From an uncultured bacterium (GTDB lineage: Bacteria > Patescibacteriota > Minisyncoccia > Phycocordibacterales > CAINVO01), in the NCBI GenBank assembly GCA_903854195.1, contig CAINVO010000013.1, positions 1-40,552 of the forward strand: a stretch of 40,552 bases of DNA, in the 5' to 3' direction. The position numbers and the translations under genes were made by a program. Below the pieces are notes generated by a model. It did not search any database, was not told the origin of the DNA, and saw only the letters and a program-made list of their open reading frames with translations. Positions within the stretch are counted from its first letter, which is position 1. Each line of letters begins with the position of its first letter. Of the stretch, positions 1 to 40,552 are shown one piece after another.

Positions 1-1029
1 ATTACTACCATCAACAACAACAACTGATGGCTTTACCCATTCATCGTGACGCAATCTTCTTGTCAAGATTTCCGAGAGTGAAGCGATGTCATTAATTTTT
101 CCTGAATTAATATTAAAAACCCTGTACTGATTTTTATCTGCCTGACCATCAGTAAAAACAGTCATAACACCCACTGTTGATTTTCCAGAAAGATGAGCAA
201 CGTCATAAGCTTCAATTCTCATTAACCCTGATCCTGTATTTTTCAATTCCCCATCCTCCGTAATTAAGGAAACATCTTGAATATGTTTTAAGGCATAAAT
301 TTTCTTTTGAGTATCTGCCGCTTCCTCAAATTTTTCAGCTTTAGCCAACTGCATCATTTTTTTATCTAGAGACTGACTTAATATCTTTATATTTCCTTTA
401 AAAAACATTGTGAGATACTTTATAGTCTCTGCGTAATTTTTCTCACTAATTTCACCAGTACATGTACCTGGGCATAGACCTATGGAACGATTAAAACATG
501 GTCGAGATATACCCTTCTGTTCTTCAGCCGTTTTACATTTATCATCCCTATATGGAAAAATCTTTCTAATTATTTTCAGTGCCTCCTTTAAAGCAGTACT
601 ACTAGGATATGGTCCAAATATTGACTTGACCTGTGACGGTGTAAACTCGGTATTCAAATCTTTTTTTCTAATCATCATTATCCGAGGAAATTTTTCATTA
701 GTAATAACAATACAATACAGACTTTTATCATCCTTTTGTTTTGTATTGAAAGATGGCTTAAATGTTTTGATAAGCTCGGCTTCAAGCATCAATGCCTCAA
801 GAACTGAATCTGTTTGCTTAAAATCCAAAGCGACAGCACTTTCAACCATTTTTTCAATGAGAGTACTACGTGTATCTGAAATATCCTTTGAAAAATAGCT
901 TTTCACACGGTCTTGTAAGGATGTAGCTTTTCCTATATATAAAATTTTTTTTCTGGGTCCAAGAAAAAAATACACACCAGGAGAATCTGGCAGTTTATTT
1001 TTTTTGATTTTAAAATATTGACTATTCAT
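1..1029 (-). CDS. uvrC: Excinuclease ABC subunit C, 3' part cut by the window edge
   Basis: UvrC makes the dual incisions around a DNA lesion after UvrA/UvrB have marked it. The 343 N-terminal codons read open to base 1. The GIY-YIG nuclease domain is at residues 18-36 (GVYFFLG...YIGKAT), with a conserved Arg near residue 41. A cysteine-containing segment (CFNRSIGLCPGTC) follows, and a UVR/UvrB-binding segment (KAEKFEEAADTQKKI) lies near residues 220-250. The start of the C-terminal RNase-H-like nuclease region is visible at the edge (VVVVDGS). The ATG at 1027-1029 lies 36 nt after the uvrA stop, so the two are probably co-transcribed. No strong Shine-Dalgarno site is visible. The identification is secure; the C-terminal incision residues lie outside the window. 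Confidence 0.95.
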   Translation of the reverse strand, partial: MNSQYFKIKKNKLPDSPGVYFFLGPRKKILYIGKATSLQDRVKSYFSKDISDTRSTLIEKMVESAVALDFKQTDSVLEALMLEAELIKTFKPSFNTKQKDDKSLYCIVITNEKFPRIMMIRKKDLNTEFTPSQVKSIFGPYPSSTALKEALKIIRKIFPYRDDKCKTAEEQKGISRPCFNRSIGLCPGTCTGEISEKNYAETIKYLTMFFKGNIKILSQSLDKKMMQLAKAEKFEEAADTQKKIYALKHIQDVSLITEDGELKNTGSGLMRIEAYDVAHLSGKSTVGVMTVFTDGQADKNQYRVFNINSGKINDIASLSEILTRRLRHDEWVKPSVVVVDGSN

Positions 1030-1065
1030 AAAATTTCAAACTCAACTAGACCTCATTTTATAGCC

Positions 1066-3669
1066 TTATTTCTTCAAAACTTTTTTTAGATATGAGCCAG
1101 TATAACTCTTTGTATTCGCCGCAACATCTTCTGGTGTACCCTTTGCAACTATTTGACCACCTCCAATACCACCTTCTGGACCAATATCAATAAGATAATC
1201 TGATGATTTAATAACGTCCATATTGTGTTCAATAACAACAACAGTATTTCCCTTCTCTACAAGCTTTTGCATGATTTCAATAAGTTTCTTAACATCTTCG
1301 TAATGAAGACCGATTGTCGGTTCATCCAAAAGATAAATACTTTTTTGAATATGTGGACGATATAGTTCAGATGAAACCTTTACGCGCTGAGCCTCTCCAC
1401 CTGAGAGTGTTGTTGCAGATTGACCAAGTTCAAGGTATCCAAGACCCACTTCGTTTAGGGTGTGTAGACGATCATAAATAGATGGTATGTCTTCATAAAA
1501 AGCCAGTGCTTCCTCAACTGTCATTCTCAAAACCTCATAAATATTTTTACCTTTATATTTTACGTCTAAGGTTTCTTTCATAAATCTCTTTCCCTGACAG
1601 ACATCACAAGTCACGTATACTGTTGGCAAGAAGTGCATTTCAACTTCAATCATTCCGTTACCCTGACAGTTTTCACAACGACCACCCTTAACGTTAAATG
1701 AAAAACGATTTGCTTTCCAACCTCTAGCTTTAGCTTCCACTGAATTTGCAAACATATCTCTTATATGTGTGAAGGCCCCAGTATAAGTTGCAGGGTTTGA
1801 TCTAGGAGTACGTCCTATTGGAGACTGATCAATAAGAATCGCTCGGCCAAGATATTCTGTACCGCTAAAAGATGAACAATTATAGACTTCATTTGAGCGA
1901 TGTTTTTTCTCAAAACGTGCCTGAAGATTCTTGTGAATAATCTCGTAGACAAACGATGATTTTCCAGAACCTGAAACACCAGTCACTGTGACGAGTTTTC
2001 CAAGAGGTACATCAACATTCATATTTTTAATATTAAAAATATTTCCTCCACGAATCATAAGCTTACCTTTATCTGTATCTCGACGTTTTTTTGGAATTTC
2101 AATTTTTTTATCACCTCGAAGATATGCGATTGTAAGCGAGTCAGTCTTATCTGTTTTTGCAGTAAGTAACGGTTCAAGATAACCAGCAACAACAACTTTT
2201 CCTCCATGAACACCTGCTCCTGGTCCAATATCTACAATATAATCAGAAGAGTAAATAGTATCCTCATCATGCTCAACAACTATAATTGTATTTCCTGAAT
2301 CTCGTAAACTTAACAATGTTTTGATAAGTCTATCGTTATCTCTCTGATGAAGACCAATTGTTGGTTCATCTAGTACATAAAGTGCCCCCACAAGGCCAGA
2401 ACCGAGCTGTGAGGCCAATCTGATACGTTGTGCTTCCCCACCAGAAAGAGTATTTGCACGACGATCGAGTGACAAATAATCTATTCCGACATCATTCATA
2501 AATTCAAGACGAGATTGAATTTCTTTTATAATCACTTTTGAGATTTCCTTTTCTGTTGGACTCAATTTTAAGTTAGAAAAAAATTCTGCTGCGTTCCGGA
2601 TAGACATTGCCGTCATGTCAACAATATTGATTTTTTTATGATTATCATCTGTCAAAAAAACGTGCATAGCTTCAGGTCTAAGACGTGCACCCTTACAAAC
2701 AGGACAAGGCTCTATACCAAAGAAATATTTTGTACCCAAACCATTACATTCTGGACACGCACCGTATGGTGAGTTGAATGAAAAAAGACGAGGTTCGATC
2801 TCTGGATATGAAAACCCATCATATGGACACATGAATTTAGAAGAAATAAGATGGTTGCCGGCTGGTGTTCCTCCAGACGCAGGATCACCTAGAGCTGGTG
2901 TCACTATGCGAAGTAAACCATCTGACTCTGTAAGTGCACGTTCAATTGCCTCACTCAATCTTTCCTTAAAATTTTGTGAGTTTCCTTTCAGTTCTGAAAA
3001 ATAAAATTCATCCACAAGCACATCGATAGTATGCTTTTTATTTTTATCTAGGATAATTTGTTCGCGAAGTTTCTTAGGAATACCATCTACAAGCACCTGC
3101 TCATATCCTTTTCCAAGAAGATCATAAAGCATTTGATAATATTCACCTTTTCTACCTACAACTAATGGAGCATAGATGCCAAAACGTGCATCACTATAAG
3201 CAACACCTAGAACTTTTTTTTCTTTACTAGAAATATCTATATCACTAACTGTGTGAAAAATTGAATCAAGAATTTCCTCTTTTGATAAACGCTTAATTTC
3301 TCTAGCACATTCGAGACAGTGGGGTTTACCAATACGTGCATACAATATACGTAGATAGTCATAAATCTCAGTAATTGTTGCTACAGTAGATCGTGGATTA
3401 TTTGAGCGAGATTTTTGATCTATAGAAATTGCAGGAGAAAGACCAGTAATTTCATCTACATCTGGCTTCTGCATTTGTCTAAGGAATTGTCGAGCGTAGG
3501 ATGAAAGTGATTCAACATAACGACGCTGACCTTCAGCAAAAATAGTATCAAAAGCAAGTGATGACTTTCCAGAGCCTGACAAACCAGTGATTGCAATCAT
3601 TTTATTACGAGGCATTTCTACAGTAATATCCTTCAAGTTGTGAGTGCGAGCACCCTTAACAACAATCAT
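1066..3669 (-). CDS. uvrA: Excinuclease ABC subunit A
   Basis: UvrA is the damage-recognition ATPase of nucleotide excision repair. It has two ABC modules. The first has Walker [10 protein letters not shown] at residues 29-37 and signature [13 protein letters not shown] near 410, followed by LDEPTIGLH. The second has Walker [10 protein letters not shown] near 565, a CxxC...CxxC zinc module at about 660-692, and signature [13 protein letters not shown] near 756. The frame stays open upstream to 3747, but the extra 26 residues do not resemble the family. ATG 3669 ([12 protein letters not shown]) matches the usual UvrA start and has AAAGG 7 nt upstream. At 867 aa it is shorter than the usual roughly 940. 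The first zinc module reads CPYD where CxxC is usual, so one ligand appears to be lost. It is transcribed towards uvrC. Confidence 0.96.
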
Positions 3670-3774
3670 GTCGTGGCCTTTATTATTTAAATTGTTTATT
3701 TTTTTATCTTTCATATTTACGCAGCATAACCCATGGCACTGGCTCATGGGTATGTATCAAATTTTTATAAAGAA

Positions 3775-3803
3775 ACTATAAATGTAAAAAGAAGAAAAGG
3801 CAA
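3775..3803 (-). promoter_or_regulatory. Probable uvrA sigma-70-type promoter
   Basis: On the minus strand, TTGCCT (3798-3803) and TATAGT (3775-3780) are separated by exactly 17 nt. Transcription would start near 3768, about 100 nt before the preferred uvrA ATG. The promoter lies after the terminator of the adenylate-kinase-like gene, so uvrA-uvrC can be transcribed independently. Confidence 0.55.
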
Positions 3804-3860
3804 GCCCCCCCAGTTTAAGGTAAAATCTGAAGCTTTAATTTAAAAGTCTTTAATTATAAA

Positions 3861-3897
3861 AGAAAAACACCAGCCGCCGTGAAGCAGACTGATGTTT
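3861..3897 (-). terminator. Intrinsic terminator of the adenylate-kinase-like gene
   Basis: On the minus strand a GC-containing hairpin (arms AACATCAGTC and GGCTGGTGTT with G-U pairs, loop near 3877-3886) is followed by TTTTTCTTTT. It begins about 20 nt after the stop at 3919. Confidence 0.7.
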
Positions 3898-3918
3898 GTT
3901 TTTTAAAATACCGCACCA

Positions 3919-4569
3919 TTAGGCAGCTGCACCTTCTTTTTCCTGCTCCTTAGTGCCAGGAAGACTAAGATCGTCCAGATGTACATCTTGGCCAATGTGA
4001 CCAAATACAGCAGGACCGATACGAAAGATTACATCCTTTCGAACCGCAAAGATATCAGCACTATGTCGGATGTGATGATATCTCGTATGTTTAGCAAGAT
4101 ACGGAACGATAGTATCTTTGAGACCTCCATTAGCAAAATAAATATCAAGCTTCTTTTTAATCGAAGCAGGATTTTTATCGTCTGGGCGATTCTCACGATC
4201 CGCTCGATGGATAATGCCAATCTCACAAATTGCACGTGGAGTATCCAAATGAATTGTGTGAATTTCGGCATCAGGATCCTTCTCGTAGAACATGCTAATG
4301 AACTCATGAACCTGCGTAAGCGATCTTGGTGAATCAACACCATAATGCTCACCATTGTAACTTGCAAAGTCCTCTCGGACAGCATCATTTATGGCGGTGT
4401 CATCAACAAGAACTCCAGCTGAGGAAAGTTTTTTCCTATGAATTCTTGACCACACACCTGTCTCAAAAATACTGAGACCAGGATAGCGTTGTCGCAGTGG
4501 ATGACCCGCACCGAAGCCTTTTCCGCTACAAGAAGGGCCCACAATCAACAAACGTTTTGGTTTACTCAC
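3919..4569 (-). CDS. Divergent adenylate-kinase-like P-loop protein
   Basis: The 216 aa follow the adenylate kinase layout: an N-terminal P-loop (GPSCSGKGFGAG, residues about 11-22), a stretch aligned with the AMP-binding region (IFETGVWSR), a GFPR-like segment (DSPRSLTQVHEF), and the late R-DD-x-IKKKLDIY element (RPDDKNPASIKKKLDIY). The P-loop departs from the classical GxxGxGKGT: the fourth position is Cys and the Thr/Ser after GKG is Phe. Catalysis may therefore be altered, and it may act on another nucleotide or be regulatory. The start is GTG at 4567-4569, with GGGG about 9 nt upstream. It has its own terminator and looks richer in GC than its neighbours. An ordinary adk may lie elsewhere in the genome. 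The fold is likely; the substrate is unknown. Confidence 0.7.
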   Translation of the reverse strand: MSKPKRLLIVGPSCSGKGFGAGHPLRQRYPGLSIFETGVWSRIHRKKLSSAGVLVDDTAINDAVREDFASYNGEHYGVDSPRSLTQVHEFISMFYEKDPDAEIHTIHLDTPRAICEIGIIHRADRENRPDDKNPASIKKKLDIYFANGGLKDTIVPYLAKHTRYHHIRHSADIFAVRKDVIFRIGPAVFGHIGQDVHLDDLSLPGTKEQEKEGAAA

Positions 4570-4622
4570 TATATATTTCCCCTTTCATTTTATTTTGAAC
4601 TCAGTTAAACTTTTTAAAATCG

Positions 4623-4647
4623 AAAAACTGTTTGAATCTCCAAACAG
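4623..4647 (-). terminator. Hairpin plus T-run between uvrB and the adk-like gene
   Basis: CTGTTTG and CAAACAG (4628-4634 and 4641-4647) form a perfect 7-bp stem, followed on the minus strand by TTTTT. The simplest reading is the uvrB terminator. TTGACA on the minus strand (about 4669-4674) lies upstream of it, so it could instead be a leader hairpin of the adk-like gene. Confidence 0.5.
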
Positions 4648-4710
4648 GTTAACACATAAAAAATTAGTGTCAACAAAAAAATATTGTGACCAACGGAGGA
4701 TAAATAGATA

Positions 4711-6876
4711 TTAATTTGGCTTCTTAACTTTACCTTTTTTAGTTTTTTTACCTTCATCTCCAAACTTCTCAATCAGCATTTTTATTTCATCGCGTAAAAT
4801 TGCTGCAGTCTCAAAATCTAATTGTTCTACAGCATCCTCCATTTGTTGTTTCTTTTCATCGATTAAAACCTTAATTTTCTTAGGGTCATTTTTAAACGTT
4901 GCAGTATCAATATCTAGAAGTCTTGTGACCGTTTTTTGATGTTCACTTTGTATCTGTTCAGTAATATCATTTATTTTTTTAATGATAGTTTTTGGAGTAA
5001 TGCCATGTTTGGTGTTGTAGGCTATCTGTATTGCACGACGTCGATCAGTTTCACTTATTGCCCTTTGCATTGAACCGGTCATGTTTTCCGCATATAAAAT
5101 AACCTTACCCTCTACGTTACGTGCGGCACGTCCAATAGTTTGAATGAGGGCAGACTCAGAACGCAAAAAACCTTCTTTATCAGCATCCAAAATACCGATA
5201 AGCGCTACCTCCGGCAAATCCAAACCTTCACGCAGAAGGTTAACACCTACAAGTACATCAAACGACCCGCGTCTAAGTTCTGTTAATATTTGTATACGAT
5301 CAAGTGTTTCTATATCACTGTGCAAATACTTTGCTTTTATTTTTTTCTCTATTAAATACTCACTGAGATCCTCAGCCATTTTCTTTGTTAGAGTTGTTGC
5401 AATAGCTCGAAAACCTTTTTTGATAACTATCTCTGTTTCCTTTATGAAATCTTTTATTTGACCATCATAGGCTTTTCCATCCTTACTATCTTTTGCTTTA
5501 ACAGAAATAATCGGTCTTATAATTATTTCTGGATCAATAAGTCCTGTTGGACGAATAATCTGTTCAACTATCTGTCCGCCATTTTCTTTTTTACATTTTT
5601 CAAGCTCAAATTTTCCAGGAGTGGCTGTGGTATAGATGGTCAGTCCAATTCTCTTTTCAAATTCATCAAATTTTAACGGACGGTTGTCAGCAGCACTAGG
5701 CAGACGAAAACCATAATCAATTAAATTTTTCTTTCTTGAAGCATCTCCTGCATGCATTCCGTTGAGCTGCGGAACGGTGACATGCGACTCATCAATAATA
5801 GTCAAAAAGTCAGCACTACCATCTGCCTTATGTGGAAAATATGACAGTAACGTGTCAGGGGCCTCACCTGCTTTTTTACCAGAAAAATGCCTAGAGTAGT
5901 TTTCTATACCATTGCAATATCCCACCTCTCGAATCAATGCGAGGTCATAGCTTGTTCTTCTTTTTAGACGCTCTGCCTCAATATTTTTTCCTTCTTTTTT
6001 AAGAACAGCGAGCCGTAAATCAAGTTCATTTTTTATATCCTCTATTGCCCTTGCTCGTTCATTTTCTGGGGTAACAAAATGTTTTGCTGGAAAAAGAAAA
6101 AAAGCATCTTGCTCGCGAGCAACAACACGAGTAATAGGATCAATGACCGAAATAGAACTAATAATTTGAGATAATTGTAAGGTGTCACCATTCTCTTTTT
6201 TCTTTGAGGGTGCATTTGTATCAAACGAAATACGATAAATCTGTCTTTCGTTTACCGGCATTATCTCAAGAGTATTTCCAAGTGCTCTAAAAGATCCAGG
6301 ATTTAAATCTGCTGTAGTACGAGTAAAGTATATACCGATAAGTTTTCTAATGAGCTCAGCTCTATCTGTTTTTTCCCCCTTACTGAGCTTAAGATTTACT
6401 CTCTGATATTCCTCTGGTGAACCCAAACCATATATACATGAAACCGAAGCAACAATAATCACATCCTTACGACTAAGAAGCGCCTGGGTAGACGCGTGAC
6501 GCAGACGTTCAATTTCTTCATTTATTTGAGCCTCTTTTTCTATGTAAGTATCGCTGTGTGCAATATATGCCTCAGGCTGATAGTAGTCATAATATGATAC
6601 AAAATAATGCACAGCATTTTCTGGAAAGAATTCCTTATATTCCTGAGCAAGTTGTGCGGCGAGTGTTTTGTTGTGAGCAATAACAAGAGTAGGTTTCTGA
6701 ACATGATAAATAATATTTGCGGCAGTGAACGTTTTTCCAGATCCAGTTACACCCAAAAGAGTCTGATGCCTCATTCCCTTTTTAAGACCAGTATCAAGAA
6801 GCTCAATGGCCTTCCCTTGATCACCTGCTGGCTTGAAGCCAGTAAATATTTTAAATTTTTGTTCGTCCTTGTTCAT
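4711..6876 (-). CDS. uvrB: Excinuclease ABC subunit B
   Basis: UvrB is the damage-verifying helicase-like subunit that receives DNA from UvrA and recruits UvrC. In order: Walker A GVTGSGKT at 42-49; the damage-probing beta-hairpin region (SYYDYYQPEAYI...DTYIEKEAQINEEIERLRH) around 94-130; the DESH motif near 362; TTATPG; the RPTGLIDP segment; and helicase motifs V/VI (GVNLLREGLDLPE...QTIGRAARN). A UVR domain (LDFETAAILRDEI) lies near the C-terminus, followed by a Lys-rich tail. At 721 aa it is slightly longer than typical. The ATG is preceded by A/T sequence without a Shine-Dalgarno site. tgt lies 75 nt upstream on the same strand, so the two may be co-transcribed. Confidence 0.97.
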   Translation of the reverse strand: MNKDEQKFKIFTGFKPAGDQGKAIELLDTGLKKGMRHQTLLGVTGSGKTFTAANIIYHVQKPTLVIAHNKTLAAQLAQEYKEFFPENAVHYFVSYYDYYQPEAYIAHSDTYIEKEAQINEEIERLRHASTQALLSRKDVIIVASVSCIYGLGSPEEYQRVNLKLSKGEKTDRAELIRKLIGIYFTRTTADLNPGSFRALGNTLEIMPVNERQIYRISFDTNAPSKKKENGDTLQLSQIISSISVIDPITRVVAREQDAFFLFPAKHFVTPENERARAIEDIKNELDLRLAVLKKEGKNIEAERLKRRTSYDLALIREVGYCNGIENYSRHFSGKKAGEAPDTLLSYFPHKADGSADFLTIIDESHVTVPQLNGMHAGDASRKKNLIDYGFRLPSAADNRPLKFDEFEKRIGLTIYTTATPGKFELEKCKKENGGQIVEQIIRPTGLIDPEIIIRPIISVKAKDSKDGKAYDGQIKDFIKETEIVIKKGFRAIATTLTKKMAEDLSEYLIEKKIKAKYLHSDIETLDRIQILTELRRGSFDVLVGVNLLREGLDLPEVALIGILDADKEGFLRSESALIQTIGRAARNVEGKVILYAENMTGSMQRAISETDRRRAIQIAYNTKHGITPKTIIKKINDITEQIQSEHQKTVTRLLDIDTATFKNDPKKIKVLIDEKKQQMEDAVEQLDFETAAILRDEIKMLIEKFGDEGKKTKKGKVKKPN

Positions 6877-6951
6877 TATTTTAAAATTTTATCATAGTTT
6901 ACATTGATTACTGTATTTTAGGCTCTATATTATATTTTGATCTTTGTAACC

Positions 6952-8259
<1,308 letters not shown>

Positions 8260-8261
8260 TT

Positions 8262-8304
8262 AAAAAAAACGCCCTGGTCAGTATTGAAACTGACTCAGGG
8301 ACGT
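8262..8304 (-). terminator. Intrinsic terminator of the 8332-8760 gene
   Basis: On the minus strand a stem (ACG.CCCTG.GTCAGT paired with ACTGAC.CAGGG.CGT, two single-base bulges, loop ATTGAA region at 8283-8288) is followed by eight T (8269-8262). It separates this gene from tgt. Confidence 0.8.
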
Positions 8305-8331
8305 TAATCTTTATAACCGAACTCAATCCAG

Positions 8332-8760
8332 TCAGGCGAAATGGATATTATTTGTTACTACATCTTCAGCAATGATTGCGTCTACAAATTCAAGAACAAA
8401 CTCATTAAGCGGATTCTCATCGAGACAATCAAGACCGTAATAGGCCTTCTCTTGGGACATTGAAAAATACAAATGAGTGAAACGTGTACCTCCATAGTTT
8501 GCATAGCCCAAAGAAACGATTCTTGCAATTAACTCGTGTACAGTCACACTATATTTGTGAGCCGGGTGCGATTGAATTCTAAAATCCATTCGATATTCAC
8601 AAGGTAATTTTTTTTCAACCTTACCAAATGCCCTTGAAAGCAAATAATGAAAGTCTGACCCAATGGAGATAGACAATATTTGCCTATGAACGAAAGCGGC
8701 TGCAATGAGTGGAGCTAGGCTTTCTAAGGTTACAAGTACTAGCTTGTCATTATTCATCAT
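8332..8760 (-). CDS. Unrecognised 142-residue protein
   Basis: I do not recognise a family. The protein looks globular, with no signal peptide or membrane helix; residues 10-25 are hydrophobic but too short and polar at the flanks. It contains two His-containing stretches (SHPAHKYSVTVHELIARI). There are tandem ATGs at 8760 and 8757. GGAGG (8764-8768) lies 3 nt from the first and 6 nt from the second, so the second may be the true start. It has its own promoter and terminator and shares a 127-bp divergent upstream region with the 8888 gene. The strong Shine-Dalgarno site and codon composition support real coding. Confidence 0.7.
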   Translation of the reverse strand: MMNNDKLVLVTLESLAPLIAAAFVHRQILSISIGSDFHYLLSRAFGKVEKKLPCEYRMDFRIQSHPAHKYSVTVHELIARIVSLGYANYGGTRFTHLYFSMSQEKAYYGLDCLDENPLNEFVLEFVDAIIAEDVVTNNIHFA

Positions 8761-8785
8761 AATCCTCCAAATTAAATCTGCAGAA

Positions 8786-8815
8786 ATACTATCACCTATA
8801 TGCTCTAAAAATCAA
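8786..8815 (-). promoter_or_regulatory. Promoter for the 8332-8760 gene
   Basis: On the minus strand, TTGATT (8810-8815) and TAGTAT (8786-8791) are separated by 18 nt, followed by a leader ending in the GGAGG ribosome-binding site at 8764-8768. It lies back to back with the promoter at 8839-8867, whose -10 is also TAGTAT. Confidence 0.5.
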
Positions 8816-8838
8816 TATTTAAGGATACCTATGTTCAC

Positions 8839-8867
8839 TTGCATTAAAAAAACTAAAAATGTAGTAT
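8839..8867 (+). promoter_or_regulatory. Promoter for the 8888-9514 gene
   Basis: TTGCAT (8839-8844) and TAGTAT (8862-8867) are separated by 17 nt. Transcription would start near 8874, giving a leader of about 14 nt with no Shine-Dalgarno site. Confidence 0.5.
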
Positions 8868-8887
8868 TCGCATAGATTCAATGAATT

Positions 8888-9514
8888 ATGGGAAGTAAAG
8901 CGCCAATAAAATGCGATCCAGGCTTTTTCCTCAAAAGGCTACCCAAAAAACCGAACATTTCAAACAACAAAGGAAAACGTAACGGCAAGAAACAAAAAAG
9001 GGTCTTGCTGCCAAAAAGAAAAAGTAAAAAACTTCGCTACGCAGAGACTAACAGAAGGACAAACGGAAAAATCCTCCTGCAAGCAAACGGCATCCCAAGC
9101 ACCAACCTGTTTCCGTTTTCAGGAAAGGAAGTTATCAAGCTTCTTACTGGAAAACCAGCAGATTCGGATTTGTTATGTCTTCTGGACACGCATGTCCGAG
9201 CAGTAGAGCTTGTCAGGCTCCTAGTCAGAAATTCTACGGAGGTTCACGATTTTTCTTTTCTGCGTGAATCTCCGTTTTTTGCTCACATAGTACGTGAACA
9301 ATATATTATTGTCATTGATCCTTATTTCATACCAAGAAAGAAGGAGCAGGTTGAAGCGTTCATTGATTTGTTTGTAAATACTTGTATCCCCATTTCGGAT
9401 GATCCAAGCATTTCAGACGATGAGATTAATGCCGCACGTGACAACCTCCTTGAAAATCATCAAGATTTCATGGGGAAAATGTTCGAAAAGTACACCAAAG
9501 GTAAACTTATCTAA
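8888..9514 (+). CDS. Unrecognised basic protein, 208 residues
   Basis: No family recognised. The first 60 or so residues are strongly basic (runs such as GKRNGKKQKR and PKRKSKK) and probably disordered or nucleic-acid binding. The rest is a mixed globular region (about 70-208) with hydrophobic helices (LLDTHVRAVELVRLL) and an IIVIDPYFIP segment. There is no signal peptide or transmembrane helix. An earlier ATG at 8881 hits a stop after five codons, so 8888 is the start. It is transcribed alone, divergent from 8332-8760, and ends at a strong shared terminator before the FKBP gene. Binding of RNA or DNA by the basic tail is only an inference. Confidence 0.65.
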   Translation: MGSKAPIKCDPGFFLKRLPKKPNISNNKGKRNGKKQKRVLLPKRKSKKLRYAETNRRTNGKILLQANGIPSTNLFPFSGKEVIKLLTGKPADSDLLCLLDTHVRAVELVRLLVRNSTEVHDFSFLRESPFFAHIVREQYIIVIDPYFIPRKKEQVEAFIDLFVNTCIPISDDPSISDDEINAARDNLLENHQDFMGKMFEKYTKGKLI

Positions 9515-9560
9515 TTTTATTTTGTTGCAATGTTTGCAACCATAGAATTAAACCCAAGCA

Positions 9561-9591
9561 AAAAGGGTTGCGTCGTAGACGCAACCCTTTT
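9561..9591. terminator. Bidirectional terminator between convergent genes
   Basis: AAAAGGGTTGCGTC (9561-9574) and its exact complement (9578-9591) form a perfect 14-bp stem with loop GTA. T-rich sequence follows on the plus strand, and the A4 at the start serves the minus strand. It can end both the 8888 gene and the serS-ftsQ-clp-FKBP unit. Confidence 0.9.
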
Positions 9592-9625
9592 CTTTTACCT
9601 ACAATCTTTACGATTTAAAATATTC

Positions 9626-10180
9626 TTATTTAATACCAACCAACTGAACATCAAAAATCAAAGTTGCATTTGGAGGGATAATAACTTTTCCTCCAGATGT
9701 AATACCTTGTGCGCCATAAGCTTTTTCAGGAGCAATAGTAAGAGTTTTCTTTTCTCCAACCTTCATACCAATAAATCCTTCATCCCAACCTTTAATAACC
9801 TGTCCTGCACCAACAATAAATGAGAAAGGCTGACCTCTTGGAATAGAGCTATCGAAAACTGTGCCATCTTGTAGTTTTCCTGTGTACTGAACTTCAATTG
9901 TATCACCTGACTTTACTACTCTTTGGTCTGATGGAGCAGAAGAGATTGTAGACGATGCCTCCGTTCCAGACGAAGTTTCTGATGATGTTGCTACTACTGT
10001 CTGATCTCCATTTGATGAATCTGTCATATTTGTTTGTAAATTGTTATCTGTTTGCGTTGACTGATCTGTCAGCGAATTAGATGGTGAAATAATAATATAT
10101 AGAGCAAATCCTCCGACAGCAATAATACCTACTGCTACGGCAATCCACTCGTTACGTGATAATGTTTTCATAGGTAACAT
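9626..10180 (-). CDS. Membrane-anchored FKBP-type peptidyl-prolyl isomerase
   Basis: Prolyl isomerase of the FKBP family, presumably a folding factor on the outer face of the membrane. A short N-terminus and one membrane helix (about residues 14-33, WIAVAVGIIAVGGFALYIII) are followed by a Ser/Thr-rich linker (about 38-85). The FKBP domain fills the C-terminal 100 residues: VQYTGKLQDGTVFDSS, GQVIKGWDEGFIGMKVGEKK, IPPNATLIFDVQLVGI. ATG 10180 overlaps the stop of the Clp-like gene (TAATG), which suggests translational coupling. A second in-frame ATG at 10171 has TATAAT (10179-10184) 7 nt upstream, so a shorter 181-aa form from a leaderless mRNA is also possible. It is the last gene of the unit, with a terminator at 9561-9591. 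Confidence 0.93.
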   Translation of the reverse strand: MLPMKTLSRNEWIAVAVGIIAVGGFALYIIISPSNSLTDQSTQTDNNLQTNMTDSSNGDQTVVATSSETSSGTEASSTISSAPSDQRVVKSGDTIEVQYTGKLQDGTVFDSSIPRGQPFSFIVGAGQVIKGWDEGFIGMKVGEKKTLTIAPEKAYGAQGITSGGKVIIPPNATLIFDVQLVGIK

Positions 10181-12636
10181 TATATCAAATTTATTTTAAG
10201 TTCCGCAAAGTTTTTGTCAGGGTCCGGCACAAGACTTATCTTTTGTCCACCATTCAAATCCCCTTTTATAAGCGCCTGAGCAATTTTTTCCTCAACATAA
10301 TCAGCCACAGCCCTATTTAGAGGTCTTGCACCGAAATGAGGATCATAACCCTTTTTAATAAGAAATAGCACTAAGTCATCTGTCACAATAAGATCAACAC
10401 CCTTTTCAATCAGTCTTTGTGAAAGACCGGCTAAAGCCAAACGAGTGATCGCAATAATATCTTCCTCTGAGAGCGGGTTAAACAAAACAACTCCATCAAA
10501 TCGGTTTATAAGCTCTGGTTTAAATGTTCCCCTTCTAATTATTTCATTAATAATTGATTCTTTATTTCCACTAGAAATAGCTGTTAACAAATCTCCTCCA
10601 GCATTTGATGTAGCTATAATGATCAAATTTCTAGCATTAACCCTAGTACCAGTTGAATCTGAAAAAAATCCTTCATCAAGTATTTGAAGAAAAAGATTAT
10701 GAACCTCACCAGAAGCTTTCTCAAACTCATCCAGTAGAAGCACACCATATTGATGTTCACGAAGGGCCTTAGTAAGTGTACCCCCACCACTCTGAGCATG
10801 AATATCACCAATAAGTTTTGCAAGGGCATCTCCTCCTGAGTACTCTGACATATCAATTCGAGTCATTGGAGCATGGGCACCGAAAAAAATATCACTCAAA
10901 GCTTTACTTGTTTCTGTTTTACCAACACCAGTTGGTCCAAGAAATAAAAATGATCCGAGCGGTCGATTAGTCTTTGAAAGTCCTGATCGAGATCTACGAA
11001 GTGCCAGACTAATTGCTTTTATAGCCTCCTCCTGACCAACAATTCTTTGATGAAGCAATCTCTCAAGATCCAATAGTTTTACTTTTTCAGCACCGTCAAT
11101 TTGACCCACTTTTATACCAGTTTTTTTCTGAACAAGATTCAATACATCATTTTTTTCTACCAAAATTTTACCTTCGAGAGAAACAGCAGGGGCCACTTCA
11201 AGAATCAAATCCCCAACCTTATCAATCAATGAATCTGCAGAAAAATATCTTTCTGCACTATCAACAATAGCCCTCACAGCTCCATATGTAAAAATAATTC
11301 CATAACCATTTTCAAGAGGGGCGACATCTTCCTCAACAAGTTCAATCACACTGCTGGTATCTTTTGATATCAATCTAACAATTTCAAAATGTTCAAGAAT
11401 TTCTTTATTCTTATCAAGATTTCCATAAAAACTATTTGTGTCTGCTAGGGCTACCCACTGCAAGGCAGATGATCTAAGGTACCCAACTAAAATGGGATCT
11501 AGAGAAACCCCCAATGTCTCTGCTGCTGCAAAAAAACCTGCGAGATTATCAATGACAAAAATAACGTCGCCGGCTTCTATGGCCTGATTTAACACTCGAG
11601 TTAGTTCATATTGAAAATCTGCAGCCACCCACATTGGTTTTGCAAAGTGTGCAGTTTGAAATAAAAAAACTTTTTTATGCTCTAGCATTGGTTCTGATGT
11701 TCCTTCAGAAATTCTTGATACCAGACCGTTTATCACAGACATTCTACCTACATCTGAATCACCAAGGATAAGGGCATTGGCTGCCCTGGCTCTAGAAAGT
11801 GCTGACTCCAATCGATCAATTTCATCCCTATGAAGCTTACTCATACCACCCTCTTCCTCTTCAGCGTCAATAAATCTTCCATGTTCCTCTAATATATATG
11901 TCTCACCAAATGCCCACTCCTTACCAAGACCAGGCACTAATTTCAAACGACTCTTTGACCACCATCTTTCCTTATTAATTTTTTTAGTGATACTTTTTTC
12001 TACCCAAAAAGCAGTTGCCGACAAATCCGATTCCCTAACCTCAGCTTTCATTAAATGTTCAGCGAGTAAATGACTATGTTGAAATAATATACAAACAAAA
12101 TCTGCTAAATTTTTAATCGATTCAAAATGTGGATCATTTTCAATATCTTCTAGCGTAACTGACACCTTAGCAGCATCTACAGGAGATGCTGGAGCAATAA
12201 TATCTGACGAAACACCCAACCTTGTCATGATCATTCTCCCGTAAGATAAATCAGCAAATATAGTTGTGACATCGGTAACTCTTCCTGTCATATCACTTCT
12301 TCTTATAATTTCACTTAAAACAATTGCCAGCGGTGTAGAAATCACTTCCCCTTTAAAAAATTCCTTTTCCAAAAAATCATGGTTTGAATAAAAAAATGCT
12401 TCCAACATATAAAGAAAAATTGTTAGCACAGAAAAAACACACATGAATCCAAACAATAAATAAGCAACCTGCACATAAATTTGAGCAACAAGCAGGCTTG
12501 CTGCCAGTAAAATTGAACAAATGACTAGACCCCATTTCTTATATTTTAAACGTACATTGTGATTTAAAAATCTCTCTCCAGATATTAAGGATTTGTATGG
12601 GGCGATTAAATTTCTAGTTTTTAAATACTTATTCAT
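10180..12636 (-). CDS. Membrane-anchored Clp/Hsp100-type AAA+ ATPase with a degenerate first ATPase domain
   Basis: AAA+ unfoldase-like protein of 818 aa. Two membrane helices (about 35-52 and 56-80) put the rest in the cytoplasm. A Clp-N-like helical region follows (about 95-220). The first AAA domain is degenerate: GDSDVGRMS near 291 replaces a Walker A GxxxxGK[ST], and VIFVIDN near 358 lacks the Walker B Glu. The second is intact: GPTGVGKT near 563, LLLDEFEKA near 633, sensor 1 ATSNAG, arginine-finger region FKPELINRFD, and sensor 2 GARPLNRAV. The segment between the NAG and FKPELINR elements has no IGF/IGL/VGF tripeptide, so docking to ClpP is doubtful. Neighbours are a small membrane protein 5 nt upstream and the FKBP gene overlapping downstream. 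A role in membrane-associated protein quality control is inferred. Confidence 0.9.
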   Translation of the reverse strand: MNKYLKTRNLIAPYKSLISGERFLNHNVRLKYKKWGLVICSILLAASLLVAQIYVQVAYLLFGFMCVFSVLTIFLYMLEAFFYSNHDFLEKEFFKGEVISTPLAIVLSEIIRRSDMTGRVTDVTTIFADLSYGRMIMTRLGVSSDIIAPASPVDAAKVSVTLEDIENDPHFESIKNLADFVCILFQHSHLLAEHLMKAEVRESDLSATAFWVEKSITKKINKERWWSKSRLKLVPGLGKEWAFGETYILEEHGRFIDAEEEEGGMSKLHRDEIDRLESALSRARAANALILGDSDVGRMSVINGLVSRISEGTSEPMLEHKKVFLFQTAHFAKPMWVAADFQYELTRVLNQAIEAGDVIFVIDNLAGFFAAAETLGVSLDPILVGYLRSSALQWVALADTNSFYGNLDKNKEILEHFEIVRLISKDTSSVIELVEEDVAPLENGYGIIFTYGAVRAIVDSAERYFSADSLIDKVGDLILEVAPAVSLEGKILVEKNDVLNLVQKKTGIKVGQIDGAEKVKLLDLERLLHQRIVGQEEAIKAISLALRRSRSGLSKTNRPLGSFLFLGPTGVGKTETSKALSDIFFGAHAPMTRIDMSEYSGGDALAKLIGDIHAQSGGGTLTKALREHQYGVLLLDEFEKASGEVHNLFLQILDEGFFSDSTGTRVNARNLIIIATSNAGGDLLTAISSGNKESIINEIIRRGTFKPELINRFDGVVLFNPLSEEDIIAITRLALAGLSQRLIEKGVDLIVTDDLVLFLIKKGYDPHFGARPLNRAVADYVEEKIAQALIKGDLNGGQKISLVPDPDKNFAELKINLI

Positions 12637-12641
12637 ATAGT

Positions 12642-13043
12642 TTATTTTTGTGCTGGGAACTTATAGAAAATATAATATAGACCCATTACCAATATAGCCA
12701 CCAAAAGAATTGGGGCCAAAAGCCATATAACAAAGGCAATTATGAATGTAACTACCATTGCAAGTATGGATATAAGCCCAAACAAAATAACAAATGTTCG
12801 AACAATCATTCCAACCAACCTCATAATGGTTGTCACAATAATTGCACTCATGAATCCTTCTAAACTAAAACCTTTTGTGTTTTGTTCAGATAACCTCTTC
12901 CATGGTGTAAAAAAAGTTTGGAATAAAAGTCCAATTGAAAAAAAATGAAAAGTAAACCAAATAAAATTTTTGGCTAATTCAATAAGATCGCTTAAGGCTT
13001 TTGAATAGTGCCATTTCAAATAGTAAAAAACGGTCATCAACAT
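12642..13043 (-). CDS. Small hydrophobic membrane protein upstream of the Clp-like ATPase
   Basis: 133 aa, family not recognised. A hydrophobic stretch at about 27-45 is followed by a short polar loop (FFTPWKRLSEQNTKGFSLEG) and two or three further helices (about 66-125), so most of the protein is in the membrane. It ends 5 nt before the Clp-like gene, which also has N-terminal membrane helices, so the two products may form a complex. The ATG at 13043 has TATAAT (13050-13055) 6 nt upstream, inside the end of ftsQ, which suggests a leaderless internal promoter. An in-frame ATG two codons later (13037) is an alternative start. Confidence 0.8.
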   Translation of the reverse strand: MLMTVFYYLKWHYSKALSDLIELAKNFIWFTFHFFSIGLLFQTFFTPWKRLSEQNTKGFSLEGFMSAIIVTTIMRLVGMIVRTFVILFGLISILAMVVTFIIAFVIWLLAPILLVAILVMGLYYIFYKFPAQK

Positions 13044-13049
13044 TCAATC

Positions 13050-13055
13050 ATTATA
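13050..13055 (-). promoter_or_regulatory. Internal -10 box for the membrane protein-Clp-FKBP part of the unit
   Basis: A perfect TATAAT on the minus strand lies 6 nt before the ATG at 13043. No good -35 hexamer is visible at 17 nt (ACACAT). If it is active, transcription would begin at or next to the start codon. Confidence 0.45.
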
Positions 13056-13069
13056 CTATGCTATCGATA

Positions 13070-14149
13070 TTAATGTGTAGTTTTTATTGTGGATGAAGTT
13101 TTTTTGAGTGTTGTTGTCGCTACAGGTTTTACTGATATAGTTTTTGTTGACATTGTTGATGTTACTTTAAGAGGCAACGTAGAAGTGGACGCTGGAAGAG
13201 TTGAAGTTGCTGAAGCAGAAAGAGCTCCCTGGCCTGCGAGACGATAAAAAACTTTATTTCCAAAACGTAGATCGATAGATGAAAAAGTGTCTAATGAATG
13301 TTGAGATAAAATATTTTGCAAAGTAGAAATAGACGTCGAAAAAGGTTGTTGGTCATTAAATATAATTTGTACCCCACCTAGAGTGGTACAAATGTAGTCA
13401 TCATCCCTATGTAGAACTGTTGTAGTATCAAAACCAATATCCTTGAGACCCTTCAGTGCGTTCTGTATATTTGTAAACTTATTCTGGGATAGAAACACTG
13501 AACCTGATAAATCAAGTGAGGTTGTAGTGGCCACGATGTCAGAACTCCCAACGGAACTAGACGCAGCAATATTGGAAGCAAAGTTTGTGGCAGTTGTAGT
13601 AGCAGGTGAACCAGAGTACACAACATAGGCATTTCCTGAAAAATGAGGGGCTGAGGTGAAAATTAGTCCCGTGTAGTCTATATAATAACAGTTAGCCGTA
13701 TCAGACACGGTCGCTCCATTTATCTGATCACACCAAATAGCTATAGGTTTTCTTTCAGTTACATTTATATCAATACTTGTAAAATTTAGAAAAGAAGTTC
13801 TTCCTATTGAAACACTCCCCAATCGATTGAAATCTGCAAGAAGCTCTGATTTAATATTTTCTTTAGGATAAAAAATAATATTTTTCTTTGGTATTAGTGG
13901 TAAAAAACCGCCATACGATCCAGCCAAAATACTTTCAACCTTATTCTTTATATCTGAAGACGAGACAGCTTGGTTACCATTTACATTTACATTTTGTATT
14001 GAAAAATTTGAAAGATGCGTCAGTACAGCAAAAATGACAACAAGTAGAACGACAGTGACTGAGAAAATTGTCCATCTCAAAATGCGACGGCGTTTACGAC
14101 GACGCATTAGCTCAGGTGAACGTAAAATTGTTCTGTTGTCTGACTTCAT
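13070..14149 (-). CDS. ftsQ: Cell-division protein FtsQ/DivIB-like
   Basis: Bitopic division protein that links FtsB/FtsL to the septal synthase. A basic cytoplasmic N-terminus (ELMRRRKRRRILRW) and one membrane helix (about 27-47) are followed by a POTRA domain starting at FSIQNVNVNGNQAVSSSDI (about 50-120) and the FtsQ beta-domain with INVTERKPIAIWC and YYIDYTGLIF. The last 50 or so residues are a Ser/Thr/Ala-rich low-complexity tail, not typical of the family, perhaps a cell-wall-facing spacer. It lies 43 nt after serS on the same strand; the linkage with serS is unusual compared with the classic division gene cluster. The match rests on architecture and the POTRA motif. Confidence 0.82.
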   Translation of the reverse strand: MKSDNRTILRSPELMRRRKRRRILRWTIFSVTVVLLVVIFAVLTHLSNFSIQNVNVNGNQAVSSSDIKNKVESILAGSYGGFLPLIPKKNIIFYPKENIKSELLADFNRLGSVSIGRTSFLNFTSIDINVTERKPIAIWCDQINGATVSDTANCYYIDYTGLIFTSAPHFSGNAYVVYSGSPATTTATNFASNIAASSSVGSSDIVATTTSLDLSGSVFLSQNKFTNIQNALKGLKDIGFDTTTVLHRDDDYICTTLGGVQIIFNDQQPFSTSISTLQNILSQHSLDTFSSIDLRFGNKVFYRLAGQGALSASATSTLPASTSTLPLKVTSTMSTKTISVKPVATTTLKKTSSTIKTTH

Positions 14150-14192
14150 TTTTTTTTACCTGAATTTATTTAAGACTAAAACCCTTAATCTA

Positions 14193-15476
14193 CTATTTAC
14201 CAATGAACTCTCTTCCACCCATATACGGACGCAAAACATCTGGGATACGAATACTGCCATCTGCTTGTTGATTATTTTCAAGAATAAAAATTAAAATGCG
14301 AGGAGCTGCTACTGCAGTATTATTTAATGAGTGCGCAAACTTTAGTTTTCCTTCTGAATCACGGTATCTAATATTTAAGCGTCTTGTTTGAAAATCATGA
14401 AAATATGATGAAGAATGTGTTTCTCCATAATTGTTTGTTGATGGTCGCCAAGCTTCAATATCGTATTTTTTTACTTGACCGAGACCTAGATCTCCACCAC
14501 AGTTAACAACAACATGATACGGGATACCGAGTGCCTGTAAAAATTCTTCAGAATTTTTTGTTATTTCTTCATGCAACTTAACACTACCTTCGTGACTAGC
14601 ATCACTAAGAACAACTTGTTCTAATTTAAAAAATTCATGTACACGGTACAAACCCTTAACATCTTTACTATGACTACCCGCCTCTCTGCGAAAACAATCT
14701 GAAAAGGCTAGCATTTTAATAGGAAATTTGGCGGACTCGATAATTTCATCAGAATAATATGACATTGTTGCAACTTCTCCCGTACCAGCAAGAAAATCTC
14801 CATCTTGAGTTTTATACAAATCATCTTCACCTTGTGGAAGATACCCCGTACCCATCAAGGTCTCACGTCGTACAAGAGAAGGTACAATCATTGGAGAAAA
14901 TCCTCTCTTTGTAAAATGTTCAAGTGCAAATTGCCACACAGCAAACTCAAGTAGAGCTCCATCATTTTTTAAAACATACCCACGAAAGCCCGCGATCTTT
15001 GTTCCTCTTTCAAAATCAGCCATATCATGAGCATTAAGAATATCAATATGATTTTTAGGTCCATCAGGAAAGTTATCATTTGAAAAAACAGGTTTATCTC
15101 CCCAAGTGCGTACCTCGACATTTTCTGCATCACTTTCCCCATCTGGAACAGAAATATCCGGAATATTAGGAGTCTGAACCATAAGAAGTTGCCATTTGTG
15201 CATGATATCTTTCAATTTTTCTTCTTCCGTTTGAATTGATTCCTTTAGGATTTTCATCTGATCAATCAAAGCTTGTCTGGATTCTGCATCTACCGAATTC
15301 ACAATTTGTTCACTAACTCTGTTCTGCTCTGTTTTTTTACCTTCAACTGACGCAATCAATGCTCGGCGCTCATCATCCACAGAAAGCAAGGACTCAACAT
15401 CAAAGTTTATGTGCTTCTTTTCCGCACCTGCTTTTATTAAATCTTTATTTTCTCTTATGAATTTTATGTCGAGCAT
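14193..15476 (-). CDS. serS: Seryl-tRNA synthetase
   Basis: Class II aminoacyl-tRNA synthetase charging tRNA-Ser. The N-terminus MLDIKFIRENKD and the antiparallel coiled-coil arm (about 28-105) are typical. The catalytic domain has motif 2 (FRREAGSHSKDVKGLYRVHEF, near 263) with the downstream LEQV, and motif 3 near the end (LNNTAVAAPRILIFILENNQ). The length (427) is usual for the family. The ATG lies 53 nt from divergent dprA. There is no Shine-Dalgarno site, and a TTTAAT on the minus strand ends 5 nt before the ATG, compatible with a leaderless or near-leaderless transcript. It is the first gene of the unit continuing into ftsQ. Confidence 0.97.
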   Translation of the reverse strand: MLDIKFIRENKDLIKAGAEKKHINFDVESLLSVDDERRALIASVEGKKTEQNRVSEQIVNSVDAESRQALIDQMKILKESIQTEEEKLKDIMHKWQLLMVQTPNIPDISVPDGESDAENVEVRTWGDKPVFSNDNFPDGPKNHIDILNAHDMADFERGTKIAGFRGYVLKNDGALLEFAVWQFALEHFTKRGFSPMIVPSLVRRETLMGTGYLPQGEDDLYKTQDGDFLAGTGEVATMSYYSDEIIESAKFPIKMLAFSDCFRREAGSHSKDVKGLYRVHEFFKLEQVVLSDASHEGSVKLHEEITKNSEEFLQALGIPYHVVVNCGGDLGLGQVKKYDIEAWRPSTNNYGETHSSSYFHDFQTRRLNIRYRDSEGKLKFAHSLNNTAVAAPRILIFILENNQQADGSIRIPDVLRPYMGGREFIGK

Positions 15477-15529
15477 GTGATATTAAATATGTGTATAAAA
15501 CTGTATAAAAACAGTATACAAAAAAACAC
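15477..15529. promoter_or_regulatory. Divergent serS/dprA promoter region with an inverted repeat
   Basis: This 53-bp gap must hold the start signals for both genes. It contains an imperfect inverted repeat (GTATAAAACTGT paired with ACAGTATAC, about 15493-15519) and a CATGTG/CACATG pair that overlaps both start codons. TATACA on the plus strand (15515-15520) ends 9 nt before the dprA ATG. The repeat could be an operator or simply overlapping -10 boxes. Confidence 0.4.
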
Positions 15530-16435
15530 ATGAATTCGCCATACCCAATTAAAATTGATAACTTCCCCCCACTTCTTCCAAAAATCAATGACCCGCCCAA
15601 AAAACTATGGGTTCGAGGTCGGGTATTTTGGAACAATATGCCAGATTTAAAATTTTTATGTGTAGTCGGATCTAGAAAATATTCTGATTATGGAAAACAG
15701 GTTTGTGAAAAATTAATTGAAGGACTATCTGGATACCATATATGTATAGTTTCAGGTCTTGCTTATGGTATCGATAGTATTGCACATAGGGCTGCCATGA
15801 ATGCTGGAATGAAGACTATTGCCATACCTGGATCAGGACTTGATGACAATGTCTTGTACCCACGACAACATTTTACTCTTGCTCAAGACATCCTCAACTC
15901 TGGAGGCGCGCTTTTATCTGAATTTGATCTAGATTTTGTTGCAACCCCTTGGAGCTTTCCACAGCGCAATCGGATTATGTCAGGAATGTCACACGCCACA
16001 CTTATAATAGAAGCTGAAGAAAAATCAGGTACATTAATAACAGCTCAGATGGCAATGGACTATAACAGGGATGTCCTGGTAACTCCTGGATCAATTTTTT
16101 CTGATGGATCATATGGTCCACACTTACTCCTCCGTGATGGCGCCACACCCATAACCTCTTCCAGCGACATACTTGAAGCTCTTGGTTTAAAAAAACGAGG
16201 TGAAGATTTAGTTCAGACCCATCCACAAAATACTAGACTGAATTTTGATGAGATCCCGGTAAACAATTGCTCAGATGAAGAAAAAATTATTCTCAAAATG
16301 ATATCCCGATCTATCTCACGAGATGAACTATTTTGCAATGCAAATATCTCCGTCCAAAAGCTAAACACAATATTAATGATGCTAGAAATCAATGGATATA
16401 TTAAAGAATGCAACAACAATATCATTCGACTTTAA
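15530..16435 (+). CDS. dprA: DNA-processing protein A (RecA loader in natural transformation)
   Basis: DprA protects incoming single-stranded DNA and loads RecA. The Rossmann-like core carries VVGSRKYSDYG near 44-54, SGLAYGIDSIAHRAA, IAIPGSGLDDNVLYPRQH, the SEFDLDFVATPWSFPQRNRIMSGMS signature region, and EKSGTLITA. A C-terminal winged-helix-like segment (about 245-300) completes it. 301 aa, with a short N-terminal extension instead of a SAM domain. No Shine-Dalgarno site is visible. topA starts 62 nt downstream, the common dprA-topA pairing. It suggests competence-like DNA uptake, frequently seen in reduced CPR genomes. Confidence 0.95.
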   Translation: MNSPYPIKIDNFPPLLPKINDPPKKLWVRGRVFWNNMPDLKFLCVVGSRKYSDYGKQVCEKLIEGLSGYHICIVSGLAYGIDSIAHRAAMNAGMKTIAIPGSGLDDNVLYPRQHFTLAQDILNSGGALLSEFDLDFVATPWSFPQRNRIMSGMSHATLIIEAEEKSGTLITAQMAMDYNRDVLVTPGSIFSDGSYGPHLLLRDGATPITSSSDILEALGLKKRGEDLVQTHPQNTRLNFDEIPVNNCSDEEKIILKMISRSISRDELFCNANISVQKLNTILMMLEINGYIKECNNNIIRL

Positions 16436-16497
16436 GAACCAATTTATAAACCAAATATTTGCCAGAAAAAATGTTTTCGTGTAATACTGTGAGCAAT

Positions 16498-18846
16498 ATG
16501 AAATTACTTATAGTAGAATCACCTGCAAAAGCAAAGACTATTTCAAAATATTTGGATGACAAATATACTGTTAAAGCATCAGTAGGTCATATTCGTGATT
16601 TACCAAAAAGTAACAAAAAAGCTATTGATATCCCCGCTGGATTTGTGCCACACTATGAGATCAGCCCTGGCAAAGAAAAAGTTGTAGAAGAAATTCGAGC
16701 ACTTGCAAAAAAAGCTGATGAAGTAATACTCGCAACTGACCCCGACCGAGAAGGCGAAGCTATTGCATGGCATATAAAAGAAGCAGTTGGTCTCAAAAAC
16801 CCAAAACGTGTAGTTTTTTATGAAATTACAAAAGATGCTGTAAATGAGGCAATGAAGCATCCCCGTGAAATTGATGACAACCTCAAACAAGCTCAGGAGG
16901 CACGTCGTGTTCTTGATCGTCTTGTGGGCTATGACCTATCAGGTCTCATTTGGAAAAAAGTAAGATATGGTCTATCTGCTGGACGCGTACAATCCCCCGC
17001 ACTTCGTATCATCATGGAGAGAGAGCGTGAGATACGCGCTTTCATATCAGAAAAATTTTGGGTAATTACGGCTGATCTTAAAAATTCTACAAAATCAGAA
17101 TCAACTAACCCATCAAAAAATATACCTGATGCCCCAGTCCTTACATATACTTGTGTAGAAGAACCTCGCGATGAAAAAGAAGTAGAACGCATAGTTGAAT
17201 CTGCAAATACAGCTCAAAAAAGCAACGCATGGTTTGTAAAAGATGTTTCAGCAACAGAGGTTAAACGCTCACCCCGCGCACCATTTATTACATCAACTCT
17301 TCAACAAACAGCGAGTTCACGACTTGGATATGCACCATCACGTACAATGGGTATTGCACAAAAATTATATGAATCTGGACATATCACATACATGCGTACA
17401 GACAGCACCAATCTCAGTAAGGTTTCCCTAGCCCAGATTTTTTCAGTGATTGAAAAAAAATATGGAAAAGATTTGGTTAGTCCTCGTACTTTTTCTGCTA
17501 AAAGTAAAAATGCTCAAGAAGCACATGAAGCGATTAGACCAACAGATTTTACCGTAAAGGATGCTGGGATGAACGACGAACAAAAAAATCTTTACAATCT
17601 TATTTGGGCTCGAACTGTTTCATCACAAATGTCAGATGCAAAAACTTTGCGTACAAAAATCACTGCAAACATAAATATGGCAGTTCTTTCAAAAGATAAT
17701 TCTCTGAAAGAAATTCCTGACTTCACGATTGTTGGATCACAGGTTGTATTTCCTGGATGGTTACTTGCTGATCCATCAGCACGAGGTGAGGATGTTGACC
17801 TACCACAAACAAACACAGGTGACACACTTGATCTAAATGAAATCAAGACCCAAGAAAAAGCTACTGAACCACCACCAAGATATTCTGAAGCTGGCCTTAT
17901 CAAAGAGCTAGAAAAGAGAGGTATCGGCCGACCTTCAACATATGCATCTATTATTCGTACAATTGAAGAACGAGGATATGTAGAAAAAATAAACAAGTCA
18001 CTTGTTCCAACTGACACCGGAGATGTAGTTTCATCGTTTCTTGAACAAAACTTTGAGTCCTACATAAGTGACTCCTTTACAGCTGAAATGGAAGACAAAC
18101 TAGACCTTATGGCTGAGGGCAAAGCTGAATACATAAAAACTCTAAAAGATTTTTATATTCCTTTTTCAAAAGATGTAAAATCAAAAGAAGATACAGCTAA
18201 AATTACAAACCTAGGCGATGCTGGTGAAGAGTTTATTTGCCCAAAATGTTCAAGCTCTATGGTTGTTAAACTTTCTCGTGCCGGAAAATTTCTATCTTGT
18301 TCAAAATATCCTGAATGCACAGGAGCACTTACTATGGATGGAAAGGAAATCCAGAAAGACAAACCAATTGGTGCTGATCCAGAAACTGGCAAATCTATTT
18401 TTGTAAAAATTGGAAGATTTGGACCATATGTACAGTTAGGTGATGGAAGTGAGACAGAATCAGTACTCACAGAAGAAGAGATAAAAGCACAAGCGGTCCC
18501 TCAATACACTAAGACTGGAAAATTGAAAAAAGTAAAAGTTTCAAAACCAAAAAAGGTAAAGCCTCGTATGGCAAGTATACCGAAAAGTATTGATCCTGAA
18601 AAAATCACTCTTGATGAAGCCTTGATGTGTCTTTCTCTTCCACGCAAACTAGGCACTCACCCAATTTCTGGAAAAACAATAACGGCGAGTGTTGGAAGAT
18701 TTGGACCATATATAGTACATGATGGAGACTTTAGATCCTTAAAGGGTGAAGATTCTCCATACACAATAACCTTTGATAGGGCCGTGGCAATTTTATCTGA
18801 AGAGAAAAAAGTTAGACGTGGAGGTTTCAAAAAGAAAGAAAAGTAA
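16498..18846 (+). CDS. topA: DNA topoisomerase I
   Basis: Type IA topoisomerase relaxing negative supercoils. The Toprim domain has LIVESPAKAKTI at 3-14 and ATDPDREGEAIAWH near 80. The active-site Tyr is at about 298 in SGHITYMRTDSTNLS. RPSTYASII and the decatenation region follow. There is one four-Cys zinc ribbon (CPKCSSSM...CSKYPEC, about 580-610) and then two TOPRIM C-terminal repeats (GRFGPYVQLG and GRFGPYIVHD) with a Lys-rich end. The frame extends upstream to a TTG at 16459, but ATG 16498 (MKLLIVESPAKAKT) is the family start, giving 782 aa. It ends at a perfect 18-bp terminator. Confidence 0.97.
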   Translation: MKLLIVESPAKAKTISKYLDDKYTVKASVGHIRDLPKSNKKAIDIPAGFVPHYEISPGKEKVVEEIRALAKKADEVILATDPDREGEAIAWHIKEAVGLKNPKRVVFYEITKDAVNEAMKHPREIDDNLKQAQEARRVLDRLVGYDLSGLIWKKVRYGLSAGRVQSPALRIIMEREREIRAFISEKFWVITADLKNSTKSESTNPSKNIPDAPVLTYTCVEEPRDEKEVERIVESANTAQKSNAWFVKDVSATEVKRSPRAPFITSTLQQTASSRLGYAPSRTMGIAQKLYESGHITYMRTDSTNLSKVSLAQIFSVIEKKYGKDLVSPRTFSAKSKNAQEAHEAIRPTDFTVKDAGMNDEQKNLYNLIWARTVSSQMSDAKTLRTKITANINMAVLSKDNSLKEIPDFTIVGSQVVFPGWLLADPSARGEDVDLPQTNTGDTLDLNEIKTQEKATEPPPRYSEAGLIKELEKRGIGRPSTYASIIRTIEERGYVEKINKSLVPTDTGDVVSSFLEQNFESYISDSFTAEMEDKLDLMAEGKAEYIKTLKDFYIPFSKDVKSKEDTAKITNLGDAGEEFICPKCSSSMVVKLSRAGKFLSCSKYPECTGALTMDGKEIQKDKPIGADPETGKSIFVKIGRFGPYVQLGDGSETESVLTEEEIKAQAVPQYTKTGKLKKVKVSKPKKVKPRMASIPKSIDPEKITLDEALMCLSLPRKLGTHPISGKTITASVGRFGPYIVHDGDFRSLKGEDSPYTITFDRAVAILSEEKKVRRGGFKKKEK

Positions 18847-18880
18847 GAATATTTATTTAGAAGATAAATACCAAAAAGAA

Positions 18881-18920
18881 TAAGTAAAAAACCGTCTACT
18901 TATAGACGGTTTTTTACTTA
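18881..18920. terminator. Bidirectional terminator between topA and parB
   Basis: 18881-18898 and 18903-18920 are exact reverse complements (18 bp, loop CTTA). The core ACCGTCTA/TAGACGGT is flanked by T6 on each strand, so it serves both convergent genes. Confidence 0.95.
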
Positions 18921-18946
18921 TTCCCAGCTATGAATTAAATATATTA

Positions 18947-20212
18947 CTAGATATTAAAATTCTTCACTGAATACAATTCTTCTGAATTCTCATCCTCGTT
19001 TTTTTCCACTGGAGAGCGATCGTCAAGAATAGTTTCTTCAGAATCAACAGAGTCTGCAGAATCAATATCAGGAGTTGCTATTTCTGTTTCATTATTTATT
19101 TCACTCACAACCTCGTTATTTGTTTCACTACCTGTTTCAGTATTTAAAACAACTTCCTCAAGAATTGGAGAGCTCACTTCTGCAACCTCCGAAGTACTTA
19201 AAACATCTAGGGGGGTGGCATTTGAAATATCTGATGCGGAGACAATGTCGGCTTCGGACTTGGAAATGTCTGTGTCTAACACACTGGAAGATGCTGACAT
19301 CTCAACAGATGGAACAGATACAAGTAACGCAGCCGCCGCAGCAACATGTTTTTCCAAAAGTTCATTTGGATTGCGTCTTTGATTTGATTTCATGAGATCC
19401 AAAATTTGTCGCAAGTCATCATTTGAGAAAAAATCAATCATGAGCTTTCCACCATTATCTTTTCTCTCAATGTGTACGCGAGTGCCAAGAGTCTCTTGAA
19501 GTTTTTCTTCTATTTCCACAATTTCAGGATCAAAAGCGCGATCTTTCTTTCGTACTTTATCAAATGCAACTTTTCGAGCAATAGCCTCAGCTTCACGCAC
19601 TGTTAGTTTTCTAAAGGTAATCTCTTTAAAAAGAGTATCTTGTTCTTCTGGTCGATCATTAAGCATCATCAAAGGGCGTGCATGACCTTCGCTAATTCTT
19701 CCTTCACTTAAAGCTTGTAGGATATTTGGCTGAAGCATTAGAAGACGAAGACTGTTTGTTACGTATTCACGACTTTTACCAACTTTTTCTGCAATTTGAA
19801 TATGTTTAAAATTAAACTCATCAACTAGTCTCTGAAAAGCACGCGCGCGGTCAACTGGATTTAGATCTTCTCTTTGAAGATTTTCAATTATAGCAAGCTC
19901 TAGTTTTACACGAGAATCTTCCTGACCCGAACGAATAATAGCAGGCACCTGAGTAAGTCCGGCTAATTTTGAAGCTCTCCAGCGTCGCTCTCCAGCGATT
20001 AGTTCGTATTCGGTAGCGAGTCCACCGTCTTCTTTTACAACTTCATTGCGAGTAACAGTGAGCGGCTGCAAGACTCCATACATACGAATGGACTCAGAAA
20101 GATCACGTAAACGAGCCATATCAAACTCCTGTCTTGGTTGATAGGGATTGGCTTTTATTTTGTCTACATCGATCCAAAAAATAGAATTATTAAAAAATTG
20201 TGATTGCGTCAT
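18947..20212 (-). CDS. parB: ParB/Spo0J-type chromosome-partitioning protein
   Basis: CTP-dependent DNA clamp that loads at parS and promotes chromosome segregation. The N-terminal ParB/Srx domain contains NPYQPRQEF (about 22-30), the CTP-binding GERRWRASKL (about 78-87), and ENLQREDLNPVDRARAF. A helix-turn-helix follows (HIQIAEKVGKSREYVTNSLRLL). Residues from about 285 to 421 are an acidic Ser/Val/Glu/Asp-rich tail in place of a compact dimerisation domain; this is unusual and probably disordered. No parA and no recognisable parS palindrome lie in the window. TAAAAT 6 nt before the ATG implies a leaderless mRNA. Confidence 0.94.
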   Translation of the reverse strand: MTQSQFFNNSIFWIDVDKIKANPYQPRQEFDMARLRDLSESIRMYGVLQPLTVTRNEVVKEDGGLATEYELIAGERRWRASKLAGLTQVPAIIRSGQEDSRVKLELAIIENLQREDLNPVDRARAFQRLVDEFNFKHIQIAEKVGKSREYVTNSLRLLMLQPNILQALSEGRISEGHARPLMMLNDRPEEQDTLFKEITFRKLTVREAEAIARKVAFDKVRKKDRAFDPEIVEIEEKLQETLGTRVHIERKDNGGKLMIDFFSNDDLRQILDLMKSNQRRNPNELLEKHVAAAAALLVSVPSVEMSASSSVLDTDISKSEADIVSASDISNATPLDVLSTSEVAEVSSPILEEVVLNTETGSETNNEVVSEINNETEIATPDIDSADSVDSEETILDDRSPVEKNEDENSEELYSVKNFNI

Positions 20213-20218
20213 TCCATG

Positions 20219-20246
20219 ATTTTATCACAACGGTTCGATGACACAA
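20219..20246 (-). promoter_or_regulatory. parB promoter, apparently leaderless
   Basis: On the minus strand, TTGTGT (20241-20246) and TAAAAT (20219-20224) are 16 nt apart. Only 6 nt separate the -10 from the ATG at 20212, so the start codon would be at or near the 5' end of the mRNA. Confidence 0.45.
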
Positions 20247-20301
20247 AACAATATCAAATTAAAAAAGAAAATCATCAAAGAGTCTATAGAAATTACTTTA
20301 T

Positions 20302-20329
20302 TTGATTTTTATCAAAATGCCATTATACT
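20302..20329 (+). promoter_or_regulatory. tRNA-Leu promoter
   Basis: TTGATT (20302-20307) and TATACT (20324-20329) are separated by 16 nt. The predicted start at about 20336 is a few nt before the tRNA 5' end. Confidence 0.55.
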
Positions 20330-20339
20330 GTCTTGTATT

Positions 20340-20426
20340 GCCGAAGTGGCGGAATTGGCAGACGCAATCGACTCAAAATCGATCGCTCGCAAGGGCTTGA
20401 GGGTTCGACTCCCTCCTTCGGCACCA
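20340..20426 (+). tRNA. tRNA-Leu (anticodon CAA), CCA encoded
   Basis: The acceptor arms GCCGAAG (20340-20346) and CTTCGGC pair fully, followed by discriminator A and an encoded CCA. The anticodon stem is ATCGA/TCGAT with loop CTCAAAA, giving anticodon CAA for UUG codons. It has a long class II variable arm, a T-arm with GGTTCGACTCC, and a D-arm with the TGGCAGACGC pattern. Bases 36-38 are AAA, the recognition signature for MiaA, which is encoded 62 nt downstream. Confidence 0.97.
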
Positions 20427-20454
20427 ATTGACAGTACCTGAAAATAGATATGAC

Positions 20455-20481
20455 AAGCGTTTAAACAAAAAATAAACGCTT
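20455..20481 (+). promoter_or_regulatory. Hairpin in the tRNA-Leu to miaA spacer
   Basis: AAGCGTTTA (20455-20463) and TAAACGCTT (20473-20481) form a perfect 9-bp stem with an A-rich 9-nt loop, ending 7 nt before the miaA ATG. No T-run follows, so it is not a typical terminator. It may separate the tRNA from the mRNA or influence initiation of miaA. TTGACA at 20428-20433 directly after the tRNA could be a -35 box for miaA, but no good -10 at standard spacing is seen. Confidence 0.4.
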
Positions 20482-20488
20482 AAACATT

Positions 20489-21397
20489 ATGGAAATTTTA
20501 CAAAAAAAAGACAAACCTAAAATCCTAGTGATACTCGGACCAACATCTTCTGGAAAAAGCGATTTGGCTGTTTTGTTGGCAAAAAAAAATAATGGTGAAG
20601 TTGTGTCGGCAGATTCAAGACAAATATATAAAGGTCTAGATATTGGTTCAGGTAAAATTACAAAAAAAGAAATGCGAGGAGTTCCCCACCACCTACTCGA
20701 TGTGGAAAGCCCAAGAAATATTAGCCAATATGGTGGACAATTTTCTGTTGAAAAATTTAGATTACTAGCAGAAAAAGCAATCGATGACATCCTCTCAAGA
20801 GGAAAACTTCCAATTATATGTGGTGGTACCGGTTTTTATATCCAGGCAATTGTAGATGGCATTGTATTACCAGATGTACCAGCAAATCTTGAACTACGCA
20901 CAAAACTTAGAAAAATTGCAGAAAAAAATCCTGAAAGCCTTTTCAAGATGTTGCAAAAATTAGACTCAAAACGCGCAGAAAACATTGATCCGAAAAATAT
21001 TGTGAGGGTTATAAGAGCAATTGAAATTGCAAAAACTCTAGGTAAAGTACCTGCAATAAAAATTAATCCAAAATATGAGGCAACTCAAATTGGAATACTA
21101 CTTGATGATGAAATTTTAAAAAATAGGATTAACAAACGCATAACAAAAAGATTTAAAATTGGAATGATTGAGGAAATTTCCAATCTTCACAAAAAAGGAA
21201 TATCGTGGAAAGCTTTAGAATCTCTTGGTCTAGAATATAGATACATTTCCCAATTTCTACAAAAAAAGATTGACCGTAAGCAGATGATTGAATTACTTCA
21301 AAATGAAACTTGGCATTATGCCAAACGCCAAATGACATGGTTTAAAAAAGATACACGGATCAAATGGATGAAGTCTGAAGAAATTAAAACAATTTAA
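20489..21397 (+). CDS. miaA: tRNA dimethylallyltransferase
   Basis: MiaA adds a dimethylallyl group to N6 of A37 in tRNAs reading UNN codons. The P-loop ILGPTSSGKSDLA is at about 17-29, followed by VSADSRQIYKGLDIGSGK (about 40-57), VPHHLLDV, GGTGFYIQAIVDG near 112, and the C-terminal WHYAKRQMTWFK element. 302 aa, normal length. It directly follows tRNA-Leu(CAA), one of its expected substrates. There is no clear Shine-Dalgarno site. Confidence 0.96.
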   Translation: MEILQKKDKPKILVILGPTSSGKSDLAVLLAKKNNGEVVSADSRQIYKGLDIGSGKITKKEMRGVPHHLLDVESPRNISQYGGQFSVEKFRLLAEKAIDDILSRGKLPIICGGTGFYIQAIVDGIVLPDVPANLELRTKLRKIAEKNPESLFKMLQKLDSKRAENIDPKNIVRVIRAIEIAKTLGKVPAIKINPKYEATQIGILLDDEILKNRINKRITKRFKIGMIEEISNLHKKGISWKALESLGLEYRYISQFLQKKIDRKQMIELLQNETWHYAKRQMTWFKKDTRIKWMKSEEIKTI

Positions 21398-21478
21398 ACA
21401 AGGTTTTGATTGAATTTAATCATATTTTTTCAAAATATTTCTGACTGCATAGTACATTAAAAATCCGAAAAATCCAGC

Positions 21479-22384
21479 TTATTTTTTAGATAAAACAAAT
21501 TTCAATAAGGCCATTCTTACCAATAATCCATACTTAGTCTGTTTAAAATATACAGCTTTTGGGGAACTATCTACTTCACACAAAATTTCATCCACGCGCG
21601 GTAAGGGGTGCATCAGTATAGATTTCACCTTCATTTTGTCGACTTGCTTTAAGTCTATTTGGTAGCAACCCTTAAATTTTTCATACTCTTTTGAATTCAC
21701 AAATCGCTCCTTTTGTATTCTTGTCTGATACAGTACATCTACTTTTGAGATAACCGCTGACAGGTCCTGTATTTCAAAAAATTCTACATTGTGTTTTTTC
21801 AGGTATTCCTTAATATCATTTCCAACTTTAAGTTCTTTTGGTGACACAAAATAAATCATAATATTTTTATATTTACCTAGAAGGTATGTGAGCGATCTAA
21901 TTGTTCGTCCATTTTTCAAATCCCCAACCATAGCAATTGAAATACCATCAATTTTTTTCAGTTCCCTTTTTATTGTATATAGATCAAGTAGTGCCTGTGT
22001 GGGGTGTTGACCAGGACCATCCCCTGCGTTAATGACAGGTACTTCTGAAACAAGAGACGCTCGTTCAGCTGCACCCTGCTCATAATGCCTCATCACTATG
22101 AGATCAGCATAATTGCTAATTACTCGAATCGAATCTTCCAAAGTTTCTCCTTTTGAAGCCGAAGAAAATTCTTTAGCATTCTCTGTTGTAATAACACTGC
22201 CACCAAGTCTAAGCATTGCTGACTCAAAAGAAAACCGAGTTCTTGTACTCGGTTCATAAAACAAGGAAGCCATTATTTTTCCCTTTAGGGATTGATCGGT
22301 TTTAGATTCAAACCCATCAGCGACTTTAAAAATCTTCTCTATAAATTTTCTATCAAACTGTTGTGATTCAATAATATGTTTCAT
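21479..22384 (-). CDS. pyrB: Aspartate carbamoyltransferase, catalytic chain
   Basis: Condenses carbamoyl phosphate and aspartate in the second step of pyrimidine synthesis. The carbamoyl-phosphate site FYEPSTRTR is at 42-50, with the mobile-loop SASKGET near 82. HPTQALLDLYT (near 126) and MHPLPRVDEI (near 258) are the aspartate-transcarbamoylase versions; ornithine transcarbamoylases have HPCQ and HCLP. 301 aa, full length. No pyrI or other pyrimidine gene is adjacent, so it is either unregulated or its partners are elsewhere. It is convergent with miaA; no strong terminator lies between them. Confidence 0.95.
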   Translation of the reverse strand: MKHIIESQQFDRKFIEKIFKVADGFESKTDQSLKGKIMASLFYEPSTRTRFSFESAMLRLGGSVITTENAKEFSSASKGETLEDSIRVISNYADLIVMRHYEQGAAERASLVSEVPVINAGDGPGQHPTQALLDLYTIKRELKKIDGISIAMVGDLKNGRTIRSLTYLLGKYKNIMIYFVSPKELKVGNDIKEYLKKHNVEFFEIQDLSAVISKVDVLYQTRIQKERFVNSKEYEKFKGCYQIDLKQVDKMKVKSILMHPLPRVDEILCEVDSSPKAVYFKQTKYGLLVRMALLKFVLSKK

Positions 22385-22413
22385 AATTTTATTTTAGCAC
22401 AACAAAAAGGAAA

Positions 22414-22446
22414 AGCCGCGCCTTAAAAAGCGCGGCTATTTTTTAA
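22414..22446. terminator. Intrinsic terminator of the GHKL ATPase gene
   Basis: AGCCGCGC (22414-22421) and GCGCGGCT (22430-22437) form a perfect 8-bp GC-rich stem with loop CTTAAAAA. On the minus strand it is followed by TTTTCCTTTTTG, and on the plus strand by ATTTTTT. It lies just after the stop at 22451. Confidence 0.85.
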
Positions 22447-22450
22447 TAAA

Positions 22451-22876
22451 TCAGCAAATGATATGAGCCGTGTATTTACCCGAATATGAAAAACCTTTTG
22501 ACGTATCAATACTCAGATCAATATTCAAGCTCTCAGCAAGGTCTCGAATAATACCAAGCCCCAGGCCGCAATTTATCTTGTTACCAGCAAGTCTTGACGG
22601 GCCTGTTAAACACTTTTCAAAATCGTATGATCCTTGTCCTTCATCTCTGATAATAAATTCAAAGTTTCTACCACCTTGGTCTTTTGTAATCAACAAGAAT
22701 CCTTTTCCACCAGCATGGTCAAAAATGTTTTTTACAATCTCGTTAACAAGAGCGTCGAGAGTCATTGTCTCTCCAATAAAAATCCTTACGGCAGCACCAA
22801 CATGACTTAGGAAATTTTGACGGTTTAAGTCCTCACCATCAAAAAACAATTCAAGCTTTTCTGAACTATATTCCAT
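22451..22876 (-). CDS. Stand-alone GHKL (histidine-kinase-type) ATPase domain protein
   Basis: 141 aa that consist almost only of a GHKL ATP-binding fold. The N-box is LVNEIVKNIFDHA (about 43-55), the G1 box IIRDEGQGSYDF, and the G2 box GLGLGIIRDLAESL. There is no dimerisation His region, receiver or membrane segment. This is the size and layout of anti-sigma-factor kinases (RsbW/SpoIIAB type) and related regulators, so a partner-switching role is possible, but no anti-anti-sigma or sigma gene lies nearby. Start ATG with GAGG about 10 nt upstream. It is transcribed alone, with its own terminator, and diverges from the RNA helicase gene. Confidence 0.82.
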   Translation of the reverse strand: MEYSSEKLELFFDGEDLNRQNFLSHVGAAVRIFIGETMTLDALVNEIVKNIFDHAGGKGFLLITKDQGGRNFEFIIRDEGQGSYDFEKCLTGPSRLAGNKINCGLGLGIIRDLAESLNIDLSIDTSKGFSYSGKYTAHIIC

Positions 22877-22955
22877 TTATTTATACCTCAACAGGTTATT
22901 TAAGAATTTTCTACTATTAATCTATTCCTATTTTTAGAAAAGTAAAGATAAAAAT

Positions 22956-22972
22956 ACCCTTATATATAGGGT
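22956..22972. promoter_or_regulatory. Palindrome between the divergent GHKL and helicase genes
   Basis: ACCCT and AGGGT flank TATATAT, 10 bp upstream of the helicase -35 box and about 80 bp upstream of the GHKL gene start. Its position and symmetry fit an operator. It could also be chance in AT-rich DNA. Confidence 0.35.
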
Positions 22973-22981
22973 TATTATCTA

Positions 22982-23010
22982 TTGACGCCATACTCTTTTT
23001 ATGCTATAAT
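22982..23010 (+). promoter_or_regulatory. Strong sigma-70-type promoter of the DEAH helicase
   Basis: TTGACG (22982-22987), a 17-nt spacer, and a perfect TATAAT (23005-23010). Predicted start near 23017, giving an mRNA leader of about 165 nt, by far the longest leader inferred in the window. The 305-bp gap 22877-23181 contains only this promoter, the palindrome at 22956-22972, and the structured leader. Confidence 0.8.
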
Positions 23011-23044
23011 CTCATAAAATAGATCTTTGAAATTTTATTGGTTA

Positions 23045-23152
23045 TTTGCGAGAAGTATTTTGTGGATTTTTAAATTATAACTATTTTGCTTTAGTTATGT
23101 TTTATTATCAAAGTCCTCAGCACACTTCTCGCAAACATGATGTTCTGTGAGA
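23045..23152 (+). promoter_or_regulatory. Structured 5' leader with two mutually exclusive folds
   Basis: Fold 1: TTTGCGAGAAGT (23045-23056) pairs perfectly with ACTTCTCGCAAA (23124-23135). Inside it lie TGTGGA/TCCTCA (23061-23066 with 23114-23119, one mismatch) and the hairpin ATAACTA/TAGTTAT (about 23077-23099). Fold 2: the same 3' arm (23127-23137) can instead pair downstream with 23141-23152 (about 11 pairs with one bulge). A typical alternative-pairing layout, but not recognised as a known riboswitch or ncRNA. The Shine-Dalgarno AAGGAG (23169-23174) sits in a separate small hairpin AGGA-GATA-TCCT. Confidence 0.5.
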
Positions 23153-23181
23153 GGATAACAACAAAAATAAGGAGATATCCT

Positions 23182-25650
23182 ATGGGGTTGCCCATCGCAG
23201 AATATAAAGCAAAGATTGTAGAAACAATAAGGGAAAACCAAGTGACGATCATCGTCGCCGAAACTGGAGCGGGTAAAAGCACGCAAGTGCCACAGTACCT
23301 ACTCGAAGCTGGTCACGAAGTAATTGTTACTCAACCACGCCGTCTGGCAGCAAGAACACTTGCCGAACGTGTTGCCTTCGAAAACGGCAGCGAGCTCGGT
23401 GATGTTATAGGCTACCGGACAGCAATGGAACGGTTGCACAGTAGACAGACAAAATGTTTGTTCGTCACTGATGGACTTGCACTTATACGTGAACTTATTG
23501 GTTCACGCAGGTCTGAAACCATTCTCGTCATCGACGAGGTGCACGAATGGAATCTTAATATTGAGGTTCTTGTGGCCTATTGCAAATGGTTAATGAAAAA
23601 AAATAAGGACATCAAGATTGTTTTGATGAGTGCTACCATTGAAGCGGAAAAACTTTCTGCATATTTCAATGATGCACCCATCATTTCAGTCCCCGGGCGC
23701 CTTTATCCCATCAAAGACCGGGAACCGAGCAGTGATATTTTAGGGAACGTTATGACACTTCTTTGTGAAGGGCGTAATGTTCTCACTTTCCTTCCAGGAA
23801 AGAATGAAATAAACAGGATGGTAAACGATTTAAAATCGTCAGACATCAATGCGGAAATACTTCCGCTTCATGCGGATTTAAGCCCCCAAGAACAAGCTCA
23901 GTGCTTCCGTTCTTACAGTAGACCGAAGTGTGTCATCGCAACAAACGTGGCTCAAACATCCATCACCATCAACGATATCGATGCTGTTGTGGACAGCGGA
24001 CTGGAAAGAAGAAAAGAACTTGAAAGTGGTGTTGAGGGATTGTACCTCAAATCAATTTCACTTTCTGACTCCAACCAACGCCGCGGTCGTGCCGGGAGAT
24101 GCCGTCCTGGCATCTATATAGACCATTGCCCTGATGATGACTATCATCGTCCGAAGTTTGCTGAGGCTGAAATTCTCCGCTCGCTTCTTGATCAGACAGT
24201 TCTGAGGCTGGCAAAAGAAGGATTCGACGCTGAAGAGCTCGATTTTTTCCATCAACCAGACCGTCAGGCAATTCATCAAGCTCGCGAGAGTTTGAAAATC
24301 ATCGGGTGCCTAGATGAAAAAAACCAAGTGACCAATATTGGAATGCGTGTAGCAAAACTACCCATCTCAGTAAAGTACGGGCGTATGCTCGTGGCAGCAC
24401 AAGATCTTGGAGTGGTCAGTGACGTTCTCACTATCGTGTCAATTCTCGAAGTGGGAGGCATTATTGATCGCAAAAACTATTCATGGCGCATGATGACCGA
24501 TGGTGAACTTGAGTCAGACCTTTTGGCTCAACTTGCCATATATAAGGCATCACACAATCAGGATTACAAGTGGCTTGGGAGAAGTGGTGTTCATGTAAAA
24601 TCCCTCCGAAAGGTTCGGGAAATTCGTGGACATATCTTTGACGGCATAAATAAAGACATGAAAATTTCATCTACCGGAAAACGCGAAGATATTATTCGCG
24701 CAATTACTTCTGGGTTGGTGGAGCATGTATATAAAAAGTCCTATGGGGGTTTCGTCAATGGTGACGTACCTCGTCAGATGAGTCGCGATTCTGTCGTGCC
24801 GACATATTCAAGTGAATGGATTGTAGGTATTCCATTCGATCTAAACAACGAAAAAGGAAAACTGCGTCTTGTCACAATGGCAACTGTGGTTAACCCTAAG
24901 TTGTTAATGGAGGTTGCCCCTCAACTAGTTAGAAAAGTTGAGCACCTCCAGCCAAGGTATGACGCCTTGAAAAAATGTATTGTGTCGAACACTCAAACGT
25001 TCTTCTCAAAACATTTATTGGATGAAGATACGGTGGATGATCCAAATCATCCAGATGCAGCCGCCATCACGGCGAATGCACTGAACCAACAGCAGTGGTT
25101 GGATTGGAAAAGACCAGTCAACTTAATTCCTCATCCAAAAATTGATGACAAAACTGAAATACCAGAAATCATTGAGGCAAGCTATGGTCGTTGTTCAACG
25201 ACTGGAGTAAACCTCATTGCATATGGTGTTCTTGAACTGTCCGCCTGGTATCTGAGTTCGATAAATTACAGTGAATTGTGGACGCGCAATCGCGAAGACG
25301 CAATTCTGGCAAGAGAAAACTCTATAAAATTTCTCAATGAAAACCGACTGGAGACAAAAGCCCGGTCACTCCATCGAGAGATTTCTGATATTCGCACCAG
25401 GGTCAACAAACTTTGGCACGAATATGTTTGCAACAGTGAGATAGATGACCTGACAAAAAACAAGCTCAATAATTTGTATATTAGTGTTTCTGGATACTCC
25501 TCGACGGAAGTTATGGAGAAAACGGAAGTGATTAATAAAACACTGAGTGAGATTGAGTTGGTCATCAAACAACTTGATCAAAAAAAGTTGCGACCCGCCG
25601 TCCTGAAGTCAACCGGCAATAGAGGTTTGAACTCATTTGCCTCGTTGTAA
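23182..25650 (+). CDS. DEAH-box ATP-dependent RNA helicase, HrpA-like
   Basis: Superfamily 2 helicase of the DEAH/RHA group. Motif I AETGAGKST (about 26-34), Ia TQPRRLAARTLA, Ib TDGLALIREL, II DEVH near 117, III MSATIE near 149, V TNVAQTSITI, and VI QRRGRAGR near 298. The helicase-associated region then extends to about 520. The last 300 residues are not recognised. The frame is open to 23137, but ATG 23182 has AAGGAG 7 nt upstream, giving 822 aa. Bacterial HrpA/HrpB proteins act in rRNA or mRNA processing or ribosome rescue; the exact role here is unknown. By eye it is richer in GC than its flanks, and it has its own strong promoter, structured leader and terminator. Acquisition by transfer is possible. 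Confidence 0.9.
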   Translation: MGLPIAEYKAKIVETIRENQVTIIVAETGAGKSTQVPQYLLEAGHEVIVTQPRRLAARTLAERVAFENGSELGDVIGYRTAMERLHSRQTKCLFVTDGLALIRELIGSRRSETILVIDEVHEWNLNIEVLVAYCKWLMKKNKDIKIVLMSATIEAEKLSAYFNDAPIISVPGRLYPIKDREPSSDILGNVMTLLCEGRNVLTFLPGKNEINRMVNDLKSSDINAEILPLHADLSPQEQAQCFRSYSRPKCVIATNVAQTSITINDIDAVVDSGLERRKELESGVEGLYLKSISLSDSNQRRGRAGRCRPGIYIDHCPDDDYHRPKFAEAEILRSLLDQTVLRLAKEGFDAEELDFFHQPDRQAIHQARESLKIIGCLDEKNQVTNIGMRVAKLPISVKYGRMLVAAQDLGVVSDVLTIVSILEVGGIIDRKNYSWRMMTDGELESDLLAQLAIYKASHNQDYKWLGRSGVHVKSLRKVREIRGHIFDGINKDMKISSTGKREDIIRAITSGLVEHVYKKSYGGFVNGDVPRQMSRDSVVPTYSSEWIVGIPFDLNNEKGKLRLVTMATVVNPKLLMEVAPQLVRKVEHLQPRYDALKKCIVSNTQTFFSKHLLDEDTVDDPNHPDAAAITANALNQQQWLDWKRPVNLIPHPKIDDKTEIPEIIEASYGRCSTTGVNLIAYGVLELSAWYLSSINYSELWTRNREDAILARENSIKFLNENRLETKARSLHREISDIRTRVNKLWHEYVCNSEIDDLTKNKLNNLYISVSGYSSTEVMEKTEVINKTLSEIELVIKQLDQKKLRPAVLKSTGNRGLNSFASL

Positions 25651-25705
25651 GAACAATGAACGTTCGACAGTAGCGTCAAAACGAGAGGCTATAGCCCTAA
25701 AAACC

Positions 25706-25750
25706 AAGCCGGTCTTCAATGGAAACATTGGAGGCCGGCTTTTATTTTGT
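25706..25750 (+). terminator. Intrinsic terminator of the helicase gene
   Basis: A 16-bp stem, 25706-25721 with 25726-25741, includes two G-U pairs and a GAAA tetraloop, followed by TTTATTTTGT. Confidence 0.92.
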
Positions 25751-25812
25751 CTAAAAAATTAATAAAAAATCTGTTTAATAGCTAAAACTTACCAAACGAC
25801 TAACCATTCTGA

Positions 25813-25818
25813 TATAAT
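25813..25818 (+). promoter_or_regulatory. -10 box of the 25841 glycosyltransferase
   Basis: Perfect TATAAT; a weak -35 TTACCA (25789-25794) lies 18 nt upstream. Leader of about 16 nt with no Shine-Dalgarno site. Confidence 0.45.
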
Positions 25819-25840
25819 CCCTATATTCGAAAAAATCATC

Positions 25841-26524
25841 ATGAATAAAATTTCCTGCATAATTTGCGCCTATAATGAAGAAAAAAGAATTTGGCTTGTT
25901 TTAAATGCTTTAAAAGATCATCCTGATATTTCAGAAGTCATTGTTGTAAATGATGGGTCTACAGACGACACAACTAATATTGTTGAACAGTATGATTTTG
26001 TAAAACTTATATCATTTGAAAAAAATCAGGGGAAAAGTAAGGCAATGTCTGCAGGAATTAATGCTGCGCAAAACGATATATTGATGTTTCTTGATGCAGA
26101 TATTTTAACAATCACACCAACTGAAATATCTGAACTTGCAAAGCCTGTACTAGAAAATAAAGCTGATGTAACTTTCAGTCTCAGAAAAAATAGTCTTTGG
26201 ATTTACAGACAACTTGGACTTGATTTTGTATCAGGAGAAAGGGTGATAGCTAAGAAATATTTTGATAATCAAACCGAGGAGATGTCTTCCCTACCAGGAT
26301 TCGGAGTAGAAGTATTTATGAATAGAATAATAATCAAAAACAAACTAAGACTTCAAAGTATTGATTGGAAAAATGTATTAGTTGCAAGAAAATCAGCTAA
26401 ACTTGGATTCTGGATGGGCTTTAAAGGTGAACTCAAAATGATAAGACAAATTCACAAAGTGGCATCATTTAAAGAGATGCTTACTCAAAATTTTGAGCTT
26501 CTAAAACTTGTAGGCAAAAAATAG
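25841..26524 (+). CDS. Family 2 glycosyltransferase, short form
   Basis: GT-A fold transferase of 227 aa. The N-terminus SCIICAYNEEKRIWLVL (about 4-20), VVNDGSTDDT (about 36-45), the KNQGKSKAMSAGI loop, and the metal-binding DAD (about 85-87) are the standard GT2 elements. There is no membrane helix and no QxxRW motif, so it probably transfers single sugars to a lipid or protein acceptor on the cytoplasmic side. The acceptor is unknown. It is transcribed alone, convergent with the GT4 gene. The first gene of the envelope-related right third. Confidence 0.88.
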   Translation: MNKISCIICAYNEEKRIWLVLNALKDHPDISEVIVVNDGSTDDTTNIVEQYDFVKLISFEKNQGKSKAMSAGINAAQNDILMFLDADILTITPTEISELAKPVLENKADVTFSLRKNSLWIYRQLGLDFVSGERVIAKKYFDNQTEEMSSLPGFGVEVFMNRIIIKNKLRLQSIDWKNVLVARKSAKLGFWMGFKGELKMIRQIHKVASFKEMLTQNFELLKLVGKK

Positions 26525-26535
26525 ATTCGACAGTA

Positions 26536-26598
26536 AAAGTAAAATGAAACAAATAAATGTAGGAAATAGTTGCAACTAACTATTTATTATTTTACTTT
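26536..26598. terminator. Nested inverted repeat between convergent glycosyltransferase genes
   Basis: Inner stem AAATAGTT/AACTATTT (26564-26571 and 26578-26585, loop GCAACT) within outer arms AAAGTAAAAT/ATTTTACTTT (26536-26545 and 26589-26598). The outer right arm overlaps the last codons of the GT4 gene. An AT-rich bidirectional terminator is the likely role. Confidence 0.45.
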
Positions 26599-27606
26599 AA
26601 CAAGGCCTAGAATAAACATCTCTAGAGATGTTTCCCATGAATAAGTTAACGCTTTTTTTCTACAACTATCTGCCGACAAACCAACACAAGCAAGAGCAGC
26701 TTTTGACAAGTCCTCATCCATGTATCCATCAACACCTTGAGTTATAATATCGACAGGTCCCATAACTTTATGTGCAGCAACAGGAAGACCACACGACATA
26801 GACTCTATAATTGTTAGACCGAAGGTATCAGTTTTTGAAGGAAAAACCATAACATCGCACAAGGAAATCAGATCTACCAACTCCTGACCTCTTACACATC
26901 CTACAAAATGAAAATCTTTGCCGTATTTTTTTTCTAATTTTTTTCTATCTGGACCATCACCAATTACAATTTTTTTACCAGGCAGTGAACATTTTAGAAA
27001 CTCCTCAACATCCTTCTCAGTTGCAATTCTTCCCAAATAAAAAAAGATTGGTTCGTCAATATTTATTAAATATTCTGGCACATGAGCTCTAGTATTTTTA
27101 GTAAACAAATTAGTATCAACTCCATATGGCCACATAGCCACTCTTTTAAAGCCACGGCTTTCAAGCTCATTTTTTAAGCTTTCACTGCAAACCATAACCC
27201 TCTCTCCTGCATTATGAAACCATCGTAGATATCCATATGTTGCATTAAAAAGAGCACCTACACGCAATTTTATATAATGAGGAAAATGAGTGTGATATGA
27301 AGTTGTAAATTTTAACCCTGCTTTCATACACACAGCTCTACCAGCAAAACCTAGTAAACCTTCTGTGACAATATGTACATAATCAGGATTTTCTTTTTTT
27401 AAAATTTTTCTTATTTTATTACGAGTCATCAAAGGCATCTTTATTTCAGGATAAAATGGCATAGGGACAGTAAAAAACAATCCGGGATGAATGACCGTAA
27501 CAGAAAAATCATTCTGTTTCAGTAGCCCAATAATCTTCTCCAAGATAGTCATCACCCCGTTCACCTGGGGATGCCAAACATCAGTAATAATGACAATTTT
27601 TCTCAT
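26587..27606 (-). CDS. Family 4 glycosyltransferase
   Basis: GT-B fold retaining transferase, 339 aa. The N-terminal glycine motif (DVWHPQVNGVMTILEK), FTTSYHTHFPHY (near 99), PYGVDTNLF, FFYLGRIATEKDVEEFLK, and the C-terminal donor-binding SKTDTFGLTIIESMSCGLPV (two conserved Glu/Gly elements near 258-275) fit the family. It resembles mannosyl- or glycolipid-forming enzymes of the MgtA/PimB/SQD2 type, so glycolipid synthesis is plausible; the sugar cannot be told. Its ATG is 12 nt after the stop of the DedA gene, so the two form an operon. Confidence 0.9.
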   Translation of the reverse strand: MRKIVIITDVWHPQVNGVMTILEKIIGLLKQNDFSVTVIHPGLFFTVPMPFYPEIKMPLMTRNKIRKILKKENPDYVHIVTEGLLGFAGRAVCMKAGLKFTTSYHTHFPHYIKLRVGALFNATYGYLRWFHNAGERVMVCSESLKNELESRGFKRVAMWPYGVDTNLFTKNTRAHVPEYLINIDEPIFFYLGRIATEKDVEEFLKCSLPGKKIVIGDGPDRKKLEKKYGKDFHFVGCVRGQELVDLISLCDVMVFPSKTDTFGLTIIESMSCGLPVAAHKVMGPVDIITQGVDGYMDEDLSKAALACVGLSADSCRKKALTYSWETSLEMFILGLVKVK

Positions 27607-27618
27607 ATAATTAATTAC

Positions 27619-28221
27619 TTATTTTTCAATATCACTAAAATTTTTCTTTGTGATATATTTTTTAAAATAAAAATACAGGGCAAGCAATCCAAAGGATACG
27701 AGCAACCAAACAATAGCAAAATAACCTAAGTATGTATTTATAAGTAAATAGGCTCTTCCAAAATAAAAACCAACTATCATAAGCAATATTACTTTTGGAA
27801 CTGTTCCGACTATATTATAAAAAACAAATCTTGAAAAAGAGACCAGAGAAAGTCCTGCTGTAAACAAAATAACTGATCCCATAGCCTGAGTCTTACCAAA
27901 CAAAAGAATTTTCCAATCATGTTTATTAAAATGCTTCTCAAGAGCTGAAACTCTCTTTTCAGTTACCCCAATATAACGTCCAACATGTTTTATAGCCTTT
28001 CTACCTCCATATCGTCCTATAAAATAATAAATTGAATCCCCCACAAGGTCACCAAACACAAGAACAAGAAAAACTATATATAGATTAAAAACACCAGTTG
28101 ATACCAAAAAACCGGAAAGAACTGATATTATTGGACCTTCAACAACAGCAATAGGAAAAACCATCAAGTACCTATATTGTGTCAAAAGTAGGAATATTTC
28201 GGTGAGAGATAGATTAAGCAA
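27619..28221 (-). CDS. DedA/SNARE-associated family membrane protein
   Basis: About 200 aa with five or so hydrophobic segments. The family core is visible: FPIAVVEGPIISVLSGFLVSTG, then GDLVGDSIYYFIGRYGGRKAI, the cytoplasmic VSALEKHFNKHDWKILLFGKTQAMGSVILFTAGLS segment, and C-terminal helices. DedA proteins are lipid scramblases or flippases (undecaprenyl phosphate or phosphatidylethanolamine in studied members). Co-transcription with a GT4 glycosyltransferase fits lipid-carrier traffic in envelope synthesis. The start is TTG 28221; a later ATG (residue 20) is possible but would remove the first helix. Confidence 0.9.
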   Translation of the reverse strand: MLNLSLTEIFLLLTQYRYLMVFPIAVVEGPIISVLSGFLVSTGVFNLYIVFLVLVFGDLVGDSIYYFIGRYGGRKAIKHVGRYIGVTEKRVSALEKHFNKHDWKILLFGKTQAMGSVILFTAGLSLVSFSRFVFYNIVGTVPKVILLMIVGFYFGRAYLLINTYLGYFAIVWLLVSFGLLALYFYFKKYITKKNFSDIEK

Positions 28222-28308
28222 AATGTTTCAGTGTAATTCTGTGTGATTAATATTGGTTACCTTACAATTGTAGTATAATTATGGACAATTGTCTTTGTTT
28301 AAAACTAT

Positions 28309-29283
28309 ATGAAAAATAATAAAAAAACTTACTATCCTTCAAGTATCATCATGAGCGCCATATATTGTGCTGCAGTACTCATAGCCTTTCCACAAAACAT
28401 TTTTGCTTATACACCATCCATTTCATCAATAACGTCGACTGCCAATATTCCTGGTATTTTAAAAGAGGGTGATCAAATAGTTTTTACACTTACACCACTG
28501 GACCCAGCACCAAACGCAAGCATTTCTGGGTTCTACAATGGCAATAGATTAAACTGGAGCACTTCAAATGGTGGGTCAACATATCAAGCCGGTTATAGTG
28601 TTTTGTCAACTGACTCAAACCAAAGCACCCCTCTACAAATAATAAATGTTACCCTTACTGACTCAAACGGAAACACAAGTAATTCTGTATCTGGATATGA
28701 TATTAAAGAGACAATAGCTGCTCACGGGGCAACACTTACAACAGCCACCTCTGTTCCATCAATAGTTAATACTGCCACACCAAGCTACACATTTATTTCA
28801 GATGAAGCCGGCACAATAACTTATTTAGGCGACTGTACAGGACAAACAACAAGTGCGATAGTTGGGTCAAATACTATTACATTTAAGCCACTCAATAATG
28901 GAATTCACAACAATTGTTATTTAGGGGTTGTTGATTTAGCTGGCAATGGAAGCACCTATCTTTCAATTAACCCCTTCACTGTACAAAATGTCACTTCAAC
29001 AACACAAAACGCGGCACCGAATACAACCCTGAGCAACGAAACGGCCGCCAAACCATCAGGTGTCCTAACTTTTATTCACCCCCTCTCACTTGGATCAAAA
29101 GGTAATGATGTCACACTCCTTCAAAAAAGATTAAAAGCAGATGGATTCTATTCTGGACCAATCACACAATACTTTGGACCACTAACAAAAGTTGCTGTGA
29201 AAAAATATCAGGCACATTTCAAACTTACACAGCTTGGATCAGTTGGACCAGGAACTAGGGCACTGCTAAATCAAGGAAAATAA
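28309..29283 (+). CDS. Secreted protein with C-terminal peptidoglycan-binding domain
   Basis: 324 aa. The N-terminus has a signal peptide or anchor (hydrophobic about 12-30, ending near NIFAYTPS). The middle (about 35-245) is rich in Ser/Thr/Asn and beta-prone, with Ig- or bacterial-adhesin-like character (GDQIVFTLTPLDPAP, AGTITYLGDCTG). The last 60 residues form a PG_binding_1 domain (GSKGNDVTLLQKRLKADGFY...GPLTKVAVKKYQ...VGPGTRALLN). A very similar domain ends the deacetylase at 31551. It is probably held at the cell wall, exposing the middle region. TATAAT at 28274-28279 gives a leader of about 23 nt. Confidence 0.85.
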   Translation: MKNNKKTYYPSSIIMSAIYCAAVLIAFPQNIFAYTPSISSITSTANIPGILKEGDQIVFTLTPLDPAPNASISGFYNGNRLNWSTSNGGSTYQAGYSVLSTDSNQSTPLQIINVTLTDSNGNTSNSVSGYDIKETIAAHGATLTTATSVPSIVNTATPSYTFISDEAGTITYLGDCTGQTTSAIVGSNTITFKPLNNGIHNNCYLGVVDLAGNGSTYLSINPFTVQNVTSTTQNAAPNTTLSNETAAKPSGVLTFIHPLSLGSKGNDVTLLQKRLKADGFYSGPITQYFGPLTKVAVKKYQAHFKLTQLGSVGPGTRALLNQGK

Positions 29284-29392
29284 GGAAAAGTCATATCCCC
29301 CTTTAAGACAAATAAAGAGTTATAATAAAGGTGTACAACTTGCTACTGATTCACTTTACTAATATTTACTTACAAACTAATTTTACAAACAC

Positions 29393-29767
29393 ATGAATAT
29401 AACCATTGCTATCGCACAGGTATTAGGTATTACTTTAACAGTCTTCGGCCTAGCACTGATTTTTAAGAGAAAATCAATTTCCGATCTAATTGAGGAAATC
29501 GTAAGAAACAAACCGATGCTTTTATTGGGTGGTTTTATTGCCACAGTTATAGGGGCACTAATCATTGTCTTAAACAACATATGGTCATCTGGATTAGAGC
29601 TATTTATTACAGTTATAGGATGGGGATCATTATTAAAAGGAATTCTAATACTTTTCTTTCCAAATAAAACAATTTCACTATACAAAAAATGCAACAAAAG
29701 TAACCTTCTCCTTATGAGTGGAATCATCTCATTAGTTATCGGATTAATTTTGATGTACCAGGGCTAG
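29393..29767 (+). CDS. Small four-helix membrane protein
   Basis: 124 aa, not recognised. Hydrophobic segments at about 5-24, 41-62, 66-88 and 101-121 are separated by short charged loops (FKRKSISDLIEEIVRNK; PNKTISLYKKCNKS). The regular spacing suggests two helix hairpins, perhaps a duplicated two-helix unit. It has no link to its neighbours beyond orientation; TATAAT at 29321-29326 could drive it separately. Confidence 0.7.
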   Translation: MNITIAIAQVLGITLTVFGLALIFKRKSISDLIEEIVRNKPMLLLGGFIATVIGALIIVLNNIWSSGLELFITVIGWGSLLKGILILFFPNKTISLYKKCNKSNLLLMSGIISLVIGLILMYQG

Positions 29768-29861
29768 TTCGATGAAATATTTTCAACCTCTTTAAAAAAG
29801 ATCATGAAAGAATAAGGATATTGACAAAACAATAAATATACTCTAATTTACAGGAAGAAGT

Positions 29862-30413
29862 TTGAAAATTTTTGGTAGAACCAAAGCAATAAAAATGACA
29901 GAAGAAAATAAAGTTGCTAGAGATTTCGATGAAGCCATCGGAAAGAGTGACCTCTCACTTGCAAGAAAACTTGTAACCATGATGCTTCCAGATCAAGGCA
30001 ACGAGACCCATAAGTTACGTGCTTACAAACAAATTCTTGATACAGCCATCAAGGTAGGCAAACTTTCGGCCGCAATGGAGGTTGCGCCCTACTGTGGATA
30101 CTTTTTTCAACGTGAGGACCTTATTAACTGCCTGATGGCAGCAATAAGGAACGGCGACATGAATGAAAGTGTACTTTGCAAAAGTCGGCTCAATGAAGCA
30201 TTCAGCGAACATGAGCTGTGTGCACTTGGAAACTCCATGCTTGTTAAGGGCATTGATGTTCCCGCCTACCTTGCGCTTCTCGAAGGAAATCGTAAAAATG
30301 GAAACTTGGTTGAGCTCCTGATAGCAATTATCACGACTAAAACCAATGAGTGGGAATTATCTCCGGAAGAAAAAATTCTCATTCGCGTAGCCGAAATACT
30401 CAGGCACGGTTAA
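29862..30413 (+). CDS. Unrecognised helical protein, 183 residues, TTG start
   Basis: No family recognised. The sequence is almost entirely predicted helix with short amphipathic repeats (FDEAIGKSDLSLARKLVTMML, AYKQILDTAIKVGKLSAAMEV), a TPR-like pattern suggesting a protein-interaction scaffold. No signal peptide or membrane helix. TTG 29862 has AGGA 6 nt upstream; the first in-frame ATG (29895) has no ribosome site, so TTG is preferred. A TTGACA at 29821-29826 lies upstream, but the best -10 (TCTAAT, 29842-29847) is only 15 nt away. It ends at its own terminator and looks richer in GC than the flanking genes. Confidence 0.7.
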   Translation: MKIFGRTKAIKMTEENKVARDFDEAIGKSDLSLARKLVTMMLPDQGNETHKLRAYKQILDTAIKVGKLSAAMEVAPYCGYFFQREDLINCLMAAIRNGDMNESVLCKSRLNEAFSEHELCALGNSMLVKGIDVPAYLALLEGNRKNGNLVELLIAIITTKTNEWELSPEEKILIRVAEILRHG

Positions 30414-30456
30414 AGTGTATGCAAAAATTGCCGAGATCATCTTAATCAAAAGCAAC

Positions 30457-30499
30457 AACAACCCCGCCCTATGCGAAAGCAGAAGGCGGGTGTTTTTTT
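30457..30499 (+). terminator. Terminator of the 29862 gene
   Basis: CCCGCC (30463-30468) pairs with GGCGGG (30485-30490), extended by partial ACAA/TGTT pairing, followed by seven T. It also faces the end of the minus-strand exopolysaccharide operon at 30519. Confidence 0.8.
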
Positions 30500-30518
30500 A
30501 GAAAAAATTTAAATAAAG

Positions 30519-31547
30519 CTAAGGAATAACAGACCTAAAAGCTTGGAGTGAAGCATTGTCGGAATTTATCTCCCAGTCTTCCTCTTTATCATAATTAAAC
30601 CAGACCCAACCTTTTATTGATGGATACTTTTGAGAAATATTTCCTAATCCATCGTAAATCCACTCGGCTTTTTCTGAACCAGCAGCAGAAGCTGTTGATA
30701 ATATATATAGTGGTTTGTCAAAAATGGAAACGTTTTTAATTGCAATAGAAAATAATTGATCAAAGGTTTGCCATGGGGAGCCATAATTAAATCCACTCAA
30801 ACCAACATAATCAACATATGCATTTCCAGGATAATAAACCTCAAATTTGTTATCTATAGTATCTGGGATGGACTCATTATTATAATCAATTGCAAATTTA
30901 ACATTAGGAACATCGACAAAATAATTATGAACATACTGCCACGCAGCCACAAATTTTTTGGCCGAATTTCCATTTTTACCATATCCCCAAGCCTCCTCAT
31001 TAAGGTTCATTTCTGGAAAAGGTACTAAAATTATAGGTTTGCCGTACATTTTGGCTGCACTCGCAAAACTTTGTATATCTTTATCATGACTAGAATCCAA
31101 AACATTATCATAACCAAACTCTGGCTCCCAAAAGATGAGCAAAGTTTTACCAGAGTTTCCAACCGAATTTAATAGTTCTGTTGGAAAATCATCATTCCAT
31201 CCTACAAACACTGCCAAAATATCAACTTTCTTACCAACTAGTGTTTCAAAGCTTGGTAAATTTTTAATTCCATCTCCAACATAGCTACCCCATTGAATAG
31301 CAGTAGGTGAAGTACTTGCGAATGACAATACTTTTTGTTGACCACCTGGCTCATCTTTGACTTGCACTTGTGCTTGTACCTGTGTCTGATTTTGTACTTG
31401 TGCTTGTACTTGTTGCGACGACCCTTCAGGATTTTTAAATTGGTTACTCAATACATACTTTCTATAAATGTCATTATGCACAAGAAAAATAGAGATTAAA
31501 ACAATAGCAATCAGCAATAAATTTATTTCTAGAAAGTATGTTCTCAT
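30519..31547 (-). CDS. Membrane-anchored GH26-like protein, putative nucleophile lost
   Basis: 342 aa. An N-terminal membrane anchor (about 6-24) and a Gln/Val-rich repeat linker (about 44-65) precede a GH26/beta-mannanase-like barrel (about 83-342). The acid/base region VPFPEMNLNEEAWGYG keeps Glu. Further family marks are FAIDYNNESIPD, YYPGNAYVDYVGLSGFNYGSPW, and GWVWFNYDKEEDWEINSD. The strand that normally carries the nucleophile (family pattern KPIMIAE[FT]GS) reads KPLYILSTASAAGSEKAEWI, with Ser instead of Glu. It may bind rather than cut polysaccharide. It is the last gene of the operon, 3 nt after the deacetylase stop, and a paralogue of 36057-37214. Confidence 0.8.
   Translation of the reverse strand: MRTYFLEINLLLIAIVLISIFLVHNDIYRKYVLSNQFKNPEGSSQQVQAQVQNQTQVQAQVQVKDEPGGQQKVLSFASTSPTAIQWGSYVGDGIKNLPSFETLVGKKVDILAVFVGWNDDFPTELLNSVGNSGKTLLIFWEPEFGYDNVLDSSHDKDIQSFASAAKMYGKPIILVPFPEMNLNEEAWGYGKNGNSAKKFVAAWQYVHNYFVDVPNVKFAIDYNNESIPDTIDNKFEVYYPGNAYVDYVGLSGFNYGSPWQTFDQLFSIAIKNVSIFDKPLYILSTASAAGSEKAEWIYDGLGNISQKYPSIKGWVWFNYDKEEDWEINSDNASLQAFRSVIP
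31361..31415 (-). repeat. Short tandem repeat encoding a Gln-Val/Ala-Gln linker
   Basis: Imperfect repeats of GTACTTGTGCTT-type units encode alternating VQAQVQ residues in the linker of the GH26-like protein. Such repeats change length easily, which would vary the distance between the membrane anchor and the sugar-binding domain. Confidence 0.6.
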
Positions 31548-31550
31548 TGA

Positions 31551-34397
31551 TTATTTATTTAAGGATGCTCTTGTTGCAGGCCCGACTATACCCACAGAGC
31601 TTATGTGCTTGTATTTCTGATAGGCTTTTACAGCAGCAAGGGTGCTTGAGCCAAAATATCCTGTATTTGTTGGATAGCTATAAAATCCTCCGTTACGTAA
31701 TCTCTTTTGAAGTTCAACAACATCATTGCTATGCATTCCAAGATTAAGATTTTTTGCAAAATAGAATGTAGTTGCTCCCAAAACCTGACCAGGTTTTAAT
31801 AGGTTTTTATTTTTCAAAATGTCACCACTATCAGGAATTGTTGAGGTTGAAACTCTCTTACCTCCTCCAACACTTTTTATGTTTGAAGTATTTTGATATA
31901 AAACCCCTCCCCCCGTAAATCCACTTCCTCCGCTTCCACTACTTCCGCCATTACCACCACTTGGTACACCCCCACTAGTACTTGTCGCATCAGTCGTCGT
32001 ACTTGTTGTAGCCCCCGTTGTTGTACCGGTTGTTGTTGGCGTAGTGCTAGAAGTAATTGCTACCAATTCAGAACTAATAGATTCCAATGAGTCATGTGAG
32101 ATAACCCTAAAATAATATGAAGTTGCAGGTAGTAAATTGTTTACCGTAACTATGTGACTTGTAGTTGCTGCAGCATTTTCAATTGTTGAGGAAGCATAAT
32201 TATAATTAGGTGATGAGCTTGCAACTGAGTGAGAAACAGTATCAAACACTACCCTACTTGTTGCGTTATGATCAGTCGTCCAATTCACAGTAAAAGACGT
32301 ATCTGTTGAGCTAGCTACTTTTACAGCACCTATAATTGGCGCCAAAGTTACTGGAACTGGACTTGCTGACATTAATGAAATACCTTCACCCACTGTATGA
32401 ACTGGGACATTAGTATTATCCAAATATGTCAGAATACCATCTAAAATTGCTGGAGTCGTGCCGTATGGTTCATCAACTAAATTATTTTGCACATTGTGAA
32501 ATACGAGCACAAGCCAATTTCGATTAGCCTTGGCTGCATCAATCCATGATTCCACCTGAGACAAGGTTGTACTTGATGTGACCGACTGTGCAAGTAGTCC
32601 AAATTTATCTGTATTAATTCCGTTGTATCCTGGAATCACTGATCTACCAGAAGTTAAACCCGATGAACTTACAACCTGCTCAACGCTTTGATTATAATTT
32701 CCATAAGGATATGCAAACGATAAAATTGAAGACAGGCCAGCGCTCAATAAGTCTTGTCTTCCTCCTGATATTTCTGATATCAATTGAGTTGGACTAACAA
32801 GGATTAAATCCTTGTGTGATTGGGTATGGGCGCCAATTTCTTGTCCATCGCTTTGCAGATTGAGCAAGTCTGCCAAGGTCATATATTCACCAACACCAAA
32901 AGTAACATCATCAATAGTTAACGAACCAACACCTACCAAACGCTGAAGAACAGAAACGGTTTTTACATCTGGAGGTACATAAAAATATGCTTGTGTCTGT
33001 GTCCAAATATCTCCTGATGGAGGAATTTGTATAGTGTCAGTATTTAGGTCCACTCCATTTACATCAAAGACCTCTGCATTTTGAATTGTTCCACTTGCAT
33101 TAGTAAATTGAGCAACTAAAGTTGAACTACCTGTGCTTTTATAGTACCCACTATAGTTATATATATTATCTGGAAGAACCGTAATTGGATTAAAATACCA
33201 ACCAACATTACTGTTAGTAGTTGATGCAATAACTGAAGCGGCAAGACCTACATGCCCTGTCACTGGATAAAGAAAAGTAGAACTTGCACTTCCAGTCTTT
33301 TGCCAACCTAGCGGTTTACTAGGATCACTTGGATCAACAGTCTCGAGTGATGGGTTTGGAATGGATAGTCCAGACACTACATGTGATATGACATAAAATG
33401 TCCCCTTCTTATTATGAGTATCCAAAATTGGTTTCGCAGATAAAAATTGAGATTTCAAACTATCATCAAATGAAAGGGAAACAAATCCATTACTAAAAGG
33501 TATTGGTAATGGCATTTCGATCAAACTTGCATTATCAACTGACAATGATCCATTTGATGCAATAGTATGAAATACTGTGGCATATGAAGCTCCGACAGGT
33601 ACAGTAAATGAACCTGATCCAGCCATCCACACATGGGCAGGTGTTGACGGTAAAGTTATGAAACCGTCATATGACAAGTGAACATGGTTAGAATCAAAAA
33701 ACTCAAAAATCAGTTCCGTTGGAACATTAGAAATATAAGCATCAGTAAATGTGTATCTTCTACCAACTGTCACAGGCACAGGATTAAAATACCATTTTGC
33801 ATCTCCGGAACTATATGCTGACATATTAATACTTGCAGCTTTACCACTTGAAAGCTCCGCACCCGAACTTGAAGCGTCAGTAAATGGATATACAAATTGG
33901 GCGGTGTTTGTTCCAAAATTTCCAGTTAACCATCCAAGTGGTAAAGACGAATTATTAGGATCAGCAACTTCAAATGTCGGATTCTGAATAATGTTTGGGG
34001 GAACAACACCAGACTGACTAGCTGGAAAATCTTGAAGAGTTATTGTACAAGTAGCGTTACCACCAGCCATCAGGGTACTTGAGCAGTCTGGTGAAAGTGA
34101 AGCTGCGTAAGAAAATCCAGGGTTTACTGATACAGAATAAGGAGATCCAATATCAACTGTTACATCTGTTCCTGAAGAACTTCCTGCAAATGATCCAGGA
34201 TTTGCGTTTGCGCCGTCAACGTGAACATTAAAATTAGACGCGGTGCTAGTTTGCCCATTAGTATTTATCACATTAGTAACAACGTGAAGGGTTGAAACCC
34301 CAGCCGCCAAGGTTGGGAAAGATCCAAAAACAATAGAAGCAATTATTACTAAAGTGTATGTTTTAAAAAAAATGGAGAATAAGTATTTTATTTTCAT
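31551..34397 (-). CDS. Large secreted multi-domain polysaccharide deacetylase
   Basis: 948 aa. A signal peptide (about 1-31) precedes an N-terminal beta region and a carbohydrate-binding-like module starting NPTFEVADPNNSSLPLGW (about 140-290). A NodB/CE4 deacetylase has motif 1 SFDD near 309, motif 2 HTQSH near 520, motif 3 AYPYG near 567, and motif 5 LVFHN near 635. A second copy of the module (NPSLETVDPSDPSKPLGW, about 345-500) is inserted between motifs 1 and 2. A fibronectin-III-like domain (about 685-780), a Thr then Gly/Ser-rich linker, and a PG_binding_1 domain (last 65 residues) follow. The catalytic and metal residues are present, so it is probably active on an N-acetylated polymer such as poly-GlcNAc or peptidoglycan. 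Third gene of the operon. Confidence 0.88.
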   Translation of the reverse strand: MKIKYLFSIFFKTYTLVIIASIVFGSFPTLAAGVSTLHVVTNVINTNGQTSTASNFNVHVDGANANPGSFAGSSSGTDVTVDIGSPYSVSVNPGFSYAASLSPDCSSTLMAGGNATCTITLQDFPASQSGVVPPNIIQNPTFEVADPNNSSLPLGWLTGNFGTNTAQFVYPFTDASSSGAELSSGKAASINMSAYSSGDAKWYFNPVPVTVGRRYTFTDAYISNVPTELIFEFFDSNHVHLSYDGFITLPSTPAHVWMAGSGSFTVPVGASYATVFHTIASNGSLSVDNASLIEMPLPIPFSNGFVSLSFDDSLKSQFLSAKPILDTHNKKGTFYVISHVVSGLSIPNPSLETVDPSDPSKPLGWQKTGSASSTFLYPVTGHVGLAASVIASTTNSNVGWYFNPITVLPDNIYNYSGYYKSTGSSTLVAQFTNASGTIQNAEVFDVNGVDLNTDTIQIPPSGDIWTQTQAYFYVPPDVKTVSVLQRLVGVGSLTIDDVTFGVGEYMTLADLLNLQSDGQEIGAHTQSHKDLILVSPTQLISEISGGRQDLLSAGLSSILSFAYPYGNYNQSVEQVVSSSGLTSGRSVIPGYNGINTDKFGLLAQSVTSSTTLSQVESWIDAAKANRNWLVLVFHNVQNNLVDEPYGTTPAILDGILTYLDNTNVPVHTVGEGISLMSASPVPVTLAPIIGAVKVASSTDTSFTVNWTTDHNATSRVVFDTVSHSVASSSPNYNYASSTIENAAATTSHIVTVNNLLPATSYYFRVISHDSLESISSELVAITSSTTPTTTGTTTGATTSTTTDATSTSGGVPSGGNGGSSGSGGSGFTGGGVLYQNTSNIKSVGGGKRVSTSTIPDSGDILKNKNLLKPGQVLGATTFYFAKNLNLGMHSNDVVELQKRLRNGGFYSYPTNTGYFGSSTLAAVKAYQKYKHISSVGIVGPATRASLNK

Positions 34398-34455
34398 ATT
34401 TTTGTTTTTTTATTTTAATAATTAAAACGACTTTGATTAAAAATCCTCAGTAAAA

Positions 34456-34851
34456 CTATCCAGAATAAAACAAAGGTGAACTTTCTGCATAAAAGTTTCG
34501 AACACCGTATTTAGTATTATTTGCCTTTACCCAATCCCTAAAAATTTCATCTTGCCCCCCATTTCTCATGACTGAATCAAGACTCGGAATAATATTTGTA
34601 GTTTTAGACATCATATGACTAATAAATAGCAATGATGAATACTTGTCATTAAGTCCTATGTCCAACAAAAATGCTGCATTCCCAATTACAACCACAAAAA
34701 CACTAGCGACAATTAAATTTGAAAAAAAACGTTTAGGAACAACAATAACTTTAGCTATTTTTGAAGGCTCACTTCTCTGAAAAAAACGGCAATACAAAAT
34801 GATACAGAGATGAACAATAATTGATAATCCTAGGAAAGGTGTAAATGGCAT
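34456..34851 (-). CDS. Small two-helix membrane protein between synthase and deacetylase
   Basis: 131 aa, not recognised. Hydrophobic helices at about 5-22 and 45-65 flank a basic loop (RFFQRSEPSKIAKVIVVPKRFF); the remaining 65 residues are polar and probably outside. It starts 8 nt after the GT2 synthase stop and precedes the deacetylase by 58 nt. Its position and topology resemble the small accessory subunits IcaD/PgaD of poly-GlcNAc synthases, but I see no sequence match, so this is inference from context. Confidence 0.65.
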   Translation of the reverse strand: MPFTPFLGLSIIVHLCIILYCRFFQRSEPSKIAKVIVVPKRFFSNLIVASVFVVVIGNAAFLLDIGLNDKYSSLLFISHMMSKTTNIIPSLDSVMRNGGQDEIFRDWVKANNTKYGVRNFYAESSPLFYSG

Positions 34852-34859
34852 AGTAGTAA

Positions 34860-35894
34860 TTAGGTTAATTTAATATCGATGCGCTCTGGCTTGAACCATA
34901 CTAAGTTTTTACGACCCAATATCACTTCAACAAAAAATTGTTCAAGATAAACATAAGCATTAACGAACATAAGAATTGTGTATGGAAATGGAACTAAAAT
35001 TAATTTCCACCTTTTCTCGTGCCATGCAGCCCAAACAGCAAAAAACATACCTGCAACAAAATATCCTATAAAAAGAAACAGTCCGAACATTATATTTAGT
35101 ATTGGTAATATAAAAATAAGCATAGAAAAAACTAAGCCCTCAGAATAAATGAGGGCTAGTTCGAATGCACGCACTGACTGGGTGCTAATTATTTTGTGGT
35201 GTTTAACGAGGTTTTGCCAACCTCCCCCAAACCACCGCCGCATTTGATTTATATAATTCTTTAAATCTGCGGGGTCTTGTGTGTATGAAATAGCCCTTTG
35301 GTTATAACAAATTTTACAATTTTTATAGTGTAATTTATAAGTAAAATCTAGGTCTTCAGTTATAGTGTCGTGGTCAAATGTAATATATTTTTTAAAAATT
35401 TTTGTACGAAAAGCACTAGCTGCACCTGGCATAACAAATATGTAATGCATATAATTTTGCGCCAGTTTATGAATATTTTGTCCGATAACATAATCGAAGG
35501 CTCTACAAAGAGTCAACCAATTATATGGAAGACTTTTTACATACCCAGCAACAGCAACAACATTCTTATCCTTAAAACTTTTTATTATTTCCTCTGCAAA
35601 TTTTGGATCAAGCAATGTATCTGCGTCAGTTGTAACTACAATATCTCCAGTTATAAAATTTAATCCATATTCCTGAGCGCTACTTTTATTTCCAGTGTTT
35701 TTAGGTGTTCTTTTAACAATAATCCGATCAGAATATCTAGCTAGAATTTCAGGTGTACAGTCCTTTGAGCAGTCATCGACAAATACAATTTCATCAAATT
35801 TATGAGTTTGAGAGAGGCATGACAAAACTGAAGCCTCTATAGACTTTTCCTCGTTGTAGCATGGTACTAATAGTGATATTTTTGATATTTTCAT
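34860..35894 (-). CDS. Processive family 2 glycosyltransferase (polysaccharide synthase)
   Basis: 344 aa membrane synthase of the PgaC/IcaA/hyaluronan-synthase type. The N-terminal GT-A domain has SLLVPCYNEEKSIEASV, VDDCSKD near 40, the metal-binding DAD (about 92-94), the acceptor motif TEDLDF near 180, and the processivity motif QMRRW (QxxRW) near 218. Three or four membrane helices follow (about 245-320). There is no N-terminal membrane helix. QxxRW and TED indicate chain-forming activity, probably extruding a beta-linked polymer. First gene of a four-gene operon that also holds a deacetylase and a GH26-like protein. A GATAAT-like -10 lies upstream, but no convincing -35. Confidence 0.9.
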   Translation of the reverse strand: MKISKISLLVPCYNEEKSIEASVLSCLSQTHKFDEIVFVDDCSKDCTPEILARYSDRIIVKRTPKNTGNKSSAQEYGLNFITGDIVVTTDADTLLDPKFAEEIIKSFKDKNVVAVAGYVKSLPYNWLTLCRAFDYVIGQNIHKLAQNYMHYIFVMPGAASAFRTKIFKKYITFDHDTITEDLDFTYKLHYKNCKICYNQRAISYTQDPADLKNYINQMRRWFGGGWQNLVKHHKIISTQSVRAFELALIYSEGLVFSMLIFILPILNIMFGLFLFIGYFVAGMFFAVWAAWHEKRWKLILVPFPYTILMFVNAYVYLEQFFVEVILGRKNLVWFKPERIDIKLT

Positions 35895-35984
35895 AAAAAT
35901 AATGCAAATTCAAATTATCAAATAGAAAGCGGAACATGGTACAGCTGTAGACGTAGCATGTCTAACTTTATTACAAAACACAAC

Positions 35985-36014
35985 AAAAAAGACAACAAAT
36001 TTGTTGTCTTTTTT
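35985..36014 (-). terminator. Terminator of the upstream GH26-like gene
   Basis: A perfect palindrome: AAAAAAGACAAC and its complement around AAATTT. It ends transcription of 36057-37214 and separates it from the GT2-led operon. Confidence 0.88.
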
Positions 36015-36056
36015 GCTTATTTTTAGCCTTATTTTACTGATTACAAACCGTGGACA

Positions 36057-37214
36057 TTAAGGAAGGATTGTTTTAAATGCTGCAAGGGATGCGGCATCTG
36101 AATTAACTCTCCAATCCTCTTCTTTGTTGTCATTAAACCAAAGCCAACCTTTTACATTTGGATAGCTTTTCAAGAATGACCCAAGTCCAGTACTAATCCA
36201 AGAGGCTTTTTGTGTGCCAGGTCCAGAAGCCAAAGCTAAAAGATAGATTGGCTTATTAAACTGAGAGGCTTCACTCAATGCCCCACTAAATACCTGAGAG
36301 AACGACTGCCATGGATTACCGAAGTTGTATCCATCAATACCAACGTAGTCAACATAATTAGCACCAGGATAATACGCCGCAAATGTATTGTCTGAAGTAC
36401 TTGGAATTGAAACATTATTGTAGTCAATTGCAAACTTCACATTAGACACACCTGCAAACAAATCATGAACGTGATCCCATGCTGCAATAAACTTTGCAGG
36501 AGTATTGCCGTTCTGACCATATCCCCAAGCTTCTTCGTTTAGATTCATTTCATCAAACGGCACAAGAATGACGGGATAACCGTATGATTTTGCCCCTGCA
36601 GCAAATTGTTTAATGCTGCTATCTTGACTACCATTTATAATTGAATCAAATCCAGTGCTTGGTTCCCAAAAGACAACTAAAGTTTTAGACTGCTGACCAA
36701 CCTTAGATGACAAGGCTGTTGGAAATGGAGCATCAAATGCTTCAAAGTCAGAGACCATGTTCATTTTCTTACCTACCAATGTTTCAAAGTCTGTGATTGC
36801 TGTTGACCCATCACCGACGTACGCACCCCATTGTAAGGAAGTCCCTACTGTTACAGGCGGAGTTACAACCACGGGTGGAGTAACAACTGGTGGAACAACA
36901 ATAGGATATTTAACTATTGCTGGCGGGTTAGTGATAAAAACTGTTGTGAAAGTTCCTGATGTCTGACTAGTTCCACTGTTTACTCCTGTTGAAGGAATAC
37001 TTGGTACATTATGAAACCCATTAGTACTTCCTGATGAAGTTATGTGTGAATAATTTTGATTAGCTGAATAATTACTTTTACTCTGTGAATAATATCGTGA
37101 TTGAGCCTCCGCTACTGGTGAAACTGCTGGAAGAATTGAGACTATTACTAACATTAAACTGATAAAAAAAGGATTAAGGAATATCCTGACCTTGCTGTTT
37201 GTATTTTTTTTCAT
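36057..37214 (-). CDS. Secreted GH26-like protein, paralogue of 30519-31547, nucleophile lost
   Basis: 385 aa from ATG 37214 (MKKNTNSK); the frame is open to 37256, but the later start gives a standard signal peptide (helix about 15-33, cleavage near VAEAQS). A Tyr/Ser/Asn-rich segment and a Pro/Val/Thr-rich linker precede a GH26-like barrel (about 150-385). The acid/base Glu is kept in VPFDEMNLNEEAWGYG; YYPGANYVDYVGIDGYNFGNPW and WLWFNDNKEEDWRVNSD are family marks. The nucleophile strand reads KPIYLLALASGPGTQKASWI, with Ala in place of Glu. No membrane anchor remains after signal cleavage, unlike the paralogue. It has its own terminator. Confidence 0.82.
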   Translation of the reverse strand: MKKNTNSKVRIFLNPFFISLMLVIVSILPAVSPVAEAQSRYYSQSKSNYSANQNYSHITSSGSTNGFHNVPSIPSTGVNSGTSQTSGTFTTVFITNPPAIVKYPIVVPPVVTPPVVVTPPVTVGTSLQWGAYVGDGSTAITDFETLVGKKMNMVSDFEAFDAPFPTALSSKVGQQSKTLVVFWEPSTGFDSIINGSQDSSIKQFAAGAKSYGYPVILVPFDEMNLNEEAWGYGQNGNTPAKFIAAWDHVHDLFAGVSNVKFAIDYNNVSIPSTSDNTFAAYYPGANYVDYVGIDGYNFGNPWQSFSQVFSGALSEASQFNKPIYLLALASGPGTQKASWISTGLGSFLKSYPNVKGWLWFNDNKEEDWRVNSDAASLAAFKTILP

Positions 37215-37256
37215 ACTCGAAAAGCTTATCAGGCCACAAATGAATGTAAACATCAA

Positions 37257-37598
37257 TCCCCAACCTGACCATCTTTTTAAATAAAAATCAAAAAAAATTT
37301 AAAAAAACACCACTAATATCAGACTATTTCAAGTATGGACATTTTTCACAATCTACTTGCTAATTTAAAATAGATTATATTCATATTTTAAGCCATATTT
37401 TAGGTAAAATAGCTAAAAAAACCTTATAATTTGCCATATAATTGATGTCTAAAATACCCAAAAACTGGATCAAATTAATAAAAAAAATTTTACATAAGCA
37501 TTAAAATAAAAATATTTATGAGTAAAAAAATGCTCAATTTTGACATATTCAATTTATTATTTTAATGTGTATTCAGAATTGCTTTGGACATATCAAAT
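37257..37598. other. AT-rich 340-bp intergenic region
   Basis: Extremely AT-rich gap between divergent genes. It holds a short direct repeat (CATATTTTA at about 37392 and 37405) and TTGACA (37540-37545) with TTTAAT (37561-37566) only 15 nt away as a possible promoter for 37599-37901. No ORF, tRNA or recognised ncRNA is seen. Confidence 0.5.
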
Positions 37599-37901
37599 AT
37601 GATTAGAACTTCTCGAAAATTTGATGCTGTTAGTCTTGCCCAATGCGGGAAGCTTCTGTATGGACCGAATGACATACCGACGAATATGCCAACAATGAGA
37701 GGCAACGGAGAATACGTGTTAGTAGCTATTCTCAGTGGAACTGCATGGCAGTATGGTCAATTTGTTCACAACAGTAGTTTTTACCAAGAACTTTTGAAGC
37801 ACTCAAATTGGGGACAACAATTCCTCATTACAAGTCTTTACTCAATACACCGCACAGTACTAATAAACAGCGTTGGAGAATATAATCTTCCCCACTCATA
37901 A
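37599..37901 (+). CDS. Unrecognised 100-residue protein
   Basis: No family recognised. The frame runs from a TTG at 37584; ATG 37599 (MIRTSRKFDAVSLAQCGKLL) is the likelier start, though neither has a Shine-Dalgarno site. The protein looks soluble and compact, with aromatic/Gly-rich stretches (VLVAILSGTAWQYGQF, QQFLITSLYSIHRTVLI). It is transcribed alone between the exopolysaccharide genes and the EEP gene and has a good terminator, which supports real expression. It looks richer in GC than its surroundings, like the other single-gene units. Confidence 0.6.
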   Translation: MIRTSRKFDAVSLAQCGKLLYGPNDIPTNMPTMRGNGEYVLVAILSGTAWQYGQFVHNSSFYQELLKHSNWGQQFLITSLYSIHRTVLINSVGEYNLPHS

Positions 37902-37921
37902 TAAAATTTGTACAAAAAAAC

Positions 37922-37958
37922 AAACACCACAAAGGTTCAATTCCTGAGTGGTGTTTTT
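37922..37958 (+). terminator. Terminator of the 37599 gene
   Basis: AAACACCAC (37922-37930) and GTGGTGTTT (37948-37956) form a perfect 9-bp stem, with inner AGG/CCT pairing possible, followed by a T-run. Confidence 0.85.
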
Positions 37959-37997
37959 AAATAATATTGTTCAATACAAAAAACCTATGCTTAAAAT

Positions 37998-38732
37998 CTA
38001 TATCTCAAGAAAAAGTGCAGAATGATCTGAAACCTCGTCTGGAAGAACCTTAAAATCTTTTATCGCCACATCCTGTGAAGTCAAAATATAATCTGCAAAT
38101 TTTTCAGCTTTGTCATAAAAAGTGGTTCTGGTTGATGTAATATTATATTCCTGAATAAGATTTTTAAGATTGAGTTTTTCAACTATCATTTTTAAGCTTT
38201 GAGTGTCTGGACGTAAGTTAAAATCCCCAGCCAAAACAACAGGATCTTTTATGTTTTTTATAAAGTTCACAATTTTCTCAGATTGACCCATTCGATCTTC
38301 AGTATCTGTTTTACCTTTACCATTCCACAATCCATGAAAATTGATAATTGTCATATTCTTTTCCTCCGAAACAATTTTTAAATATTGGATATTCTTGCCA
38401 AGTGTTGTCCCGTCTCTACCTACATGAGAATCTTTTGAACGAAAGACAAAAACATCTCCAACTTCCTCAACAGAAATAGTTTTCTTAACAAAGGCAGCTA
38501 ATCCCCACTCCTCTAATATGGCCGGGGCGTAATAGCCATTGTGATCTGGCAAGACTTCTGCAATTTCACTATATGCATGCTCGTTTACATGAGTTACCCA
38601 TTTGGTCTCATCAGTAGCATTATTATGGACTTCTTGAAGTAAAAACACGTCGACATCGGAGTACTTTTTAAAAAAATCAATCAGTGAATCCCCTTGCCTT
38701 CCACCCCAAATATTTAAAGTGATTAATTTCAT
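37998..38732 (-). CDS. Endonuclease/exonuclease/phosphatase (EEP) family protein
   Basis: 244 aa with the DNase I-like fold. Metal and catalytic motifs in order: TLNIWGG (about 4-10), LLQEVH (about 31-36), the central HGLWNGKG, AGDFNLRPD (near 162), and the terminal SDHSALFLEI. It has no signal peptide, so it is cytoplasmic. Family members cut DNA, phosphoinositides or sphingomyelin; repair nuclease or phosphodiesterase roles cannot be told apart here. It starts 4 nt after the homoserine dehydrogenase stop, so the two are co-transcribed. Confidence 0.88.
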   Translation of the reverse strand: MKLITLNIWGGRQGDSLIDFFKKYSDVDVFLLQEVHNNATDETKWVTHVNEHAYSEIAEVLPDHNGYYAPAILEEWGLAAFVKKTISVEEVGDVFVFRSKDSHVGRDGTTLGKNIQYLKIVSEEKNMTIINFHGLWNGKGKTDTEDRMGQSEKIVNFIKNIKDPVVLAGDFNLRPDTQSLKMIVEKLNLKNLIQEYNITSTRTTFYDKAEKFADYILTSQDVAIKDFKVLPDEVSDHSALFLEI

Positions 38733-38736
38733 AATT

Positions 38737-39606
38737 TTATTTTATAAGATCGTCCATGTCACTAATCATAGCTGAAACTGTATCCTCAGCGCCCGCACCA
38801 GGGCCATCCGCTTTCAACCCTCCGTTTATATACAACACATTTATTACCCCATCAGGTAGCCAATCATTATCACTATTATTATACTCTAGGAATCCTACCT
38901 CAACCTTTTCATTTTTAATACGAACTATGCATCTTTTTGTAATTATTGAGGTTGCATCTGGTTCAATAACACTAATATCTTCTCTAGAGATTGTTTTATC
39001 AAACATGCGTGAATGATTAGCGATTATAATTGTCTTTAAAACAACATCATTAAGTTCAGTTTTTATTATTTCTTCAAAGGAATTTGAGCCTGGTTCTGCA
39101 TACCCCCTTTCTAATACTTCTTTTAGAACTTTTTCTTTATCAATACCATTACTTAATGCCCAAGAAATATAATTTAATGTTCCATTTACCACTGCCTCAA
39201 TTTCTTTTATATCCTCTGGTTTATATAAAGACACTTCCTTCAACATTTGAGTACCTCCACCCACTGACGCGGTATATTTAAATAAATCACTGTAGTTTTT
39301 AAGAATATCCCAATGGTAAGCAACAGAAGCTTTATCACATGTAATCACAGTTTTTCCCTGTTTTAAAAAGTATAATGCATATTCAAGCGCCTGATTTCCA
39401 TCATTGTCGGTCGAAATACAAATAAAAGCAATGTCCACATTTACACCAAAATCTTCCCATTTTTCTTTATCTGCAACTTTATTTAATTCAACGTCAAATA
39501 TACCTGTAGTGCGGACAATGTATTTAACACTAATATTTTCTTCTTTTAGACGTTTAACTAATACAGTGCCTATATTTCCCATTCCAAAAACCATTGCATT
39601 TTTCAT
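38737..39606 (-). CDS. hom: Short homoserine-dehydrogenase-like oxidoreductase
   Basis: NAD(P)-dependent enzyme reducing aspartate semialdehyde to homoserine. The N-terminal Rossmann fold has GMGNIGTVLVKRL (about 8-20), a nucleotide-binding segment, and VITCDKASVA with the catalytic Lys. The substrate domain has VNGTLNYI (about 140-147), GYAEPGSNSFEEIIKTELND and the terminal GPGAGAEDTVSAMISD. At 289 aa it lacks the C-terminal ACT domain and is shorter than typical (about 430). The GYAE-P segment is diverged from the usual DP-x3-D-x2-G-x-D pattern, so the substrate might differ. No aspartokinase or threonine gene is nearby. TACAAT 6 nt before the ATG suggests a leaderless mRNA. Confidence 0.82.
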   Translation of the reverse strand: MKNAMVFGMGNIGTVLVKRLKEENISVKYIVRTTGIFDVELNKVADKEKWEDFGVNVDIAFICISTDNDGNQALEYALYFLKQGKTVITCDKASVAYHWDILKNYSDLFKYTASVGGGTQMLKEVSLYKPEDIKEIEAVVNGTLNYISWALSNGIDKEKVLKEVLERGYAEPGSNSFEEIIKTELNDVVLKTIIIANHSRMFDKTISREDISVIEPDATSIITKRCIVRIKNEKVEVGFLEYNNSDNDWLPDGVINVLYINGGLKADGPGAGAEDTVSAMISDMDDLIK

Positions 39607-39612
39607 TTATAG

Positions 39613-39640
39613 ATTGTAGCAAAAAATAACACATTTTGAA
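39613..39640 (-). promoter_or_regulatory. hom promoter, apparently leaderless
   Basis: On the minus strand, TTCAAA (39635-39640), 16 nt, then TACAAT (39613-39618), with only 6 nt before the ATG at 39606. Confidence 0.5.
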
Positions 39641-39692
39641 GGGTATCGATTTTATCCCCCCATCCACCATTGAGAGTTTAAGTAGCAATAGT

Positions 39693-39767
39693 TGGCGGGC
39701 CCACGAGGATTCGAACCTCGAACTACAGTTTTGGAGACCGTTGTTTTACCATTGAAACTATAGGCCC
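39693..39767 (-). tRNA. tRNA-Trp (anticodon CCA), CCA end encoded
   Basis: Acceptor arm GGGCCTA with TGGGCCC (one G-U pair), discriminator G, and encoded CCA. Anticodon stem ACGGT/ACTGT with loop CTCCAAA gives anticodon CCA; T-arm GAGGTTCGAATCCTC. Bases 36-38 are AAA, the MiaA recognition pattern. Confidence 0.97.
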
Positions 39768-39862
39768 AGTATCGGTGCTGGAATCAACACTGATTGCATC
39801 ATTATACACATTTTTCACCAAAAATTAAGTCACATCACAGTAACTTTGAAACTACCCTAAAA

Positions 39863-39916
39863 CAAAGAAATAAAAATAAAGACCGCCTTTCGGCGGTCTT
39901 TATTTTTATTTCTTTG
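39863..39916 (-). terminator. 25-bp perfect terminator hairpin overlapping the end of rpmG
   Basis: 39863-39887 and 39892-39916 are exact reverse complements with loop TTTC. The GC core GACCGCC/GGCGGTC is extended by A/T arms. The right arm covers the rpmG stop codon and its last codons, so the hairpin begins inside the coding sequence. Confidence 0.92.
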
Positions 39917-40061
39917 CCTCCTTGAAGACAATATGCTTACGAAGTTTTTTACTAAACTTTTTAAGCTCAATTTTACGAGGTACCTTACGCTTGTTTTTGC
40001 GTGTGTAATAAGACTCGCCTGTTTCTTTGTTTTTTAGAATGATTAGATTATCTTGTGACAT
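39906..40061 (-). CDS. rpmG: 50S ribosomal protein bL33
   Basis: 51-aa basic ribosomal protein of the large subunit: MSQDNLIILKNKETGESYYTRKNK followed by RKVPRKIELKKFSKKLRKHIVFKEAKK (quoted in two parts). The pattern ESYYTRKNKR and LKKFSKKLRKH is typical of bL33. It has no zinc-binding cysteines, so it is the C-minus form. Start ATG 40061 without a clear Shine-Dalgarno site. It lies between tRNA-Tyr and tRNA-Trp on the same strand. The stop codon falls within the terminator stem. Confidence 0.93.
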   Translation of the reverse strand: MSQDNLIILKNKETGESYYTRKNKRKVPRKIELKKFSKKLRKHIVFKEAKK

Positions 40062-40155
40062 ATATTTAAAATGAATGTTCCCAAAGGATACTATATTGGG
40101 CCGTTAAAGTCAACAAATCCTGCAAAATAAGCCTATTATTTGATATAGCTAATCT

Positions 40156-40242
40156 TGGTGCGTAGGGAGGGATTTGAACCCCCGAAGCCCATTGGGCGAC
40201 AGATTTACAGTCTGTTGCGATTGACCACTCCGCCACCTACGC
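40156..40242 (-). tRNA. tRNA-Tyr (anticodon GUA), CCA encoded
   Basis: Acceptor arm GCGTAGG/CCTACGC, discriminator A and encoded CCA. Anticodon stem ACAGA/TCTGT with loop CTGTAAA gives anticodon GUA; long class II variable arm, T-arm GGGGGTTCAAATCCC. It is a possible Tgt substrate at G34 and a MiaA substrate at A37. Confidence 0.97.
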
Positions 40243-40247
40243 ATTTA

Positions 40248-40277
40248 CCTCGTCATTTTATGAATGAAAGGACGAGG
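40248..40277 (-). promoter_or_regulatory. Hairpin between the edge ORF and tRNA-Tyr
   Basis: CCTCGTC (40248-40254) and GACGAGG (40271-40277) form a 7-bp stem just upstream of the tRNA-Tyr 5' end. No T-run follows on the minus strand, so termination is weak; it may be a processing signal. Confidence 0.35.
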
Positions 40278-40288
40278 CCTAGTATACA

Positions 40289-40552
40289 TTAGACAGAGCT
40301 TTTTTCAAAGCGAGAATCGGCTTTGATACTTGGCTTAACATTTGAAACAACTCTTTTTGTTATTTTTCCTTTTTTAACGTCAAAAGTGAACTCCACCGGA
40401 GCAATTGTCACTGGACTCAATACTCCATCTGCAACCTTACCTTTAACAATTTTTTTAATATCTTTCTTAATTTCGGCTTCATCGATCTTGATTGTTTCAA
40501 CAACTTTCTTGTAACAATCTGGGATTAACTCAGCATCGTATATTACTAATTA
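40289..40552 (-). pseudogene. Open frame at the right edge with no start codon; fragment or frameshifted gene
   Basis: 87 codons read open on the minus strand down to TAA at 40289-40291. The product is Lys/Ile/Val-rich and looks coding (DAELIPDCYKKVVETIKI, then FDVKKGKITKRVV). No ATG or GTG is in frame, and the first TTG is halfway along. The very first codon in the window (40550-40552) is an in-frame TAA, so simple truncation by the edge does not explain the missing start. A frameshift, an assembly error at the edge, or a non-standard start are possible. The IPDCYKKV...IDEAEIKKDIK part weakly recalls phage Gp157-type proteins; this is only an impression. Confidence 0.4.

Follow-up and report, generated by a model that had tools for sequence, protein, structure and literature searches.

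What kind of system is encoded by a cluster of glycan-related genes in an uncultured Patescibacterium, and what do GH26-like proteins do in it? These questions are raised by the window analysed here, a 40,552-nucleotide stretch comprising positions 1 to 40,552 of contig CAINVO010000013.1. The source genome is an 814 kb draft in 45 contigs, 94% complete, and its kin are Patescibacteria. Examination of the open reading frames confirmed five ORFs, all on the minus strand. A GT2 synthase of 344 amino acids (34860..35894) is followed by a two-TM partner protein of 131 amino acids (34456..34851), a secreted CE4 deacetylase of 948 amino acids (31551..34397) and a membrane-anchored GH26-like protein (P0001; 30519..31547), with intervening gaps of 8, 58 and 3 nucleotides respectively. 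A second, secreted GH26-like protein (P0005; 36057..37214) is encoded upstream; its ORF opens with a TTG at 37256, but the ATG at 37214 is the likelier start, since the signal peptide begins directly after it. Comparison with the ORFs, Pfam and PDB showed that the coordinates, gaps and domain calls of the initial annotation were all correct. A terminator-like hairpin with 16 pairs and a T-rich tail (35982..36017, minus strand) separates the GT2 operon from the upstream GH26 gene, so this gene is probably transcribed on its own; the hairpin is a pattern match only, seven such sites occurring in the region where 4.7 are expected.

Several other genes lie near the cassette. A few kilobases away, a small GT2 (25841-26524, plus strand) and a GT4-type glycosyltransferase (26587-27606, minus strand) adjoin a gene for a VTT-domain membrane protein (27619-28221). 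Directly past the cassette end, on the opposite strand, a secreted protein (28309-29283, plus strand) carries a C-terminal PG_binding_1 domain of the same kind as that of the cassette CE4.

The synthase was characterized by profile, motif and structure comparison. It matched PF00535 (1.4e-30), and its best curated match was TIGR03937, PgaC_IcaA (1.8e-37), at 129 bits where the equivalog cut-off is 422, so that identity with IcaA or PgaC was not established by this model. TIGR03937 matched all 46 GT2s collected (best E 3.4e-45) and scored far above CelA in them. The window protein carries D90xD92, E180D181 and Q217MRRW, and residues D45, D90, D92, E180, D181, Q217, R220 and W221 were invariant across the 46 sequences. 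In its predicted model (pLDDT 94.5), a GT-A domain on the cytoplasmic side is followed by three helices at the C-terminus, there is no N-terminal TM segment, and the top 12 fold matches were hyaluronan synthases. The D, DxD, (T)ED and QxxRW motifs, the C-terminal TM helices and the hyaluronan-synthase-like fold mark the protein as a GT2 synthase of the processive type, as originally proposed.

The CE4 protein matched PF01522 (6.3e-14) and, at its C-terminus, PG_binding_1 (PF01471, 4.5e-12). The HfsH model matched at 3.9e-22, below its cut-off, and the IcaB equivalog model at only 0.0046. Both catalytic motifs are intact (motif 1, FDD, with D311 and D312; motif 2, HTQSH, from residue 524). An insertion of approximately 210 residues, part of which forms a jelly-roll (CBM_4_9-like) domain, interrupts the CE4 fold between them. 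Another jelly-roll of this type lies N-terminally, and the protein also has an fn3-like part. The cassette thus possesses the extracytoplasmic CE4 deacetylase with intact motifs that is looked for in a PNAG system. In a related genome (G019), the CE4 protein (L011:12063-15305) has a weak terminal dockerin match (PF00404, 0.0065), and 6 nucleotides after its gene lies that of a secreted, C-terminally anchored protein that is cohesin-like by eye, with no Pfam cohesin match; this pair is perhaps an alternative way to hold the deacetylase at the cell.

The small protein between these two enzymes had been likened to IcaD and PgaD. No NCBIfam family matched the window protein, and none was common to the 28 members of its family; homology to IcaD/PgaD was therefore dropped, the likeness being limited to size and two TM segments. 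A short membrane-protein ORF follows the GT2 gene in nearly all relatives, usually at a distance of -3 to +24 nucleotides. The window protein has the N-terminal motif TPFxGLSxxxHxxII, and GLSxxxH is found in most of the others. In the relatives the loop between the two segments is rich in Lys and Arg (238 K/R versus 57 D/E). From this loop, and from a domain expected to lie outside the cell, we infer an N-out/C-out topology, which also speaks against kinship with IcaD/PgaD. In ten loci (L067, L069-L071, L076, L078-L080, L082 and L084) the place of the two-TM protein is taken by a domain of DUF2334/CE4-like type, usually as a fusion with one or two TM helices; PF10096 was checked in two of these (1.1e-15 and 3e-14), and the others were assigned by motif and BLAST clustering. 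The synthase partners of all these loci form a new family, some of whose members have a deacetylase-like domain. A further arrangement was seen in L062 (11047-17079), L064, L055, L031 and L032, where the protein that follows the two-TM protein begins with a glucose/sorbosone-dehydrogenase-like propeller, along with PKD and CBM_4_9 domains; L055 and L062 have it as a fusion with the two-TM part.

To determine how widely the cassette is conserved, 84,980 species genomes were scanned with a GT2 profile. The scan returned 45 close loci (L041-L085), all titled as Patescibacterial lineages or simply as 'bacterium', along with five distant matches from Acidobacteria or Terriglobia at 23-26% identity. 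The order GT2, two-TM protein, CE4 recurs in dozens of Patescibacterial relatives and so is not due to chance; lack of conservation would have told against the initial annotation, and the opposite was observed. In G019, from a different family of the same order, two GH26-like genes accompany a GT2 (76% identical), a two-TM protein and a CE4. Wherever 3 kb or more of downstream sequence was available (35 loci), a CE4, its CBM-like domain or a DUF2334-type deacetylase was present without exception. Where at least 3 kb was covered on both sides, cassette-type GH26 (GH26-S) genes were present in 17 of 30 loci and GH18 genes in 3 of 30. Many loci lack a GH26 gene near the GT2, which indicates that the cassette can do without one. 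When genomes were sampled at class level, the GT2 clade was found in 6 of 384 and strong GH26 matches in 4 of 384, with three genomes in common, a co-occurrence with a Fisher P of 8e-6, or 4e-4 without the window genome, in small samples that include the query genome. One genome picked up through its GH26-S protein (G065) also encodes the GT2, on another contig, while another (G441) has GH26-S and no close GT2. A strict division into a type with GH26 and a stand-alone partner and a type with GH18 and DUF2334 was considered and abandoned; it is only a tendency, broken by L080, and neither type forms a clade on the GT2 tree. No further recurrent family of the IcaC or PgaA kind was found within 7 kb of the GT2.

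Both GH26-like proteins matched PF02156 above the Pfam cut-off (2e-4 and 7.9e-6). P0005 aligned with Clostridium thermocellum Lic26A (CtLic26A) over 258 residues (1.4e-40), and its model (pLDDT 94) superimposed on that enzyme with a TM-score of 0.91-0.92 at 36% identity, so that fold and family profile agree. The acid/base Glu is retained in both proteins (E179 in P0001; E236 in P0005, numbered from the TTG), in all 41 aligned GH26 sequences and in 29 of 29 clade members. The catalytic nucleophile Glu, on the other hand, is replaced by S284 in P0001, by A341 in P0005 and by Ser in the other clade members; in the 41-sequence alignment, cassette-type proteins have Ser (n=30) or Ala (n=1) at this position. 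The register of the alignment is supported by 2cip, a Michaelis complex whose sequence has Gln for the wild-type Glu at exactly this position. In clan GH-A the Tyr of strand beta-6 touches the nucleophile. Here, Ser at the nucleophile position was accompanied by Phe at the Tyr position in 28 of 28 sequences (F253 in P0001), whereas of 36 sequences with nucleophile Glu, 30 had Tyr. P0005, the Ala protein, keeps its Tyr (Y310). The acid/base Glu, ExN and a cleft Trp are near-invariant, and cleft residues remain conserved in the GH26-S clade.

The nucleophile was present in 36 of 36 aligned GH26 sequences from outside the clade, and GH26 proteins of Patescibacterial genomes without the GT2 likewise keep it. 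With the nucleophile column masked, its loss mapped to one clade with 100/99 support and took a single change, a result shared by all 200 bootstrap trees, and this clade held after the addition of outside sequences (SH-aLRT 98). These data indicate that the GH26-S proteins descend, as one clade, from a Lic26A-type GH26. The loss is particular to the Patescibacterial clade within the GH26 sampled, which came only from Patescibacteria, plasmids, phages and the PDB. No close relatives of the cassette GH26 were found in viral contigs; one distant phage GH26 was found, with an intact nucleophile. One locus (L052:14825-19914) has three GH26 genes: one retains the nucleophile Glu, and the other two are of the Ser type, with extreme divergence in one of these. 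The residue preceding the acid/base Glu was considered as a mark of altered substrate and dropped, as it is variable outside the clade as well.

Several features suggest which sugar is polymerized, and we lean towards GlcNAc as the probable building block. PgaC_IcaA is the best curated match, and the partners are of the CE4 and DUF2334 types. Four sister loci contain GH18 genes, in one case directly upstream of the GT2, and GlmU-N-like genes were seen close to the GT2 in four loci, at a distance of 83 nucleotides upstream in one. The genome itself has MurA without any NTP_transferase family member (GlmU, GalU) in its 94% complete draft. MurA implies that UDP-GlcNAc is made. The GH18-like proteins belong to DUF2334-type cassettes (L082:8-1177, L069:7002-8123, L078:15888-17090 and L084:7551-8702); PF00704 matched that of L082 (1.5e-18), the other three were assigned by similarity to it, and DxDxE is visible in three. 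Counting against GlcNAc are the lack of a recognizable GlmU in the same genome, the restriction of GH18 to a minority of loci, and the activity of the nearest GH26 of known function on beta-glucan. That enzyme, a beta-1,3-1,4-glucanase, together with the membership of bacterial mixed-linkage glucan synthases in GT2 (PMC10374906), could point to a glucan, for example mixed-linkage beta-glucan, with O-acetyl groups or wall peptidoglycan as the CE4 substrate. We consider this improbable, given the ranking of PgaC_IcaA far above CelA, a deacetylase in 35 of 35 loci, a genome apparently without GalU but with MurA, and a glucanase active site that has been abandoned.

Taken together, the genes most likely build, trim and display a surface sugar polymer across Patescibacteria, and the 'hydrolase' of the cassette probably serves to hold that polymer, or else cleaves it in an unusual way. 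The reading to which we give somewhat better than even chances is a conserved Patescibacterial synthase-dependent exopolysaccharide cassette in which the GH26-derived partner binds the polymer and is not a retaining hydrolase. The GT2 would polymerize a beta-linked hexosamine polymer on the cytoplasmic face, probably from UDP-GlcNAc, and the chain would be extruded through the helices of the GT2 itself together with the two-TM partner. The secreted CE4, held in the wall by PG_binding_1 and equipped with CBM-like domains, would deacetylate the emerging polymer. Both GH26-derived proteins, the TM-anchored and the secreted one, would bind the nascent or partly deacetylated chain in what was once their substrate cleft and keep it on the cell surface. 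Such a cassette may serve adhesion or an epibiotic lifestyle. This reading is weakened by the invariant acid/base Glu, which is more than a pure binder obviously needs, and by G441, where GH26-S occurs with no close GT2.

GH18, GH20 and GH85 enzymes use substrate-assisted catalysis, with the 2-acetamido group as nucleophile. The GH26-S proteins could do the same, the acetamido group of GlcNAc replacing the lost carboxylate and the Glu acting as acid/base, and thereby trim or release the polymer. We hold this to be the less likely role, binding being the most likely, yet it is the main rival: the near-invariance of the acid/base Glu, ExN and cleft Trp, the GH18 proteins of the four sister cassettes and a predicted GlcNAc-based polymer all fit it. 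Against it, GH18 and GH20 depend on a Tyr for holding the acetamido group, where GH26-S has Phe at the beta-6 Tyr position, and no conserved Asp directly precedes the acid/base Glu. We know of no such mechanism in clan GH-A. The evolutionary form of this proposal, that a GH26 lineage linked to a GlcNAc-polymer synthase exchanged its enzymic nucleophile for 2-acetamido assistance and became an endo-hydrolase or transglycosidase for a CPR-conserved surface polymer, we put forward a shade more tentatively; if true, it would mean that the catalytic mechanism has changed within clan GH-A.

It is also conceivable that the CE4 and GH26-like proteins act on wall glycans of a host or neighbour and that the GT2 is a separate system adjacent by accident. 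The secreted, wall-anchored architecture, the lifestyle of Patescibacteria and the occurrence of GH26-S away from the GT2 (G065, G441) are in keeping with this; the conserved linkage, the near-overlapping GT2 and partner genes and the fusion of a deacetylase-like domain to the two-TM partner make it very unlikely. Least credible of all is the proposal in the initial annotation, that a GH26 fold simply replaces the PgaB hydrolase domain as an ordinary retaining enzyme. Intact GH26 genes do accompany GT2 genes in Deinococcus taeanensis, Salinirubellus salinus and phage GX15bay. The Patescibacterial clade, however, has Ser or Ala at the nucleophile position throughout, from Adlerbacteria to Dojkabacteria, and most of its members have lost the Tyr neighbour as well; the missing carboxylate contradicts conventional retaining hydrolysis unless another residue serves, and we rejected an ordinary GH26 hydrolase on this ground.

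The envelope biology and host contact of Patescibacteria are poorly known, and the cassette offers a defined, testable surface-glycan system for the huge, mostly uncultured Candidate Phyla Radiation. For one Patescibacterium in culture, an EPS locus with no known kinship to the cassette was reported to be essential or relevant to growth (PMC10633639). Loss of the nucleophile is clean, of single origin and found in a glycosidase still attached to a synthase operon, so that ordinary assays could decide between a binding protein and a changed mechanism. Neither the cassette nor a nucleophile-less GH26 was found described in the literature searched, which is weak evidence of novelty as most subscription journals lay outside the search.

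Among known systems, hyaluronan synthases (8smn, 7sp7) have the solved fold nearest to the GT2 model (TMq 0.69-0.82), at 14-18% identity; the model is shorter and lacks N-terminal TM helices. In the cellulose synthase systems BcsA-BcsZ and CcsA-CcsZ, compared from the literature only, a processive GT2 likewise has its own secreted partner of glycosidase type, but the partner is an active enzyme of another hydrolase family and there is no deacetylase core (PMC7710045). On plasmids of Deinococcus taeanensis and the haloarchaeon Salinirubellus salinus and in phage GX15bay, a synthase-type GT2 gene overlaps a GH26 gene, an indication that this pairing recurs outside Patescibacteria. These GT2s are of other subfamilies (Deinococcus nearest, 33%), no deacetylase is annotated beside them, and all three GH26 proteins retain the nucleophile Glu and Tyr; the existence of such intact pairs makes a GH26 hydrolase partnering a synthase a plausible ancestral state. 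The lichenase Lic26A (2bvd, 2vi0, 2cip) shares the full-domain fold, acid/base Glu and cleft residues with the cassette proteins, but is a free glucanase, whereas the cassette GH26 adjoins a synthase operon, with the nucleophile Glu changed to Ser or Ala and the beta-6 Tyr to Phe in all but one. With icaADBC and pgaABCD, which make poly-beta-1,6-GlcNAc, the cassette has in common a GT2 nearest PgaC/IcaA, a small two-TM partner and an extracytoplasmic CE4, and pga carries a glycosidase domain as the cassette carries a GH26-derived protein. It differs in a synthase well under the equivalog cut-off and without the N-terminal TM pair, a partner unrelated by sequence and apparently N-out/C-out, no IcaC among recurrent neighbours within 7 kb of the GT2, and CBM and wall-binding domains on the CE4. 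A GH26-derived protein stands where PgaB has its C-terminal hydrolase domain, a domain absent in ica (PMC7112194). The ica/pga-like character first proposed thus holds for the GT2, the small membrane partner and the CE4, while neither IcaD/PgaD kinship nor GH26 as a plain replacement hydrolase is supported; by sequence tests, the cassette is ica/pga-like in its logic and not a member of that group.
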